Assembly: GCF_001636845.1 (NCBI RefSeq) | Contig: NZ_LITT01000023.1 | Coordinates: 310,001-374,000, forward strand | Source of the DNA: Clostridium ljungdahlii | GTDB lineage: Bacteria > Bacillota > Clostridia > Clostridiales > Clostridiaceae | DNA: 64,000 bases | Reading direction: 5' to 3' | Shown here: positions 1 to 64,000 of the stretch, piece by piece | Numbering within the stretch: position 1 is the first letter of the stretch | Layout: each line of letters starts with the position of its first letter | Notes under the pieces: generated by a model | What the model saw: the letters and a program-made list of their open reading frames with translations, nothing else | Told to the model about the DNA's origin: nothing | Databases searched by the model: none | Translations under genes and position numbers: made by a program

Positions 1-252
1 CAAATAAAGTTGGTTCAAGCTTATTATGATTTAAAGAATGCCAATGATTTAGTTAGTCAGGAACAAGTAAATCTTCAAAATGCTGAAGATGATTTTAAAG
101 CAGCTCAAGCTAAATATAGTGTAGGGGTCATTGATAAGCCTACTGAAGTAGATTCTAGCATTGCACTGAATCAAGAAAAAACTAAACTTAAAAGAGCTAT
201 AGATAATTGTACAGTAAGTTCGGAAAACCTTAAAAATTTACTGGAAGAATAG
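1..252 (+). CDS. TolC-family efflux protein, C-terminal fragment
   Basis: The frame is open from the first base of the window, so this is the 3' end of a longer gene. The roughly 83 visible residues are helical and heptad-like, with the pattern AEDDFKAAQAKYSVGV...DKPTEVDSSIALNQEKTKLKRAI. This resembles the last helical repeat of TolC/outer-membrane-efflux proteins, a family also found in clostridia as secreted or envelope proteins of unclear role. The stop is followed within ten bases by the first REP palindrome, which may serve as the transcription end. Only the tail is seen, so the family call is tentative. Confidence 0.5.
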   Translation, partial: QIKLVQAYYDLKNANDLVSQEQVNLQNAEDDFKAAQAKYSVGVIDKPTEVDSSIALNQEKTKLKRAIDNCTVSSENLKNLLEE

Positions 253-259
253 CATAATA

Positions 260-347
260 GGTGCCTGTCACTGAGCGGGACACAAATGTTCCAATACGGT
301 GCCTGTCACCAAGTGGGATATTTATATCCCACTTGGTGACAGGCACC
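260..347. repeat. REP palindrome cluster, left side of RAYT
   Basis: Three units of GGTGCCTGTCAC(C) lie here, at 260-271 and 298-310 forward and 335-347 inverted. Bases 298-347 form a perfect 24-bp inverted repeat with a two-base TT loop. The unit recurs at 956-1007, 1407-1457, 2127-2177, 2897-2947, 7371-7422 and 19006-19057. Confidence 0.9.
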
Positions 348-411
348 TATGTTTAAAACACAATAATTTGGTTATAATCACAGAAAAATAATTTATCTGT
401 GAGGTATAGAA

Positions 412-960
412 ATGCCAAGAAAAAATAGATTATGGCGTGAAGGTTCAATTTTGCATATTACAGTTAGAGGAAACAGAAAGGAAGATATATTTAAAAGCCA
501 AGAAGATTATTGTGTCTATCTTAGGAATTTACAGCATTCTATAAAATTTTATAACAACGAATTTGAAATATTAAGTTACTGTCTGATGACTAATCACATT
601 CATCTTCAAATTGAAACAAAAAAGGTTCATATAAAAAAATTAATGGGCAAAATAAATACTTTTTACGCTAAGTATTTTAATAATAAATATGATTATCATG
701 GACACCTTTTTCAGGGACGGTATGGTTCTCAGATAATAGACAGTGACAGCTATATTTTAGAAGCAAGTAGATACATAAGTTTAAATCCAGTGAGGGCTAA
801 CATAGTTAAAAAACCAGAAGATTATGAATGGAGCAGTTATCCTATGTTAATAGGTAAAAGAAAAGAAAAACTAATTAATTCGGATAGAATACTTTCTTAT
901 TTCATTCAGAGCAGAAAGAGAGAACTATATAGAATGTACGTGGAAAGTGCAATAAGGTGA
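412..960 (+). CDS. REP-associated tyrosine transposase (Y1/HUH-type)
   Basis: This 182-residue single-domain enzyme has the RAYT/TnpA-REP pattern: N-terminal MPRKNRLW...ILHITVRGNRKEDIF, the HUH-type metal motif in MTNHIHLQIE (near residues 60-69), and the GHLFQGRYGSQIIDSDSYILEASRYISLNPVRANIV block carrying the likely catalytic tyrosine, followed by DYEWSSY. The family cuts single-stranded REP hairpins. The start ATG follows GAGGT, and an upstream TATAAT lies near 372, with a short CACAGA/TCTGTG hairpin before the start. The stop codon TGA is part of the right-hand REP unit, so gene end and repeat are physically merged. Confidence 0.9.
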   Translation: MPRKNRLWREGSILHITVRGNRKEDIFKSQEDYCVYLRNLQHSIKFYNNEFEILSYCLMTNHIHLQIETKKVHIKKLMGKINTFYAKYFNNKYDYHGHLFQGRYGSQIIDSDSYILEASRYISLNPVRANIVKKPEDYEWSSYPMLIGKRKEKLINSDRILSYFIQSRKRELYRMYVESAIR

Positions 961-1007
961 CAGGCACTTCGGTGGACTATAAATATCCCGTTAGGGTGAC
1001 AGGCACC
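956..1007. repeat. REP palindrome, right side of RAYT
   Basis: Two inverted units, at 956-967 (GGTGACAGGCAC) and 995-1007 (GGTGACAGGCACC), separated by a spacer containing the usual TGGACTATAAATATCCCG-like centre. The first unit supplies the transposase stop codon. Confidence 0.88.
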
Positions 1008-1105
1008 AGTCAGATAGCTGCATAGACTGCCATATTTTAGAGATTGAAATATAAAATTATAGATGATATAATATAAAAACAGTATCTTTATTGGTGGTGA
1101 AAAAT

Positions 1106-1366
1106 TTGGATAAGGAAACAAATCAGATATTTCAACTTGCTTTGCAAAAATTAGATAACATTGAAAAAAGATTTGACAACGTGGAAAAAAGACTTGACAA
1201 CATGGAAAAAAGACAAGATGAGATATATAATGTAGTAAAAGCAATAGAACACAGCAATAATGTAAGAAAAGCTGAGATAGATAATTTGACTCATAAAGTA
1301 GCACACATAGAAGGGACAGTTAATGGAGTTGGAGAACTAATCCAAAATAGAAGATCAATTAAATAA
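1106..1366 (+). CDS. small coiled-coil protein
   Basis: An 86-residue protein made almost entirely of heptads (LDNIEKRFDNVEKRLDNMEKRQDEI), with no membrane segment. I place the start at TTG 1106 because GGTGGTGAAAAATTTGGATAA aligns with the start of a paralogue at 61782, where the same ribosome site is followed by ATG. The two share the pattern (I/L)EH...KAEID......IEG. A GTG at 1094 or TTG at 1091 would overlap the ribosome site. Function is not known; proteins of this kind are often annotated as hypothetical. It stands alone and ends in its own terminator. Confidence 0.65.
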   Translation: MDKETNQIFQLALQKLDNIEKRFDNVEKRLDNMEKRQDEIYNVVKAIEHSNNVRKAEIDNLTHKVAHIEGTVNGVGELIQNRRSIK

Positions 1367-1378
1367 TTATGTGAATTT

Positions 1379-1402
1379 AGGAGGGTGTAACCTCCTTTTT
1401 TG
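1379..1402 (+). terminator. Rho-independent terminator after coiled-coil gene
   Basis: AGGAGG (1379-1384) pairs with CCTCCT (1391-1396) across a six-base loop and runs into seven T residues. It is directly followed by a REP palindrome. Confidence 0.75.
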
Positions 1403-1406
1403 CTTT

Positions 1407-1457
1407 GGTGCCTGTCACCGAGTGGAATATAAATGTTCCAATGCGGTGACAGTCACC
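1407..1457. repeat. REP palindrome
   Basis: A 51-bp imperfect palindrome, GGTGCCTGTCACC ... GGTGACAGTCACC, between the coiled-coil terminator and the stop of the convergent LysM-CAP gene. It may also act as a bidirectional terminator. Confidence 0.85.
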
Positions 1458-1464
1458 TTGTTGC

Positions 1465-2085
1465 TTAATAGGACTTTATAAATTGCTGGGTCCAATAGCA
1501 CGTTCCGTTAGAACTTTTAGCGAGACCAACTCCTATTTGATTGAAACTTGGATTTAGAATATTGGCTCTATGTCCTGGAGAGTTCATCCAGGAATTCATT
1601 ACATCCTGAGCGGTTCTTTGCCCCATGGCAATATTTTCACCAGCAGCAGTAAATTTTATACCGAAGTTTTGCATCATAGTAAAAGGTGAACCATAGGTAG
1701 GAGATGTATGATCAAAATATCCTTTGTTAGCCATATCTTGAGATTTGTATCTGGCCACTCTTGATAATTCCCAATTTGCTGTGAATGGTTGCAATCCTGA
1801 ATTTACTCTTGCTTGGTTTACCAGCTGTACAACTTGATTTTCCATTGTTTTTACATCTATATTTGGAATAGATATCTTCTGTCCTGGTATTATCATAGCA
1901 GGATTTGCAATCTGTGGATTGGCAGATATGAGTTCACTTATTCCCACTTGGTTTTTTACTGCAATTTTCCACATGGTATCTCCGGATACTACGGTATAAG
2001 TTGACGATTGTGCGTGAACCACACCTGTAGACAGCACAAAACATAATATTAAACTTGATAAAAAACTCTTTTTCAATGAAATCAC
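1465..2085 (-). CDS. secreted LysM and CAP/SCP-domain protein
   Basis: 206 residues. A signal peptide (residues 1-25, ending VVHA) is followed by one LysM peptidoglycan-binding motif (YTVVSGDTMWKIAVKNQVGISELISANPQI...PGQKISIP, about 29-74) and a CAP domain (about 85-203). The CAP domain shows the family landmarks LVNQARVNSGLQPF, FDHTSP, GENIAMG and SPGHRANILNPSFNQIGVG. This is the domain order of the YkwD/SafA-like proteins of spore-formers, placed at the wall or spore coat. Biochemical activity of bacterial CAP domains is mostly unproven. The gene is flanked on both sides by REP palindromes. Confidence 0.88.
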   Translation of the reverse strand: MISLKKSFLSSLILCFVLSTGVVHAQSSTYTVVSGDTMWKIAVKNQVGISELISANPQIANPAMIIPGQKISIPNIDVKTMENQVVQLVNQARVNSGLQPFTANWELSRVARYKSQDMANKGYFDHTSPTYGSPFTMMQNFGIKFTAAGENIAMGQRTAQDVMNSWMNSPGHRANILNPSFNQIGVGLAKSSNGTCYWTQQFIKSY

Positions 2086-2126
2086 CTCAGTATATTTTGT
2101 GATAGATATAAAAATTTATCCCACCA

Positions 2127-2177
2127 GGTGCCTGTCACCGGGCGGGACATTTATCACCCCATTCGGTGCCAGGCACC
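2127..2177. repeat. REP palindrome
   Basis: Begins GGTGCCTGTCACC and ends GGTGCCAGGCACC, with a GGGCGGGACATTTAT centre. It lies between the divergent LysM-CAP and metallophosphoesterase genes, only about 20 bases before the latter's start. Confidence 0.88.
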
Positions 2178-2199
2178 AAAGAGAAAGGAACGATAAACT

Positions 2200-2892
2200 A
2201 TGAAGATAGCAGTTATTTCCGATATACACGGAAACCTGGAAGCACTTAAATCAGCACTTTGTGATATAGAAAAGAAAAATATTGATACTATAATATGCCT
2301 TGGAGACTTAGTAGGATATGGACCTTATCCTAATGAAGTAATTCAGCTTGTAAGAGAAAAGCATATATTGAATATACTTGGCAACTACGATGCAGCAGTG
2401 CTTGAAAAAAAATTTAATTACATAAGAGACAATGAAGTCAATAAATTCTGTATGCCCTGGGCAGCAGAAGAGCTATTAGAGGAAAACAGGGATTACTTAA
2501 AGTCCCTTCCTGGAGAAATAGTACTTAATTTTAAAAATAAGAAATTCCATTTTGTACATGGAAGCAATAGATCCATAAATGAATATTTAAAGGAAAATTC
2601 CAAAGAAGCGGAAGAGGCAATGGGAGTGCTAAAAGAAGATGTTCTAATATGTGCTCACACTCATATTCCTTATAGAAAGAAATATGGTGATAAAATTCTC
2701 TTAAATGATGGAAGCATTGGAAAACCTAAAATAGGCAGACCTAATGGAACTTATCTCATAATGGAACCGGACGAGGATGTAAAAAGTACTATTGTAGAAT
2801 TTACTTATGACTATGAAAAAACAGTAAAGGCCATGGAGGAAAGAGGCATACACAAAGCCTGCATAGAAAATATAAAAACTGGAATAGAATAA
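2200..2892 (+). CDS. YfcE/MJ0936-type metallophosphoesterase
   Basis: 230 residues with the calcineurin-like metal-binding blocks in order: DIHGNLEAL (residues 8-16), GDLVGYGPYPNEV (about 36-48), GNYD (about 61-64), HGS (about 120) and CAHTHIPYR (about 151-159). Such enzymes are cytoplasmic, bind two metals, and usually hydrolyse phosphodiesters, but the substrate cannot be read from sequence. GAGAAAGGA precedes the ATG at 2200. It is a single gene between two REP palindromes; the upstream one overlaps the likely leader. Confidence 0.87.
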   Translation: MKIAVISDIHGNLEALKSALCDIEKKNIDTIICLGDLVGYGPYPNEVIQLVREKHILNILGNYDAAVLEKKFNYIRDNEVNKFCMPWAAEELLEENRDYLKSLPGEIVLNFKNKKFHFVHGSNRSINEYLKENSKEAEEAMGVLKEDVLICAHTHIPYRKKYGDKILLNDGSIGKPKIGRPNGTYLIMEPDEDVKSTIVEFTYDYEKTVKAMEERGIHKACIENIKTGIE

Positions 2893-2896
2893 AATT

Positions 2897-2947
2897 GGTG
2901 CCTGGCACCGGGCGGGACATTTACAACCCCATTCGGTGCCAGGCACC
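2897..2947. repeat. REP palindrome
   Basis: GGTGCCTGGCACC ... GGTGCCAGGCACC, sitting between the convergent metallophosphoesterase and M16 peptidase stops. It is almost identical to the copy at 2127-2177 on the other side of the same gene. Confidence 0.88.
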
Positions 2948-2952
2948 TTTGT

Positions 2953-5900
2953 TTATTTCTGCATATCTATAATCTCATTAAATAATTGTTTGTTTTGTTC
3001 AATCTTATCTGCGGAACCTTCTGCAAAGTATATATTTTGTTTTAGAATTTGATCCAGCATATTTCCATAACTTCTTATATCATCTGGTGTAGTTGAAAGT
3101 GCCTCTTTCTCATAGTTCAAAAGATCATTTACAGAAGAGTTTGTAAGATACATTGAATCACAAAGAGAACTTTCCTCGAGAGGTCCACTAGATTTTAAAT
3201 TTGCAAAACTTTTAATGGCTCCTATGATGTAATTTGTCATTTCGCTGTCTGTTGCCTGAAAGTTTTTAAGGTAGTTTACCGTACCTTGAAAGGCATCTAA
3301 AGTTTCTTTAAGGTTTGGATCTCTCATTGATGCAAGTATAACTTCACCATTAGGTGATAATGCAGATTGGACTCCATAGGCACCGCCGGTTGTCCTTACC
3401 TTATTCCAAAGATATCCGTTGTCTAATACGTTCTGCAGTACCATCATCTTTCCACTATAGGTATAGCCAGCTTTTTTAAAATCTCCAACCTGTATTATTG
3501 TTTGAACTTTTGCAGTGGAAGAAAAAGCTGTATTTTTATCAGGTTGTGCAAAAGTATATTTTTGCTTTGGAAGTACCTGAGAGTTAATTTTAGGACTTAT
3601 ACGGTTTAACTCATTTTTAAATGTTTTAGAAGTATTTTCATTTCCGCTGTAAGTTGCTATAAGGTCATTTCTGTTAAATGCAAGTTTGCGTATATCATTT
3701 AAGTTTTTAGAAATCTCATCCCATTTTGAATCAAAGTTGCTGTCCAGGTCCTGTAAGAATTTATAATAGGAAAGTCCAGTAAGCTCTTCACTGTATCTCC
3801 CGCTTTCACTCATGTAGGAACTCATTCGCATAATTGCAGCCGCGCCTGATCCTGAAGTTAAAGTTGCCTGTAGGGCTGACTTATTTTGCTCAATAATTTG
3901 TTTTATTCTCTGCTTATTTGTAAACTGGCTGTCATTTATAATTTCTTCAGTTATATCAAGAGACTTTGAAATATTCTCGTCAGGTGCTAATAGAGATACT
4001 GTTAGTTTAGGACTATAGTTATTAGGATTTTTATTGCTTGATACTGCTGAAGGTGTAAAACCAATAGTACTTCCTACATACTGCAGCATTTCATTTGAAA
4101 GCTGATCATAACTATGTTCCTTAGTATCTACATTTCCAAGCAAAGATGAAAGTAGGCTCAAATAATGTAATTTATCCTGTGGAACCTTTGACGTATCAAA
4201 GTAAAGACTTATGTTTGAAAGCCCATTTAAATCTGCATTATGGGTAAGAACTTTCATACCTGATTGACTTTCAACCTTATAGTTTAAATTTGGCAATTCA
4301 GGTTTAATATCCTTAAGTGAAAGCTTTGGTAAAGTTTCCAGTGATTCCTTTGAATCTCCACTTTTTTGCCATGCATTAAAATCCTCAGTATCTTTTAAAA
4401 GTGAATTAACACCTGCTTCTCCTATTTGATTTTTATAATCTGCAAGTTTTTTAGCTGTAGCTTCAGTATTCTTACTTTCAAGACCGGCTTCAGGCTTTAA
4501 TACAACCATTGAGTGATAGTTGTTTGAAATCAGGTATTTGTCAATTAAACTTGTAAAATATTTATTGGAATCCGATTTCTTTATCTTTTCCATTATGTCA
4601 CTTGTATCAAAATACATGGTAGGATCTTTATCATATACCCATGTGGACAATGCAGTCTGGGATAATACAAGGCCGTTTCCACCAAGCATAGGTGTTACAA
4701 GTTTTTCAGATCGATCGCTTATGTCATAGGATTCCAGGGCAGATTTAAGAAAATCTTTATCAAATCCGTTTTTCGAAATATTCTTTAGAGTATCAAAAAT
4801 AGTTTTTTCAAAAACTTCTTTTGAAGATTCATCAGAATTAGTTGCATTAATTGAAAATACTGGCTGAATACCATTCATACTAAATGAAGAACTTACATTT
4901 TCTGCAATACCCTTTTCTGTAAGTGCTTTTTTAAGAGGAGCATTGTCTGTTCCCATAAGTAAATAATTCAAAAATGTTAATGCTGTATTTGTTTCCTTAT
5001 CGCCTATATTGCCTGTAACAAAATTTAAAGAGAGATAAGTCTTCTTTTTTGTGTCTCCATCTTTAGGAATAGGATAAGAAGCTATTTTATCAGGTATATT
5101 AGACAGTGATTTTTCGGCCTTAACGGAAGTATCTACATTAACTTTGTCAAATTTGCTTAAGTAATTTTGATCAATATATTGAAGATATTGTCCTATATCT
5201 AATTTACCATATAAATATATGTAGCTGTTTGATGGTGTATAGTTTTTCTTGTAAGTTGAAATTAACTGATCTCTTGTAAGAGAAGGAATATTCTCTGGAT
5301 TTCCACCTGAATCCCACTTATAAGAAGTATCAGGAAACAGTGATTGATTTACTTCATTACGTAAAAGCCACTGAGGATTCGAATAGTCACCCTTCATTTC
5401 ACTGTACACAACGCCATTAATTGAAAGAGCAGAATCCTTAGATGGAAGTTCATATCTCCAACCTTCCTGCTTAAATATATTAGGATCAGTAGTAACATTT
5501 GGAAAAAATACTGCATCCAAATATACTCCCATAAGGTTTTTAAGATCCTGCTCATTTGTACTTGCTGCAGGAAATGTAGTATAATCAGCACCTGTCATGG
5601 CATTGATGAAAGAACCCAAGGAGCTCTTAAGCATTTGCTGAAATGGAGATTTTACAGGATAATTTTTGGAGCCATCAAGAACTGAGTGTTCAATAATATG
5701 ATTTACACCACTGTTGTCTGAAGTAGGGGTGCGAAAACTGATATCAAAAACTCTCTGGGTATCATCGTTTTTAAGATACATTAGTTTTGCACCTGTTTTT
5801 ACATGAGTAAACTGCATAACAGTAGAATTAACTTTTGGTATATCCTTCACTGAAGTAAGTTGAAATCCATAATAGGTCTTTCCAATCTCATTACAGCTTG

Positions 5901-6015
5901 TAACATTTGTATCTGCTGCATAGGCAGTTTCACTAGAAAATGCCATATTACAAGAAGAAAACAGCATGAAAAATGCTACAATAACAGTCGTTGCTTTTTT
6001 CAAAGATATTTTCAT
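2953..6015 (-). CDS. secreted M16C (presequence-protease-type) zinc metallopeptidase
   Basis: 1020 residues, close to the family's full length of about 970 plus a signal peptide (residues 1-33, cleavage near SETAYA). The inverted zinc motif HxxEH is seen as HIIEH at 106-110, inside NHIIEHSVLDGSKNYPVKSPF, and the distal glutamate probably lies in NGVVYSEMKGDYSNP. Two pseudo-symmetrical M16 halves and the linking M16C region follow. Most clostridial relatives lack a signal peptide, so export is notable: substrates would be peptides outside the membrane. It is monocistronic, with its own promoter region at 6016-6100. Confidence 0.9.
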   Translation of the reverse strand: MKISLKKATTVIVAFFMLFSSCNMAFSSETAYAADTNVTSCNEIGKTYYGFQLTSVKDIPKVNSTVMQFTHVKTGAKLMYLKNDDTQRVFDISFRTPTSDNSGVNHIIEHSVLDGSKNYPVKSPFQQMLKSSLGSFINAMTGADYTTFPAASTNEQDLKNLMGVYLDAVFFPNVTTDPNIFKQEGWRYELPSKDSALSINGVVYSEMKGDYSNPQWLLRNEVNQSLFPDTSYKWDSGGNPENIPSLTRDQLISTYKKNYTPSNSYIYLYGKLDIGQYLQYIDQNYLSKFDKVNVDTSVKAEKSLSNIPDKIASYPIPKDGDTKKKTYLSLNFVTGNIGDKETNTALTFLNYLLMGTDNAPLKKALTEKGIAENVSSSFSMNGIQPVFSINATNSDESSKEVFEKTIFDTLKNISKNGFDKDFLKSALESYDISDRSEKLVTPMLGGNGLVLSQTALSTWVYDKDPTMYFDTSDIMEKIKKSDSNKYFTSLIDKYLISNNYHSMVVLKPEAGLESKNTEATAKKLADYKNQIGEAGVNSLLKDTEDFNAWQKSGDSKESLETLPKLSLKDIKPELPNLNYKVESQSGMKVLTHNADLNGLSNISLYFDTSKVPQDKLHYLSLLSSLLGNVDTKEHSYDQLSNEMLQYVGSTIGFTPSAVSSNKNPNNYSPKLTVSLLAPDENISKSLDITEEIINDSQFTNKQRIKQIIEQNKSALQATLTSGSGAAAIMRMSSYMSESGRYSEELTGLSYYKFLQDLDSNFDSKWDEISKNLNDIRKLAFNRNDLIATYSGNENTSKTFKNELNRISPKINSQVLPKQKYTFAQPDKNTAFSSTAKVQTIIQVGDFKKAGYTYSGKMMVLQNVLDNGYLWNKVRTTGGAYGVQSALSPNGEVILASMRDPNLKETLDAFQGTVNYLKNFQATDSEMTNYIIGAIKSFANLKSSGPLEESSLCDSMYLTNSSVNDLLNYEKEALSTTPDDIRSYGNMLDQILKQNIYFAEGSADKIEQNKQLFNEIIDMQK

Positions 6016-6050
6016 TATATATGTCCCCCCATTATTATATTTTTATGTCT

Positions 6051-6087
6051 ACACTATAGACTTTTAACCAGTTATTTCCTATAGTGT
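6051..6087 (-). promoter_or_regulatory. inverted repeat in the leader of the M16 peptidase gene
   Basis: ACACTATAG (6051-6059) and CTATAGTGT (6079-6087) form a perfect 9-bp inverted repeat, 19 bases apart. Read on the minus strand, a TATAAT lies just upstream (6095-6100), so the repeat would start near the transcription start. It could be an operator or a 5' hairpin. The TATAAT assignment is by eye and the -35 box is weak. Confidence 0.5.
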
Positions 6088-6145
6088 TAATGCTATTATA
6101 TATTTTTTTAAAGAAAATTTATTAATTTTATAAACAGAGTTCTTG

Positions 6146-6166
6146 GCATCAGATGAAATCTGATGC
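6146..6166. repeat. short perfect hairpin
   Basis: GCATCAGAT-GAA-ATCTGATGC, a 9-bp perfect stem with a three-base loop, just before the much longer hairpin at 6177-6298. No T tract follows on either strand, so it does not look like a normal terminator. Confidence 0.6.
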
Positions 6167-6176
6167 TTAGAAATTG

Positions 6177-6298
6177 TTATCCAGGGACGTAACCGCTCTT
6201 TACTACCACTTTGAGAAAAGCAGATATCCCAAATCTTTGATTTGGTGATAGTCGCTTTTCTCAAAGTAGGGGTATTAGAGCGGGTAGTCATCGGATAA
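6177..6298. repeat. 122-nt long imperfect stem-loop, unassigned
   Basis: The whole segment folds on itself: TTATCC (6177-6182) with GGATAA (6293-6298), ACCGCTCT with AGAGCGGG, CTTTGAGAAAAGC with GCTTTTCTCAAAG (13 bp perfect), and CCAAAT with ATTTGG around a CTTTG loop. An incidental reading frame crosses it on the minus strand but has no coding character. It could be a MITE-like palindrome or a structured transcript. It fills the gap between the peptidase promoter and the regulator pseudogene, and I find no second copy in the window. Confidence 0.7.
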
Positions 6299-6391
6299 AT
6301 TATTTATAATTTGTTCACAATTATAATGAATAAATGAAGCAGTGCCGTTTTAAAATTAAGGGGAACAAGCATAATTTGCAGCCGGTAAACC

Positions 6392-7350
6392 TTAAAGTTC
6401 TGCTATTATATTTCCCATTTCAGTAAGATCATATCCGCCTATTCCTAGGAGTTCTGATTTAAATTGATTTGAACGGAGTATTTCAAGTATTGAGTTAAAG
6501 GGAGCTTTATTTATGTCCTCCTTCTTCATTACCAATTCATATCTTTCTTTTTGAACAGGTATAAAATCCACATTATTAACTTGAAGACTTGTTTTTTCAT
6601 TTCCAAGTCCTACATCAGCCTCACCTCTAGCCACAGTACTAGCTATTTCTAGGTGAGAAAAATGTTCTTTTGTATAACCTTTGATATCACTACCATTTAT
6701 GTTTAATAATCTAAGATGTTCATCTAAGAGGATTCTTGTACCACAGCCTTTTTCCCTATTTACCATGGTAATATCAGGTCTTTTTAAATCCTCAAAACCT
6801 TTAATTTTTTTAGGATTACCTTTGGCTACATAAAAGCCTTGCATCCTACAGGCAAGATGAATTATTACAGTTGGAATTCCGGGAATTAATCTTCTTACAA
6901 ATGGTATATTATATTGATCTGAATCACCATCCCAGAGATGAGCGGTAGCTACCTGTATTTTCCCCATGTAAAGTGATAAAAGTCCACTGTAACTTCCCAC
7001 GTAGGAGCGGAAAGTTCTAGTACCAGGGCAGCGAACTTCTATGTATCTGGATAAAATATCGAGAAGTACATCCTGTCCGCATATTATAAAGCCTCCATGT
7101 GTATTATCTCTTGTAGGATAAAAAATATCAGGAGAAGATAGATCATTTTCTTTAACATCACTGGATTCATTTTGTGTAGTGTGCTTTGTCTTATTTTTAT
7201 AATTTTCTACATCATTTAAATCAACTCTAATTTTTTGCCAACTTTATAGCCGTTCAATTCTCCTCTTTTAATCAATTCATATACTGTATTTTTAGCTATT
7301 TTTAGCATATCGGCAACTTCCTGTGGGGTTAATGTTGTATTTTCTAACAT
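6392..7350 (-). pseudogene. HTH plus molybdate/PBP-type domain regulator, frameshifted
   Basis: From ATG 7350 the frame gives an excisionase-type HTH (LTPQEVADMLKIAKNTVYELIKRGELNGYKVGKK) and then stops after 45 residues. Moving one base at the AAAAAA tract near 7231-7236 restores KIRVDLNDVENYK... and an unbroken frame to 6392. That frame contains a periplasmic-binding-protein-like domain (GGFIICGQDVLLDILSRYIE ... MGNIIAEL), as in the HTH/PBP proteins linked to molybdate or tungstate sensing. The total length, 959 bases, is exactly one short of 320 codons, so a single-base deletion explains everything. Placement beside nif suggests a role in metal control (inference). Real decay and a homopolymer sequencing error cannot be told apart here. 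Confidence 0.8.
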
Positions 7351-7370
7351 AAATTATCCTTCCTTTCAAT

Positions 7371-7422
7371 GGTGCCTGTCACCATATTGGGATACTTTTA
7401 TACCCATTCGGTGCCTGTCACC
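7371..7422. repeat. REP element with direct rather than inverted ends
   Basis: GGTGCCTGTCACC occurs at 7371-7383 and again, in the same orientation, at 7410-7422, with the usual centre (TTGGGATACTTTTATACCCATTC) between. It lies in the divergent region between the regulator pseudogene and nifH. Confidence 0.85.
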
Positions 7423-7616
7423 TTATACAAACATTATATAATATAACTACATATTAAAGAAGTAAAATTAATTGGTAAGAGTTATATAAGATAGTATAAA
7501 CAAATATAGCATAAATGATAAGTTATTAACAATAGTCAGTGAATAATTATTAAAATGATAATTTTTACACTTGAATTTTAAAAATGTTATCGATTTCAGC
7601 ATACGTATATTAATAA

Positions 7617-7661
7617 ATCAATAATTTACGTATTGATTTTTCTAAAAAGGTATGATATATT
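7617..7661 (+). promoter_or_regulatory. putative nifH promoter/operator region
   Basis: The 300 bases before nifH are over 80 % A+T. ATCAATA (7617-7623) and TATTGAT (7631-7637) form an inverted repeat overlapping a possible -35 TTGATT (7633-7638), with TATATT 17 bases on (7656-7661). I see no GG-N10-GC sigma-54 element, so sigma-A type transcription with a bound regulator is more likely. Assignment is by eye and weak. Confidence 0.35.
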
Positions 7662-7704
7662 TTTTATAAATTATTAAACAATAATTGTCATAAAAAAATT
7701 ATAG

Positions 7705-8541
<837 letters not shown>

Positions 8542-8575
8542 AATGAATATCAAAAATAAAACAAAAAACACTAGA

Positions 8576-8656
8576 GTATACCTCTTAGTTTGTGAATGGA
8601 AACGCCAAGAGATATACCCAAAAAATAAGTCAGAATCGGTCAAATTCTAACTTTTT
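8576..8656 (+). terminator. two stem-loops between nifH and nifI1, likely attenuator
   Basis: GTATACCTCTT (8576-8586) pairs with AAGAGATATAC (8607-8617), one mismatch. A second stem, AGTCAGAAT (8628-8636) with ATTCTAACT (8644-8652), is followed by five T residues. The first resembles a 3' stabilising hairpin and the second a leaky terminator. Together they could give nifH more transcript than the downstream genes, as is common in nif operons. Confidence 0.6.
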
Positions 8657-8688
8657 ATAGTGTAACACAAAAGGGGAGGGTATTCAAT

Positions 8689-9015
8689 ATGTTATTGATA
8701 AAAGCTATTATTAGACCTGAAAAAGCATCAGAAGTTCTATCAGAATTATGCGATGCTGGGTTTCCGGCAGTTACTAAATTTGATGTAGTAGGTAGAGGTA
8801 AACAAAGAGGCGTGAAAGTAGGAGAAATATTTTATGATGAAATACCAAAACAAATGCTGCTCATAGTAGTAAAAGATGAAGATAAGGATGACATTATAAA
8901 AATCATTACTAAAAGTGCAAAAACCGGTAATAAAGGAGCTTTTGGAGACGGAAAAATATTTGTAACTCCTGTGGAGGAAGTATATACAATAAGTTCAGGC
9001 ACAAATGAATTATAA
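8689..9015 (+). CDS. nifI1: PII-family nitrogenase regulator NifI1
   Basis: 108 residues with the PII fold pattern: MLLIKAIIRPEKASEVLSELCDAGFPAVTKFDVVGRGKQRG at the start and GKIFVTPVEEVYTISSG at the end, plus a T-loop lacking the uridylylated tyrosine context of GlnB. In archaea and clostridia NifI1 and NifI2 lie between nifH and nifD and form a complex that binds dinitrogenase to switch it off when 2-oxoglutarate is low. GGGGAGGG precedes ATG 8689. Its stop is 11 bases before the nifI2 start. Confidence 0.95.
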   Translation: MLLIKAIIRPEKASEVLSELCDAGFPAVTKFDVVGRGKQRGVKVGEIFYDEIPKQMLLIVVKDEDKDDIIKIITKSAKTGNKGAFGDGKIFVTPVEEVYTISSGTNEL

Positions 9016-9028
9016 GGAGGCATGTAAG

Positions 9029-9421
9029 ATGAAAGAAGTTATGGCTATTATTAGAATGGATATGGTGGGCAAGACAAAAGATGCCCTTGCTGCAGCTGGA
9101 TTTCCATCTATTACATGCAAAAAGGTTGTTGGGCGTGGTAAGAAAAAGGTGGATTTTTCTATAATTGAAGATTATATATCTGGAAGCGATATAGTGGATT
9201 TTTCAGATAAAAAAGTTGCAGAGCAGATATCTGAAGTACACAGGTTAATTTCAAAGAGGTTAATCATTGTATTGGCTAAGGATGAAGAAGTAAAAAAGGT
9301 TGTTGATACTTTAATAGAGACAAATAGGACAGGAAACCCTGGAGATGGGAAAATATTTGTAATAAATGTAACTGATGTTGTGAGAATAAGGACAGAAGAA
9401 ACTGGAGATGAAGCTGTTTAA
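9029..9421 (+). CDS. nifI2: PII-family nitrogenase regulator NifI2
   Basis: 130 residues. MKEVMAIIRMDMVGKTKDALAAAGFPSITCKKVVGRGKKK starts the PII fold. A longer, charged T-loop segment (about residues 43-75) and GNPGDGKIFVINVTDVVRIRTEE follow, as expected for NifI2. It partners NifI1 in ammonia switch-off of nitrogenase. AAGGAGG at 9013-9019 fixes the start at ATG 9029; an earlier in-frame ATG at 9005 overlaps the nifI1 end and precedes that ribosome site. Confidence 0.95.
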   Translation: MKEVMAIIRMDMVGKTKDALAAAGFPSITCKKVVGRGKKKVDFSIIEDYISGSDIVDFSDKKVAEQISEVHRLISKRLIIVLAKDEEVKKVVDTLIETNRTGNPGDGKIFVINVTDVVRIRTEETGDEAV

Positions 9422-9445
9422 TCTTTATGGAAGGATGTGATTTTT

Positions 9446-11056
9446 ATGAGAAAAGAACTAAATAAAATAGTAGATGAAGTTTTGGAGCCGTATCCAGCTA
9501 AAACCTATAAGAATCGAAAAAAACATATAGTTGTAAAGACAAAGGAAGATCCAAGCCCCGTCATTGAAGCAAATATAAGGACAGTGCCTGGAGTAATTAC
9601 ATCTAGAGGATGCTGTTATGCAGGCTGCAAGGGTGTTGTCATGGGACCTATCAAAGATATGGTTCATATAACCCATGGACCAGTAGGATGTTCTTTTTAT
9701 AGTTGGGGCGGAAGAAGAAACAAAGCTAAGAATGAAGAAGGTAGCCAAAATTTTATGGAATATGTTTTTGGAACAGATATGGAAGAAAAAGATATAGTTT
9801 TTGGCGGAGTTGGAAAACTTAGGCAGGCAATAAAGGAAGCAGTTGAAATTTTTCATCCTAAAGCTATAGGTATATATGCTACATGTCCCGTTGGACTTAT
9901 AGGTGATGATATAAATGCAGTGGCACAGGAAGCTAAAAAACTTTATGGAATCAATGTTCTTGCCTTTAGCTGTGAAGGATATAAGGGAGTAACCCAATCT
10001 GCAGGACATCATATAGCAAACAATACCGTTATGAGTGAGATCATTGGCACTGGAAAGGGTGAGCATAAAAAGTATTCCATAAATATATTAGGCGAATACA
10101 ACATTGGCGGAGATGCCTGGGAGATTGAAAGAATTTTAAATAAAATAGGTTATAACGTAGTGGCAACTCTTACTGGTGATGGGAGTTACGAACGTATTCA
10201 AAATGCCCACACTGCCGATGTAAATTTAGTGCAGTGTTATAGATCCATAAACTATATAGCAGAGATGATGGAAACCAAGTATGGGATACCCTGGGTTAAG
10301 TGTAACTTTATAGGACTCCAGGCTACTATTGACACTTTAAGAGATCTGGCTAAAGTTTTTGATGATCCATACTTGTATAAAAAAACTGAAGAAGTCATTG
10401 AAGAAGAACTTGCAGATATTCAGGTAGATATGCAGTATTATAGGGAAAAACTTGAAGGCAGACTTGCTTGCTTATTTGTTGGTGGATCAAGGTCACATAC
10501 TTATCAAATGCTTTTAAGAGACTTTGGTGTAAAAACCATTCTTGCAGGGTATGAATTTGCCCACCGTGATGATTATGAAGGCAGGGAGGTTATTCCAACA
10601 ATAAAGATTGACGCCGATAGCAAAAATATTCCTGAGCTTACTATGCATCCCGATAAAGAAAAATATCGTGTGGTCTTGCCTAAAGAAAGGGTGGAAGCTC
10701 TCAAGGCAGAAGGTGTACCTCTTGCTTACTACGGTGGAATGGAAAAAGAAATGGATGAAAATACGGTAATAATAGATGACATGAACGCACATGAAATGGA
10801 AAAATTCATAAAGGAACTGCACCCTGATATGTTCCTTACAGGAATAAAAGAGAAATATGCTATTGAAAAAATGGGAGTTTTGTCAAGACAGCTTCATTCT
10901 TATGATTATACGGGTCCTTATGCAGGATTTAAAGGTGCAATAATATTTGCAAGGGAACTTGCAGGGGGTATATATACTCCGGCATGGAAGTATTTAACTC
11001 CACCTTGGAAAAAGGAATCTTTATTGGAGGGAAAAGTTGTAGGAGGTGAACAGTAA
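9446..11056 (+). CDS. nifD: nitrogenase MoFe protein alpha subunit
   Basis: 536 residues. P-cluster cysteines are visible in SRGCCYAGCKG (about 53-63), HGPVGCSFYSW and YATCPVGLIGDD. The FeMo-co cysteine is in VNLVQCYRSINYIAEMMETKYGIPW. It is about 50 residues longer than proteobacterial NifD, which fits the clostridial insertion known from C. pasteurianum, here in the 380-430 stretch (DDYEGREVIPTIKIDADSKNIPEL...). The start is ATG 9446; GTG 9437 sits too close to the GGAAGGA ribosome site. Its stop overlaps the nifK start (TAATG), implying translational coupling for 1:1 subunit output. Confidence 0.98.
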   Translation: MRKELNKIVDEVLEPYPAKTYKNRKKHIVVKTKEDPSPVIEANIRTVPGVITSRGCCYAGCKGVVMGPIKDMVHITHGPVGCSFYSWGGRRNKAKNEEGSQNFMEYVFGTDMEEKDIVFGGVGKLRQAIKEAVEIFHPKAIGIYATCPVGLIGDDINAVAQEAKKLYGINVLAFSCEGYKGVTQSAGHHIANNTVMSEIIGTGKGEHKKYSINILGEYNIGGDAWEIERILNKIGYNVVATLTGDGSYERIQNAHTADVNLVQCYRSINYIAEMMETKYGIPWVKCNFIGLQATIDTLRDLAKVFDDPYLYKKTEEVIEEELADIQVDMQYYREKLEGRLACLFVGGSRSHTYQMLLRDFGVKTILAGYEFAHRDDYEGREVIPTIKIDADSKNIPELTMHPDKEKYRVVLPKERVEALKAEGVPLAYYGGMEKEMDENTVIIDDMNAHEMEKFIKELHPDMFLTGIKEKYAIEKMGVLSRQLHSYDYTGPYAGFKGAIIFARELAGGIYTPAWKYLTPPWKKESLLEGKVVGGEQ

Positions 11057-12417
11057 TGTTAGATGCAACACCAAAAGAATTAGTAGAAAGAAAACAACTG
11101 CGAATAAATCCGGCTAAAACCTGTCAGCCTGTTGGCGCCATGTATGCGGCTCTTGGAATTCATAATTGTCTTCCACACAGCCATGGTTCACAAGGATGTT
11201 GTTCTTATCACAGAACTGTACTTTCAAGACATTTCAAAGAACCTGCTGCGGCTTCTACAAGCTCATTCACTGAAGGAGCCAGTGTATTTGGGGGAGGGGC
11301 TAATGTAAAAAAAGCCGTTAAAAATGTATTTGCCATGTATAATCCAGATATTATAGCTATTCATACGACCTGTTTATCAGAAACTATAGGAGATGATTTA
11401 CCTACTTATATAAGAGACATGGAGATACCTGAAGGTAAACTTGTTATTCATGCCAATACACCAAGTTATGTTGGTTCCCATGTTACTGGATTTTCCAATA
11501 TGGTAAATGGTATGGTTCAATATCTTTCTAAAAGCAGTGGAGAGAAAAATGGAAAATTTAATATAATACCGGGATTTGTAGGTCCCGCAGATATGAAAGA
11601 GATGAAGAGGATTTTTAAACTTATGGACATTCCATATATAATTTTCCCAGATACAAATGGAGTGTTTGATACTCCAAATACAGGAGATTATAAAATGTAT
11701 CCTAAAGGTGGAACAAAAATTGAAGACATAGTTGATGCTGGAAATTCAGATTTTACTGTAGCCTTTGGAAATTATGCTTCAGAACTTGCTGCAAAGTCTC
11801 TTGAAAATAAGTGTAAAGTTCCATATAAAACTTTAAGGACGCCTATTGGAATAGATGCCATGGATGATTTACTTATGAATTTAGTTAGAATGACAGGTAA
11901 GGAAGTATCAACAGAACTTGAGGAGGAAAGAGGACAGCTTCTTGACATGATGATTGACAGTGCCCAGTACTTTAATGGTAAAAAAGTAGCTATAGTTGGT
12001 GATCCAGATGTTGTCATTTCCTTTACCCAATTTGTCATAACTTTGGGCATGATTCCTAGATATGTAATAACCGGTACTCCAGGATCATTATTTGAGAAGG
12101 AAATTAAAGCTATGATGGATGAAGCAGGTTTAGAAGGAATTGTGAAAGCCAACAGCGATTTCTTTGAAATGCACCAGCTTATAAAAAATGAAGGAGTAGA
12201 TCTTCTTATTTCAAATACGTATGGTAAGTTTATTGCTAGGGCAGAAGATATCCCGTTTGTTAGATTTGGATTCCCTGTAATGGACAGATATGGGCATCAA
12301 TATACTCCAAAGGTTGGATATTACGGCGCAATAAAATTAGTTGAGTCAATGTTAAATGCCATGCTTGATAAAGAAGAGAGAGAATGTGCGGAAGAAGATT
12401 TTGAAACAGTAAGATAA
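11056..12417 (+). CDS. nifK: nitrogenase MoFe protein beta subunit
   Basis: 453 residues, the short clostridial form lacking the roughly 50-residue N-terminal extension of proteobacterial NifK. P-cluster cysteines are in PAKTCQPVGAMYA, GSQGCCSYHRT and HTTCLSETIGDDL. It forms the alpha2-beta2 dinitrogenase with NifD. GGAGGTGAACAGTA directly precedes the ATG, which overlaps the nifD stop by one base. A 400-bp spacer with an inverted-repeat element separates it from nifE. Confidence 0.98.
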   Translation: MLDATPKELVERKQLRINPAKTCQPVGAMYAALGIHNCLPHSHGSQGCCSYHRTVLSRHFKEPAAASTSSFTEGASVFGGGANVKKAVKNVFAMYNPDIIAIHTTCLSETIGDDLPTYIRDMEIPEGKLVIHANTPSYVGSHVTGFSNMVNGMVQYLSKSSGEKNGKFNIIPGFVGPADMKEMKRIFKLMDIPYIIFPDTNGVFDTPNTGDYKMYPKGGTKIEDIVDAGNSDFTVAFGNYASELAAKSLENKCKVPYKTLRTPIGIDAMDDLLMNLVRMTGKEVSTELEEERGQLLDMMIDSAQYFNGKKVAIVGDPDVVISFTQFVITLGMIPRYVITGTPGSLFEKEIKAMMDEAGLEGIVKANSDFFEMHQLIKNEGVDLLISNTYGKFIARAEDIPFVRFGFPVMDRYGHQYTPKVGYYGAIKLVESMLNAMLDKEERECAEEDFETVR

Positions 12418-12543
12418 AGCTTCTAAGTGAAGAGTTGAAATATACTGCAGGATATGCTGACAAATTTCACCACTATTTAACTCAACTTTCGCACATATAA
12501 AATTTTGATTTAATATAAAAACTTTGCGAGACAATATTTTTGA

Positions 12544-12800
12544 GAGGACAGAGGACAATTCACAGAGGACAGTGAAGGAGGATTTTTCTCCGCTGCACTA
12601 CGAAAAATCTTTAATTTAAAAGGAACTCACGTTTTTTGTTTCTAAGAAGTACTTTCTGAGCAAGTAATTATCTGAAAATCACAGATTTTAGGGTCCGCTT
12701 AAGCGATGTTTTGCATTAGCAAAACAAGCTAAAAAATAAATTAGTTTTCTGACGTAAGGAGGAAAACTTACCTTCATTGTCCTCTGTCCTCTGTCAATTG
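12544..12800. repeat. MITE-like element between nifK and nifE
   Basis: The ends are inverted repeats: GAGGACAGAGGACAATT and CAGAGGACAGTGAAGG near 12544-12579, against CCTTCATTGTCCTCTGTCCT and CTGTCAATTGTC near 12771-12800. Inside, GTTTTGC and GCAAAAC make a small hairpin, and GGAGGATTTTT mirrors GGAGGAAAAC. There is no reading frame. About 250 bp with TIRs and no gene is the form of a miniature transposable element, or a long processed RNA hairpin in the nif transcript. The preceding bases (12418-12543) hold nothing I can assign. Confidence 0.65.
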
Positions 12801-12825
12801 TCAATTAAAAAAAGGTGGGTTGTTT

Positions 12826-14229
12826 ATGGAAAAAATAAAAGAAGATTTTTATCATGACCTTCACGAAAAAAATAGAGATAGATTTTTAAAATTGGAAGCT
12901 AGAAAGTCAGAAATCCTAGAAGATAGAAAAGAATTTGTCTGTTATAACTCCAAGGACAAAGATACAAAAATCAGATGTGAGGAAAACAGTGTTTCTGGAG
13001 CTGTGAGCCAGAGAGCATGCGTGTATTGTGGAGCTAGGGTAGTTTTAAATCCTATAACAGATGCTTTTCATTTAATACATGGGCCAATAGGTTGTGCTGC
13101 TTATACATGGGATCTTCGTGGAAGTTTGTCAAGTGGTTCTGAATTATTTAGAAATAGTTTTTCTACGGATTTAAGTGAAACTGACGTTATATTTGGAGGC
13201 GAAAAAAAGTTAAGAGCAGCTGTAGATGAAATAGTAAATAAATTTCACTCAAAAGTTATATTCATATATGCAACTTGTATTGTAGGAGTTATCGGAGATG
13301 ATGTAGATGCAGTTTGCAAGATGGCCGAAGAAAAATACAAAATAAGAGTAATACCTGTAAAATCTCCTGGATTTTCAGGAAATAAATCTACTGGTTATAG
13401 AGCTGCTTGTAATGCCATATTGAAACTCATAGGAAATAAAAAAAGTGAAAAAAAGCTAAGTGGAATCAACTATCTTGGTGACTTTAATCTGGCAGGAGAA
13501 GTATGGGTAGTAGAAAACTACTTGAAGAGGGTAGGAATTGACATTGTTTCAAAACTTACAGGTGATGGAAAAGTTGATGAAATAGTAAAAGCACCTGGGG
13601 CAAAACTTAACATAGTTCAGTGTGCCGGTTCTATGGGATATTTAGCTAAAAAAATGGAAGAACTATATGATATTCCATTTATAAAGACAAGTTTTGTAGG
13701 CCTTGAGGATACTGAAAATTCACTTTTGCAGGTGGCACATCTTGTAGGAAATGAAGAAACTGTAAAAAAGGCAGAAAAGCTCATAAAAGAAGAGGAAGAA
13801 AAGATACAATCTGAACTTGAATATTATAGAGGAAGGCTTAAAGGTAAAAAGGCTGCAATATATGTAGGAGGCGGCTATAAAGCCATATCACTTATAAAAC
13901 AATTTAGGGACCTTGGAATTGAAACTGTAATGGTTGGAACTCAAACTGGAAAACCAGAAGATTATGAAATAATAAGGCAAATTACAAATGAGGGTACTGT
14001 AATACTTGATGATGCAAATCCTTATGAACTTGAAAGATTCATGGTTGAAAAGGGAGCAGATGTCCTTGTGGGAGGAGTTAAGGAAAGACCTCTTGCATAT
14101 AAACTTGGAGTTGCTTTTTGTGATCACAATCATGAGAGAAAACACATACTTGGAGGATTTCAGGGAGCTATAAATTTTGCCAAGGAAATAGATTTGACTG
14201 TAAATAGTCCTGTTTGGCAATATATATGA
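12826..14229 (+). CDS. nifE: FeMo-cofactor scaffold subunit NifE
   Basis: 467 residues, homologous to NifD throughout, with QRACVYCGARVVLNPITDAFHLIHGPIGCAAYTWDLRG, the cysteine in YATCIVGVIGDDVDAV and GGFQGAINFAKEIDLTVNSPVWQYI at the end. NifEN receives the NifB product and matures it to FeMo-cofactor before transfer to NifDK. The start is ATG 12826 after AAAGGTGGG; an upstream in-frame TTG is closer to the ribosome site. It lies 22 bases before nifN-B. Confidence 0.97.
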   Translation: MEKIKEDFYHDLHEKNRDRFLKLEARKSEILEDRKEFVCYNSKDKDTKIRCEENSVSGAVSQRACVYCGARVVLNPITDAFHLIHGPIGCAAYTWDLRGSLSSGSELFRNSFSTDLSETDVIFGGEKKLRAAVDEIVNKFHSKVIFIYATCIVGVIGDDVDAVCKMAEEKYKIRVIPVKSPGFSGNKSTGYRAACNAILKLIGNKKSEKKLSGINYLGDFNLAGEVWVVENYLKRVGIDIVSKLTGDGKVDEIVKAPGAKLNIVQCAGSMGYLAKKMEELYDIPFIKTSFVGLEDTENSLLQVAHLVGNEETVKKAEKLIKEEEEKIQSELEYYRGRLKGKKAAIYVGGGYKAISLIKQFRDLGIETVMVGTQTGKPEDYEIIRQITNEGTVILDDANPYELERFMVEKGADVLVGGVKERPLAYKLGVAFCDHNHERKHILGGFQGAINFAKEIDLTVNSPVWQYI

Positions 14230-14251
14230 ATTTTATGGAGGGATGATGGAG

Positions 14252-16951
14252 ATGAGCAATAAAAAATTGGTAAATGTAGATATAAATCCATGTAAAATGT
14301 GCATGCCTATGGGAGGAGTAATGGCCTTTAAGGGAATAGAAAATAATATGGTAATTTTACATGGCTCTCAAGGCTGCAGCACTTATATCAGAAGACATAT
14401 GGCCACCCACTATAATGAGCCTGTGGATATAGCATCATCTGCTCTTACAGAACAGGGCACTGTATATGGTGGAACTGAAAATTTAAAAAAAGGCCTTAGA
14501 AATATGATTAAAATGTATGAACCTACTACTATTGGTGTAATGACAACCTGTCTTGCAGAGACCATAGGAGAGGATACAAAGAGGATAGTAGAAGAATTCT
14601 ATAATGAAGAAAAGGATAATGAGAAAATTAAAAATATAAAAATAATAACAGCATCCACGCCGGGATATGGTGCTGCCCAGGCAGAAGGTTACTTTCAAGT
14701 TCTAAGAAGTATTGTTGAACAAGCATGTGAAAAATCTGAGAGTACAGGAAAATTAAATATAATATGTGCTAATTTAAATCCGGGTGATGTGAGAAATATA
14801 AAACAAATACTAGATGATTTTAAAGTAGAATATACGATTTTACCAGATGTATCTAATACTCTTGATTCTGCTCATAATGAAAAATATAAGAGAATTCCAT
14901 CTGGAGGAACTAAAATAGAAGATATTAAAAAGATGTCTGGAGCAGTAGGCACTATTGAAATGGGCATGACCATTTCAGATGATAAATCTCCTGGCAAATA
15001 TTTAAAAGATAAATTCAAAGTGCCTCTTTACAAATGTCCCATACCAATAGGTTTTAGAAATACAAATAAATTTATTGAACTCATATCTAAAATAACGGGC
15101 ACTTCCATACCTGATAAATATCTGGTTCAAAGGGGAAGATATCTTGATGCCATGGTTGACAACCATAAGTATACAGGTGAGGCAAGGATACTTTTATACG
15201 GAGAGCCGGAACTTGTATATGCAGTGTCAAGGCTTTGCGAAGAAAATGGAATATTAATAAAAATGATAGGTATGGGATCTAAAAATGAAATGCTTAGAGA
15301 AAAGTTGAAGGAAGAATTAAAGGTTCAAAAAGAGGACAGCATCGTTTTAGATGATACTGATTTTAAAACTATGGAAGATTATGCTGAAAAGCTTAAAATA
15401 AATTTGATTATAGGAAATTCAGATGGTAGAAGAATGGCACAAAAATTGAAGCTTGAAATAATAAGAATAGGGTTTCCTATCCATGATAGAGTTGGAGGAC
15501 AGAGGCAGGTAATAACAGCATATAGTGGATCTGCCTTTTTAATAGATTCTGTGGCAAATGTTATGCTTTCTCATACCCAAAATACCTATAGGGAAAAAGC
15601 TTATAATGATTTTTATGCACCTTTTGCAAAAATAACAGAAAAAGAAATCATACAATCTCCTGGCGATAAAAGCTGTACACATCCTTGTTTTGGGGATAAT
15701 GCACATAAATTCGCTAGAATGCATATACCAATAGCTCCAAAATGTAATGTAAGTTGTAATTACTGCAGCAGAAAATATGATTGTGCAAATGAAAGTAGGC
15801 CGGGAGTAACAAGTGAGGTTTTAAGTCCAAAAGAAGCTCTTGAAAAGTTCAAAATTGTTAAGAGTAAAATGAAAAATTTGACTGTAGTAGGTATAGCAGG
15901 TCCTGGAGATGCCCTTGCAAATTTTGATCAGGTTAGAGAGTCGCTGAAGCTTATAAGAGAGTATTCTCCTGAAACTACTTTTTGCTTATCTACTAATGGA
16001 CTTATGCTCCCATTCTATGCAAACGAACTGGTACAGCTTGGTGTATCACATGTCACAGTTACAATAAATACAGTAGACAGCGAAATAGGATCAAGAATAT
16101 ATAAAGAGGTAAATTATTTAGGACACAAATATACTGGAGAAGAAGGAGCAAAAATACTTTTAGACAACCAACTTACAGGACTAAAATACCTGTGCTCCAA
16201 AGGTATAATATGCAAGGTGAATATAGTTATGCTCAAGGGTATAAATGATAATCATATAAAAGAAGTAGTGAAGAAAGTTAAGGAATGCGGAGCATATATG
16301 ACAAATATAATGCAGATGATACCAGTTTCGGGAAGTGTATTTGAAGATCTGCCTCTTGTTTCCAATATAGAATTAAATGAAATGAGAAAAGAATGTGAAG
16401 TGAATATGAAACAAATGTACCACTGCAGACAGTGCAGGGCAGATGCCATAGGAACGCTCTCAGAAGATCGTTCTATAGATTTTAGAAATGTAGGCTGCGG
16501 AAGCTGTTTGGGCAAATATTGTGATGATAAAAAAATAGAAGAGAAGTTCTTTGAAAATGCAGCTAAAAATGAAAAATATAAGTTTGCAGTATCCTCTAAA
16601 TCCGGTATTAATATAGATCAGCATTTTGGACACGCTACTGAATTTTATATTTATACCTATGAGGATGGAGCTACAAAGTTTTTGGAAAAGAGGAATGTGG
16701 ATAAATACTGCACAGGAGTGTATGAATGTGATGAACATGAAGACAAAATGGAAAAAACCATGAAAGCCATAGGTGACTGTAATGCGGTCCTTGCACTTAG
16801 GGCAGGTGTTGATCCAACAGAAAAGTTAGAAAAAAGAGGAATTAAAGTTATTGAAATGTATGATTCTATAAACAAAGGTATAGTAAAAGCTGCAAAAATA
16901 TTGGAAGAGGATAAAATTCATTCGGAAATGAATGTAATTCGTAATATATAG
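14252..16951 (+). CDS. nifN-B: fused NifN-NifB (with NifX-like tail)
   Basis: 899 residues. Residues 1 to about 460 are NifN (PCKMCMPMGG, HGSQGCSTYIRRHMATH, TTCLAETIGEDT). From about 470 NifB begins, CTHPCFGDNAHKFARMHIPIAPKCNVSCNYC, with the radical-SAM CxxxCxxC at about 497-504. From about 775 there is a NifX/dinitrogenase-cofactor-binding domain (FAVSSKSGINIDQHFGHATEF). NifB makes the 8Fe-carbide precursor with SAM and NifN is half of the scaffold, so the fusion keeps successive steps on one chain. The same fusion is known in C. pasteurianum. The start is ATG 14252, nine bases after GGAGGG; ATGs at 14243 and 14246 are too close. Confidence 0.97.
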   Translation: MSNKKLVNVDINPCKMCMPMGGVMAFKGIENNMVILHGSQGCSTYIRRHMATHYNEPVDIASSALTEQGTVYGGTENLKKGLRNMIKMYEPTTIGVMTTCLAETIGEDTKRIVEEFYNEEKDNEKIKNIKIITASTPGYGAAQAEGYFQVLRSIVEQACEKSESTGKLNIICANLNPGDVRNIKQILDDFKVEYTILPDVSNTLDSAHNEKYKRIPSGGTKIEDIKKMSGAVGTIEMGMTISDDKSPGKYLKDKFKVPLYKCPIPIGFRNTNKFIELISKITGTSIPDKYLVQRGRYLDAMVDNHKYTGEARILLYGEPELVYAVSRLCEENGILIKMIGMGSKNEMLREKLKEELKVQKEDSIVLDDTDFKTMEDYAEKLKINLIIGNSDGRRMAQKLKLEIIRIGFPIHDRVGGQRQVITAYSGSAFLIDSVANVMLSHTQNTYREKAYNDFYAPFAKITEKEIIQSPGDKSCTHPCFGDNAHKFARMHIPIAPKCNVSCNYCSRKYDCANESRPGVTSEVLSPKEALEKFKIVKSKMKNLTVVGIAGPGDALANFDQVRESLKLIREYSPETTFCLSTNGLMLPFYANELVQLGVSHVTVTINTVDSEIGSRIYKEVNYLGHKYTGEEGAKILLDNQLTGLKYLCSKGIICKVNIVMLKGINDNHIKEVVKKVKECGAYMTNIMQMIPVSGSVFEDLPLVSNIELNEMRKECEVNMKQMYHCRQCRADAIGTLSEDRSIDFRNVGCGSCLGKYCDDKKIEEKFFENAAKNEKYKFAVSSKSGINIDQHFGHATEFYIYTYEDGATKFLEKRNVDKYCTGVYECDEHEDKMEKTMKAIGDCNAVLALRAGVDPTEKLEKRGIKVIEMYDSINKGIVKAAKILEEDKIHSEMNVIRNI

Positions 16952-17152
16952 TTTGTTAAAAAACAAATAGCAGATAATGATAATTTTTTACCTAGCATCA
17001 GAAAATATTAAAATTATAGATTTCCTGAGATACGAAGGAAGTCATCATTATTTGAACTTTGATATTTGGACTTTTAAAAACCTAAAGTATAGCATAATTA
17101 AAAATTGTGAATTGTGAACTGCACATTGTCAATTGAAAGAGAGGGTGTATGT

Positions 17153-18190
17153 ATGTCCATTATATTAGGGAAAGAAAAAAAATTTATTGTAGACAGAACT
17201 TTACCTGAAGTTGTAAAAAGGACTGAGATAGTTGACCAGGATTTAGTGGGTGAATTTATAACACTCGTTAAAAATATAGGTGTAGATTTTGTAGAAATTA
17301 ATGGTGAAGTACTTCAAAAAATTAAAAAGCTTCCTGAAAATGTAGACTACATATACAGGATGGAGTATCCATTAGATGCGTATGAATTTGAACATTTAAT
17401 TATAGATTACAAAAAAGCTGAAATATTACCAGAGGAATTTTTGAATAATCTAAAAAATAAAAAGATAATACTAGAAGTAGATATTAAAGTTTTAGAGCAG
17501 CTTAATGTAGAAGATAACTGTAAAATTTTTAGCAAACTAAATATAGTAAGCATCAGAATAAAGGGCATTGTAAAGTATAACATAGCTAGATGGAACGGAC
17601 TTATAGAAAATATAAAAAATAGGTTTTCAGTATATGTGGATTTTTGTGCAGATGATAAATTTTATATGGCAACTTCCGTAAGCATTGAATCCTGTGTTGA
17701 TGGTGCCGATGTTGTAACTGCAGCTTTTAATGGACAGGTTTATGGATTTGCATCTTTAGAAGAAGTTATTTTAGGCTTAAAGGTCATAAAGAATGGGAAA
17801 GTATGTGGAAATTTAGAATTTATGGGACAGCTAGCAGAAGTGTATACAAAACTTACTTGCGAAAAAGTGCATCCTATGAAAGCTGTAATAGGAGAAGATA
17901 TTTTTAAATATGAATCCGGTATTCATGTAGATGGTATAGAAAAAAATCCAGATACTTATGAACCTTATAATCCTTATGATATTGGAAAGAGGAGAATCAT
18001 GTATATAGGAAAACATTCCGGGAAAAAATCAGTGATGATAAAACTGAAGGAACTTAATATAAACTATCAGGATGTAGATATTGGAGAATTTTTGAAAAAA
18101 ATAAGAAAAAACAGCATTAAACTTAAGAGAAATATTTTTGATAAGGAACTGATTGCAATGTTTAATGATTTTAAAAATATTAAAAATTGA
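17153..18190 (+). CDS. nifV: homocitrate synthase, omega subunit
   Basis: 345 residues, recognised as the clostridial NifV-omega: it lacks the N-terminal half of the HMGL-like TIM barrel and carries the distal part. The distal part includes VDGADVVTAAFNGQVYGFASLEEVILGL, the helical segment LTCEKVHPMKAVIGEDIFKYESGIHVDGI, and YIGKHSGKKSV. Together with the alpha subunit it condenses acetyl-CoA with 2-oxoglutarate to homocitrate, the organic ligand of FeMo-cofactor. The ribosome site AGAGAGGGTG precedes ATG 17153. The 200-bp gap before it ends in the AATTGTGAATTG-type spacer. Confidence 0.9.
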   Translation: MSIILGKEKKFIVDRTLPEVVKRTEIVDQDLVGEFITLVKNIGVDFVEINGEVLQKIKKLPENVDYIYRMEYPLDAYEFEHLIIDYKKAEILPEEFLNNLKNKKIILEVDIKVLEQLNVEDNCKIFSKLNIVSIRIKGIVKYNIARWNGLIENIKNRFSVYVDFCADDKFYMATSVSIESCVDGADVVTAAFNGQVYGFASLEEVILGLKVIKNGKVCGNLEFMGQLAEVYTKLTCEKVHPMKAVIGEDIFKYESGIHVDGIEKNPDTYEPYNPYDIGKRRIMYIGKHSGKKSVMIKLKELNINYQDVDIGEFLKKIRKNSIKLKRNIFDKELIAMFNDFKNIKN

Positions 18191-18263
18191 TAGCTGAGAA
18201 AAAGTTTTTAGCAACTATTCACTATTAATTATTAATTCTTAACTAAAAAAGGAGGTGCTTCAT

Positions 18264-19022
18264 ATGGATGTTAATATTGTAGATACTACTTTAAGAGATG
18301 GTGAACAGAAAGCAGGCATAGCCCTTGGAATAAATGAAAAAGTTAAAATTGCCCAAATTTTAAATGATATAGGTATTTATCAGATAGAAGTGGGTTCGGC
18401 AGCTATGGGTGGAGAGGAAAAAGCAAGTATTGAAAAAATTGCAGCGTTGGGTTTGAAAAGTAAAATATCATCCTGGAACAGGGCAAATATTAAAGATATA
18501 GACGCTTCTATAGACTGTGGTGTAGATATAGTTCATATATCTATTCCCACATCTGATTTACAGATTAAATATAAACTTGGAAAAGATAAAGTCTGGGTTT
18601 TAGAGCGTATAAAAAAATGTACAACCTATGCTTTACAAAAAGGGTATGAAGTAACCGTAGGTATGGAGGATGCGGCAAGGTCTGATATAAGTTTTTTAAT
18701 TGAATTTTGCACAGCTGTTTCTGAAATTGGGATCAAAAGGATAAGATATTCTGATACTGTAGGAATATCTTATCCAAGAAAAATTTTTTATAGTATAAAA
18801 AAATTACTTCAGGAAGTACCTATAGAAATAGAAATTCACGCTCATAATGATTTCGGAATGGCACTAGCAAATTCCCTTGCAGCTGTAGAAGCAGGAGCTA
18901 AGTTTGCAAACTGTACAATTTCAGGCATAGGAGAAAGGGCAGGTAACTGTGACTTTATCAAGTTTGCCAAAACTCTAGATATGTTTGAAGGCGAAAAAAT
19001 ACTTAGGTGCCTGTCACCATAG
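18264..19022 (+). CDS. nifV: homocitrate synthase, alpha subunit, 3' end replaced by REP
   Basis: 252 residues. VDTTLRDGEQKAGIALG at the start carries the metal- and substrate-binding residues of the HMGL-like family, and EIHAHNDFGMALANSLAAVEAGAKFANCTISGIGERAGNCD is the second signature. The last residues, LRCLSP, are read from the REP palindrome at 19006-19057, whose TAG ends the gene. The native tail was therefore probably lost, making it somewhat shorter than the C. pasteurianum alpha subunit (about 270 as I recall it). The barrel motifs are complete, so activity may survive. AAAGGAGGTG sets the start at ATG 18264. Confidence 0.9.
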   Translation: MDVNIVDTTLRDGEQKAGIALGINEKVKIAQILNDIGIYQIEVGSAAMGGEEKASIEKIAALGLKSKISSWNRANIKDIDASIDCGVDIVHISIPTSDLQIKYKLGKDKVWVLERIKKCTTYALQKGYEVTVGMEDAARSDISFLIEFCTAVSEIGIKRIRYSDTVGISYPRKIFYSIKKLLQEVPIEIEIHAHNDFGMALANSLAAVEAGAKFANCTISGIGERAGNCDFIKFAKTLDMFEGEKILRCLSP

Positions 19023-19057
19023 TGGGATATTTTTGCTCCCATTCGGTGCCTGACACC
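19006..19057. repeat. REP palindrome inserted in the 3' end of nifV-alpha
   Basis: GGTGCCTGTCACC (19006-19018) and GGTGCCTGACACC (19045-19057) flank the usual GTGGGATATTTTTGCTCCC centre. The gene's stop codon lies inside. The end units are near-direct repeats, like the copy at 7371-7422. Confidence 0.88.
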
Positions 19058-19083
19058 AAATAATGTAATTGCAGTAAAATAAC

Positions 19084-19108
19084 AAAAAGAGGGGAAACCC
19101 CTCTTTTT
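19084..19108. terminator. bidirectional terminator, nif cluster / CWB2 gene
   Basis: AAAAAGAGGGG-AAA-CCCCTCTTTTT: a perfect 11-bp stem with A tract and T tract, able to end the nif transcript on the plus strand and the convergent CWB2 gene on the minus strand. Confidence 0.9.
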
Positions 19109-19109
19109 A

Positions 19110-20668
19110 TTATTGCTGTTGATAATTTGTTAAAGCATTTCCAAGCCTTGTATCTAAATCGTCTATTCCCTTATTTCCATTTTCAATATTGGAGATACTA
19201 TTTCCATCAGTACCCATATTTTGAAGTGCGTTAGTAGATTCTTCTAATTTGGCTATATCCATATTGTCCAGTGCATCCTTCATTTCAGTAAATATATTTA
19301 GACAACTAGTGGTATATTTCATAGTTGTATCTACATAATTAATTTGTGTATTTATACTACTTAGGTACTGGTTATTGTAAGTTTCTAATCCGCTAGGTAC
19401 TGAAAGGCTTGAAACTTCACTTTTGAGTGTTGTAAGATCGCTTTTGTAAGAGGATAAATAGGAATTACCCTGGTTGAACAAAGTAATTAATTGTTCTATA
19501 TCTGATGATAACTCCTGTGCTGTTGATGCAGAAGTAATAGCTGTTCTTATATCAGTTGTCTTGTTATATATATCTTCCATCTGTGTTGAAACAGTGCTTG
19601 TCTTATCTTCATAGGAATCACAGTAGCCTTTTAAAGCAGTTATATAGTCTATTTCAGTTTTAGGTATTAATGAAGTAGGTTTTAACAAATATTCTACAGA
19701 TAAATCTATAGAGTTAAGTCCACCTAAAAGGAATATTCCCTTATATCCTTTTTCATCTATATAACTTTTTTGATTTGATATATCTTTGCCATCTGTCAGC
19801 ATTATAGGTGCGCCTAATTTAGAAGCTAGTGCACTTCCTGACAGTGCATCTGGGAAATTTGCACCATTTGCTAATACGGTTGAATTTGAATTTAAATTAA
19901 AGTACTTGCATATATTTAATGATGTATCGTATCTAGTTTCTCCACCTATTCTTACTATGTTACTATCCGTTAAGGATGGCTGAAGACTTTTTACTTCATT
20001 TACTACACTGTCACTTACAGAATTTTCACCACCTATTACAAATATTTTGGATGGTTGTATACTGGAAATAATATCTTTATTGCTTTCAGAAAGCTTTCCA
20101 TTGTCTGTCATAAATATAGGATATTTACGGCAGGCAGCTGCACTTGACACGCTGAGAGCATCCGCAAACCCCCATCCATTTGTAATTACCATAGGAGTAC
20201 CTTTTGAACATTCATAGAATTGATTATTGATTTGTTGGTCTCAAACCTGTTGCCACCGCCGAATCGTGTTACATTTCCATAGCCAAGTCCTTTTATATAG
20301 CTTACAAAATCATCACTTACAGAAGAGGTACCTCCTAGTATGTAAATATTTCCGAGCTTATTTAAATGGTTTTGTATGTAATCCACTGCATTTGAAGAAT
20401 TTTTAAAGTCATCATTTAATAAAAGTATTGGCGCGTTGTATATTTTTGACAGTACGCTTCCACCTAGAGCATCAGGAAAGTCCTTTCCACTGGCTACTAT
20501 TACATTTTGAACTGTTTCGTTTTCAAAACTATTTGCAATTTTTTCAGAAGTTTCATATCTGTTGTTCCCTGCAAGTCGTGTTACATTATACGTAGTTTTA
20601 GCATAGGTAGTATTTGACATACCCAATACTATAGCCGCTGCTGCAGCTAGTCCTAGTATTTTCTTCAC
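19110..20668 (-). pseudogene. CWB2 cell-wall-binding protein, frameshifted
   Basis: From ATG 20668 there is a signal peptide (MKKILGLAAAAAIVLGMSNTTYAK) and two CWB2 repeats (RLAGNNRYETSEKIA, RFGGGNRFETNKSII), then a premature stop after NVQKVLLW. A one-base shift at the CAAAAGG tract near 20200 restores QKGTPMVITNGWGFADALS, a third repeat (RIGGETRYDTS) and a helical C-terminal domain to 19110. Total length is one base short of a multiple of three. CWB2 modules anchor proteins to secondary wall polymers. Either the gene is broken or the read has a homopolymer error; the same form of lesion is seen in the regulator at 6392-7350. Confidence 0.85.
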
Positions 20669-20800
20669 TATCCTTCCATCTCCCTTTAAAGTATATATAC
20701 ATTAATTCTAACATAAAGTTACAAAAAAACCTATAAGAAAAATTTGACTAAATTTGTAATGGAGGGAATTGGAAAGAAAATATTCATTTAATGGTAGGGC
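20669..20800. other. upstream region of the frameshifted CWB2 gene
   Basis: Read on the minus strand, GGGAGATGGAAGGA is the ribosome site for ATG 20668. The rest is A+T-rich with no identifiable gene, up to the IS1202-like end near 20801. Confidence 0.4.
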
Positions 20801-22453
20801 TGTCAACCATTTTCGAAAATGTCCCAAAATAAGTGAAACATTAGCACCAATAATCAATTGGTGCTCTACTTATTTTAAGTCCTAATTTTAGGTACACTAA
20901 ACATACCTACTGCTTGATATCTTTTTTTAAGAAAATGCAGAGGTCGTTTTTGAATCTATTTATTTTAAATTAACGTTAGCAAGTCTTACTTGCCCTATGC
21001 GCTTGCTTTTCTAGATATGCTTGGAATGATGCTTGCTTCCAAGGGTGGCTCATTGGTGGCAGGTAGCGCTTATGTTTTTTAGGTGTATCTTCTACAAAAT
21101 CAAAATTCTTTGACTTAGTTTCATGAACCTGTAATTCTTCTAAACCATATATTTTATTGCCTACACTGACGTATAAAGCATCATTAAAGGCTTTGATAAC
21201 TAAGGCATCAGTGCCTTTCCTAAAGTAAATAGGGTTGTTATTAGCATCAACAAGTTTATAATACTTATTATTGAATTTTACACAATGACCGCAATCAATC
21301 TTACGATCTGCTAAAACAGCAAGTGTTAAATTAATTTTATCAACAGATGGTTGTTTTTCAAACACAGATTTGGTATGATTGATTTCAAGAGCAAATTTGG
21401 TATTGAATTCTTTTATGTAGTGGTTTAAGAATTCATTTGCCTGTTCCAGGCTTGTTACGCCTGCTAGCTCAAGTTCTAAGGGTAATCGTGACTGTAACGT
21501 TTGGAATAGACGCTCTACACGACCCTTTGCTTGAGGGACACTACTAGTTTTAATTTCAATACCTAATTGTTTGCAGGCATATCCAAATTGTGTAAAGGTA
21601 TCATCCTCTGTAGTTGGAGCTTTCTTTTGTTTGTATTCAAATACAGTTCTTCGATCAGTGAATAACATATATGGGATACCGTATTGTACAAGAATCTGAT
21701 TCAATACATTGTAATATCCTTTCAGAGTTTCCTGTTCATCAAAGTACCCGCCAACAATAGAACCAGTTGAATCATCAATAGCTATGTGGAGCTGGGATTT
21801 GGTGTTTCCAAACCAAAGATGTAAAGATGCATCCATCTGAATCATTTCACCAAAGTAAGCACAACGTGGCCGGCGCGGATGAGCGTCTTCAATAGCAATA
21901 ATGGATCTATCAATTTCTAACTTATCGTCTGTGGATAAATTGGGACTTTTTTGTTTCTCTAGTAATTCCATTTTTACTCTCATTTTCGTAACACGACAGG
22001 CTTTGGGAGATAGGATATGTTCAGCCATAAGGATTGTGTTAATAGTGCTGGGAGCAATAGAAATGCCCTCATAAGCAGCTAAAAGCTCAGAGTAGTGTGT
22101 AAAGTTTGCTCCATGATATTTAGTTTGATATAAGTCAACAATTTTACGTCTAGTCTCTTCTGAAAAGCAATTGATAGGCTTGCGGCCTTTATTCCCATGA
22201 ACAAAGAAATCCTTGCCCTTAGCACGATATCCATTTACCATTCTATTCACATGTCTAACAGAACAACCAAGACGAATAGCAGCAGCTTTCTTATTGCCAT
22301 TGGTTTCTACTAATTTTTTAATAACTTGATATTTAAAATCTTCTTTCATACTTAATTCTACCCTTCTAATTATGTCCACCTCATTTCTTATTGTCATGAG
22401 GTTATTTTAACATTATTTTTTATTTATTTGGGACATAATCGCAAATGGTATAC
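20801..22453 (-). mobile_element. IS1202/ISNCY-type insertion sequence
   Basis: The terminal inverted repeats are CCATTTTCGAAAATGTCCCA (from 20807) and, on the other strand, CCATTTGCGATTATGTCCCA (from about 22448), with GT two to four bases further out at each end. One DDE transposase gene lies between. About 150 bases inside the left end carry an AGCACCA/TGGTGCT hairpin that may terminate the transposase transcript. The right tip coincides with the target site of the adjoining IS982 element. Exact ends are uncertain by a few bases. Confidence 0.75.
20976..22397 (-). CDS. IS1202/ISNCY-family DDE transposase
   Basis: 473 residues. An N-terminal helix-turn-helix (KYQVIKKLVETNGNKKAAAIRLGCSVRHVNRMVNGY) is followed by an rve-type catalytic core with the acidic triad in GEMIQMDASLHLWFG, PYMLFTDRRTVFE and QAKGRVERLFQTLQSRLPLEL, and a C-terminal DNA-contact region. 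The reading frame is intact. The start is either ATG 22397, where a ribosome site is poor, or ATG 22349 (MKEDFKYQV) after AGAAGGG. It belongs to the element 20801-22453. Confidence 0.87.
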   Translation of the reverse strand: MTIRNEVDIIRRVELSMKEDFKYQVIKKLVETNGNKKAAAIRLGCSVRHVNRMVNGYRAKGKDFFVHGNKGRKPINCFSEETRRKIVDLYQTKYHGANFTHYSELLAAYEGISIAPSTINTILMAEHILSPKACRVTKMRVKMELLEKQKSPNLSTDDKLEIDRSIIAIEDAHPRRPRCAYFGEMIQMDASLHLWFGNTKSQLHIAIDDSTGSIVGGYFDEQETLKGYYNVLNQILVQYGIPYMLFTDRRTVFEYKQKKAPTTEDDTFTQFGYACKQLGIEIKTSSVPQAKGRVERLFQTLQSRLPLELELAGVTSLEQANEFLNHYIKEFNTKFALEINHTKSVFEKQPSVDKINLTLAVLADRKIDCGHCVKFNNKYYKLVDANNNPIYFRKGTDALVIKAFNDALYVSVGNKIYGLEELQVHETKSKNFDFVEDTPKKHKRYLPPMSHPWKQASFQAYLEKQAHRASKTC

Positions 22454-22455
22454 TA

Positions 22456-23570
22456 ACGTGAGTTCGAAATTTTTAGTTTGTCTAATTAAGGATAAGATTT
22501 CCATATAAAAGTGCAAAAAAGTGATCCTATAGGTTTGTAGTATAGTATTCCATTTTATCCAATAGTATTATATTACAGCAGTACACTTATCCAGCTTTAA
22601 AGATGGCTTTTTAGGAAGAAAACTATAAGCAACTAATCCAGCAACTATATTTACCATAAAGTTGGTAAAGCTTCTATGCCTGCTGTGCTCTATTTGACAT
22701 ACATTCTTTAAGTGGTCATTTATAGTTTCAATTATTGCTCTCTTCCTAAGAAGAATTTTATCTTCCATTACCATAATTTTGTTTTTCATATTTTTCTTTA
22801 GTTTAGTTATTAGCTGTACACCTTTAAAATAGAGAATATCATAAAGTTTCTGTGAGATATAACCCCTATCTCCAAACAGTTTTCCAAATAATTCTTTTGT
22901 TAAATTTTCAAGAACAGTTTCATTCCTATCATCTACATTTCCTGGCGTTAAATAGAATGAAAGCACCTCGCCAATGTCACTAACAACAAGGTGAAGTTTA
23001 AAGCCATAGAACCATCCTTTTGAACTTTTGCCTCGTTTAGCAATTTCCTTAAATACTTTATGTGAATATATTCTTTTGTTATGACATACAACTAATTTTG
23101 TAGAATCAATAAAGGAAATTCCTGTGCACTTGCCAGTCCTAAATCTTTTCATGTATAATAGTAATGGAAGTAATGCTTCTTGCATCAATTCTACAAACCT
23201 ATTATAGCTTACAAGCTTAGGAAAATAAGGCTTTAGAACTTTAGACACATGTTCTTTGTAATAAGTTTTAAATGTTCTATAACCTGATAAATGAAAATAT
23301 ATAGTTATTGACATTACCTCACTTAAGCAAAGAGTTCTACTTGATAAAAATGAAGGCTTACTTTCATCATTACTTAAAAAATAATTTTTGCAATATTCTT
23401 CAAAATGTATACAATAATTATCTACATCATAAAATATTTCTATTAATAAATCTTGCATAAAATCCCATCCTTTTGTTTTATTTTGTTTGTTTCATCACTT
23501 ATAATAATAAAACATTTTGATGGGTTTTTTTATACCTTAAATATTTCGATTTTGCTCTTCGAACTCACGT
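22456..23570 (-). mobile_element. IS982-family insertion sequence with target duplication
   Basis: Terminal inverted repeats ACGTGAGTTCGAA (from 22456) and TTCGAACTCACGT (to 23570) enclose one transposase gene. TATACTA stands immediately outside both ends (22449-22455 and 23571-23577), a 7-bp target duplication within the range usual for IS982. The insertion site is the very tip of the IS1202-like element, showing that IS982 arrived second. Confidence 0.92.
22568..23458 (-). CDS. IS982-family transposase
   Basis: 296 residues, the family's normal length. Landmarks: LCLSEVMSITIYFHLSGYRTFKTYY near residue 45, SFIDSTKLVVCHNKR (first acidic residue), GWFYGFKLHLVVSDIGEVLSFYLTPGNVDDRN, KLFGDRGYISQKLYDIL (second acidic residue) and RAIIETINDHLKNVCQIEHSRHRSFTNFMVNIVAGLVAYSF (catalytic glutamate region). 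The intact frame, perfect repeats and preserved target duplication argue for a recent insertion. Confidence 0.93.
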   Translation of the reverse strand: MQDLLIEIFYDVDNYCIHFEEYCKNYFLSNDESKPSFLSSRTLCLSEVMSITIYFHLSGYRTFKTYYKEHVSKVLKPYFPKLVSYNRFVELMQEALLPLLLYMKRFRTGKCTGISFIDSTKLVVCHNKRIYSHKVFKEIAKRGKSSKGWFYGFKLHLVVSDIGEVLSFYLTPGNVDDRNETVLENLTKELFGKLFGDRGYISQKLYDILYFKGVQLITKLKKNMKNKIMVMEDKILLRKRAIIETINDHLKNVCQIEHSRHRSFTNFMVNIVAGLVAYSFLPKKPSLKLDKCTAVI

Positions 23571-23728
23571 TATACTAAGACATTATCACAAATCAATCAT
23601 ATCCATAGTTTTATTAGTAATTGAAAATTGACAATGGAAAACGGTAATGATATATTTAACTAAGATATTATTAAAATGAGTAAAAACTATTTAATGTAGG
23701 ATTTATTATATGGATTTGGAGGTATAAT

Positions 23729-24601
23729 ATGGTTAAAAAAGCACATAAAGACAAGGCACAGGACGGTGAAAAATATGTTTCCACAGTTCTTTCGCTTTTA
23801 GATGAAGAAGAAAATGTAGTTTCAGATGTGCAAAAAGAGATTTTTGAAGATGAAATAAAAGAATTGCCACCTATAAAAGAGGGACAACTTAATGTATCAG
23901 GTATATATGCTTATGATGTAGGAGACAAGCTTGAAGTTAAAATATATGTAAGAAATGGTCTTTCAGATAAATTGAATTTAAAGATGATACCTTTTACAAT
24001 CAAGAATTCTAAGGGAGATATTTTGGCATCACAGCAATTCAATTTATCCTGTCTTGGAGAAATGCCACCTCATTCTGCAAGACCTATAAAGCTTTATTTT
24101 GATAAGAAGAATGTTAATGTGGACAAGATACCGCAGGATGATTGGCAAGTTGCTTTAAGTGGACAATTTAATGTTACATCTACTATAAGGCCTATATATG
24201 AAGGACTTCCTGAAGGAATAAGTGATGAAGACAAGATGGTTTTCAATAAATTTTTAGCTGAACTTCCTGAAATGGAAGAAGGACAATTTAGCATATCCAC
24301 TTTTAGTATTGGAATTCAAACAAGTGGTAATATTTTAGTAACTGCTGTTATGAGAAATGCTGCAAAACAGTTTATTACTATAGATAAAATTCCTATAACT
24401 ATATTGGATGCTAAAAAGAGAGCTGTTAAATCTGAAAGTTTTGAATTGAAAGATTTTACAGTAAGTCCTTATAGAGCAAAGATATGTAATTTTGCATTTC
24501 CTACAGATGTACATCCAGAACAAAATCAAGCTCTAGATGGATGGTCTGTGGCATATAAGCTAGTTAAGATAAACGGTAAGGTCAATTTAGAAAGAAAATA
24601 A
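23729..24601 (+). CDS. SLAP-domain accessory Sec / S-layer assembly protein
   Basis: 290 residues, with no signal peptide or membrane segment. Two related halves of about 115 residues each, beginning ELPPIKEGQLNVSGIYAYDVGDKLEVKIYVRNG (about 52-84) and ELPEMEEGQFSISTFSIGIQTSGNILVTAVMRNA (about 178-211), match the duplicated SLAP domain. Proteins of this type are found with the accessory Sec (SecA2) pathway that exports S-layer or wall proteins. Here it precedes two secreted CWB2 proteins, which may be its clients (inference). No secA2 is in the window. AGGTATAAT precedes the ATG, giving only a moderate ribosome site. Confidence 0.8.
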   Translation: MVKKAHKDKAQDGEKYVSTVLSLLDEEENVVSDVQKEIFEDEIKELPPIKEGQLNVSGIYAYDVGDKLEVKIYVRNGLSDKLNLKMIPFTIKNSKGDILASQQFNLSCLGEMPPHSARPIKLYFDKKNVNVDKIPQDDWQVALSGQFNVTSTIRPIYEGLPEGISDEDKMVFNKFLAELPEMEEGQFSISTFSIGIQTSGNILVTAVMRNAAKQFITIDKIPITILDAKKRAVKSESFELKDFTVSPYRAKICNFAFPTDVHPEQNQALDGWSVAYKLVKINGKVNLERK

Positions 24602-24788
24602 TTTTTACAATTTCCTATAGAAAATTGTAAATTGTACGAATATAAATATGTGTATAATTTTTGCATAACATTTAAAAAAATATATATTTGAACTATAATG
24701 TATATGTAACAAATTGTAAAGTAATGATTTACTCAATGTTGTGTTAAATAATTTATGAAGAATTATATAATAATTGGAGGGATTATTT

Positions 24789-26582
24789 ATGCAGAAAAAG
24801 AGCAAAAAAGTTCTATCAGCCTGCAGTATAGCATCTTTACTTGTGACTACTACGGCAGTTTCCACAGGGGTAAAGGCTGCAGATTCTGGTGTGAACAGAG
24901 TAGGTGGGGCTAACAGATATGAAACAGCTGCAAAAGTTGCTGATTCAGGTTGGACTTCATCAGATTATGCTATAGTGGCAAATGGAGAAGGTTATGCAGA
25001 TGCACTTTGTGCTACACCTCTTGCAAAAGCCAACAATGCACCTATACTTTTAACTACAGGTGACAGCAGTAACAGTTTAGAGCAAAATGAATTAAATGAA
25101 CTTAAAAAATTAAACGTAAAACATGTAATTGTAATTGGAGGAACAGGAGTAGTACCTGACAGCGTTTTAAATAGCATAAAAGCACAGGTAACTGATGTAG
25201 AAAGAATAGGTGGACAAGACAGATTTGAAACTTCTGAAAAGATAGCAGAAAAGCTTGGAACACCTACGAAAGCAGTTATTGCCAGCGGTGAAGGCTATGC
25301 AGATGCCCTTTCAGCAGGTCCTGCTGCAGCTATAAATGGAATGCCTATACTTTTAAGTAGAGCAGGTAGTTTACCAGATGTAATATCAAACTATCTTAAA
25401 GCACATTCACAAATAACTCAAACTTATGTAATAGGTGGTACAGCTTCTATAGCTGATTCTATTTTAAATTCACTTCCATCAGCAAAAAGATTGGGTGGAC
25501 AAACTAGATATGACACAAATGTAGCTGTACTCAGAGAATTTGCTTCAAGTTTTAAATTCACCGGTATCTATGCAGCTCTTGGAGATGGACCTTTAGGTAA
25601 TGAATTTGCAGATGCACTTACAGGTGGAGCACTTGCTGCTAAACTTGGGAATCCTCTTGTAATAACAGGAAAAACAATAAGTTCTGCTACTTCAAGTTTC
25701 CTTAAGGAAAAGGGACTTACAACTAGTACTCTTACGGTATTAGGAGGAACAGCTAGTATACCTGATTCAGTTGCCAGTGATATTAAAGGTAGTATTGGAA
25801 ACCCATCAACACCACCAACACCAGGTGGAGGTGGATCAAGTGTACCTCTTAGTGGTGAATTGTTAAATGGTGCAATAGTTAATGATGTAAATTATCAACA
25901 ATTTGTAAAAGATATAAATACAGGTAAGTATTGTAATGATTTTTTTGAAATAAAACCAAATGGAAGTTCTAACGATACATCTATAAATGTACAATTAAAG
26001 AAAAATGATAGAAGTGTGGAAGATATATTTACAGATGCACAAAAGAAATATTTAGATAGTAATGGACAACTTACTGATAGTGACAAGCAGGCAATAGAAG
26101 ATGATGTAGCTAAAGTTAATGCTAAATTAGATTTGATATACAATAAACAATTATTAGGAAGTTTGACTATAGGAAATAGTAATAAGGACTTAAAAACAGT
26201 TTTATCAAGTCTAGGATCAAACTATATTGATGGTTCGGGACATTTAATTGCGACTAATATAGAGGACAAGATACCTAAATATAGTGGTACTAATGGTACT
26301 ATTAGTGGATATGAAGCATTTAAAAATGATTTAACTACAAAAATAAGTAGCTATTTTAAGAATGATTCTTCTACAGATACAATTATTAAATATCACGGGT
26401 ATACCATAGGTAATATATATAAGGATAGTACGGAAATGTTTGATTCTGGATGGTCACATGAAGCTAATGCAAATAAATTAGTGGATATAATTTTCCCAAG
26501 TAGTAGAGTTGGTGGAACATATACTATTAATTTTGCTAATAGTGCTGGACATTTTATAATAGACGTATCTAATATTAACTAA
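24789..26582 (+). CDS. CWB2 cell-wall-binding surface protein
   Basis: 597 residues. A signal peptide (1 to about 32, ending VSTGVKA) precedes three CWB2 repeats, each starting R(V/I/L)GG..R(Y/F)(E/D)T (about residues 37, 137 and 232). A PSTPPTPGGGGSS linker near 345 leads to a C-terminal domain of about 245 residues with no recognised family. That domain contains two internally similar parts rich in DINTGKY and DLTTKIS-type segments. The CWB2 block anchors to wall polymer and the C-terminal part is exposed. GGAGGGATTATTT sets the start at ATG 24789. It ends in a strong terminator. Confidence 0.9.
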   Translation: MQKKSKKVLSACSIASLLVTTTAVSTGVKAADSGVNRVGGANRYETAAKVADSGWTSSDYAIVANGEGYADALCATPLAKANNAPILLTTGDSSNSLEQNELNELKKLNVKHVIVIGGTGVVPDSVLNSIKAQVTDVERIGGQDRFETSEKIAEKLGTPTKAVIASGEGYADALSAGPAAAINGMPILLSRAGSLPDVISNYLKAHSQITQTYVIGGTASIADSILNSLPSAKRLGGQTRYDTNVAVLREFASSFKFTGIYAALGDGPLGNEFADALTGGALAAKLGNPLVITGKTISSATSSFLKEKGLTTSTLTVLGGTASIPDSVASDIKGSIGNPSTPPTPGGGGSSVPLSGELLNGAIVNDVNYQQFVKDINTGKYCNDFFEIKPNGSSNDTSINVQLKKNDRSVEDIFTDAQKKYLDSNGQLTDSDKQAIEDDVAKVNAKLDLIYNKQLLGSLTIGNSNKDLKTVLSSLGSNYIDGSGHLIATNIEDKIPKYSGTNGTISGYEAFKNDLTTKISSYFKNDSSTDTIIKYHGYTIGNIYKDSTEMFDSGWSHEANANKLVDIIFPSSRVGGTYTINFANSAGHFIIDVSNIN

Positions 26583-26595
26583 AACTGAAAAGTTC

Positions 26596-26628
26596 AATAA
26601 AACTCAGGCCTAAAACCTGAGTTTTATT
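26596..26628 (+). terminator. Rho-independent terminator
   Basis: AATAAAACTCAGG (26596-26608) and CCTGAGTTTTATT (26616-26628) form a perfect 13-bp stem with a seven-base loop, 14 bases after the CWB2 stop. Confidence 0.9.
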
Positions 26629-26746
26629 AATAAGTATAAATATAATAGAAATTCTTAAAATTACCACAATATGTAAGACGATAGTGGTAGACAAAATAGA
26701 GTTTAAGACTTACTATTGAATTGTAAATTGAATAAGGGGGATACTT

Positions 26747-28090
26747 ATGTTACGAAGAAATAAAATAATTTCAAAACTAATACTTAGCGTTTTTATTGCC
26801 TCCTCTACAGTATTTGCTGCAGGGCAAAATGTGTTTGCAGCATCTGGTAGATTATGGGGACAGGATAGATATGCAACTTCTACTGCTGTATCTGAAAATA
26901 GTTGGGCATCTTCTGACTACGTAGTACTTGCCAGCGGTGAAGGTTATGCAGATGCCCTCTGTGCAGCACCTGTTGCAAAAAAATACAATGCACCTATACT
27001 CTTGACTGGAAGCAAAGAGTTAAATGAAGGTGTTAAAAGTGAAATAACAAGGCTTAAGGCAACTCATGTAATAGAAATAGGTGGAGAAGCCTCCATTTCA
27101 AGTGATATAGAAAATGAGTTGAAGTCCATGAAACTTAATGTACAGCGTTTAGGAGGACAAAATAGATTTGAAACTTCTGTAGTTGTGGCAAATTCTCTGG
27201 AAAATGTTACTAAAGTAGTTGTAACTTCAGGATATGGATTTGCAGATGCTCTCTCCATTGCTCCTATAGCTTCAAATCAAGGTATGCCTATACTTTTGAC
27301 GGGAAAGGACTCACTGTCTGATGCTGTACAAAATTATATAAATCAGAATAAAGACTCTATAAAGAACTCCTATGTGATAGGCGGACAAGGAGTTATAGGT
27401 GACAGTGCTATTTCAGGACTGCCTGCAGCTGTTAGAATAAGTGGTCAAAATAGATTTGATACAAATGTAAAGGTATTGTCTTATTTTAAAGGGAGTATTG
27501 ACTTTGATAATTTATATGTAGTAGAAGGAGATGGTCCTACTGGAAATGAATTTGCGGATGCCCTTTCTGGATCTGCAGCTGCGGCAAAAAAATCTTCACC
27601 TATAATTTTGACTTACAATACACTTTATTCTGGAATGGAAGATTTTATAAAGTCAAATGTACCTAAAACTGCAAGTATTACGGCTATAGGTGGAGCTGGG
27701 GCAGTTCCTGACAGTTTGGTAAGTATTGTGGAGCAGACTGTATCAGGAATCATCATACAAAATCCTTCAACACCTGGGGGAGGATCATCTTCAGGTGGGT
27801 CATCTTCTTCAGATGATGCGAATTTGAGTTCGGTATTAAGTAAACTTAAATCTATGGATACTTCTAAATTGGATAATAATCAAAAAACCATAGTTTCAGA
27901 TATTATAACTGCTTTAGACAAATATGAGGCAGATTCAAATTATAATTTGAATGCAGATGCTCAGAATGTAAAACAGCTTTATAATAACCTTACACATGAT
28001 GAAAAGAGCAGCTTGAAGACTACTGTGGTAAATGCTGGAGTTAGTATTTCAGAAGGAATTACACTTGCCAGTAAGTTTGGATTATATTAG
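26747..28090 (+). CDS. CWB2 cell-wall-binding surface protein
   Basis: 447 residues. A signal peptide (1 to about 31, ending GQNVFAA) is followed by three CWB2 repeats (GRLWGQDRYATS, QRLGGQNRFETS, VRISGQNRFDTN) and a glycine/serine linker (PGGGSSSGGSSSS, near 345). A helical tail of about 90 residues begins SSVLSKLKSMDTSKLDNNQKTIVSDIITALDKYEAD. The tail resembles the end of the protein at 28234-29274 in style (short helices, SLKTTVVNAG). It is paralogous to the 24789 gene and has its own upstream region with a TACCAC/GTGGTA hairpin. GGGGGATACTT precedes the ATG. Confidence 0.9.
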   Translation: MLRRNKIISKLILSVFIASSTVFAAGQNVFAASGRLWGQDRYATSTAVSENSWASSDYVVLASGEGYADALCAAPVAKKYNAPILLTGSKELNEGVKSEITRLKATHVIEIGGEASISSDIENELKSMKLNVQRLGGQNRFETSVVVANSLENVTKVVVTSGYGFADALSIAPIASNQGMPILLTGKDSLSDAVQNYINQNKDSIKNSYVIGGQGVIGDSAISGLPAAVRISGQNRFDTNVKVLSYFKGSIDFDNLYVVEGDGPTGNEFADALSGSAAAAKKSSPIILTYNTLYSGMEDFIKSNVPKTASITAIGGAGAVPDSLVSIVEQTVSGIIIQNPSTPGGGSSSGGSSSSDDANLSSVLSKLKSMDTSKLDNNQKTIVSDIITALDKYEADSNYNLNADAQNVKQLYNNLTHDEKSSLKTTVVNAGVSISEGITLASKFGLY

Positions 28091-28147
28091 AAGTAAATTT
28101 GGATTATAAAGTTTTAATTTACATCAATTAAATAAAATTTTTTTGTA

Positions 28148-28202
28148 AATAAGTTATCTTTAAATATGTTATAATAAGTGATGTATTTAAGGATAACTTA
28201 TT
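28148..28202 (+). promoter_or_regulatory. promoter within an 11-bp inverted repeat
   Basis: AATAAGTTATC (28148-28158) and GATAACTTATT (28192-28202) are perfect inverted repeats, 33 bases apart. Between them is an extended -10 box, TGTTATAAT (28167-28175). The layout suggests a two-site operator around the start point, or looping control, of the downstream membrane protein and polysaccharide-regulation genes. A related AAATAAGTTATATTTAAA is found just before the operon promoter at 34405. Confidence 0.65.
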
Positions 28203-28233
28203 AAATCATTTTTAAATTTTAGGAGAAAATAGT

Positions 28234-29274
28234 ATGGGTAAATTGAAAAGTAGAAAAAAACCAGTTATTTTAATTATAATTGCCTTATTGGTTGTGTCAG
28301 TAGCAGTCTTTGCTAAACTTGTTTTTTGGAATTCATCCTACAGTTCACCTAAATACAAGTTCCAAGCAGGACTTTTGGACAAAATGTTAAAAGCTCAGGA
28401 AAGTGGTGGAACTGCAGAACTTTCAAAAGATGAGGTGAATGGAGTTATATCCCTATATTTTAAGCAGTATAAAACTAGTGACCTTGTAATAAAGTCAGTG
28501 GAAGCAGATTTTAAAGATGATAAAATGGTATTTTTAGTACCTGTTACCTATAAAAACTTTAATCTGTTTTTGTCATCTCAGGGTGATGTTTCTTTTGAAA
28601 ATGGGAAGATAATATATAATCCTGAATACTTTAAGCTGGGTAAGATTACTTTACCAAAGTCTTATGTATTAAAGAAATTGCAACCTAAGTTGAAAAGTGG
28701 AATGGCTCTTGAAGGGGATTCTATAACTATTAGTACTAGTGGACTTCCAATAAGCATTAAGAATATAAATGTAAAGGATCAGAAGCTTTTAGTTACTCTT
28801 GAAAAAAAGCAGCTTAATATAGAAGATATGCTTAAAGGGAAAATAAGTAGCTCATTACAAAACTTTATAAAAGATTTTTCTAATGTAAAGAATTTAGATT
28901 CCTCTACGAAAACTAATAATGGAAGTACAGGTACGAAAACAAAGGATAGCAGTGATCAATCGAACGGTAGTAATACAGGCAGTAAAAGTGCCGTATCACA
29001 AGAAAGACAACAGGCCTTAAATAGGTTATCGAGCGGTCTTAATGCAGCTTCAGGTGCTGTAAGTACTGGAGGCCAAAAAGCGGTTATATCACAGATGGCA
29101 TCTATCGTAAATAATATGAAGGATTCTTCATACAATCCCTATTCTGAAGAAAGTAGTGTTAGGGCTGCCTATAGTAAATTGTCTCCTCAGGAAAAAGCTG
29201 AACTAAAAGCTGCTGTAGGTTCCAATGTAGACTCATCTGCTGTAAGTATATTAAGCAGTATGATAGGAAATTAA
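28234..29274 (+). CDS. YpmS-like (DUF2140) membrane-anchored protein
   Basis: 346 residues. One N-terminal membrane helix (PVILIIIALLVVSVAVFAKLVFW, about 10-32) is followed by an extracellular domain with the YpmS order of elements: ELSKDEVNGVISLYFKQY, KDDKMVFLVPVTYKNFNLFLSSQGDVSFENGKI and SGLPISIKNINVKDQKLLVTLEKK. A serine/threonine/glycine-rich linker follows (about 228-255), and then a helical tail like that of the preceding CWB2 protein. The long tail is not usual for YpmS. Function of the family is not established; envelope placement is clear. It sits 31 bases before the CpsC-like gene. Confidence 0.7.
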   Translation: MGKLKSRKKPVILIIIALLVVSVAVFAKLVFWNSSYSSPKYKFQAGLLDKMLKAQESGGTAELSKDEVNGVISLYFKQYKTSDLVIKSVEADFKDDKMVFLVPVTYKNFNLFLSSQGDVSFENGKIIYNPEYFKLGKITLPKSYVLKKLQPKLKSGMALEGDSITISTSGLPISIKNINVKDQKLLVTLEKKQLNIEDMLKGKISSSLQNFIKDFSNVKNLDSSTKTNNGSTGTKTKDSSDQSNGSNTGSKSAVSQERQQALNRLSSGLNAASGAVSTGGQKAVISQMASIVNNMKDSSYNPYSEESSVRAAYSKLSPQEKAELKAAVGSNVDSSAVSILSSMIGN

Positions 29275-29304
29275 TTTACGCCAAATTCAAGGAGGAATAT
29301 CTTA

Positions 29305-29988
29305 ATGGAAGAAGAAACAACACTAGATCTTAGAGACTTTTATTATATATTGAAAAAGAGATTCAGACTTATAGTAATAGTAACAGTAGCTTGTACTTTA
29401 CTAGCTGGTATTTTAAGCTTTTTTGTAATAAAGCCAACTTACGAGGCAGGTACTACTATAATAGTTGGGAAACCTCAAAACAGCCAAAAATCCAATACTC
29501 AATATAATGATGTTATGATGTATCAGAATTTGGTAAAGACCTATGCACAAATTGCAGGATCAAATGCTGTTATGGAAAGTGCTTCTAATAAGATGAATGG
29601 CTCTGTAAGTGCAGGACAACTTCAAAAGATTATTACAGTTACACCACAGCAAGGTACACAAATTTTAGAAATAAAAGGACAGAGCAAAGATCCATCACAG
29701 GCTGTAAACATGGTAAATGCAGTATCAAATTCTTTTATAACTGAATCTAAAAGAGTATTTCCAACGGGTGGAGATATACAAATTATGGATAAGCCTCAAT
29801 TTCCCGATAAACCGGTAAAGCCTAAAAAAATGCTTAATATGGCAATTGCATTCTTTGTTGGACTTATGGGATCTATTGGATTTTCCTTTATGCTGGAGTA
29901 CATGGACAATACTATAAAGACAGAAGAAGATGTAAACAAGGCTCTAGGAATACCTGTAATAGGAATAATACCAAAAGGAAACATGTAA
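29305..29988 (+). CDS. Wzz/CpsC-type polysaccharide co-polymerase, kinase activator
   Basis: 227 residues. The N-terminus DLRDFYYILKKRFRLIVIVTVACTLLAGILSFFVI gives membrane helix one (about 19-43), and MLNMAIAFFVGLMGSIGFSFMLEY gives helix two (about 173-196). Between them is the Wzz extracellular loop, with proline-rich DKPQFPDKPVKPKK just before the second helix. In Firmicutes this protein sets chain length and activates the separate tyrosine kinase (CpsD/YwqD type). The kinase lies two genes on, so the three genes form the standard CpsB/C/D control set. AAGGAGGAA precedes the ATG. Confidence 0.9.
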   Translation: MEEETTLDLRDFYYILKKRFRLIVIVTVACTLLAGILSFFVIKPTYEAGTTIIVGKPQNSQKSNTQYNDVMMYQNLVKTYAQIAGSNAVMESASNKMNGSVSAGQLQKIITVTPQQGTQILEIKGQSKDPSQAVNMVNAVSNSFITESKRVFPTGGDIQIMDKPQFPDKPVKPKKMLNMAIAFFVGLMGSIGFSFMLEYMDNTIKTEEDVNKALGIPVIGIIPKGNM

Positions 29989-30048
29989 ATAATTAATAGT
30001 TAAGAATTAATAGTTAATAGTTAGTTGAGAGTTGAAAAGAGGTATAGC

Positions 30049-30816
30049 ATGATAGATATACACAGTCATATACTTCCTGGTATAGATGATGGATCAAAAT
30101 CCATGGAAGATACAATGAATATGCTGAGGCTCACAGAAGAAGATGGAGTGGAAACTATAGCCGCAACCCCACATTTTTATAAAGGTTATTATGAGAAAAG
30201 CTATAAAGATGTGCTTGAATTGGTAGACAAGGTGAGGAATGAAGCTAAGCAGGAAAATATATGTGTAAATATTGTTTCAGCTCAGGAAGTGTTTTTGGAC
30301 AGGCATACCGTTGAAAATTTTAAGTCAGGGGAAATAGGATGTATTGAAGGAACTAACTACATGCTGGTAGAGCTCCCAATGATGAATGTACCCAAAAATG
30401 CCCTGGATATTATATATGAACTTGAAATAAGAGGTGTGCATCCAATTTTGGCTCATCCTGAAAGGTATAAGTACATTATAGACACACCTTCTAAAATAAA
30501 TGAATTTATGAATGAAAAATGTTTACTTCAAGTAAATACGGGAAGTGTTTTGGGCTTGTTTGGAAAAAAGGTAAAAAAAACTGCAGAACTTCTCATAGAA
30601 AGTGGGACATGCAGCTTTATAGCTTCAGATGCCCATTCCACAGGAGGAAGATGCCCAGGGATTAGTAAAGCTCTAGAAGAAGCTTCACGATTTAACAAGG
30701 ATATAGAAGAACAAGTACTAGACAATTGCAAAAAAATGCTGAAAAATGAAATAATACAGCTCCCACAGGAAAGAATAAAAGAGAGAAAGGGTATTTTCAG
30801 TTTTTTGAGAAGATAG
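30049..30816 (+). CDS. CpsB/YwqE-type tyrosine-protein phosphatase
   Basis: 255 residues of the PHP-fold family: MIDIHSHILPGIDDGSKSMEDTMNML (metal ligands DIHSH), TPHFYKGYY, LAHPERY and ASDAHSTGGRCPG. It removes phosphate from the tyrosine cluster of the neighbouring kinase and so modulates polysaccharide export. The start is ATG 30049 after AAAGAGG. The 60-base gap before it is made of AATTAATAGTTA-type tandem spacer repeats. Confidence 0.92.
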   Translation: MIDIHSHILPGIDDGSKSMEDTMNMLRLTEEDGVETIAATPHFYKGYYEKSYKDVLELVDKVRNEAKQENICVNIVSAQEVFLDRHTVENFKSGEIGCIEGTNYMLVELPMMNVPKNALDIIYELEIRGVHPILAHPERYKYIIDTPSKINEFMNEKCLLQVNTGSVLGLFGKKVKKTAELLIESGTCSFIASDAHSTGGRCPGISKALEEASRFNKDIEEQVLDNCKKMLKNEIIQLPQERIKERKGIFSFLRR

Positions 30817-30854
30817 ATAAAAGTATCATCTGAGAGATAAATGGAGTGAAGACA

Positions 30855-31577
30855 ATGGAAAAACCAGATATAATCACTGTAAAAAATCCTAAAGATCCTA
30901 TTGCCGAAGCTTATAGGACACTTAGAACCAATATTCAGTTTTCTTCTTTTGATAAGAAGATACAGACTATAATGCTCACAAGCTCTGGGCCTGGAGAAGG
31001 AAAGTCAACTACCTGCTCAAATTTGGCAGTTGTCATGGCAGAGTCAGGATCAAAGACAATCATAATAGATTGTAACCAGAGGAAGCCAAGGCTTCACAAG
31101 ATATTCTTGACTTCAAATGAAGTTGGATTGTCGGATGTTTTGGTTGGTAAAGTTAAATTTGAAGAGGCTGTAAAGGAAACAGGTATAGAAAACCTTAACC
31201 TGTTAACTTCCGGTACCAGACCGCCTAACCCATCAGAACTTTTGGGATCAAAGAAGATGGAGAACTTTTTACAGGACTTAAAGGAAAAATATGAATACAT
31301 AATAATAGATACGCCTCCTGTAGTTGCAGTAACAGATGCCCAGCTTTTGTCCCGTTATGCAGATGGGTGTCTGCTCGTTATAGCATCTTCCCAGGTAGAA
31401 AAGGAAGCAGCAGTAAAGGCTAAGGAACTTTTAACAAAGGTGAATGCCAATATAATAGGAGTAGTTTTAAATAAGCTGGAGATAAAGGAAAAAGGTTACT
31501 ACGGCTATTATTATCATTACTATTACGGCAGTGATGGAACTAAAATTAAAAGGAAAAAGAAGAAGACAAAAAAATAA
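30855..31577 (+). CDS. CpsD/YwqD-type tyrosine kinase (BY-kinase)
   Basis: 240 residues. DPIAEAYRTLRTNIQFSS is the RTNI-type oligomerisation motif. Walker A is SSGPGEGKST. Walker A' is IIIDCNQRKPRLHKIF, where most relatives have DxDxR. Walker B is YIIIDTPP. The C-terminus has a tyrosine cluster (GYYGYYYHYYYG, seven or more tyrosines) for autophosphorylation, then a lysine-rich tail. It works with the CpsC-like membrane activator and is reset by the CpsB phosphatase. GGAG eight bases before ATG 30855 favours that start over GTG 30846. Confidence 0.92.
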   Translation: MEKPDIITVKNPKDPIAEAYRTLRTNIQFSSFDKKIQTIMLTSSGPGEGKSTTCSNLAVVMAESGSKTIIIDCNQRKPRLHKIFLTSNEVGLSDVLVGKVKFEEAVKETGIENLNLLTSGTRPPNPSELLGSKKMENFLQDLKEKYEYIIIDTPPVVAVTDAQLLSRYADGCLLVIASSQVEKEAAVKAKELLTKVNANIIGVVLNKLEIKEKGYYGYYYHYYYGSDGTKIKRKKKKTKK

Positions 31578-31585
31578 CATATATT

Positions 31586-31637
31586 TAAAAAGTGGTTGGA
31601 ATTGTAAGTTAGATATTCTAACCATTTTATTTTTTTG
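31586..31637 (+). terminator. terminator after the kinase gene
   Basis: A stem AAAAGTGGTTGGAAT pairs with ATTCTAACCATTTTA (one mismatch) and is followed by ATTTTTTT. It closes the 28.2-31.6 kb transcription unit. Confidence 0.75.
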
Positions 31638-31697
31638 AAAAAATTTTGCCTCTTTTTTAAAAGGTGCATATATATTACTTGAAAGGGGTTGATAAAC

Positions 31698-31925
31698 ATG
31701 GCTGTAAAGTCAACAATATTACAAACTTCATTAATACTAAAGTATAAGGATGGGTTAGATGCCAAGGGCAAAGAGGTAATTAAACAACAGAGGTTTTCAA
31801 ACATCAAGACAACTGCTGCAGACCAGGATATCTACGATGTCGCAAAGGAAATAGAAAAGCTTCTTGGAAAAACATTAAATGAACTTGTAAAACAAGATCA
31901 GAATTCCATAACAGTAACTGCTTAA
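31698..31925 (+). CDS. DUF1659 family protein
   Basis: 75 residues, MAVKSTILQTSLILKYKDGLDAKGKEVIKQQRFSNIKTTA..., which matches the small DUF1659 family by its LQ.....G.D..GK......F..I pattern. Function is unknown. In Bacilli and Clostridia these genes usually pair with a DUF2922 gene and often lie near an ECF sigma factor, as here. AAAGGGGTTG precedes ATG 31698. Confidence 0.82.
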   Translation: MAVKSTILQTSLILKYKDGLDAKGKEVIKQQRFSNIKTTAADQDIYDVAKEIEKLLGKTLNELVKQDQNSITVTA

Positions 31926-31977
31926 ACTTAAAATTGTAAACTGTGAATTGTGAATTGAAAAGAAGGGTGGGAAAAAT

Positions 31978-32196
31978 ATGAGTAAGTCATTAGTTATGAG
32001 TTTCTTAAATGAAGGAGGTAAAAAAACTTCCATAAAAGTTGAAAATGTAAAAGAGGGTATCACAGACCTGGAAGTAAAAAATGCTATGACTGCAATTATT
32101 GCAAAAAACGTATTTACTTCAAAAAGTGGAGATTTGAAATCCATAGATGCAGCACATATTCTAGATAGTTCAACTACGGAACTTCAGGTAAAATAG
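31978..32196 (+). CDS. DUF2922 family protein
   Basis: 72 residues, MSKSLVMSFLNEGGKKTSIKVENVKEGITDLEVKNAMTAIIAKNVFTSKSGDL, the DUF2922 pattern (strand, G-K, then I...V..AM..II..N.F). It probably forms a unit with the upstream DUF1659 gene, 52 bases away across an AATTGTGAATTG spacer. Function is unknown. No YvrJ-type small gene follows, unlike many such loci. Confidence 0.82.
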   Translation: MSKSLVMSFLNEGGKKTSIKVENVKEGITDLEVKNAMTAIIAKNVFTSKSGDLKSIDAAHILDSSTTELQVK

Positions 32197-32215
32197 GCAT
32201 AAGTAAGTAAAAAGC

Positions 32216-32256
32216 AGCGGATTTAGACTAGTATTGTCTAAATCCGCTAGTTTTTA
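32216..32256 (+). terminator. strong Rho-independent terminator
   Basis: AGCGGATTTAGAC (32216-32228) and GTCTAAATCCGCT (32236-32248) form a perfect 13-bp stem with a seven-base loop, then AGTTTTTAT. It ends the DUF1659-DUF2922 unit. Confidence 0.92.
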
Positions 32257-32485
32257 TAAGCAAAAAATCATATATTGAAAGCCCTTACTTAATTGCATTC
32301 TTAAAACTTTATTTGAAAAAATTAGATAAAAGGTGTTACTTTTATAGGAAAAATATGGTCTTATATAGTATAAGGCATATATTATCATATTTAGCTTAAT
32401 TTACATAGTACGCATTTCAATTATAAATGGTATAGAGGTTACGTTGTAAAGATTACTTTAAAAATACTGTATTGGGGGAATGGCT

Positions 32486-33109
32486 ATGGAAAATGACATC
32501 CACCTGAAGGAGCTTATAAAGGGAGTTAAAAATGAAGAACCTTACTGGATAGCTAGACTAGAAACACACTTTATAAAAATTATAAAAGAACTTTATGATG
32601 AAAAGATGTTTAAACATTATGGAAGTATTTATGAATCAGATGTAACAAATAAATGTCTTCACAAAATGATTGTATACTGTGAAAAATTCAGGGGAAGTAC
32701 CTGGAGTGAATTTACAAGCTACAACATAAAGATAATAAGAAGTGTAATAGTAAATGCTATAAATAGTAATTGTAAGGTGAAAAATATTACACTAAATTTA
32801 GAAAACGATTTCAATGAAGAAAATGCAATGGATTATATTTATATTAAGCATAAAAACAGTATGACTATGGAAGATGAAATATTAAATAGAATTATTTTAA
32901 AGGAAATGCTTGAGTATCTTAATGGACAATTAAATGAAAAAGAAAGAAAAACTATGCATTTAATTATTCACTATGACAATTTAAAGGAATATTCTAGAAA
33001 AAACAATTGCAATTATAATGCACTTAAGCAGAGAGTGTATAGGCTCAGGAAAAAGTTGAACAAGCTTAGAAGAAACTATTACTTAAAAATCGGACTTGAT
33101 GAAATCTGA
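32486..33109 (+). CDS. ECF-like sigma factor, first of a tandem pair
   Basis: 207 residues. The central part, ESDVTNKCLHKMIVYCEKFRGSTWSEFTSYNIKIIRSVIVNAIN (about 47-90), aligns by eye with sigma region 2. LNEKERKTMHLIIHYDNLKEYSRKNNCNYNALKQRVYRLRKKLNKL (about 150-195) is a region-4 helix-turn-helix. It is divergent from standard ECF factors, so promoter recognition cannot be predicted. Five Gs seven bases upstream favour ATG 32486 over ATG 32480. It is followed 18 bases later by a second sigma-like gene and may act with it. Confidence 0.7.
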   Translation: MENDIHLKELIKGVKNEEPYWIARLETHFIKIIKELYDEKMFKHYGSIYESDVTNKCLHKMIVYCEKFRGSTWSEFTSYNIKIIRSVIVNAINSNCKVKNITLNLENDFNEENAMDYIYIKHKNSMTMEDEILNRIILKEMLEYLNGQLNEKERKTMHLIIHYDNLKEYSRKNNCNYNALKQRVYRLRKKLNKLRRNYYLKIGLDEI

Positions 33110-33127
33110 AAATAGGGGGAGAAAAGT

Positions 33128-33694
33128 ATGGAAAATCTACAGCTTGAAATTTTACTTGAAAGAGCCCAAAGTGGAGACAAAAATGCAGTAGAGAATATAT
33201 GCAGTAAATTCAATGGTATGGTAATTAATATGGCAAAGTGTACCTACATAAAGGGATATGATATGGATGATTTGATACAGGAAGGGCGGTATTCTGTTAT
33301 AAAGGCAATTGGAATGTATGATATAAATTCCAAATATCCATTTGCTGCCTATGTAAAAAGTTCTGTTAAAAAGAACTTCTATAACATGATAAGAACCAAT
33401 ATAAGGAAAGTAAGCTGCTGCAGCCTCTACAGCAAAAATGATGAAGGGTGCGAGTTCATAAATATGATAGCTTCAAGTGAAAATATTGAAGAGGACTTGA
33501 TAAAAAGAAAGCTAATGATTAAATTAAAGAACTCTATGGACAAGCTTCCTGAGGATAAAAGAAATTTAATATATTGGTACTATATTGAAAATAAAAGCTT
33601 AAATGAGTATGCTGAAAAAGAGGGAATCTCTTATAGAACGGCGGTATACAGAAAGAGGAAAGCCCTGGAGAGTTTAAAGAGCTTTCTAGTTTGA
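33128..33694 (+). CDS. ECF-like sigma factor, second of a tandem pair
   Basis: 188 residues. Region 2 is clear (KGYDMDDLIQEGRYSVIKAIGMYDINSKYPFAAYVKSSVKKNFYNMIR, about 38-86). Region 4 is KLPEDKRNLIYWYYIENKSLNEYAEKEGISYRTAVYRKRKALESL (about 138-183). Cysteine pairs at CCSL are unusual. The AGGGGGGAGAAAAGT ribosome site is strong. With the DUF1659/DUF2922 genes upstream and the polysaccharide operon downstream, it is a candidate regulator of surface genes (inference). Confidence 0.8.
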   Translation: MENLQLEILLERAQSGDKNAVENICSKFNGMVINMAKCTYIKGYDMDDLIQEGRYSVIKAIGMYDINSKYPFAAYVKSSVKKNFYNMIRTNIRKVSCCSLYSKNDEGCEFINMIASSENIEEDLIKRKLMIKLKNSMDKLPEDKRNLIYWYYIENKSLNEYAEKEGISYRTAVYRKRKALESLKSFLV

Positions 33695-33699
33695 AAGTT

Positions 33700-33911
33700 G
33701 ACTTATACCAGCCATATACTAACAAATTTCATCACACTAAAAACTTTTAATAAGTCTAAAGTTCGGTATTTTGAAAATCTAAAGAAGCTTATATAAACTC
33801 GTACCTCAGACATATATAAGCTTCTAAGGTTTTCCAAAATACCTCACTAAGACTTATACAAAAAGTTTTTAAGTGTGATTTTAATTTTGTTAGTATATTT
33901 ATGTATAAGCT
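33700..33911. repeat. long hairpin repeat, copy A
   Basis: About 95 bases on each side pair imperfectly. ACTTATAC and CATATACTAACAAA on the left match TTTGTTAGTATAT and GTATAAG on the right. CACACTAAAAACTTTT matches AAAAAGTTTTTAAGTGTG, and GGTATTTTGAAAA matches TTTTCCAAAATACC. The tip is a stem AGAAGCTTATATA / TATATAAGCTTCT with the loop AACTCGTACCTCAGACA at 33796-33812. A second tip (33978-33994) and a third, opposite copy (62149-62362) keep the loop but change the stem. It has no coding frame. Confidence 0.8.
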
Positions 33912-33962
33912 CAAATTTCAATTAGAAAGCTTATATGTAAGTATGAAAAAATTTATAAAAAT

Positions 33963-34224
33963 CTAAGGGCTTTTGAAAACTCGTACCTCAAACAATTCAA
34001 AAGCCCTAAGTTTTAAATAAATGTTCTACTTAGATTTATGTCAAAAATATTTAAATGCACTTGCTTATTGTAAAATATTTCTGCGCATAAGCTTATTTTT
34101 AGGTTTAGAAAGCTTTACGTGAAGTTTCTAAAATACCTCACTAAGACTTATACAAAAAGTTTTTAAGTGTGATTCTAATTTTGTTAGTATATTTATGTAT
34201 AAGTTCAAATTTCAATTAGAAAGC
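33963..34224. repeat. long hairpin repeat, copy B (tip plus right arm)
   Basis: CTAAGGGCTTTTGAA / TTCAAAAGCCCTAAG forms a stem around AACTCGTACCTCAAACA (33978-33994). After diverged sequence, 34127-34224 is an almost base-perfect copy of the right arm at 33835-33930, with one to three differences. The left arm is not recognisable, so this looks like a partial tandem duplication of copy A. Confidence 0.75.
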
Positions 34225-34240
34225 CTAAATGAAAAGTTGA

Positions 34241-34270
34241 AGCGTCTGGCAAATCCAGACGCTATTTTTT
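34241..34270 (+). terminator. Rho-independent terminator
   Basis: AGCGTCTGG (34241-34249) and CCAGACGCT (34255-34263) form a perfect stem, followed by ATTTTTT. It insulates the repeat region or the sigma genes from the polysaccharide promoter downstream. Confidence 0.88.
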
Positions 34271-34404
34271 AAAATGAAAATTGTATTAAAAAAGGTAATA
34301 ATGTATTAAAAATTATCTATTTTTAATTGCAATAAAGTTAAGATTAAAGATGGATATTTTCCTCATTTTTTTATTAAAATTTACAAATAAGTTATATTTA
34401 AAGG

Positions 34405-34433
34405 TTGTCTATATTTAAGCAGGGTATTATAAT
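34405..34433 (+). promoter_or_regulatory. sigma-A promoter of the polysaccharide operon
   Basis: TTGTCT (34405-34410), a 17-base spacer, then TATAAT (34428-34433). It is preceded by AAATAAGTTATATTTAAA, similar to the operator-like arm at 28148. The leader would run about 335 bases to the first gene at 34775; apart from this I see no gene or named RNA in 34441-34774. This is the only good promoter I see before the long gene series. Confidence 0.72.
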
Positions 34434-34774
34434 TAAATAGTAAGGTGCTATATTAATGTAATTAGTGAAAAGCATGGATAAGTTAGTTAAGATATATGAT
34501 TTTTGAAATTAAATTTAATAAATTGCAAAAGAAAATGTCAGTGTAAAGTCAATAGGTCTCAGATGAGATGAAGAATTTTATGAGAAGTTTAACTGGGGAA
34601 AAGGATTGAATTAAATTTCTCGTAAAGGTTTTTATTGGCAGGCCTACTTTTGGTTATGTTAATGTGATGGCTAAAATTCATAGGTTGAATATAATAAATA
34701 AAGCTATTTTTAGATTTGAAGGAAGCAGCATATAAAGATTTTGTCTAAAAGAGCATATGTATTGGGGGGATTAT

Positions 34775-35443
34775 ATGACAGAACTGCAAAGCAGATCTAT
34801 AGAAGTAACAGTAGAAAATGTGGAGAAGTATGAAAAAAGTGCTGCTTATTATTTTATTAAAAGATGTATAGATTTAATTTTGTCTTTTATGGGCATTATT
34901 GTCTTTTCTCCTATGATGCTGATGGTGTCTATTGCAATCAAGCTGGATTCTAAGGGACCTGCTATATTTTTTCAAATGAGAGTTGGAAAAAACGGAAAAC
35001 TATTTAAAATGTATAAATTTCGCTCTATGGTGGATGATGCAGAAGAACTTTTGGACAAGCTTCAAAGTAAAAATGAAATGACAGGACCTATGTTTAAGAT
35101 AAAAAAAGATCCGAGAATTACAAGGGTAGGTAAATTTATAAGAAAAACTAGCATTGATGAACTTCCCCAATTGTTTAATGTAATTAAAGGTGATATGTCA
35201 CTGGTTGGCCCAAGACCTAATCTTCCACATGAGGTAGAAAAGTTTACCGAGTATCAAAAGAAGAAGCTTCTTGTAAAGCCTGGACTTACGTGCTACTGGC
35301 AGGTAATGGGTAGAAGCAGTATTGATTTTGATGATTGGATGAGATTGGATTTAGAATACATAAAGGACAGAAGTACGATGCTAGATATAAAACTTATATT
35401 TAGGACTTTAGGTGTATTCTTTGGAGATAAAAATGCGAGCTAA
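34775..35443 (+). CDS. initiating sugar-phosphate transferase (bacterial sugar transferase)
   Basis: 222 residues, the short membrane form with a single N-terminal helix (CIDLILSFMGIIVFSPMMLMVSIAI, about 31-55). The catalytic core follows: FFQMRVGKNGKLFKMYKFRSM, then DPRITRVGKFIRKTSIDELPQLFNVIKGDMSLVGPRPNLP, with the conserved Asp-Glu and PRP motifs. It moves a sugar-1-phosphate to undecaprenyl phosphate, the first step of repeat-unit assembly. GGGGGG lies ahead of ATG 34775. A close paralogue is at 62603-63271, in the same position before a LoaP gene. Confidence 0.93.
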   Translation: MTELQSRSIEVTVENVEKYEKSAAYYFIKRCIDLILSFMGIIVFSPMMLMVSIAIKLDSKGPAIFFQMRVGKNGKLFKMYKFRSMVDDAEELLDKLQSKNEMTGPMFKIKKDPRITRVGKFIRKTSIDELPQLFNVIKGDMSLVGPRPNLPHEVEKFTEYQKKKLLVKPGLTCYWQVMGRSSIDFDDWMRLDLEYIKDRSTMLDIKLIFRTLGVFFGDKNAS

Positions 35444-35458
35444 GAAGCCTGCATTATA

Positions 35459-35594
35459 ATACAAATTTTAGATACTTAAAATCGTCTCGCTGCCGCGTTT
35501 TGATTATCTAAATGCCATAAATATATGAAATTCACAGTTAAAAAATTGTATTTTAGCTGTGGAGGGGCGAAGCCTGCCCCAAAGGAGGACAATT
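35459..35594 (+). promoter_or_regulatory. conserved leader RNA candidate upstream of LoaP (copy 1)
   Basis: This non-coding block is strongly similar to 63292-63428 although neither encodes protein. TTAGATA (35468-35474) pairs with TATCTAA (35505-35511) around AAAATCG...CGTTTT and a GCTGCCG loop. TTCACAG pairs with CTGTGGA. GGGGC-GAAGCCT-GCCCC forms a hairpin just before the AAAGGAGG ribosome site, which could limit translation. Placement before an antiterminator gene suggests a LoaP recognition or autoregulation element (inference). Confidence 0.65.
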
Positions 35595-36101
35595 ATGTGG
35601 TATGCAGTTCAAGTTAGAACAGGAGAGGAAGAAAAGATAAAATTTATTTGTAATAAGCTGATATCTAAGAGTGTTCTAGAGGAATGTTTTATCCCTTATT
35701 ATGAGAAGAAGATTAAATATATGGGTAAATGGCATATAACAAATGAAATATTGTTCCCTGGATATATATTTATGATTAGTGACTACATAGATGATTTGCT
35801 ATTAAGTGTGAAAAGGATTCCTAAATTAATTAAAATTCTTGGAGATGGAAATGAGATAATACCTCTATACGATAGAGAAATAGAATTTTTAACGAGGTTT
35901 GGAAAAAAGGAGCATTTTATTAAAATGTCCTATGGATATATAGAAAATGACAAGACTATAATAACAGATGGCCCAATGAAGGATTATGAAGGAACTATAA
36001 AAAGAATTGATAGGCATAAAAGAAAAGCAGTAATAGAAATAGAGTTTTTTGGAAGGGTTATGGATGTTAGTGTTGGTGTAGAAATTGTAAGGAAGATATA
36101 G
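35595..36101 (+). CDS. loaP: LoaP-type NusG paralogue, transcription antiterminator
   Basis: 168 residues. The N-terminal NGN domain begins MWYAVQVRTGEEEKIKFICNKLI and includes the FIPYYEKKIKYMGKWH and FPGYIFM blocks. A C-terminal KOW domain reads DGPMKDYEGTIKRIDRHKRKAVIEIEFFGRVMDVSVGVEIV. The order and length match specialised NusG proteins (LoaP, UpxY) that let RNA polymerase read through terminators in long operons for polysaccharides or antibiotics. Its place near the front of a 20-kb operon agrees. AAAGGAGG sets the ATG at 35595. Confidence 0.88.
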   Translation: MWYAVQVRTGEEEKIKFICNKLISKSVLEECFIPYYEKKIKYMGKWHITNEILFPGYIFMISDYIDDLLLSVKRIPKLIKILGDGNEIIPLYDREIEFLTRFGKKEHFIKMSYGYIENDKTIITDGPMKDYEGTIKRIDRHKRKAVIEIEFFGRVMDVSVGVEIVRKI

Positions 36102-36178
36102 ATATACTATGAAGTTTTATGTTCTTCAAAGGGCAGTAAAGCTGATAATTTTTAGAAAGTGTATAGTAATAGAAGTTT

Positions 36179-37336
36179 ATGAAAAAGAAAAAAATATCTA
36201 AAAAAAAATTAAACATAGCTATGATTGGGCATAAACGAATACCATCGCGTGAAGGTGGTATAGAAATAGTAGTTGAAGAGTTATCCAAAAGAATGGTTAA
36301 AAAAGGATATTCTGTAACTGCTTATAGTAGAAAAGGACATCATGTAAGTGGTAAAAAATTTGATGGTGTTAGTAATAATGTAGATTTCAAAGAATATGAG
36401 GGAATACACATTGTTACAGTTCCTACTATAGAACGTAAAGGATTAGCAGCTGTTACTTCATCATTTTTTGCGACTATGAAAGCAATATTTGGTCATTACG
36501 ATTGCATACATTACCACGCGGAAGGCCCATGTGTTATGTTATTTATACCACATCTTTTTAGAATTCGAACAGTTGCTACAATTCATGGATTGGATTGGGC
36601 AAGAAATAAATGGGGTAGATTTGCAACTTGGTACTTAAAATTAGGTGAGAAAATAGCTGCTAAATATGCTGATGAAATTATAGTTTTAAGCAAAAATGTT
36701 CAACAATATTTTAAAGATACATATAACCGCGAAACGGTATATATTCCAAATGGTATCAATAAGCCAGAAATTCATACGGATGAATTAATAAGACAAAAAT
36801 GGAATTTGGAAAAAAATAGTTATTTATTGTTTCTTGGCAGAATTGTACCAGAGAAAGGATTACAGTATTTAGTTGAGGCATTTCTGAAAGTAAAGACAGA
36901 TAAAAAGTTGGTGATTGCAGGTGGTTCATCTGATACAGATGAGTTCATCAGCAATATAAAAGAGATTGCTAAAAAAGACAAACAAATTTTATTTACTGGA
37001 TTTGTCCAAGGGCAAGTGTTGAAGGAATTATATTCAAATGCATATATGTACATACTTCCTTCAGACCTTGAAGGAATGCCAATCAGTTTATTAGAAGCTA
37101 TGAGCTATGGAAATTGCTGTTTAGTTTCTGATATTTCAGAATGTACTGAGGTAATACAAGATAAAGCAGTAAGTTTTCAAAAGAGTAATGTAGGAGATTT
37201 AAAAGATAAATTGCAAAAATTATGTGATAACCCGGAATTAGTTCAGTATTATAAAAAAAATGCAAGTGCATATATTTGTGATAAGTATAGTTGGGATGAT
37301 GTAGTTAACCAGACTGTGCTTTTATATAAATCATAG
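36179..37336 (+). CDS. glycosyltransferase (DUF1972/GT4 rhamnosyltransferase-like)
   Basis: 385 residues. GHKRIPSREGGIEIVVEELSKRMVKKGYSVTAYSRKGH at the N-terminus is the DUF1972 signature of WsaF/Cps2T-like enzymes. A GT4 Rossmann half follows (LLFLGRIVPEKGLQYLVEAF, about 215-235) with LPSDLEGMPISLLEAMSYGNCCLVSDISECTEVI carrying the EX7E motif. It transfers a nucleotide-sugar residue, possibly rhamnose given the rfb genes downstream, to the lipid-linked chain at the cytoplasmic face. Arginine codons CGA/CGT begin to appear from here. Confidence 0.85.
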   Translation: MKKKKISKKKLNIAMIGHKRIPSREGGIEIVVEELSKRMVKKGYSVTAYSRKGHHVSGKKFDGVSNNVDFKEYEGIHIVTVPTIERKGLAAVTSSFFATMKAIFGHYDCIHYHAEGPCVMLFIPHLFRIRTVATIHGLDWARNKWGRFATWYLKLGEKIAAKYADEIIVLSKNVQQYFKDTYNRETVYIPNGINKPEIHTDELIRQKWNLEKNSYLLFLGRIVPEKGLQYLVEAFLKVKTDKKLVIAGGSSDTDEFISNIKEIAKKDKQILFTGFVQGQVLKELYSNAYMYILPSDLEGMPISLLEAMSYGNCCLVSDISECTEVIQDKAVSFQKSNVGDLKDKLQKLCDNPELVQYYKKNASAYICDKYSWDDVVNQTVLLYKS

Positions 37337-37347
37337 AGGTAAAATTG

Positions 37348-38550
37348 ATGAAGATATTAATGGTAAATAAGTTTCTGCATCGAAATGGTGGGTCAGAAAC
37401 ATATATATTTAAATTAGGGGAATGTCTTGTTTCACAAGGTCATGAAGTACAATATTTCGGTATGGAACATGAGGGCCGTTGCGTCGGTAATCATGTTGAA
37501 TCATATACGTCAAATATGGATTTTCACGGAGGAAGTAAACTTTCTAAATTGTTTTATCCAATTAAAACAATTTATTCGTCCGAGTCAAGAAAGAAGATTA
37601 GATTGGTATTAGAAGATTTTCAGCCAGATGTAGTACATTTGAATAATTTCAATTATCAATTAACCCCTTCCATTATACTAGAAATAAAGAAATATGAGAA
37701 AGAATCAAATAGAAAAGTAAAAATTGTATTTACCGCACATGATTACCAGTTATTATGTCCAAATCATATGATGAATAATCCAAATACACATGAAAATTGT
37801 GAGAAGTGTATTGGAGGAAAATTTATGAATTGTACCAAAGGAAAATGCATTCATGGGTCTACTGCTAAGAGTGCTATTGGTACGATGGAAGCCGTATATT
37901 GGAATAATAGAAAAATATATCGATATATAGATACAATTATTTGTTGTAGTGAATTTATGAAATCAAAGATGGATACAAATCCATTATTTGTTCCAAAAAC
38001 TGTAGCATTACATAATTTTATAGACAAAGTTGAATGGAAAGATGTTACTAAGAAAGATTACGTTTTGTATTTTGGTCGTTTTTCAGAGGAAAAAGGCATT
38101 AAAACGTTAATTCAAGTATGTAAGATGTTGCCAGATATTCATTTCATATTTGCGGGAATGGGGCCTTTGAAAGAAGAAATTGAAAAAGTTGAAAATATCG
38201 AAAATGTAGGATTTAAAAAAGGAAAAGAATTAGAAACACTGATACGTGAAGCAAGGTTTTCTATTTATCCATCTGAATGGTATGAAAATTGTCCGTTTTC
38301 AGTTATGGAAAGTCAAATGTATGGAACTCCTGTATTAGGGGCTAATATTGGTGGTATACCAGAATTAATTCAAGTTGGACAAACCGGTGAGTTATTTAAG
38401 AGTGGTAATATTATAGAGTTAAAAACAAAAGTAAGTAAGCTTTGGTCCAATAATGAATTAATGAATACGTATAGTAACAATTGTAAGAATATAAAATTTG
38501 ATATAATTGAAAAATATTACAAGAAAATAATAGACATTTATCAAAGATAA
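37348..38550 (+). CDS. GT4 family glycosyltransferase
   Basis: 400 residues. MKILMVNKFLHRNGGSETYIFKLGECLVSQGHEV is the N-terminal acceptor domain. DYVLYFGRFSEEKGIKTLIQVCKMLPDIHFIFAGMGPLKEEI and YPSEWYENCPFSVMESQMYGTPVLGANIGGIPELI form the donor domain with the conserved glutamates. A cysteine-rich insert, CEKCIGGKFMNCTKGKCIHGS (about 151-171), is found in a subset of such enzymes and may bind metal. AGAGGT precedes ATG 37348, which follows the previous stop by 11 bases. Confidence 0.88.
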   Translation: MKILMVNKFLHRNGGSETYIFKLGECLVSQGHEVQYFGMEHEGRCVGNHVESYTSNMDFHGGSKLSKLFYPIKTIYSSESRKKIRLVLEDFQPDVVHLNNFNYQLTPSIILEIKKYEKESNRKVKIVFTAHDYQLLCPNHMMNNPNTHENCEKCIGGKFMNCTKGKCIHGSTAKSAIGTMEAVYWNNRKIYRYIDTIICCSEFMKSKMDTNPLFVPKTVALHNFIDKVEWKDVTKKDYVLYFGRFSEEKGIKTLIQVCKMLPDIHFIFAGMGPLKEEIEKVENIENVGFKKGKELETLIREARFSIYPSEWYENCPFSVMESQMYGTPVLGANIGGIPELIQVGQTGELFKSGNIIELKTKVSKLWSNNELMNTYSNNCKNIKFDIIEKYYKKIIDIYQR

Positions 38551-38566
38551 AGGACTGAAGAATTGT

Positions 38567-39736
38567 ATGAAAAAGTTAAATGGTACAGTCATAGTTACAT
38601 ATCGTTGTAATGCACGGTGTAATATGTGCAATCGATATAAAAAACCGTCTAAGCCGGAAGAAGAAATTAAATTAGAGACAATAAGAAAACTTCCACAAAT
38701 GTACTTTACAAATATTACAGGTGGGGAACCATTTATTCGAACTGATTTGAAAGATATAGTAAGAGAGTTATATAAGAAATCTGATAGAATAGTAATATCA
38801 ACTAATGGCTTTTTTACAGAGCGTATTGTAGATCTATGCAAAGAATTTCCCAATATTGGTATTCGTATTTCTATAGAAGGATTAGAGGAAACTAATAATA
38901 AAATCCGTGGTTTAGATGATGGATTTAACCGTGGTTATACAACTCTCAAAAAGTTAGTTGAAATGGGAATGAAAGATGTTGGATTTGGTATGACAGTTCA
39001 GGATGCTAATGCAAAAGACCTTGTTGAGTTGTATAAGCTTTCTGATAAGATGAATATGGAATTTGCTACGGCATCATTACATAATAGTTTCTATTTTGTT
39101 GAAGCGAAAAATATTATTCACGATCGACCTATTGTTGCTAAAGAATTTGAAAATCTCATTAATGAATTATTGAAATCAAATAGCCCGAAAAAGTGGTTTA
39201 GAGCGTATTTTAATCATGGACTTATAAATTATATATATGGACAGAAACGGTTACTTCCTTGTGATATGGCATTTGATACTTTCTTTATTGATCCTTATGG
39301 AGATGTAATGCCATGTAATGGTACTAAAGATAAAGAAGTCATGGGAAATTTAAATGAATGTACTACATGGGAAGAACTTTGGAAGAGCAAACAGGCTGAT
39401 GAAGTACGTAGGAAAGTACGTTGTTGTGACCGTCAATGTTGGATGATTGGTTCGGTATCTCCTGCAATGCATAAGTATATTTGGAAACCAGCATGGTGGG
39501 TAGTATGTCATAAATTAAAATTTTGGACTTCTAAGAAGTACAGTATGTATGAAAATAAGGTTGTTTGCGATTACCGTAACGGTAAGGTGACAAATGAAGA
39601 ATTAGATGCTTGTTCAACATGTGATATGTACGCAACTATTAATGATGGTTTATCAGTAGCTTCTAAAAAAATGCTTAAAGAAAAAACTGGTAAAGAAATA
39701 GTTGATGCAGATATCGATGCACAGATGAAGAAATAA
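38567..39736 (+). CDS. radical SAM / SPASM-type protein
   Basis: 389 residues. The radical-SAM cluster motif CNARCNMC is at about 17-24, followed by FTNITGGEPFIRTDL (SAM-binding GGEP). A C-terminal SPASM-like section has cysteines in RLLPCDMAF, GDVMPCNGTKD and KVRCCDRQCWMIG. In polysaccharide loci such enzymes may alter a sugar or an attached group, but the substrate is not deducible. A decayed copy of its 3' part is present at 42853-43115, showing that a second gene of this family once lay in the operon. Confidence 0.85.
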   Translation: MKKLNGTVIVTYRCNARCNMCNRYKKPSKPEEEIKLETIRKLPQMYFTNITGGEPFIRTDLKDIVRELYKKSDRIVISTNGFFTERIVDLCKEFPNIGIRISIEGLEETNNKIRGLDDGFNRGYTTLKKLVEMGMKDVGFGMTVQDANAKDLVELYKLSDKMNMEFATASLHNSFYFVEAKNIIHDRPIVAKEFENLINELLKSNSPKKWFRAYFNHGLINYIYGQKRLLPCDMAFDTFFIDPYGDVMPCNGTKDKEVMGNLNECTTWEELWKSKQADEVRRKVRCCDRQCWMIGSVSPAMHKYIWKPAWWVVCHKLKFWTSKKYSMYENKVVCDYRNGKVTNEELDACSTCDMYATINDGLSVASKKMLKEKTGKEIVDADIDAQMKK

Positions 39737-39758
39737 ATATAGAAATGGATAGTATAAT

Positions 39759-40592
39759 ATGGCAGATATAGAGAAAGTCCGATATGCACAACTTGATTTA
39801 CTGAGTGAGTTAAAGAGAATATGTGAAAAGTATAATATTAGCTATTTTCTTGTTGGTGGTACATTAATAGGTGCTGTTCGACATAATGGTTTTATTCCAT
39901 GGGATGATGATATTGATGTTGGAATGTTTAGAAAAGATTATCAGCGGTTTATAAAGGCTTGTTATATTGAATTAGATTCAGAGTATAAAATATATGATTG
40001 GAAAATAGATCCTGCATCACCGCTTCCATTTCTAAAATTGAAAATCAAGGGAACACATTATAGAGAAGAACTGTCAAAAGATATATTGATGGACGATAGC
40101 ATATTTATTGACGTTTTCCCTTTTGATAATGCACCAGACAGTAATATTTTACGAAAAATACAGGAAATTAGAATTTATGTTATAAGAAAAATCTTATTAT
40201 TACGCTGCGGATTTTCAATTGGTGATGTTGGCAGAATAAAGAAATTGCTATATAGAATATTGCTTCTAATATCAAAAATTAGAACAGTCAATGCATGGAA
40301 AGATAGCTGTATGAAAATTATGACCGCTTATAATGATGTAGTAACAAAATGCGTCGTAGATATGTGTGGGGCATATTCATATAAAAAAGAATTAAAAGAT
40401 AGAAAATTTTTACAAGAAATGAAATATCATAAATTCGAAAATTTAGATGTGTGTATTCCTAAAAATTATGATCAGGTATTGAGAGAAATTTATGGCGACT
40501 ATATGAAATTACCGCCAGTTGAACAACAAGTAAGCCGTCACGGAATTTCATTTATAGATCTTGGAAATTACTCTATACACAATAAAAAATAA
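39759..40592 (+). CDS. LicD-family phosphotransferase
   Basis: 277 residues. The family core VGGTLIGAVRHNGFIPWDDDIDVGMFRKDYQRF (about 32-64) includes the catalytic aspartates of the nucleotidyltransferase fold. IPKNYDQVLREIYGDYMKLPP near the C-terminus is also typical. LicD proteins add phosphocholine or another phospho-substituent to surface glycans. The cytidylyltransferase encoded next could supply a CDP-activated donor, which makes a CDP-polyol or CDP-choline substrate plausible (inference). Confidence 0.9.
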   Translation: MADIEKVRYAQLDLLSELKRICEKYNISYFLVGGTLIGAVRHNGFIPWDDDIDVGMFRKDYQRFIKACYIELDSEYKIYDWKIDPASPLPFLKLKIKGTHYREELSKDILMDDSIFIDVFPFDNAPDSNILRKIQEIRIYVIRKILLLRCGFSIGDVGRIKKLLYRILLLISKIRTVNAWKDSCMKIMTAYNDVVTKCVVDMCGAYSYKKELKDRKFLQEMKYHKFENLDVCIPKNYDQVLREIYGDYMKLPPVEQQVSRHGISFIDLGNYSIHNKK

Positions 40593-40614
40593 TTATTTTG
40601 GGGGAATCAAAATT

Positions 40615-41328
40615 ATGAACATTGCTTTAATTATTGCCGGTGGAGTCGGTGCACGTATGAATCAGGATATCCCTAAGCAGTTTATTAACGTTTATGATAA
40701 ACCAGTAATTGTTTATACTTTAGAAGCTTTTCAGAAGCATCCTAATATTGATGCAATTGAAGTAGTTTGTCTTGATGGATGGAATGATATTTTGAGAGCT
40801 TATAGTAAACAATTTGGTATTACTAAACTTGAAAACATAGTACCTGGAGGTGTGAAGGGACAAGATTCTATTCGCAATGGTCTCTATGATATAGTGAAAA
40901 GGCATAGTGAGGCAGATGATATTGTTCTTATTCACGATGCCATTCGACCTATGGTTTCAACAGATATTATTTCTGACAATATTCGTGTGTGTCGTATGCA
41001 TGGAAACGCTATTACAGTGGTTCCATGTACAGCTGCTATGCTTAAGACAATGGACGGTATAGAATCGGAAAGTCAAATACCGAGAGATAACTTGAAGATT
41101 ACACAGACACCACAGTCCTTTTTTATTAATGATATTGTTGCAGCACATAAAGAAGCTTTGAATAAAGGTATTACTAATTCTGTAGCTTCTTGCACAATGT
41201 ATATTGAATTGGGCAGAAAGTTGTATATGTCAGCTGGGTCTGAAAAAAATTTGAAACTGACAACAACTGAAGATATAGAAATTTTTAAAGCATTATTACA
41301 GTCAAAAAAAGATTCATGGATGCATTAA
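40615..41328 (+). CDS. IspD/TarI-family cytidylyltransferase
   Basis: 237 residues. MNIALIIAGGVGARMNQDIPKQFINVYDKPVIVYTLEAF shows the nucleotide-binding loop, VLIHDAIRPMVS the metal site, and TQTPQSF the substrate loop. The fold makes CDP-methylerythritol (IspD) or CDP-ribitol (TarI). Neighbouring LicD, epimerase and aldolase-like genes favour a glycan role. GGGGG before AATCAAAATT sets ATG 40615. It abuts the next gene. Confidence 0.87.
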   Translation: MNIALIIAGGVGARMNQDIPKQFINVYDKPVIVYTLEAFQKHPNIDAIEVVCLDGWNDILRAYSKQFGITKLENIVPGGVKGQDSIRNGLYDIVKRHSEADDIVLIHDAIRPMVSTDIISDNIRVCRMHGNAITVVPCTAAMLKTMDGIESESQIPRDNLKITQTPQSFFINDIVAAHKEALNKGITNSVASCTMYIELGRKLYMSAGSEKNLKLTTTEDIEIFKALLQSKKDSWMH

Positions 41329-41343
41329 TTGGTGATGAGTAAG

Positions 41344-42375
41344 ATGAATATTTTTGAAAATCATAATTATCAGAAAGATTTAAAGTATGCGGCAGGCGTA
41401 TTGTCTATAGATAGAGGAACTATTTTAATCACTGGAGCAACAGGATTAATTGGTTCTTTCATAATAGATACTCTTGTGTACGCAAATAAATATTTAAATA
41501 AAAGTTTTAAAATTATAGCACTAAGTCGATCACTTGAAAAAATGCAGAAGCGTTTTCCATATTATAAGTCTATGAGTATTGCCTTATGGGTGCAGGATGT
41601 TTGTGAACCATTAGCTGTGCATGATGATATTGATTACATTATAAATGCAGCAAGCAGTGCAGATCCAGGTACCTATGCAAAATTTCCTGCTGAAACGATA
41701 GTAACCAATATCATAGGTACAAAAAATATATTGGACTATGCAAAAAAACATAAGCATACAAAAGTCTTATTAACATCTACTATGGAAGTTTATGGCAAAA
41801 CCACTGAAAGTCCATTAGCTGAATCTAATTTAGGAATTGTGGATTTTAATGAGGTTCGTTCTTCTTATCCTGAGAGTAAAAGAACTGCTGAATTATTATG
41901 CAGAAGTTATTGTGATGAGTATGGCATATATGCAATAATTGCCCGATTAGGGTATATTTATGGCCCAACAATGACAAACACAGATAATAAAGTAGTGGCA
42001 CAGTTTATAAGAAATTGTTTAAATGGTCAAGATATCGTATTAAAAAGTAACGGTGAACAAAGTAGATCCTATTGCTATGTGGCTGATACTGTAGCTGGAA
42101 TCTTTATAACTTTGTTACACGGAAAAAATGGTGAAGCGTATAACGTGGCGAACACAGAATCTACAACAACTATAGCAGAGATGGCAAGAGTAGTAGCCGA
42201 AATTGCATCAGCAAAAATAGTTTTTGATTTACCAAATGAAATTGAAAAGAAGGGATTTTCTAAGCCAATGGATGCAATTTTAGATGAAAGTAAATTGAAA
42301 TTACTTGGTTATGTCCCAAGATATACTTTACGTGATGGTTTAGAACAGACAATCAGAATTTTAAAAGTACTTTAA
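41344..42375 (+). CDS. NAD-dependent sugar epimerase/dehydratase (extended SDR)
   Basis: 343 residues. The cofactor site is [16 protein letters not shown], the active-site serine/threonine is in [10 protein letters not shown], and YxxxK is [13 protein letters not shown]. It belongs to the GalE/UDP-glucuronate decarboxylase-like group acting on a nucleotide sugar. With the cytidylyltransferase just before it, a CDP-sugar is possible, but this is not shown by sequence. I choose ATG 41344; TTG 41329 and ATG 41335 are alternatives. Confidence 0.85.
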
Positions 42376-42392
42376 AAAGAGGAAAGACAATC

Positions 42393-42839
42393 ATGTTTGA
42401 AAAGCTAAAAGAAGAAGTTTATAAGGCTAATATGGATTTAGTTGCTAAAGGTGTAGTGATTTGTATTTGGAGTAATGTTAGTGGTATTAATTATGAAAGT
42501 GGTCTATTAGTTATTAAGCCATCAGGAGTAGATTATGATAGTATGACACCTGAAAATATGGTTGTAGTTGATTTAAATGGAAATGTAGTAGAAGGTAAAT
42601 GGAGGCTTTCCTCTGATACGGTTACACATATTGAATTATATAAGAAGTATCCGACTATTGGTGGAGTTGTTCATGCTCATTCAGTAAATGCTGTGGCATT
42701 TGCACAAGCAGGAATGTCTATTTCTGCACTGGGTACCACTCATGCTGATTATTTTTATGGTGATATTCCTTGTATTAGAGAATTAACAAGAGAAGAAGCA
42801 ATGGAAGTATATGAGGTTAACACAGGAATGAGCTTCTGA
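42393..42839 (+). pseudogene. truncated L-ribulose-5-phosphate 4-epimerase-like (class II aldolase)
   Basis: 148 residues, against about 230 in the AraD/UlaF family. It begins normally ([32 protein letters not shown]), keeps the zinc histidines in [36 protein letters not shown], and then ends at [11 protein letters not shown]. The C-terminal third, including the third metal histidine and the interface tail, is missing. The sequence right after the stop is a decayed radical-SAM gene, so a deletion joined the two. It may be inactive. A clear ribosome site (GAGGAAAG) remains. Confidence 0.8.
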
Positions 42840-42852
42840 AATCCAAGAACTC

Positions 42853-43115
42853 AAAGAAGTTATGGGCAATCTGGACGATCTGTAGAACAGCCAGTAGGAA
42901 GAAGAAATTTGCAACAAGGTCTGCCATTGTAACCGTCAGTATTGGAGATCGGTTCGGTTTCTCCGGTTATGTATAAGTATATCTAGGTACTGACATGGTG
43001 GGTCATTCATCACAAGTTGAAGTTTCAGATCAAGAAAAAGTATAGTATGTACGAAAGTAAGATTGTGCACGATCACCGTGACGGTAAGGCACGACCTGGT
43101 GAAGCAATTGTAGTG
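42853..43115 (+). pseudogene. decayed 3' remnant of a radical SAM gene
   Basis: Conceptual fragments KEVMGNL (near 42856), KVCHCNRQYWRSVRF (near 42915), M.KYI and KKYSMYESKIVHDHRDGK (near 43040-43085) line up in order with KEVMGNL, KVRCCDRQCWMIGSV, MHKYI and KKYSMYENKVVCDYRNGK of the gene at 38567-39736. Stops and frameshifts interrupt it. The rest of the gap to 43207 holds no gene, only tandem AAAGGAGTAAAGGAGT just before the next start. Confidence 0.8.
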
Positions 43116-43207
43116 AATGTAGTTGCCACAGACTAATCAATAAGGTATGCCAATATTGGCACAATATCATCATAAGGAATAAAGGAGTAAAGGAGTAAAG
43201 GAATAAT

Positions 43208-44161
43208 ATGGTTATGACATATAATATTGCAATTATCGTATGCTACTTTGGTCAATTCCCTGAACATTTTCCATTATTTATATTGTCTTGCAATGCAAAC
43301 CCGACAGTTGATTTCTATATTATTACCGATCAATTTGTCAAGGACGTAAAGAATGTTTACTTTATCACAATGCCTTTTTTAAAATTTAAAGAAAATGTCC
43401 AAAAATGCTTTGATTTTGAAATTACACTGGATAAGGCATATAAAATATGTGATTATAGGCCAGCTTTTGGTGTAATTTTTAGTGATTTACTTCAAAGATA
43501 CGATTTTTGGGGGCATTGTGACATTGATGAAATCTTTGGGGATATTCGTGGCTATATTGACTATAATATTCTCAACACGAATGACAAAATCTATCAAAAT
43601 GGACACTTGACTTTATATCGTAATGTTGATCGAATAAATCGGGCATATTGTTTGCAAGGCGGACCAGATTATCACCGCATTTTTACAACAAGAGTAAATT
43701 GTGTCTTTGATGAAGGTGAAGGCATCCAAAAAATATTTGATGCAAACAATATATCAACATATAAGGATTTCCATTGTGCAGATATATCAAGAAAATATCA
43801 TCAATTTCGGTTATGTGCTTATCTGCCGAAAAGTAAAGACCAAGAAAAATTTCAGGGCCAAATCTATTATTATGAAAATAATAAAATATATCGTGCATAT
43901 GCAGTTGATTCTCATATAGAAACAGAAGAATACATTTATATTCATTTTTCAGGAAGAACCCCAAGGCTTTTTATTGATAAAAATGCGAATATATTTTTTA
44001 TTACTAATACAGGACTTTATCCTAAAATCGCTGGGACTGTGACTTTAAATGATATGCAAAGATATAACAGCTATAATTTTTCAAAAGAGATGCATGCACT
44101 GGGATTGTATTATTGGAAAAAGTGGAACAGACGCTTTAATAAATATGTCCTGCATAAATAA
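43208..44161 (+). CDS. DUF6625-like putative glycosyltransferase
   Basis: 317 residues. The N-terminus NIAIIVCYFGQFPEHFPLFILSCNANPTVDFYIITD, followed by YDFWGHCDIDEIFGDIRGYI (about 98-117, with a DID acidic motif like the DXD of GT-A enzymes) and GQIYYYENNKIYRAY, matches a family seen only in polysaccharide loci and annotated as DUF6625. Donor and acceptor are unknown. The ribosome site is in a tandem AAAGGAGT repeat. Confidence 0.72.
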   Translation: MVMTYNIAIIVCYFGQFPEHFPLFILSCNANPTVDFYIITDQFVKDVKNVYFITMPFLKFKENVQKCFDFEITLDKAYKICDYRPAFGVIFSDLLQRYDFWGHCDIDEIFGDIRGYIDYNILNTNDKIYQNGHLTLYRNVDRINRAYCLQGGPDYHRIFTTRVNCVFDEGEGIQKIFDANNISTYKDFHCADISRKYHQFRLCAYLPKSKDQEKFQGQIYYYENNKIYRAYAVDSHIETEEYIYIHFSGRTPRLFIDKNANIFFITNTGLYPKIAGTVTLNDMQRYNSYNFSKEMHALGLYYWKKWNRRFNKYVLHK

Positions 44162-44226
44162 GTGTCATTCTCTTTTGTTATCTATATAAGAAAGGATAAT
44201 TTCAAAATAAGAAAGGATAATTTCAA

Positions 44227-45171
44227 ATGGGAAAAGCTAAAATTTCTGTTTTAATGGCAACATATAATGGTGAAAAATATATCGAAGAACAACTTAACTC
44301 ATTATTAGTACAAAGCCGTGAAATTGATGAACTTGTAATTGTAGATGACTATTCAACAGATGCAACGGTTTGTATTATTCGAGATTTTATTGATAAACAC
44401 AAAAAGAATGATTCTTGGGTTATTTATGAAAATGAAAAAAATAAGGGATGGAAAAAGAATTTCCATGAAGGTATATCGTTAATAACAGGATCTGTTCTTT
44501 TCTTTTGTGATCAGGATGATATATGGCTTACTGATAAAATAGAATGCCAAATGAAAATTTTGGAGCAACATCCTGAAATAATGGTACTTGCATCAGAGGA
44601 AACAGTATGGTATGGAGGAAACAAACCAGAAGTTACCAAGCTGTCAGACCATGCGACTTTGGAAAAGATAGAACTTGGATGTAATGCTGAAAATTATATG
44701 ATACAATGTTCTGGTTGTACAATGGCAATTCGTAGAGAATATATTAATAGAGTTTTACCATACTATATCGATCGATGTGCTCATGATGACATATTCTGGA
44801 AAATTGGATCTTTAGATGGAAAATGTTATTTTTTACATGAGTCTACAATTCTTCATCGCATTCATGGCAATAATGAATCTAGGAAAAGGGGAAGGACACT
44901 TAAAAAATCAATACAGAATTGTCGAAATGAAATTGACACTGGTAACCAAATGATAAATTATATGCAGACATATTCTGTACCGAATTATTCAGTAAAAAAA
45001 GGTACAGTTGAGAATGTGATAAATGCTTATCGTTACAGACTAGGGCTTTTGGAAAAGAAAAAAGTATCTTCAATTTTGCCGTTGGCTACAAGGTATTCTA
45101 TGATTTTTCGTAGAAAGAGGCAATTGGTCGGAGATATTTTGTTGGCATTTGGATTAAAAGAGCAGTTATGA
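44227..45171 (+). CDS. GT2 family glycosyltransferase
   Basis: 314 residues. The GT-A core reads ISVLMATYNGEKYIEEQLNSLLVQSREIDELVIVDDYSTDAT, FFCDQDDIWLTDKIE (DXD equivalent) and CAHDDIFWKIGSL. This is the rhamnosyltransferase-like branch of GT2 (as in RgpB/WcaA types). It is followed by a 1.2-kb gap, so it may be the last gene of an imported block. ATG 44227 is preceded by a duplicated AAGAAAGGATAATTTCAAA unit. Confidence 0.88.
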   Translation: MGKAKISVLMATYNGEKYIEEQLNSLLVQSREIDELVIVDDYSTDATVCIIRDFIDKHKKNDSWVIYENEKNKGWKKNFHEGISLITGSVLFFCDQDDIWLTDKIECQMKILEQHPEIMVLASEETVWYGGNKPEVTKLSDHATLEKIELGCNAENYMIQCSGCTMAIRREYINRVLPYYIDRCAHDDIFWKIGSLDGKCYFLHESTILHRIHGNNESRKRGRTLKKSIQNCRNEIDTGNQMINYMQTYSVPNYSVKKGTVENVINAYRYRLGLLEKKKVSSILPLATRYSMIFRRKRQLVGDILLAFGLKEQL

Positions 45172-45829
45172 TTTGGATGTTATAGTTAAGTAGTTATACT
45201 CAACGTGATTTTTGAGCAGTAACCACAAATATGTGAAACAGTTATTATAAAATTTTATTATTTAGGCCCTTAAAGAATCAGAGGAAAAGTTATCACTGTC
45301 ATACATTTAGAATAATGATAAACTTTTATAGACTTCCTAAACCAAAATTATATGTAAGTATATTTGAACTAAAACCATCAATTAGCTATATTCTATAAAT
45401 GATAATATAAAGAGCTTCTGCCTTAATTGAGGATGTACAGTTCTATGAAGGTTGCACATTGGAAAGACGATAAAATTCTTACTGCTTGAAATAGCAGTCA
45501 ACATAAAGCTTAGCCAACAGTGTTGTACCGAGTCTTGTGTTGTTTATAGTAATATAAGCTGTGAAGCATAGACAGGAAAATTGTAGGTCAGAATAAAGTG
45601 AAAGGAAAAATTAAGTCCCGATATTGAACCAAATATGTGGAATAGCCGACTTTTTCTCTATGAGGAAGGCAGAAATCAAAATTCGTTTTCGCGGGAATGT
45701 TTAATTGTTCCCGTGATTCGTACCCACGGCATGTAATTAAATGAAATTTATAGCAACAAGGAATAGGATAGGATCTAACAAGCTGTATTGGACCTTACCC
45801 ACTTTGATAGATATGGGGGAACTTTGTTA
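45172..45829. other. gene-free region
   Basis: No frame with coding character on either strand. CGCGGGAA (near 45690) and TTCCCGTG (near 45708) form a small hairpin. The base composition matches the surrounding imported block, so this may be decayed coding DNA that I cannot identify. Confidence 0.4.
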
Positions 45830-46150
45830 TTAAAAAGAGGTTTGATATAGAAGAAATGTCTAGAGATCTAAAGTCCAGTGGATTTAATATGGAAGGTACC
45901 TGGACAAACAATTTTGTATATTTTGAAAATCTGTATCTATGCTTATGTATAGCATATACGTGGATGATAGTATGAGGTGGTGATTGTTATAAAAATAAGA
46001 AGAGCAAAATAATAGGAGTAACTAAGAAAATAAAAAATAAGGCAGTTAGAATATACAGTTTATTTAGAAGTGGATTAGCATGGTTTAATAGATGTTACGA
46101 TTCTGATAGAAAAAAATGCAGATTAAAATTTAGTTTTATACTTTACGATA
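45830..46150 (+). pseudogene. remnant of an IS4-type transposase
   Basis: KKRFDIEEMSRDLKSSGFNMEGTW...ENLYLCLCIAYTWM (45830-45975) matches the conserved C-terminal signature of IS4 transposases (R..IE..F..LKSSGFN.E.T....LEKL...IAF.W). After a stop and frameshift, KKIKNKAVRIYSLFRSGLAWFNRCYDS continues the usual tail. Only the last quarter of the gene survives. No clear terminal repeats; the A+T-rich stretch from 46151 to 46415 holds nothing else that I can name. Confidence 0.7.
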
Positions 46151-46415
46151 TTTAACATGGTAAAAAAGTAAAAAACTTACTTAAAAATACGGGACAAGTA
46201 TACTTATACTAATGGATATAAACTTCATTTATATCCATCATTTACCCAAATAACTGTCCGTAAGTCAGGGTTTGAAGGACACATTTCAATATTTAATTGA
46301 TTTTGCATATGGGAATATTATAAGCTACAAATTAAAGCTGTATGCTAGATGTGATTATTGTGGAAGGAGCATATGGTTATACACGAAATAAACGTGTGAG
46401 TCATAGTAGGAAATT

Positions 46416-47726
46416 ATGATAAAGAATAAGAAAATTGGAATATTTTTGTTTTTGTTTTTTGTGTGCTATATTGTTTTGCCTAGTTATTTTGCAATAGAAA
46501 TTTCTGCTAGTTTTCCGTTAATTACTATGAGTAGAGTTCTTTTAGTGATACTGTGTTTAAGTTATATATATAAATGCCGTGGTAGAATAAAACTGTCTAT
46601 TGCTAATAAGAATGCAGGTATTAATAGAAAGCTGATTATTTACTTTGCAATTGTTATTGGAATCAGTATATACTTTTTGACAACAATTTTTAACGCAGCG
46701 TTAGATCAGCTGATGAGTATTTTTATTGAAGAAGTATTAGTGATTTGGATTATATCTTGTACAGTAACTACCAAGGAGAAATTGATTAGATGCTTGGAAG
46801 TTATGGTGTACGCTTCAGGTGTAGTTGCTATCGTTTCAATCACAGGATTATTAGTAGGCGAAAATCCTTTTTATTATTTGAATACCGTTAGCAGAGAAAT
46901 GCTGATGGCCAATTTCAGCAGAATGGGATTGATGCGATTGGAAGCTGGATTTGGACATGCAGTATATTATGGTTTATATTGCACTGTGATGATACCAATT
47001 GCTATGTATTTTTATGAAAATAGTGGGCGAAATAGATTCAGATACATGGTTTGTATAATACTGAACATAATTGCGTTGGTATTGTCTAACTCCCGAGGAA
47101 CACTTGTGGCGTTTATTTTAGTTGTGTGCATAATGTTGTTTCAAAAGAAAAGAAATCAGTTGAAAAAATATCAGATTTTTATTATTTCTGCCGCTATGGT
47201 ATTTGCTATTGCTGTAATATTTGTACCGGAATTATCGAACTATATTTCTGATGTTTTTAAATCTTTAGTATATATCATTTCCCCATCAACAGGAACAATT
47301 GATAATTATGGAACAAATGCTGATGGTTTGACATCTAGAATGGCACAGCTGTCAGGTATTACTTGGACTTTTAAACAGAGTCCAATTGTCGGCCTTGGAC
47401 CAGACGCCATGAAGAGAGGGGTATTAAGCTATTATTGGCTAGGCAATTGGCAAGTTACCAACACATATGATATAGGCTATGTCAAGATTTTTTGCGAATA
47501 TGGAATTTTGGGTAGTATTGGCTTTTTAGTACTTTACTCAATGATTTTAAAGCTTTGTATTGGGAAAAAGTATAAGAATAATGATGGTATAGCTGAGATG
47601 TTCAAATTTTGCTTTTTGGCATATTTTATCAGTATGTTGTCGGTAACGGGAGTCGATAAGTTATTTTGGGTTTTAGTTGGGCTTCTTATTAGTTATGTGA
47701 ATATTTGCTTATCGGAAAAAGCCTAA
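46416..47726 (+). CDS. O-antigen polymerase/ligase-type membrane protein (Wzy)
   Basis: 436 residues with about eleven hydrophobic helices. The Wzy_C/O-antigen ligase signature is seen as IIALVLSNSRGTLVAFILVVCIMLF (about 205-229), followed by a large external loop (about 275-350) with GITWTFKQSPIVGLGPDAMKRG. It polymerises flipped repeat units outside the membrane. One polymerase plus one flippase (48529) defines a Wzx/Wzy-dependent pathway. The ribosome site is weak (TAGGAAATT). Confidence 0.85.
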   Translation: MIKNKKIGIFLFLFFVCYIVLPSYFAIEISASFPLITMSRVLLVILCLSYIYKCRGRIKLSIANKNAGINRKLIIYFAIVIGISIYFLTTIFNAALDQLMSIFIEEVLVIWIISCTVTTKEKLIRCLEVMVYASGVVAIVSITGLLVGENPFYYLNTVSREMLMANFSRMGLMRLEAGFGHAVYYGLYCTVMIPIAMYFYENSGRNRFRYMVCIILNIIALVLSNSRGTLVAFILVVCIMLFQKKRNQLKKYQIFIISAAMVFAIAVIFVPELSNYISDVFKSLVYIISPSTGTIDNYGTNADGLTSRMAQLSGITWTFKQSPIVGLGPDAMKRGVLSYYWLGNWQVTNTYDIGYVKIFCEYGILGSIGFLVLYSMILKLCIGKKYKNNDGIAEMFKFCFLAYFISMLSVTGVDKLFWVLVGLLISYVNICLSEKA

Positions 47727-47773
47727 GTGACAATAAAACGTGATGAGTGTAAGAAAGTGAGGTAGGTAGATAT

Positions 47774-48409
47774 ATGATAAATAAGTTAATAGTTAGAGTG
47801 AAGAAATTCTTTCGCTTTTTAATATTAAAATATCATTGGAGAAAAAGAAATAAAAATAACTTTACTTATCCAGGACACAATTGTAATATTAATGAGATTG
47901 ATATAGGTGATTATACATATGGATGTATAAATGTTCAGACGTATGGTTGTGAAAATGCTCATTTAACTATTGGTCGGTTATGTTCAATTGCACAAAATGT
48001 GAAATTTATTTTAGGAGGAGAGCATAATCTGAATACTATGTCTACTTATCCATTTAAAGAAAAATTATTTGGAAAAAAAGGAGATACATTATGTAAAGGA
48101 AAGATAATTGTAAGTGATGATGTTTGGTTTGGCGAAAATGCAGTTATTTTATCGGGTGTGACAATCGGACAAGGAGCAGTTATAGCTGCCGGTGCAGTTG
48201 TAACAAATAGTATTCCACCTTATGCAGTGGTGGGTGGTGTGCCGGCAAAAATAATAAAATACCGTTTTGCAGATGATATCATTAAAGAATTGTTGAAAGT
48301 TGATTATTCTAAATTGGACAAGGAGTATTTGAGATTGCACATAGAGGACTTATATGAACCATTGAAAAAATCTGAACAGTTGACTTGGATGTTGAAAAAG
48401 AACAATTAA
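47774..48409 (+). CDS. CatB-like hexapeptide-repeat acetyltransferase
   Basis: 211 residues. Left-handed beta-helix repeats run from about residue 35 ([47 protein letters not shown]) to [51 protein letters not shown]. The H in GGEHN is the usual catalytic histidine of the xenobiotic/CatB acetyltransferase type. In this position it probably acetylates a repeat-unit sugar. Confidence 0.9.
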
Positions 48410-48528
48410 AAAGCAGCTAGAAATTATGTATAAAAAGCATGGATAGGTAATAATTAAATTTATCGTGTTCAAAGCGAGTAGTAAAAGATACATTATAATA
48501 CAATAGGATTTAACAGAGGAGATTATAT

Positions 48529-50016
48529 ATGAAAAACAACCAGGGGGAAAATAGTCCAAGTATAAAGAAAAATACATTATTTAACGTTATTAAGACAATA
48601 TCTTCTATCATTTTTCCTATAATTACTTTCCCCTACATATCCCGTGTGTTGCGAGCTGAGAATGTAGGTAAAATAAATTTTGGAAATTCAATTGTGAGTT
48701 ATTTTTCTCTTATTGCAACACTAGGTGTTACAACATATGCTGTTCGTGAATGCAGCCGTGTAAAAAATGATAAAAATCTCCTAGGCAAGATAGCCAGTCA
48801 GATTATTTCTATTAATATATGTACGATGGCTTTTTCTTATTTCATTTTAATATTGTGCTTGATGTTTATACCTGTAATAAAAGATTATGAATTATTAATC
48901 CTGATTCAAAGTGTTTCAATTATTTTTACTACGTTAGGAGCAGATTGGCTTAATACAGCCATGGAAGATTTTAAATATATTACTTTAAGAACATTTATAT
49001 TTCAATTTTTAGCACTTATTTCAATGTTTTTATTTGTCCATAAACCAGATCATTATTTAATATATGCTATTATTAGTGTACTCTCATCAAGTGGAGCAAA
49101 TATTACGAATATTTTTTATAGACGTAGGTATTGTAAAGTTCGGTTTACTATGAATATGAATTGGAAGCGACATTTTCCGCCAATCATATTGTTGTTTGCT
49201 ATGTTACTTTCACAAAATTTATTAAATAATCTTGATACAACGATGCTGGGTATAATGAAAGGTGATTATCAAGTTGGGTTATATACTACTGCGGTGAAAA
49301 TAATTAATATTGTCAGTCAAGTCGTGGCATCGATAGCATGGGTTGTCATGCCGCAATTGAGTTACCAATTTGCTCAAAAAAATTATAATAAAATTAATAA
49401 ATTGCTACATGATGCAAGTGCATTTACTGTCGCATTGGGGTTACCATGTATTGTTGGAATAAACGTTTCTGCACCTGAAATTATTGAGATTATTGGAGGA
49501 CAAGAATATCTTAGTGCAGTTCCTTGCCTTCATATTTTAACGATTTCTATGGCAATAGGTTTTTTGAATGGTATTTACGGTAATATGATATTGCTTCCTT
49601 CTAAACGAGAAAAACGATTTATGATAGCTTGCTTAGTGAGTGCAGGTGTGAATATGGTTACAAACTATATCTTTATTCCGTACTTTGGAATCAATGCAGC
49701 ATCGGCTATGACTGTACTTTCCAGCATGGTTATTACGATAATTGTGACATCTGGAATTGAGAAAGATATTAAATTTGGGAATATTATGGAAATGTTTAAA
49801 GCTCCACTTATGGGAAGTTTAGGCATTATAGTTATTGCTATTATTTCAAAAAGTCTTATTAGCAATTTTTGGATTAAAATATTTGTGGTGGTAGCATGTA
49901 GCATCACTTTTTATGTAGCAGTGCTTATAGGAATGAAAAATGAATTTGCAATGAGTATGCTTATTCCAATTATTCAGCGATTGAGTAAAACAAGGAGAAG
50001 AAAATCTACACTTTAA
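48529..50016 (+). CDS. oligosaccharide flippase (Wzx, MATE/MOP superfamily)
   Basis: 495 residues, about twelve to fourteen membrane segments. SIKKNTLFNVIKTISSIIFPIITFPYISRVLRAENVGKINFGNSIVSYFSLIATLGVTTYAVREC is the standard Wzx/RfbX N-terminus. NLLNNLDTTMLGIMKGDYQVGLYTTAVKI marks the centre. It moves lipid-linked repeat units across the membrane before polymerisation. GAGGAG precedes the ATG. It stands between the acetyltransferase and a glycosyltransferase. Confidence 0.93.
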   Translation: MKNNQGENSPSIKKNTLFNVIKTISSIIFPIITFPYISRVLRAENVGKINFGNSIVSYFSLIATLGVTTYAVRECSRVKNDKNLLGKIASQIISINICTMAFSYFILILCLMFIPVIKDYELLILIQSVSIIFTTLGADWLNTAMEDFKYITLRTFIFQFLALISMFLFVHKPDHYLIYAIISVLSSSGANITNIFYRRRYCKVRFTMNMNWKRHFPPIILLFAMLLSQNLLNNLDTTMLGIMKGDYQVGLYTTAVKIINIVSQVVASIAWVVMPQLSYQFAQKNYNKINKLLHDASAFTVALGLPCIVGINVSAPEIIEIIGGQEYLSAVPCLHILTISMAIGFLNGIYGNMILLPSKREKRFMIACLVSAGVNMVTNYIFIPYFGINAASAMTVLSSMVITIIVTSGIEKDIKFGNIMEMFKAPLMGSLGIIVIAIISKSLISNFWIKIFVVVACSITFYVAVLIGMKNEFAMSMLIPIIQRLSKTRRRKSTL

Positions 50017-50120
50017 TATACTAATTAACGATTGTTAATGCTGATCATGATTGAAAAGCTTTAATAAAAATATAAATAGACATTCTTATTAAAGTAAGAT
50101 TGAAAGGAAATAAAACATAG

Positions 50121-51614
50121 ATGTATAGAAAAGAGAAAGATAAAAAAGTTGGTGACATAATTTCTAAATTAAAGAATACTAGTATTACCGCAATTAAAAA
50201 AAATAATTATGAAAAAGCACTTGCTGCTATTTCTGCATGTGCCAATATTCTATACGAGTATAATCAGGTATACGAAGATGATGAACTGGAGCAAATGCTG
50301 TTGCAAATTGGAAAACAGATTATAAAATGTGATTCACAAATCTATAATCAATTAAAAAACAGTAATACAGTTTTATTTTATGATTCATTTGGAATGGATT
50401 TAAGAGGTCATGTTATTGTCTACACTAAAGCAATAGTTAAAAATGGATATCATTTGGTGTATGTCACAAATGAAAAGGCCAGAGATAATCAGCCTAATCT
50501 TAAACGAGAACTTGAAGGATATGATGTTGACTGGATTTATATAAATATGAATAAAAGTTACTTAGAATGGATTACTAGTTTGTTCTATATTTTCGAAAAA
50601 AATAAACCACAAAATGCTTTTTTTTATACAACTCCATTTGATGTTGCGGGTACGGTTGTGTTCGATAGACTAGAGAATTATGTTTATAGATATTTGATTG
50701 ACCTTACAGATCATGCGTTCTGGTTGGGTAAATATGCTGCAGACTTATTTATCGGTAGCCGAGATTTGGCAGCGAGCATATCATTTTTTCACAGAAACAT
50801 AGAAAAAGACAAATTGGCTATGTTAGATGTTAATCTATATGTTAATTGTAATATGAAATTAGGACCGATGCCATTTGATGTTGATAAAAATAAATTTATA
50901 TTCAGTGGAGGGTCGTTATATAAAACATTAGGAGACCCAGATAATAAATTTTATGCAATTGTAGAGCACGTGTTGGTAAACAATCCAGATATATTTTACG
51001 TGTATGCTGGATTCGGTGATGATAGCCAGCTAAAGAATTTACAATACAAGTTTAAAGGAAGAGTTTATCATCTTCCAGAAAGAACTGATTTTTATCAAAT
51101 CATGGAGAGATGTATAATATATCTTAATACCTATCCTATGTTTGGTGGGTTGATGATGAGATATGCGGCAAATGCTGGAAAAATTCCAATTACCTTGAGG
51201 CATAATAATGATGCAGATGGTTTATTATTTGATCAGAATGACCGTGAAATACAGTATGATGATTTTGATACACTGGTAAAAGATTTAGATCATTTATTAA
51301 ACGATAAAGAATATTTGAATACAAGAGAAAAGAAACTGAATGGTGCTATTATGACAGAAGAATGTTTTGTCAGAAACATAGGTTTATTAATTAAAGAAAA
51401 AAGAACAGAATATTGTTATCATATTCAAGAAGTAGATACTGCAGATTTTAGAGACGAGTATAGGCGGCGTTATGACTGCAAATATGGATTTGAACATGCA
51501 ATTGCAAAATCAATTAATCGATCGCTTATAATATCTTTTCCAAAGTTTTTTTTGAAAAAGTTTGTATCTAAGTTAAAAATTAAATTTACAGAGAGGAAAA
51601 TAAAAGATGATTAA
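50121..51614 (+). CDS. putative GT-B glycosyltransferase of unnamed family
   Basis: 497 residues. A helical N-terminal part (about 1-85) precedes two Rossmann-like halves: VLFYDSFGMDLRGHVIVYTKAIVKNGYHLVYVT (about 90-122) and KFIFSGGSLYKTLGDPDNKFYAIVEHVLVNNPDIFYVYAGFGDD...GRVYHLPERTDFYQIMERCIIYLNTYPMFGGLMMRYAANAGKIPITL. That is the layout of GT-B enzymes, but key motifs match no family I can name. The last eight bases overlap the aminotransferase start, so the two are translated together. Confidence 0.65.
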   Translation: MYRKEKDKKVGDIISKLKNTSITAIKKNNYEKALAAISACANILYEYNQVYEDDELEQMLLQIGKQIIKCDSQIYNQLKNSNTVLFYDSFGMDLRGHVIVYTKAIVKNGYHLVYVTNEKARDNQPNLKRELEGYDVDWIYINMNKSYLEWITSLFYIFEKNKPQNAFFYTTPFDVAGTVVFDRLENYVYRYLIDLTDHAFWLGKYAADLFIGSRDLAASISFFHRNIEKDKLAMLDVNLYVNCNMKLGPMPFDVDKNKFIFSGGSLYKTLGDPDNKFYAIVEHVLVNNPDIFYVYAGFGDDSQLKNLQYKFKGRVYHLPERTDFYQIMERCIIYLNTYPMFGGLMMRYAANAGKIPITLRHNNDADGLLFDQNDREIQYDDFDTLVKDLDHLLNDKEYLNTREKKLNGAIMTEECFVRNIGLLIKEKRTEYCYHIQEVDTADFRDEYRRRYDCKYGFEHAIAKSINRSLIISFPKFFLKKFVSKLKIKFTERKIKDD

Positions 51615-52737
51615 TTTTAATGTGCCACCTTATACAGGTGATGAGATGACATATGTGAGGAACGCAATTGAATCACATAAAATTTGTGGTGATGGTAATT
51701 TTACAAAGAAATGTCATGTTTGGATGGAGGAAAAATTTAATGCCCAAAAAGTACTTCTGACTACTAGTGGTACAACGGCACTAGATATGGCATTGATTCT
51801 TTGTGATATTAGACCAGGAGATGAAGTTATTCTACCTAGTTATACTTTTTCTAGTACAGCAACAGCTGCTGTATTAGTTGGCGCAAAACTTGTTTTTGTA
51901 GATATTCGACCTGATACAATGAATATTGATGAAACTAAAATTGAAGAGGCTATAACTGATAAAACCAAAGCTATTATTGTTGTGCATTATGCGGGTGTTG
52001 CTTGTGAGATGGATGCTATAATGAGTATATCAAAGAAACATAATCTAAAAGTTGTAGAAGATGCAGCTCAAGGCGTAATGAGTATGTATAAGGGGCGGTA
52101 TCTAGGAACAATTGGAGATTTTGGATGCTATTCATTCCATGAAACTAAAAACTATTCAATGGGTGAAGGTGGTGCACTTGTTATCAATGATTCTAAATAC
52201 AACGATCGTGCTGAGATTTTAAGAGAAAAAGGTACAAATCGATCTAAGTTTTTTCGAGGACAAGTTGATAAGTATACATGGGTAGATTTTGGGGACAGCT
52301 ATTTGCCGAGTGAATTAAATGCCGCCTATCTCTGGGCACAGTTGTTGAGAGCAGAAGAAATTAATGATAATAGAATGAATACTTGGAATCATTATTATGA
52401 TGCTTTACAGAAACTTGAAAATGAAGGAAAATTATTACTTCCAATTATACCTGATGGCTGTACACATAATGCACATATGTTTTATATAAAATGCAAGAAT
52501 ATTAAGGAGAGAACTGACTTTATTTCATATATGATGGAACAGCAGATTTGTTGCGTATTCCATTATATTCCACTGCATTCTTCACCAGCGGGGATGAAGT
52601 ATGGAATTTTTTCAGGTGATGATTTGTATACTACTAGTGAAAGTGAAAGGCTTGTTCGTCTTCCTATGTACTATGGACTTACAGAAGACGATTGTAGGAA
52701 GGTTATATCATCGGTTTATAAATTTTTTGAGGTGTAG
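51607..52737 (+). CDS. rffA: RffA/WecE-type dTDP-4-amino-4,6-dideoxygalactose transaminase
   Basis: 376 residues, PLP-dependent DegT/DnrJ/EryC1 family. FNVPPYTGDEMTYVRNAIESHKICGDGNFTKKC at the start and SFHETKNYSMGEGGAL, holding the PLP-binding lysine, are typical of RffA. HYAGVACEMDAIMSISKKHNLKVVEDAAQG holds the cofactor aspartate. RffA uses glutamate to aminate dTDP-4-keto-6-deoxyglucose, the RfbB product, giving an amino sugar; RfbB is encoded downstream at 55879. The acyltransferase and ATP-grasp genes that follow could modify that amine. Confidence 0.9.
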   Translation: MINFNVPPYTGDEMTYVRNAIESHKICGDGNFTKKCHVWMEEKFNAQKVLLTTSGTTALDMALILCDIRPGDEVILPSYTFSSTATAAVLVGAKLVFVDIRPDTMNIDETKIEEAITDKTKAIIVVHYAGVACEMDAIMSISKKHNLKVVEDAAQGVMSMYKGRYLGTIGDFGCYSFHETKNYSMGEGGALVINDSKYNDRAEILREKGTNRSKFFRGQVDKYTWVDFGDSYLPSELNAAYLWAQLLRAEEINDNRMNTWNHYYDALQKLENEGKLLLPIIPDGCTHNAHMFYIKCKNIKERTDFISYMMEQQICCVFHYIPLHSSPAGMKYGIFSGDDLYTTSESERLVRLPMYYGLTEDDCRKVISSVYKFFEV

Positions 52738-53115
52738 GTTGAAATTTAAAGTATGAACTGATACTAGAATAAACGGCCGTAGCAAACAAGCCACCTTTTG
52801 ATGACTTCAAAAAATTGAATAGAAGTTCTTAAAGATCATAGGGAGAAACAGCATTGACTGACAGCCTAGCATTTAAACAAGATAGTTTAAATAAGGGTAA
52901 GGTTGTGTACTCAAAGGTACACTTATTTGTGATTGAAAAGGATGTATGCACATATAAAAGTACGGTTATCTGACAAGTCAGACAGCCCACTCACCTTCCC
53001 GTGATTTGTAGTTTATTGATATCTCTATGCATTGATTATAAAATAAAATTCGATCAAAGTGACATATTTCATCACGTTTTGTGCCTTGAGCAAAGCGAAA
53101 GGAATGGATATAAAA
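52738..53115. other. gene-free spacer
   Basis: No coding frame that I can support. GTGTAC-TCAAAG-GTACAC (near 52906-52923) makes a hairpin, and TCTGACAAGTCAGA (near 52968) is another. The segment has a higher G+C share than usual gaps here and may be decayed coding DNA. Confidence 0.4.
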
Positions 53116-53784
53116 ATGAATGAAAAAAAACTGCTACTATACGGAAATGGAGATTTCGCTCATTTAATGAAATGGTATATTGAAAATGACTTAAAACGAG
53201 AAATCGCAGCCGTTACAGTAGAAAGTAAATTCATAAAATCGAAAGACTTCGAAGGGCTTGAGGTAATACCTTTTGAGAACTTTCGAGAAGGACATTATTT
53301 AAGTAAAGATTATGAAATATTGATATGTATTGGATACAATCAGATGAATGAAGTACGTCAGAGCATATTTTGGCAATGCAAAAAATTAGGCTTTGAAATC
53401 GCACAGTATATTCATAGTTCTGCTAATATTGCCAGTAATGTTCAGATGGGAGAAGGAAACATTATCTTAGAAGATAGCCTTATTCAACCATTTGTATCAC
53501 TGGGATTTGGAAATTTAATATGGTATAAAACTGCTATAGCACACGACTGTTTGATTGGAAGTTTTAATACTTTAACAGGAATGTCATCTATTAGTGGTTT
53601 TGTACAAATAGGTAATAATTGTTTTATAGGTAATAATGCAACGATTAAAGATAAAATTTCAATTGCTGACTATACATTGATTGGAGCGGGTGCGTATATT
53701 AGCAAGAGTACACAGCCACATAGTGTATATGTACCGCAAAGATCCGTTAAATTATTTAAAGATAGTATGGATATTGAACTTTAA
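53116..53784 (+). CDS. NeuD/PglD-type sugar O- or N-acyltransferase
   Basis: 222 residues. An N-terminal nucleotide-sugar-binding Rossmann part (KKLLLYGNGDFAHLMKWYIEND) is followed by hexapeptide repeats (IASNVQMGEGNIILEDSLIQPFVSLGFGNLIWYKTAIAHDCLIGSFNTLTGMSSISGFVQIGNNCFIGNNATI). HD in IAHDCLIG is the family's catalytic histidine position. PglD-type enzymes acylate 4-amino sugars, which fits the RffA-type aminotransferase just upstream. ATG 53116 lies 12 bases from AAAGGA; ATG 53104 is too close. Confidence 0.85.
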   Translation: MNEKKLLLYGNGDFAHLMKWYIENDLKREIAAVTVESKFIKSKDFEGLEVIPFENFREGHYLSKDYEILICIGYNQMNEVRQSIFWQCKKLGFEIAQYIHSSANIASNVQMGEGNIILEDSLIQPFVSLGFGNLIWYKTAIAHDCLIGSFNTLTGMSSISGFVQIGNNCFIGNNATIKDKISIADYTLIGAGAYISKSTQPHSVYVPQRSVKLFKDSMDIEL

Positions 53785-54009
53785 TGAGTTAATAGATAAG
53801 TACTTATACAAATTATCTAAAAGGGCAAGTGCCATAGAATAGCTAATACCTTTGTCAGAAATGATTTTCAATAGTTTAAAAATAGGATTTAGTGTTGGAG
53901 TGGTTTGCTCTCAATCCTTGTTGAATGTTCTGAATAGTGATGCCCATAATGCTACAAATCACTTACGTCAATTAAAACTATGTATAAATAGGAAGAGAGG
54001 AAGTGATAT

Positions 54010-55134
54010 ATGATGAATAAACAAAGAAAAAATATTGCAATTATAGGTGCTAGCTACTTTCAATTACCATTGATAGAAAAAGCAAAAAAAATGGGATATA
54101 TTACACATGTATTTGCATGGGCGGCTAACGATGTAGGCGAAAGTGTCGCAGACTTCTTTTATCCTATTAGCATAGTGGAAAAGGAACAAATACTTGATAA
54201 ATGCAAAGAAATAGGGATTTGTGGTATTTGTAGTATAGCGTCAGATTTGGCGGCAATCACAGTAAACTATGTGGCTGAATCATTGGGATTAACAGGCAAT
54301 ACTATGGAAGCTGCTAAAATTAGTACAAATAAGAATATGATGAGAACTGCATTCAAACAGAATGGTGATCCTAGTCCCAAGAGTGTGATGGTAGATGAAA
54401 AAACAGATTTATCTACTGTATCACTTGCGTATCCAATTATTATTAAACCAACAGATCGAAGCGGAAGTCGTGGTATTTTCAAGCTGGAACAGCCCGATTT
54501 TGCTTCACTAAAAAAAGCAGTATTCGAGTCGATAACTGATAGTTTTGAAAAAAAGGCATTGATTGAAGAGTTTGCTGAAGGAAAAGAATACAGTGTTGAG
54601 TACATTTCATTTAAAGGTGAACATCATTTTTTAGCTATGACAGAAAAGTATACAACAGGTGCACCTCATTTTATTGAAACGGGTCATTTAGAACCAGCGC
54701 CTGTAAGCAATGATGTTTTAGAGAAGGTTAAAGCTGTTGTTGTTCATGCATTAAATACGTTAGGTATAAAAAATAGTGCATCTCACTCAGAATTAAAAAT
54801 TGCAGATGATGGATCAATCCGTATAATAGAAATTGGAGGCCGAATGGGTGGAGATTGCATAGGTAGCGATTTAGTTCGTTACTCTACAGGAGTAGATTTC
54901 GTACGGGCAGTAATACAAGTGGCTTGTGGCGAAATGCCCGATCTTTCACCGGTATGTACTCCACAACCTGTCAAAATTAATTTCATATTTAATTATAAAG
55001 ATTTGTATGAGTATAACCGTATAAAGAAAGAAGAACCAGAACGCCTATTAAAAGAAGTGTATCTTGACGAAAAACTATTAGATAAAGCCACAAATAGTTC
55101 TGATAGAGCTGGTTGTTATATTGTAAAGGCATAG
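54010..55134 (+). CDS. ATP-grasp ligase, polysaccharide-associated
   Basis: 374 residues. A biotin-carboxylase-like N-domain (NIAIIGASYFQLPLIEKAKKMGYITHVFAWA) is followed by the ATP-grasp fold: YPIIIKPTDRSGSRGIFKLEQ (ATP lysine and glycine loop), ALIEEFAEGKEYSVEYISFKGEHHFLAMTEK and IRIIEIGGRMGGDCIGSDLV (metal-binding Glu...Asn-type loop). Such enzymes form amide bonds between a carboxylate and an amine, so an aminoacyl decoration of the RffA-made amino sugar is possible (inference). ATG 54010 and 54013 are both usable. It closes the imported block. Confidence 0.8.
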   Translation: MMNKQRKNIAIIGASYFQLPLIEKAKKMGYITHVFAWAANDVGESVADFFYPISIVEKEQILDKCKEIGICGICSIASDLAAITVNYVAESLGLTGNTMEAAKISTNKNMMRTAFKQNGDPSPKSVMVDEKTDLSTVSLAYPIIIKPTDRSGSRGIFKLEQPDFASLKKAVFESITDSFEKKALIEEFAEGKEYSVEYISFKGEHHFLAMTEKYTTGAPHFIETGHLEPAPVSNDVLEKVKAVVVHALNTLGIKNSASHSELKIADDGSIRIIEIGGRMGGDCIGSDLVRYSTGVDFVRAVIQVACGEMPDLSPVCTPQPVKINFIFNYKDLYEYNRIKKEEPERLLKEVYLDEKLLDKATNSSDRAGCYIVKA

Positions 55135-55344
55135 GATAATTGCAAAATGGAAATAATGAGATTTTAGCAAGCTCGTCCTTCGGACTTCGCAAAAACTTCT
55201 GGGGCATGTGAACAGAATGTGAACGGAAGCCTAAAAGGCTGCGAAGATGGGACATGTGATGGGAATGGTTAGCAATAGAGCTTGTCAACAAAGTTTCCAA
55301 TCTCTGTAAGGGGTCAGACCCTTGTAAAAAAGTGAAAGTAAAAT
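55135..55344. other. gene-free spacer with small palindrome
   Basis: Nothing coding. AGGGTC-A-GACCCT-like symmetry at 55309-55323 (AGGGGTCAGACCCTT) is a REP-like palindrome of a different family from GGTGCCTGTCACC, with a single copy in this window. Confidence 0.45.
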
Positions 55345-55388
55345 AAAAGGAAAAACAGAGTAGATGGATATTCTGTTTTCCTTTTTTT
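55345..55388 (+). terminator. terminator candidate ahead of rfbB
   Basis: AAAAGGAAAAACAGA pairs with TCTGTTTTCCTTTT (one bulged base), and the hairpin ends in TTTTTTT. It would separate the imported block from the rhamnose genes unless antitermination by LoaP carries transcription through. Confidence 0.75.
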
Positions 55389-55878
55389 GCTGATAAATGT
55401 GCATTTAGTTAAGTTAAAAGAATAGTAGCGTTGAAGTAGCAAGATCATCATGTTCAAGATTACAGGCTTTGGGGGAATTAGCAATCTCAGTCAATCAAAG
55501 CTTTTCTTCGCAACGCCTCCCGGGGGTCGTGAACAAAATTTATCAAATAATTATATAGGAGGCTTAGCATTATGAAAATAGGGACGCTCTGCTCATTTTC
55601 AAAAAAGACCAGTCACAAAAGTTAAAGAAAATTATACAAACCTTAAAAAAGAGAAATGATAGTAGAGTAGAATATCAGGTTCAAGATTATAGACCTTAAG
55701 GCAGTTATAAGGTTCTGGAGGAAGAGAAGAATTCCTTTAAAATCAAGAGAATCCACGAAAGATACCTCTTGAGATTATTGAAGTTCAGATAGGCAACTAT
55801 TTAGAGGAAAATAATTATGGAAGAAAATAAGAATAAATTAATTATATAACTTATATGAAAAAAAAGGGGAATGACAAT
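55389..55878. other. gene-free leader before rfbB
   Basis: No supported gene. Scattered short frames include a 16-codon frame from ATG 55572 after an AGGAGG-like site, which has no recognised product. The region may hold an rfb promoter, but I cannot point to a convincing one. Confidence 0.35.
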
Positions 55879-56934
55879 ATGAAAACATATTTAGTAACGG
55901 GAGGAGCAGGCTTTATTGGCTCTAATTTTATTCACTATATGCTTAAAAAATATTCAGATATAAAAATAATAAACTATGATAAGCTAACCTATGCAGGTAA
56001 CCTTGAAAACTTAAAGTCTATATCTAAAAATCCTAACTATATCTTCATTCAGGGAGACATATGCAACAGGAAAAAACTTCAACAGCTGTTTCAAAAGTAT
56101 GATATAGACTATGTGATAAACTTTGCAGCAGAATCCCACGTAGACAGGAGCATAAGAGATCCTGAGGTATTTGTAAAGACAAATGTATTGGGAACTGTGG
56201 CACTTTTAGACACTGCAAAAAATGCATGGATTGTACAAAATGGATTTAAGCAGGGCAAAAAATATCTTCAGGTTTCTACAGATGAAGTCTATGGTTCTCT
56301 TGGAAGTGAAGGATACTTTACGGAAAAAACCCCTCTTGATTCTCACAGTCCTTACTCTTCTAGCAAAGCTTCTGCTGACTTGATGGTAAAGGCATATTTC
56401 GACACCTATAAAATGCCTGTAAATATAACAAGATGTTCCAATAACTATGGGCCCTATCAATTTCTAGAAAAGCTCATTCCACTTGTTATAAACAACTGCT
56501 TAAATAAAATGCATATTCCCGTATACGGTGATGGACTTAACATAAGAGATTGGCTTTATGTAGAGGATCACTGTAAGGCTATAGACATGGTTATACATAG
56601 TGGCCCGTGCGGCGAAGTGTATAATATAGGTGGGCACAATGAGAGGACAAACATTCAAATAGTTAAAACAATAATTTCATATATACATGACAATGTAGAT
56701 TCTTCTGTAGGTGAAAGACTTATAAAGTATGTAGAAGATAGAAAAGGACATGACAGGAGATACGGCATTGATCCTACAAAGATTAAGGATAAACTTGGAT
56801 GGTATCCTGAAACTAAATTTGAAGATGGTATAGTGAAAACTATAAAGTGGTATTTGGGTAATAAAGATTGGATGAATAATGTGACTTCTGGGGATTATAA
56901 AAAGTACTATGAGAAAATGTACAAAGATAAATAG
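55879..56934 (+). CDS. rfbB: dTDP-glucose 4,6-dehydratase
   Basis: 351 residues. NAD site TGGAGFIGSNFIHYML, active-site STDEVYGSLGSEGYFTE, then YSSSKASADLMV (YxxxK) and ITRCSNNYGPYQFLEKLIPL, all diagnostic for RfbB/RmlB. It converts dTDP-glucose to dTDP-4-keto-6-deoxyglucose, the branch point for dTDP-rhamnose and for the RffA-made amino sugar. AAGGGGA before ATG 55879 sets the start. The four rfb genes use AGA/AGG arginine codons like the chromosome, unlike the preceding block. Confidence 0.97.
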   Translation: MKTYLVTGGAGFIGSNFIHYMLKKYSDIKIINYDKLTYAGNLENLKSISKNPNYIFIQGDICNRKKLQQLFQKYDIDYVINFAAESHVDRSIRDPEVFVKTNVLGTVALLDTAKNAWIVQNGFKQGKKYLQVSTDEVYGSLGSEGYFTEKTPLDSHSPYSSSKASADLMVKAYFDTYKMPVNITRCSNNYGPYQFLEKLIPLVINNCLNKMHIPVYGDGLNIRDWLYVEDHCKAIDMVIHSGPCGEVYNIGGHNERTNIQIVKTIISYIHDNVDSSVGERLIKYVEDRKGHDRRYGIDPTKIKDKLGWYPETKFEDGIVKTIKWYLGNKDWMNNVTSGDYKKYYEKMYKDK

Positions 56935-56949
56935 CAAGGAGTGTTAATT

Positions 56950-57828
56950 ATGAGAAAGGGCATAATACTAGCTGGAGGTTCTGGAACCAGGCTTTATCCA
57001 ATGACTAAGGCAATATCAAAGCAGATTGTTCCCATATATGATAAACCTATGATTTATTATCCACTTTCTGTGCTTATGTTAGCTGGAATACGCGATATTC
57101 TTATTATATCAACACCAAGAGATATAAGTGTTTTTAAGGAACTTTTTGGTGATGGAAGTCAGCTTGGACTTAATTTTAAGTATGAAGTACAGTATGAACC
57201 AAAGGGGCTTGCGGAAGCATTTATAGTTGGAGAAAAATTTATTGGAAATGACGATGTAGTCCTTGTTTTAGGGGATAATATATTTCATGGATATAGTTTT
57301 ACTGAAAGGTTGAAAGCTGTCTCAGAGAGGCATAATTTTTCAACTATTTTTGGATATCATGTAAGCAATCCTAAAGATTTTGGTGTAGTAGAATTTGATA
57401 ATGATTTTAATGTTATTTCCATAGAGGAAAAACCCTCAAAGCCAAAATCCGATTATGCAGTGCCAGGACTTTACTTTTACACTAATGATGTGGTGAATAT
57501 AGCAAAGAATATAGAACCTTCTTCAAGGGGAGAGCTTGAAATTACAGATGTAAATAATGAGTATTTAAAAACGGGCAAGCTTAAGGTAGAGCTCTTTGGA
57601 AGAGGAATGGCCTGGCTTGATACTGGAACTCCCCAGGGTCTTTTAAATGCCGCTAATTTTGTGGAAGCTGTGCAAACAAGACAGGGACTTTACATAGCTT
57701 GCATAGAGGAAATTGCCTATAGACAAGGATACATAGATGATAATCAACTGATAAAGCTGGCAGAGCCCCTTAAAAAAGTTGCTTATGGAAAATATATTTT
57801 AAGTTTACTTGATAGAAAACATTATTAA
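56950..57828 (+). CDS. rfbA: glucose-1-phosphate thymidylyltransferase
   Basis: 292 residues, the usual length. [47 protein letters not shown] is the nucleotide-binding signature, and VLGDNIFHG and [18 protein letters not shown] hold the substrate contacts. It makes dTDP-glucose for RfbB and is normally inhibited by dTDP-rhamnose. AAGGAGTG is well spaced to ATG 56950, so the in-frame GTG 56941 inside the ribosome site is not used. Confidence 0.97.
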
Positions 57829-57848
57829 TATTTTAGGAGTGAATATGA

Positions 57849-58724
57849 TTGAAAGTATTGATTACAGGAGGAAAAGGTCAGCTTGCTGGGCAGCTTGAAG
57901 AAATTTTGCTTATGGGAAAATCTGAAATAGGAGCACTTGATAAAATTTACTCTGATGCTGAAGTGCGATTTCCAAGTAGAGAGGAACTTGATATAACCAA
58001 ATTAAATGATGTTAGAAATTTTATAACTGGTTATGCTCCAGATGTAATTATAAATTGTGCTGCTTATACTAATGTGGATAAGTGTGAAACTGATTTTGAA
58101 AGTGCTTTTAAGGTGAATTCTTTAGGAGCTAGAAATTTAGCATTAGCTTCGCAAGATATAAAAATAAAACTTGTACATATTTCTACTGACTATGTTTTTA
58201 ACGGCAGAGGTACTGTTCCTTTTAGGGAATACGATTTACCTGATCCTGTAAGTGTTTACGGAAAAACTAAACTTTTAGGGGAGCAGTATATTAGAGAAAA
58301 TTGCAGCAGATATTTCATAGTAAGGACATCCTGGCTTTATGGCTTATATGGTAAAAATTTTGTATACACTATATTAAAAGCTGCAAAGGAAAAAGGACAT
58401 TTGGATGTGGTAAATGACCAGAGAGGTAATCCTACTAATGCTGAAGATTTAGCTTACCACATTTTAAAGCTTGCTCTTACTTGTGAATATGGTATATACC
58501 ATTGTACTGGTAAGGGTGAGTGCAGTTGGTATGATTTTGCTTGCAAAATTGTGGATTATGCTGGCATAGAGTGCACTGTATCTCCTATGACTTCAGAGAA
58601 GCTCAATAGAGCAGCTAAAAGACCGGAATTTTCTTCTCTTGATAATATGATGCTCCGATGTACTGTTGGTGATAACATGAGGAACTGGGAAGATGCACTT
58701 AAATCATTCATACAAAAATTGTGA
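57849..58724 (+). CDS. rfbD: dTDP-4-dehydrorhamnose reductase
   Basis: 291 residues. MKVLITGGKGQLAGQL (NADPH site), INCAAYTNVDKCETD, STDYVFNGRGTVPFREYDLPDPVSVYGKTKLLGEQ (YxxxK) and RTSWLYGLYGKNFV are family landmarks. It makes dTDP-L-rhamnose from the RfbC product. The start is TTG 57849 after TAGGAGTG; there is no suitable ATG in frame nearby. Confidence 0.96.
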   Translation: MKVLITGGKGQLAGQLEEILLMGKSEIGALDKIYSDAEVRFPSREELDITKLNDVRNFITGYAPDVIINCAAYTNVDKCETDFESAFKVNSLGARNLALASQDIKIKLVHISTDYVFNGRGTVPFREYDLPDPVSVYGKTKLLGEQYIRENCSRYFIVRTSWLYGLYGKNFVYTILKAAKEKGHLDVVNDQRGNPTNAEDLAYHILKLALTCEYGIYHCTGKGECSWYDFACKIVDYAGIECTVSPMTSEKLNRAAKRPEFSSLDNMMLRCTVGDNMRNWEDALKSFIQKL

Positions 58725-58762
58725 GCTGTGAATTGTGAATTGTGAATTGACTAAGAAGGGAC

Positions 58763-59320
58763 ATGATTAAAATAGGTAAATTTAATTTTATAAAAACAGA
58801 AATAGATGGAGTATACATAATAGAAACAGGTATTTTTGGAGATAACCGTGGTTATTTTATGGAAACTTATAATTATAATGAATTTAAGTCAGCAGGCCTT
58901 GATATGGTCTTTGTCCAGGACAATCAGTCCAAATCTAAAAGGGGAGTGCTCAGAGGACTTCACTTTCAAAAAAATTATTCTCAGGGAAAACTGGTGAGAG
59001 TAGTAAAAGGCAGAGTGTTTGATGTTGCTGCTGATTTAAGAGATGGATCTAGTACCTATGGAAAGTGGGTAGGAGTTACACTATCTGAGGAAAATAAGAA
59101 ACAATTTTACATTCCAAAGGGATTTGCCCATGGATTTTTGGTACTTTCAGATGAAGCGGAGTTTTGCTATAAATGTACTGAGTTTTATCATCCTGAAGAT
59201 GAGGGTGGCATCATATGGAATGATCCTGATATAAACATAAAATGGCCTCTTGAAGGTATTAATAATATTATTTTCTCTGAAAAGGATAAGTTATGGCCTA
59301 CATTGAAAGAGTATAAGTAA
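58763..59320 (+). CDS. rfbC: dTDP-4-dehydrorhamnose 3,5-epimerase
   Basis: 185 residues. Cupin fold with IIETGIFGDNRGYFMETYNYNEF, QDNQSKSKRGVLRGLHFQ (catalytic histidine), VRVVKGRVFDVAADLR and YIPKGFAHGFLVLSD. It completes the RfbBADC set. The gene follows a spacer of repeated AATTGTGAATTGTGAATTG, then AAGAAGGG as ribosome site. This ends the long polysaccharide region. Confidence 0.97.
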   Translation: MIKIGKFNFIKTEIDGVYIIETGIFGDNRGYFMETYNYNEFKSAGLDMVFVQDNQSKSKRGVLRGLHFQKNYSQGKLVRVVKGRVFDVAADLRDGSSTYGKWVGVTLSEENKKQFYIPKGFAHGFLVLSDEAEFCYKCTEFYHPEDEGGIIWNDPDINIKWPLEGINNIIFSEKDKLWPTLKEYK

Positions 59321-59440
59321 GAAATTATATTCTATGGTTGCTGTAAATATTGAGGTATGATAAACTATCTACATACAATTCAATAGAGTTGCGTGTGGGC
59401 AACTGGTATTGCTATCCCTTTTAGGAGGGAGGTGATACAT

Positions 59441-59536
59441 ATGTACGAAATGTTTATAGTAGTTTTTGCTGCTCTATCATTTTTGGTAGCGTTGATAAAT
59501 TTAGTTATCGTACTTATAGATAAAATAAAAAAGTAG
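59441..59536 (+). CDS. holin-like type I toxin candidate
   Basis: 31 residues, MYEMFIVVFAALSFLVALINLVIVLIDKIKK: one membrane helix with an acidic N-terminus and an ID.IKK end. This is the form of the small Hol_Tox/TxpA-like toxins of Firmicutes. It has a very strong ribosome site, GGAGGGAGGTGATACAT. Such toxins are silenced by an antisense RNA reading from the 3' side, and the hairpins at 59535-59646 would fit that. Membrane-located if made. Confidence 0.72.
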   Translation: MYEMFIVVFAALSFLVALINLVIVLIDKIKK

Positions 59537-59571
59537 CCCACCGACGCAATTGGTATGGCTGCTTTTTTAAA
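59535..59571 (+). terminator. hairpin at the toxin stop
   Basis: AGCCCACCGA...TTGGTATGGCT folds with some G-U pairs directly after the toxin stop and is followed by GCTTTTTT. It resembles terminators in toxin-antitoxin RNAs, where the toxin and antisense transcripts overlap. Confidence 0.6.
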
Positions 59572-59587
59572 TAATTAATTAGCTAAA

Positions 59588-59646
59588 CTAGTTGCCTAAA
59601 CAACTAGAATTGTATACTACAGGGTGTCCCAACACCCTGTTTTTAT
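59588..59646. terminator. two hairpins downstream of the toxin, possible antitoxin region
   Basis: CTAGTTG-CCTAAA-CAACTAG (59588-59607) and ACAGGGTGT-CCCA-ACACCCTGT (59619-59640), the latter followed by TTTTTATT. The second is a strong plus-strand terminator. A convergent antisense RNA could start here, but I cannot place its promoter. Confidence 0.65.
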
Positions 59647-59712
59647 TATGTCAATTTCTTAACTTAATTATACAGTATGTATTTTTAAAGTCAATAAGCT
59701 GAATTTAAAAAT

Positions 59713-59870
59713 GTATATATTGAGTTTGAAACAGTATGTTGGAAATGTGGAGCTGATTTGAGCAGGGACACTCTGTATATCAAAAGTTATGAATATGATA
59801 AAGCAATTGATATTAAATATGTGAAGAAAGTAGTAAGCAGGGTAGAGTGATTTACCCTGCTTTTTATATG
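59713..59870 (+). pseudogene. chimeric fragment of two neighbouring genes
   Basis: 59726-59810 repeats, mostly with silent differences, the end of the gene at 61472-61666 (FETVCWKCGADLSRDTLYIKSYEYDKAID). 59812-59866 continues in frame with a copy of the last codons of 60485-60763 (IKYVKKVVSRVE) and its GCAGGGTA...TACCCTGC terminator. Neither gene has its 5' part here. This is a recombination scar. No other gene is visible between 59647 and 59991. Confidence 0.75.
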
Positions 59871-59991
59871 GATGACAGTTACTGTATGACATATAAATAG
59901 AAAATGTAATTAATTTATAATAAATGAGCATTTTATAAATAAATACAGTATGATATAATGATATAAATGAAACTAAGGTAGAGTGATAAGA

Positions 59992-60462
59992 TTGGCAAAT
60001 GAAAAAATAAAATGGCATCCAGCCTTTGCAGCAGCAATACAGCTCGAACTAAAAGAATATAAGGAAGACTTGGAATTTGTAACAGAGTACCAGCTGACAG
60101 ATGAACCTTTGAGAATAGATGTGTTAGTGATAAAGAAACTGAAAGATATAAGGATAACTAAATTGCTGGGGAAAATATTTAGAAAATACAATATATTTGA
60201 ATATAAGTCACCCACAGATTATATATCAATAGATGACTACTACAAAGTAAAGGCCTATGCATATCTGTACAAAGCATTATCGGAAGGAACCAATAAGATA
60301 AATATAAAAGAAATGACGATAACATTAACATCAAATAAATATCCCAGAAAATTGGTAGAGTACTTGAAAAGTGAACAGGGAGCCATAGTGAAAGCTGTGA
60401 ATAATGGTATATATTACATAAAGAATACAGACATAGAAACACAACTTTTGGTATCCAAATGA
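59992..60462 (+). CDS. Rpn/PD-(D/E)XK nuclease-like protein, N-terminal part
   Basis: 156 residues. IKWHPAFAAAIQLELKEY, then EPLRIDVLVIKK (acidic residue), and later NIFEYKSPTDYISIDDYYKVKAYAYLYKAL (E-x-K) follow the PD-(D/E)XK layout of Rpn-type proteins. Those relatives usually continue into an EGxEEG-rich tail; here the tail is a separate gene at 60485. The start is probably TTG 59992 with GAGTG upstream; GTG 59983 is the alternative. Its role is not certain; Rpn proteins are linked to recombination. Confidence 0.65.
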   Translation: MANEKIKWHPAFAAAIQLELKEYKEDLEFVTEYQLTDEPLRIDVLVIKKLKDIRITKLLGKIFRKYNIFEYKSPTDYISIDDYYKVKAYAYLYKALSEGTNKINIKEMTITLTSNKYPRKLVEYLKSEQGAIVKAVNNGIYYIKNTDIETQLLVSK

Positions 60463-60484
60463 AATATTGGAGGGATATAAAAAT

Positions 60485-60763
60485 ATGGGAAGAGTTAAAT
60501 TAAGCGAAGATAATAGAGAATTTCTACTTGATATGATGAAAAAGCTTGAATTAGATAAAAAACTTAAGCAAGAGGGAATAGAAGAAGGAATAGAAAGAGG
60601 AATAGAAAAAGGGATAGAAAAAGGAAAAGAAGAAGGAAAAGAAGAAGGAATAAGGCAACTAATATTAAGACAATATAAAAAAGGACTTAAAGTAGAATAT
60701 ATAGCAGATATAAATGACATTGACATTGAATATGTGAAGAAAGTAGTAAGCAGGGTAGAGTGA
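60485..60763 (+). CDS. Rpn-type C-terminal helical tail as separate gene
   Basis: 92 residues. MGRVKLSEDNREFLLDMMKKLELDKKLKQEGIEEGIERGIEKGIEKGKEEGKEEGIRQLILRQYKKGLKVEYIADINDIDIEYVKKVV contains the EGxxxG repeats and the final YIADI.DI..EYVKK helix pair found at the end of Rpn-family proteins. It has its own GGAGGG ribosome site, and 22 bases separate it from the nuclease part, so the family has been split into two genes here. Its stop lies inside the terminator stem. Confidence 0.65.
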   Translation: MGRVKLSEDNREFLLDMMKKLELDKKLKQEGIEEGIERGIEKGIEKGKEEGKEEGIRQLILRQYKKGLKVEYIADINDIDIEYVKKVVSRVE

Positions 60764-60777
60764 TTTACCCTGTTTTT
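60751..60777 (+). terminator. terminator overlapping the stop of the Rpn-tail gene
   Basis: CAGGGTA (60751-60757) pairs with TACCCTG (60766-60772), then TTTTTG. The same stem occurs at 59837-59865 and 62080-62104. Confidence 0.8.
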
Positions 60778-60910
60778 GATTTTTGATACATCCACTAGTT
60801 ATGTTATGCATTTTATTAAAAAAGTGTATATGATATAATAGTATAAAGAAAGTTTATTTAATAGAGAATACAGTTTTAGTAAATAGATATATCAAGAAAG
60901 GGTTTTTGTT

Positions 60911-61171
60911 ATGCCTACAATATGTATGTTTAGAGGAATAAAGGTTTACATTAATTATAGAGATCATCTTCCCCCACATTTTCATGCTGAATATGGTGAG
61001 TATAGTTGTTGTATTACTATTGATGATATAGAATTACTAAATGGATGTATGCCAAATAAGCAACTTAAAATGTTATATGGATGGGCTGCTTTGCACCAAG
61101 AAGAATTAAAAGAAGATTGGTATCTTGCTAAGTTACAGAAAGAGTTATTTTCAATAGAACCTTTGAAATAG
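60911..61171 (+). CDS. DUF4160 family protein
   Basis: 86 residues, MPTICMFRGIKVYINYRDHLPPHFHAEYGEYSCCITIDD...LKMLYGWAALHQEEL, the DUF4160 pattern (HXPPHFHAEY and W...H..EL). These genes nearly always precede a DUF2442 gene, as here, and the pair has been proposed to be toxin-antitoxin-like, without firm proof. AAGAAAGGG precedes the ATG. Confidence 0.87.
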   Translation: MPTICMFRGIKVYINYRDHLPPHFHAEYGEYSCCITIDDIELLNGCMPNKQLKMLYGWAALHQEELKEDWYLAKLQKELFSIEPLK

Positions 61172-61190
61172 GAGTTTGGAGGTGAGCATC

Positions 61191-61529
61191 TTGAAAACAA
61201 ATTCGGTTCCTGATAAAGTTACAGAATATTTTGCTAAAGGACCTAGAAAAATTAAAAAGATTATTCCAAATGATGATTATACATTAACAATAGTATTTGA
61301 TAATGAAGAAATAAGATTATATGATATGTCAAATAATTTATTCGGAGTATTTGAAGTGCTAAAGGATATAGATAAGTTTAAAGAAGTATTTATAGATGAA
61401 TCTGGAAACATTGCTTGGGATATAGACAAAAACATTGATTCCAATATCGTATGGAATAATAGGATTGATATATGCAAAGATTCAGCATATATGAATTCTG
61501 TTTCACTGGAAAAGAAGCGTCCATTTTAA
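61191..61529 (+). CDS. DUF2442 family protein
   Basis: 112 residues, with KIKKIIPNDDYTLTIVFDNEEIRLYDMSNNLFGVFEVLKDIDKFKEVFIDESGNIAWDIDKNIDSNIVW, the DUF2442 core (strand-rich, W..N.DI). Partner of the DUF4160 gene. GGAGGTGAG puts the start at TTG 61191. The 3' end overlaps the next small gene in another frame. Confidence 0.87.
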   Translation: MKTNSVPDKVTEYFAKGPRKIKKIIPNDDYTLTIVFDNEEIRLYDMSNNLFGVFEVLKDIDKFKEVFIDESGNIAWDIDKNIDSNIVWNNRIDICKDSAYMNSVSLEKKRPF

Positions 61530-61666
61530 TAACAACAGGGAATATATTAGAAGGTAGAATTGATAATATTGAGTTTGGAACAGTATGTTGGGAATGTGGA
61601 GCTGATTTGAGCAGGGATACTTTGTATATTAAAAGTTATGAATATGATAAGGCAATTGAAATGTAG
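61472..61666 (+). CDS. small protein of unknown function, overlapping DUF2442 end
   Basis: 64 residues, MQRFSIYEFCFTGKEASILITTGNILEGRIDNIEFGTVCWECGADLSRDTLYIKSYEYDKAIEM. I do not recognise a family. It overlaps the DUF2442 gene by 58 bases. Support for coding comes from the duplicated fragment at 59726-59810, where most differences are in third codon positions. The CWECGADL segment has a CxxC pair. The ribosome site is poor. Confidence 0.45.
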   Translation: MQRFSIYEFCFTGKEASILITTGNILEGRIDNIEFGTVCWECGADLSRDTLYIKSYEYDKAIEM

Positions 61667-61781
61667 CAATTGGTGTATAGTAGTAAGCATGGTAGCGATC
61701 GGATAAAAAGAATTAGTAAATTCATTTATATTGAAATATAATTAAACTGATGTTAAAATCTAAAATATAGGTGGTGAAAAA

Positions 61782-62021
61782 ATGGATAATGAAATTTTAG
61801 ATCTATTAAAAACTATCAACAATAAACTTGATGAACATACACAAATATTAAGATCTTTAGAGCATGCGAGTGAGATTCATAAAGCAGAAATAGATAAAGT
61901 TAATTATACTGCTGCAAAAATTGAAGGGGAAGTTAAAGGAATTAGAGAAGACCTCACAACAGTAGAAATGATAACATCAAAAAATTGGAATGATATATCA
62001 AAATTAAAAGCAGTAAAATAA
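61782..62021 (+). CDS. small coiled-coil protein, paralogue of 1106-1366
   Basis: 79 residues, MDNEILDLLKTINNKLDEHTQILRSLEHASEIHKAEIDKVNYTAAKIEGEVKGIREDL..., an amphipathic helical protein. It shares LEH....HKAEID......KIEG.V with the protein near the other end of the window. AGGTGGTGAAAAA precedes the ATG. Function is unknown. Confidence 0.7.
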   Translation: MDNEILDLLKTINNKLDEHTQILRSLEHASEIHKAEIDKVNYTAAKIEGEVKGIREDLTTVEMITSKNWNDISKLKAVK

Positions 62022-62079
62022 TAGAGAATCTAGATAAAGAGTTAAATGAAATACAAAAAGAGGTATTTGATAAGGATAG

Positions 62080-62104
62080 CAGGGTAGAGTTACCCTGTTT
62101 TAAT
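62080..62104 (+). terminator. terminator, third copy of the CAGGGTA stem
   Basis: CAGGGTA (62080-62086), GAGT loop, TACCCTG (62091-62097), then TTTTAA. It follows about 55 bases of possible gene residue (an out-of-frame ENLDKELNEIQKEVFDKDSR) after the coiled-coil gene. Confidence 0.75.
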
Positions 62105-62148
62105 TTTTGTTATATCCACCAGTTAGTGTGCATTTTCTAACTTAAAAA

Positions 62149-62362
62149 TCAACTTATATATAAAATATACTAACAAAATTGAAAACACTTTTAAAAACTT
62201 TTCTATAAGTCTTAGCGAGGTATTTTAGAAAATCTTAGGAGCTTAGATATGTTTGAGGTACGAGTTTAGCTGAGCTTCTTAGATTTTCAAAATACCGAGC
62301 TTTAGACTTATTAAAGTTTTTAAGGTGATGAAATTTGTTAGTATATGGCTGATATAAGTTGA
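62149..62362. repeat. long hairpin repeat, copy C (inverted)
   Basis: ATCAACTTATA (62149-62159) pairs with TATAAGTTGAT at the far end. Next, ATATACTAACAAA pairs with TTTGTTAGTATAT, AAAAACTTTT with AAAGTTTTTAA, and GAGGTATTTTAGAAAATCTTAG with its partner ending CTTAGATTTTCAAAATACC. The tip is TGTTTGAGGTACGAGTT (62250-62266), the reverse complement of the loop in copies A and B, on a different paired stem. Like copy A it precedes a sugar-transferase/LoaP pair. No convincing promoter or gene is seen between it and 62603. Confidence 0.8.
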
Positions 62363-62602
62363 TTTTTCGTTTAGAACTACTACTAAGTTGATGGTTATTT
62401 TTTTGCCTAAAATTACATACTTTTCTAGACAAATTGCAGTATATATCTACCCCAATTTGACAAAAAATCATAGTTTAGCATTTTTTCATTAAACTTGACA
62501 AAACTGCTTATATTTTAAACTTGTTTATACTCAAATACCACATTATTATTAGATATGAGGGGGTTATGTAGACCTAATTGAAAAAAAGGTGGGGATTTTC
62601 CA

Positions 62603-63271
62603 TTGAATAGGCTGCAAATCGAATCTATTGAAATAGTGGTGAAAGGTATGGAAAAATATGAAAAAAGTTCTGGTTATCATTTCCTTAAGAGAATTATAGA
62701 TGTGATTTTTTCTTTTATAGGAATTATTGCCTTTTTTCCTATTATGTTTGTAGTGGCAGTTGCAATTAAGCTTGATTCTAAAGGGCCTATTATATTTTCA
62801 CAGGTTAGGGTGGGAAAAAACGGTAAAATTTTCAAAATGTACAAGCTTAGGTCTATGACCCATGATGCAGAACAGCTTTTGGACAACCTTCAACATAAGA
62901 ATGAAATGACAGGGCCAATGTTTAAGATAAGGGAAGACCCAAGGATTACAAGGGTGGGAAGGTTTATAAGAAAAACTAGTCTTGATGAACTTCCTCAATT
63001 GTTTAACGTGATTAAAGGTGAAATGTCACTGGTAGGTCCGAGACCTAATCTTCCAAGAGAAGTTGAAAAATTTACTTGTCAGCAAAAAATTAAGCTTTTG
63101 GCAAAACCAGGACTTACATGCTACTGGCAGGTTATGGGCAGAAGCAATGTTGATTTTGAAGAATGGATGAGGCTTGATTTAAAGTACATAAAGGACAGAA
63201 GCATGCTGCTAGATATAAAATTAATATTTAAAACTTTAGGTGTATTCTTTGGAGATGAAAATGCAAAATAG
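62603..63271 (+). CDS. initiating sugar-phosphate transferase, second copy
   Basis: 222 residues, closely similar throughout to the 34775 protein: IIDVIFSFIGIIAFFPIMFVVAVAI helix, FSQVRVGKNGKIFKMYKLRSM, DPRITRVGRFIRKTSLDELPQLFNVIKGEMSLVGPRPNLP. The start is TTG 62603, eight bases after GGTGGGG, and it aligns with the paralogue's N-terminus (LQ..SIE..V...EKYEKS); ATG 62648 is a shorter alternative. It begins a second polysaccharide operon that runs out of the window. Confidence 0.93.
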   Translation: MNRLQIESIEIVVKGMEKYEKSSGYHFLKRIIDVIFSFIGIIAFFPIMFVVAVAIKLDSKGPIIFSQVRVGKNGKIFKMYKLRSMTHDAEQLLDNLQHKNEMTGPMFKIREDPRITRVGRFIRKTSLDELPQLFNVIKGEMSLVGPRPNLPREVEKFTCQQKIKLLAKPGLTCYWQVMGRSNVDFEEWMRLDLKYIKDRSMLLDIKLIFKTLGVFFGDENAK

Positions 63272-63291
63272 AGGTAAGTTTGTTATAAATC

Positions 63292-63428
63292 AATACAAAT
63301 TTTAGAGAATTAAAATCGTCGCATTGCCGCGTTTTGACTATCTAAATGCCATAAAGATATAGAATTCACAGTTAAAAAATTGTATTTTACTTGTGAAATG
63401 GCGAAGCCTGTCCAAAAGGAGGAAAATT
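63292..63428 (+). promoter_or_regulatory. conserved leader RNA candidate upstream of LoaP (copy 2)
   Basis: The same order of elements as 35459-35594: TTAGAGA...TATCTAA around AAAATCG...GCCGCGTTTT, then TTCACA paired with TGTGAA, then GGCGAAGCCTGTCC just before AAAAGGAGG. TTCACAG/CTGTGGA of copy 1 becomes TTCACA/TGTGAA here, so pairing is kept while bases change. The similarity of this non-coding block is nearly as high as that of the genes around it. Confidence 0.65.
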
Positions 63429-63947
63429 ATGTGGTATGCAGTTCAAGTTAGAACAGGAGATGAAGAAAAGATAAAGCTTATTTGTAATAAGTTGATATCC
63501 AATGATGTTCTACAAGAATGTTTTATACCTTATTATGAGAAGAAGATAAAATATATGACAAAATGGCATATAACAACTGAAATATTATTTCCCGGATATA
63601 TCTTTATGGTTAGTAATCGTATAAATGATTTGATATTGGATGTAAAAAAGATCCCTGATTTAATTAAAATTCTTGGGGATGAAAATGAGATAATACCTCT
63701 ATATGATAGGGAAATAGAATTTTTAATGAGATTTGGCAAAGAAGATCATCTTGTTAAAATATCATATGGATATATAGAAAATGACAAAATTGTAATAACA
63801 GATGGCCCGATGAAGGGTTATGAAGGAACTATAAAAAAGATTGATAGGCATAAGAGAAAAGCAATAATACAAGTGGAGTTTTTTGGAAGAACTATGGAAG
63901 TTAGTGTTGGTGTAGAGATTGTAAGGAAGGTACAAAGTGAAATTTGA
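63429..63947 (+). CDS. loaP: LoaP-type NusG paralogue, second copy
   Basis: 172 residues. MWYAVQVRTGDEEKIKLICNKLISNDVLQECFIPYYEKKIKYMTKWHITTEILFPGYIFMVS, then a KOW domain DGPMKGYEGTIKKIDRHKRKAIIQVEFFGRTMEVSVGVEIV. It is a close paralogue of the 35595 protein; differences are concentrated in the middle of the NGN-KOW linker region (NRINDLILDVKKIPD). The AAAAGGAGG ribosome site is the same. It probably acts on its own downstream operon. Confidence 0.88.
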   Translation: MWYAVQVRTGDEEKIKLICNKLISNDVLQECFIPYYEKKIKYMTKWHITTEILFPGYIFMVSNRINDLILDVKKIPDLIKILGDENEIIPLYDREIEFLMRFGKEDHLVKISYGYIENDKIVITDGPMKGYEGTIKKIDRHKRKAIIQVEFFGRTMEVSVGVEIVRKVQSEI

Positions 63948-63968
63948 TGATTTTAGGGGGAAATGGAG

Positions 63969-64000
63969 ATGTACAAAATTGCAGTAGCCGGTACTGGTTA
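63969..64000 (+). CDS. start of a UDP-glucose/GDP-mannose dehydrogenase-like gene
   Basis: Only MYKIAVAGTGY is visible. The strand-turn-glycine loop VAGTGYVG-type start is typical of UDP-glucose 6-dehydrogenase and relatives, and such a gene fits as the next member of a polysaccharide operon. AGGGGGAAATGGAG precedes the ATG. Cut by the window end. Confidence 0.55.
   Translation, partial: MYKIAVAGTG

Follow-up and report, generated by a model that had tools for sequence, protein, structure and literature searches.

A fold-back repeat with a constant loop, found mostly in sense orientation behind stop codons of Clostridium ljungdahlii and relatives: a probable IS630-type MITE

The genome of Clostridium ljungdahlii carries a large family of fold-back repeats which share a constant 17-base loop and lie mostly in sense orientation behind stop codons. 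We think it rather probable that this repeat, which is likely an IS630-type MITE, would be transcribed as a giant hairpin in the 3'-UTR. The ends, copy number, placement and orientation of the copies, their conserved loop and their recurrent A·A-mismatch motifs, on which this reading is built, can all be seen in the DNA sequence. As a kind, palindromic MITEs behind genes are known already; what we hold to be new is a loop that stays fixed on giant arms which covary, the spacing of the mismatches, and the spacing from the stop codon together with the sense orientation. With few to more than 100 copies per genome, the family marks the 3' ends of genes in acetogens and in many other Clostridiaceae.

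Results and discussion

Hairpin copies in the window

The window is a stretch of 64,000 nucleotides of C. ljungdahlii DNA, the features of which are listed in Table 1. The initial annotation had described three hairpin tips with the same 17-base loop on stems that differ in sequence and are still paired. All three loops were recovered with 0 mismatches, and the stems pair as stated; in shuffled sequences the loop is matched 0.15 times on average at up to 3 mismatches, with a maximum of 2. The inverted arms, given there as about 95 bp, do exist but are longer, namely about 115 bp per side in copies 1 and 3. The predicted RNA folds reach -100.4 kcal/mol for copy 1 (33680-33932, z -15.9) and -77.1 kcal/mol for copy 3 (62135-62376, minus strand, z -13.1), and copy 2, in which most of the 5' arm is gone, reaches -37.6 kcal/mol (33931-34110, z -4.2). 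Copy 3 is an exception to the placement in sense behind a stop codon that is analysed below; it lies after a terminator-like hairpin and is overlapped by an ORF of 78 aa.

That the hairpin matches no named RNA was borne out by Rfam: no hairpin reached the gathering cut-off in the whole window, and the 14 matches listed for 33650-34270 scored far below it. As all scores were under the cut-off, an RNA family known to Rfam is ruled out. The sole Rfam match over the cut-off in the window is a group II intron domain.

Table 1. Features of the window, by position in the 64,000-nucleotide stretch
Feature	Position	Strand	Remarks
Element copy 1, A type, full-length giant hairpin	33676..33933	+	loop 33796-33812; boundaries from ends compared by eye with TATAGRGTTTCTAA/TTAGAAACYCTATA
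CTAAAG/CTAAG motif pairs of copy 1	33756-33761 with 33847-33851; 33779-33784 with 33824-33828		by eye
Element copy 2, B type, 5' arm truncated	33934..34113 (approx.)	+	loop 33978-33994
Orphan 3' arm of a further A-type element	34117..34232 (approx.)	+	inside a 92% repeat of 33831-33947
Element copy 3, A type, full-length giant hairpin	62131..62381 (approx.)	-	loop 62250-62266
Terminator-like hairpin near copy 3	62080-62108		by eye
ORF of 78 aa	62235-62471	-	overlaps copy 3
Sigma-70-family factor gene	33128..33694	+	stop codon 33692-33694 inside the first ~20 nt of copy 1
Intrinsic-terminator-like stem-loop with T run	34241..34263	+	downstream of the element cluster
LoaP gene	35559-36101		behind a sugar transferase gene
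LoaP gene	63393-63947		behind a sugar transferase gene
Group II intron domain match	45489-45726	+	RF02005
Second multi-copy structured repeat	6133-6297	+

Copy number and distribution

With up to 2 mismatches allowed, the 4.36-Mb genome of C. ljungdahlii has 94 copies of the loop, compared with 0 matches of a reversed pattern. Most of these loops form the tip of a giant hairpin of about 258 bp, and in 85 copies the arms passed a test of pairing over 110 nt. When the loop pattern was searched for with at most 1 mismatch in 206 genomes of the family, 10 genomes were matched (91, 74, 87, 121, 13, 8, 8, 6, 2 and 1 matches). Two loop matches were rejected as chance, both being loops without a hairpin: locus L104 of genome G120, which is the single match of that genome, and locus L129 of Proteus hauseri.

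A covariance model, R1, was built on 31 diverse inner hairpins and matched in 32 of 200 family genomes and in 10 of 46 genera, with up to 17 matches scored per genome. The hairpin-bearing relatives include C. ragsdalei, C. thailandense, C. magnum and C. rhizosphaerae. The spread is patchy: neither the pattern nor R1 found a match in 10 of the 13 genomes of C. ljungdahlii's own genus. In genome G131, 26 strong matches were counted in the 400 kb examined, which corresponds to about one copy per 15 kb. Genome G132, from another species of the same genus, has 5 in an equally long stretch, a roughly fivefold difference in density; these two stretches are too diverged and not colinear, and are therefore unusable for a presence/absence comparison.

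Five tandem hairpins with spacings of 299 and about 470 nt lie behind one gene in genome G175 (locus L302), a case of segmental amplification. From this one tandem array inspected, a gene cassette or attC-like array was rejected. A virus-borne element was rejected likewise (0 viral contigs with the 18-base loop pattern), as was a plasmid- or phage-borne one, copy 1 having neither a plasmid nor a phage match.

Conserved parts of the hairpin

Many relatives found by R1 lack the exact loop and show loops of the kind AACTC-N(5-9)-[CG]TCARACA on quite different stems (e.g. AACTCGCTACGCTCAAACA); the loop is retained across genera although the outer stems differ. In C. ljungdahlii itself two subtypes, A and B, differ in stem sequence. 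In the different genera the stem tends to retain one CTAAG facing another, a pairing that is self-complementary except for an A·A mismatch, and this motif is mostly situated at distances of 13/14 and about 36 nt to the loop, the two sites being roughly two helical turns apart. By a strict definition, at least one A·A-mismatch site is present in 66 of 85 C. ljungdahlii copies and at least two in 35 of 85.

Orthologous copies of C. ljungdahlii and two relatives were compared in 25 pairs with flanks 95.8% identical, 8 of 33 pairs having been left out because of an identity below 80%. Between these orthologues 6 of 425 loop sites had changed (1.4%), and the arms changed at 5.7% per site, about the pace of the flanks (4.2%). 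The conserved parts of the hairpin are the loop and the repeated A·A-mismatch motif. In C. magnum (L151:4890-5000) the 5' arm of a hairpin close behind tRNA genes is interrupted by a stretch of about 90 nt with dyads of its own.

Position relative to stop codons

Among the 94 C. ljungdahlii copies, 66 have a stop codon 95-165 nt before the loop in sense only and 1 in antisense only; 4 have both and 23, including copy 3 of the window, have neither and do not follow the rule. The binomial p for 66 to 1 is 9e-19 if the relatedness of the copies is ignored. In other genomes the same count gave 104 sense-only, 6 antisense-only, 12 both and 61 neither, over 183 copies, among which are orthologues and both chance loops. 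The corresponding numbers for G131 are 16, 2, 3 and 5 (n=26). A set of 25 copies taken from other genomes contained 20 with a sense stop at 83-177 nt ahead of the loop; in 7 of the 20 an antisense stop lay in this range as well, and antisense-only cases numbered 0.

The left end was recognised (at most 3 mismatches) in 64 of 94 C. ljungdahlii copies, 54 of which have a sense stop, so that 30 and a further 10 copies were left out; in the remaining 54 the left end lies at a median of 6.5 nt after the stop, with 52 at -21 to 30 nt. In detail, 42 left ends are found 0-30 nt behind the stop, 10 overlap it and 2 are further away. In 6 copies the TAG within the TATAG end is the gene's own stop codon. 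As a control, 8.9% of the TA sites in hairpin-free spacers of genome G006 have a facing stop no more than 30 nt away, or 12.2% among the gene-end-facing ones.

Seventeen inverted hairpin pairs exist in C. ljungdahlii. About half (9, by eye) lie between convergent genes with one hairpin behind each, and the remaining pairs are located between tandem genes. A scan for terminators behind the copies found 1 in 51 single copies and 0 in 34 copies before another hairpin; control stops gave 45 of 543 and random windows 6 of 400, and the numbers are too small to decide.

With a sense bias of 66 to 1 at stop codons, an old question about the dispersed palindromes behind bacterial genes becomes testable, namely whether they regulate mRNA ends as portable elements or are junk kept where it does no harm.

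Ends of the element and probable relation to IS630

The element ends begin with TATAG and have TA on both sides, and the block ACTTATAC stands at the same distance from the end as in the IS630-family transposons of the clade. As ends, TA flanks and block all match IS630, the repeat is most likely, judged from these sequence features, a non-autonomous IS630-type element (MITE). In G131 many sharp units of 260-262 bp (TATAGGGTTTGTAA...TTACAAACCCTATA) have TA on both sides, and TA flanks were seen in nearly all G131 copies inspected. ACTTAT occupies positions 26-31 from the TATAG end in hairpins of both C. ljungdahlii and G131 (TATAGAGTTTCTAAACGAAAAATCAACTTATAC), and likewise in the IS630 copies of C. 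magnum (1,198 bp, ends TATAGGGTTCAA.../...TTGAACCCTATA) and C. thailandense (end TATAGATAACCAC...). The IS630 end of C. ragsdalei, GATAGGGTTTTTAAC, which the automatic end-finder missed, shows the near-match AACCTAT by eye. The letters between TATAG and ACTTAT are only partly common to hairpins and IS630 copies. Some C. thailandense hairpins start with the IS630 end itself; with up to 2 mismatches allowed, 12 of the 33 copies in C. thailandense and 3 of the 7 in C. magnum have TATAGATAACCAC at one end or both. The C. magnum IS ends in TATAGGGTTCAA, and the ends of the hairpins in that genome differ.

The repeat thus shows the traits of a MITE, being short (about 258 bp in C. ljungdahlii, as given above, and 260-262 bp in G131), multi-copy and without a transposase gene, and through TATAG and ACTTAT it appears to have terminal repeats in common with IS630. 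No ORF of at least 80 aa is contained in copies 1 and 2. IS630 copies or fragments are found at the 3' end of hairpins in C. ljungdahlii and, at two identical loci and on a third contig, in C. magnum; within about 200 nt of a hairpin in C. ragsdalei, which has an IS630 transposase at L379:937-2031; and, by coordinates only, beside a hairpin in G006. In C. thailandense they lie behind a 3'-arm-like end without a recognised loop. The 364-aa transposase is a member of IS630 (NF033545, 169 bits; DDE_3), and relatives of it are present in 25 of 194 genomes, none of them in G131. PF13358 had no match in G131, G132 or G006, although G006 nonetheless has transposase fragments; in our reading the mover of G131 has been lost or is unrecognised. 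An autonomous element with identical ends was rejected for G131, where two exact-end pairs 3.5 and 4.2 kb apart enclose ordinary genes.

Palindromes of 122 bp with the same ends as the G131 units exist. In addition, 59-60-bp palindromes with TATAGRGTTT ends and no loop, either minimal or collapsed copies, were seen in G131 (L367, L368, L369) and in C. ljungdahlii (L371).

Comparison of orthologous sites gave no clean case of an empty site with a target duplication; sites that lacked a copy proved to be internally deleted, to be a double site that had merged, or, in a region that looks paralogous, to be nearly empty. The initial annotation had held that copies at random sites with identical stems, or with target duplications, would speak for an ordinary MITE, and to a large extent this is the picture obtained: dispersed copies, common ends and TA flanks are there, but the clean empty site is missing. 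Ten IS630 copies have no clear orientation to the preceding gene, in a sample that is too small, and the orientation bias of the hairpins is therefore not attributable to the transposase on present counts.

Covariation of the arms

In 31 aligned hairpins 90.1% of cells pair, compared with 33-48% when the partner is slid. Cells changed on both sides number 113 versus 31 in shuffles, and double-sided change was seen in 15 of 20 pairs, a level also reached by 5 of 500 shuffles. The stems covary strongly. Between orthologues, 23 of 29 double changes at Watson-Crick sites yield a new Watson-Crick pair. Compensation in the arms is real and ongoing.

The initial annotation took compensatory change around a fixed loop as the mark of a selected RNA (or DNA) structure. 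In a selected regulatory RNA, pairing of the arms would be under selection at the RNA level and the loop would bind a protein or another RNA, mobility being secondary. Both the covariation and the restored pairs of the orthologues are in favour of such a regulatory RNA, as are the sense orientation and the spacing of the A·A-mismatch motif at 13/14 and about 36 nt. A helix selected in the sense RNA would, however, be expected to carry more G·U than A·C, and no such excess was found on the sense strand in either of two counts. In strongly paired columns there were 160 G·U versus 219 A·C (22/33, 54/74, 44/54 and 40/58 in the four sets), and single changes between orthologues gave 41 versus 36. 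The hairpins kept for the wobble set numbered 305, 85 of them from C. ljungdahlii; those with arms aligned below 68% or too near the end of a locus were dropped. A count over all positions (481 G·U, 793 A·C) was set aside because fixed internal loops bias it. As the wobble signature is missing, the covariation is accounted for no less well by correction of the arms in the DNA. The arms moreover change as fast as the flanks and the family is patchily distributed within its own genus, both of which are at odds with selection on RNA pairing. Of the earlier claim, the covariation itself stands, while the signature of a selected sense RNA is absent, and we consider the selected regulatory RNA a doubtful explanation. 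Our reading is that the palindrome is probably corrected from arm to arm at the DNA level and that selection would act on the loop and the mismatch motifs. For RNA discovery this is a caution, since palindromic mobile DNA can covary without selection on RNA pairing.

Retention of the copies

An alternative at the other extreme is a purely selfish IS630-type MITE, in which the loop and the mismatch motifs serve transposition (e.g. regulation or strand choice) and the neighbourhood of stop codons is simply the safest target. The IS630-like ends and TA flanks agree with it, as does the finding that upstream genes mostly differ between lineages: among 199 upstream proteins there were 29 cross-lineage matches (E 1e-8), 8 of them above 70% identity. 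Insertion into a tolerated site is also indicated for C. thailandense, where 10 of 38 copies are located inside dyads (score at least 18) compared with 4% in swapped controls. Elements lie within the loop of terminator-like dyads at six C. thailandense loci (L143, L158, L150, L161, L168, L209), and most of these dyads are close to GGGGCTGTCGCA..TGCGACAGCCCC. Dyad targets are, however, not enriched in C. ljungdahlii (8 of 85 versus 5%) and hardly in G131 (4 of 34 versus 7%). Because the outer arms are symmetrical, a selfish element should be inserted in random orientation, which is contradicted by the ratio of 66 to 1, and the retention of the loop across genera on differing outer stems likewise counts against it. 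We therefore regard pure selfishness as unlikely.

We prefer to see the repeat as a probable IS630-type MITE that would be transcribed, together with the preceding gene, as a giant 3'-UTR hairpin. An IS630 transposase would recognise ends of the type TATAGRG...CYCTATA and insert the element at TA. The long arms would be kept paired mainly by mismatch copying from arm to arm in the DNA, and copies would be retained where the loop is transcribed in sense, beside the terminating ribosome, as their placement suggests. A function of the hairpin at the RNA level, which we infer from sequence, could then involve a putative host factor, an RNase or an RNA-binding protein, that contacts the loop and the A·A-mismatch sites. 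By analogy with ERIC and YPAL repeats of yersiniae (PMC2229807), this contact might set the 3' end or the stability of the mRNA, or tune expression.

A more speculative proposal, which we put forward tentatively and with well under even confidence, is that the core (AACUC-N-[CG]UCARACA plus the A·A sites) is an RNA module with a function of its own at translation termination, which Clostridiaceae have spread within the ends of resident IS630 elements as a mobile 3'-UTR. If true, 3'-UTRs would be inserted at stop codons, with the insert sometimes supplying the stop, and the transposon ends would be re-tailored in each lineage while the core stays fixed.

Sugar transferase and LoaP genes

A pair of genes for a sugar transferase (Bac_transf) and LoaP is present twice in the window, and copies upstream of both pairs had been pointed out in the initial annotation. 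The gene pairs are indeed there, but the association looks coincidental: with 94 copies genome-wide and LoaP over the cut-off in 1 of 28 genomes searched, C. ljungdahlii, the link is treated as chance. An antitermination hairpin recognised by LoaP upstream of polysaccharide operons, to which the two window copies would fit, is thus highly improbable, since 18 of the 28 genomes bear hairpins and LoaP is absent over the cut-off in the others of them, since most copies stand at the 3' end of the preceding gene, and since the RNA known for LoaP in the available part of PMC12691694 is a small UNCG hairpin in 5' leaders. The restriction of LoaP to C. ljungdahlii among the 28 genomes suggests acquired and duplicated exopolysaccharide clusters.

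Comparison with known repeat families

The ends of Correia/NEMIS elements, which belong to Neisseria and measure 107 or 155 bp, also begin with TATAG, and we know of no conserved apical loop in them. REP palindromes situated close behind stop codons affect translation; REP/BIME differ from the present repeat by their length of 20-40 bp, their GTAG/CGTC tags and their RAYT (Y1) partner. The Y1 transposase domain PF01797 had no match in G131 or G006, both rich in hairpin copies, which rules out an identity with REP/RAYT. In the part of PMC3733652 available to us, REP/BIME are likewise palindromes outside genes, with a hypothesised role in termination and mRNA stability.

Further likenesses come from the accessible text of PMC2229807. 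Correia/NEMIS elements are described there as TA-flanked MITEs whose transcripts are proposed substrates of RNase III (PMC2229807). RUP of Streptococcus pneumoniae is a TA-flanked MITE too, with indirect evidence for an IS630 transposase as its mover, but it is 107 bp long and has, in the text available, neither a reported functional motif nor a covarying giant hairpin (PMC2229807). ERIC/IRU is a TA-flanked palindromic MITE that is co-transcribed with its neighbours, and what it does to upstream transcripts depends crucially on its orientation; it differs by its length of 127 bp, its enterobacterial hosts and other ends, and no stop-codon spacing rule is described in that text (PMC2229807). 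The YPAL repeat of Yersinia resembles ours as a large palindromic intergenic mobile repeat whose targets span or adjoin dyads. At about 168 bp it is, according to the same accessible text, not A+T-rich, has termini without TA and makes duplications of 3-26 bp, and a constant loop on changing stems is not described for it, whereas the present hairpin has TA-flanked IS630-like ends (PMC2229807).

Among clostridia, stem-loop repeat families are described in PMC2267715 for C. tetani (Clot-1, 74 bp) and C. perfringens (Clop-1, 93 bp). Both are shorter than our repeat, and an overlap with them is possible. The hairpin family is absent from the literature searched, as far as the accessible texts of the papers go (among them PMC2229807, PMC2267715 and PMC4022347), and a search for the letters of the loop returned only a fragment in an unrelated yeast paper.

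Other repeats

A different palindromic repeat (CCCGGAGGGATATT...AATATCCCTCCGGG, by eye) lies between hairpins in G131 (L331:18577-18885); its 1.5-kb spacer has no ORFs of at least 60 aa. A second multi-copy structured repeat of about 133-180 nt, AACAGARTTC...GGTAGTCATCGGATA, occurs in the window and in loci L065, L070 and L225. Rfam gave no match to it in L065, L070 or the window, and 89 matching pieces of it are found in the C. ljungdahlii genome. In L065 and L225 the insertion point of this repeat coincides exactly with the 5' edge of the hairpin loop, and in L070 it shows the same right junction.
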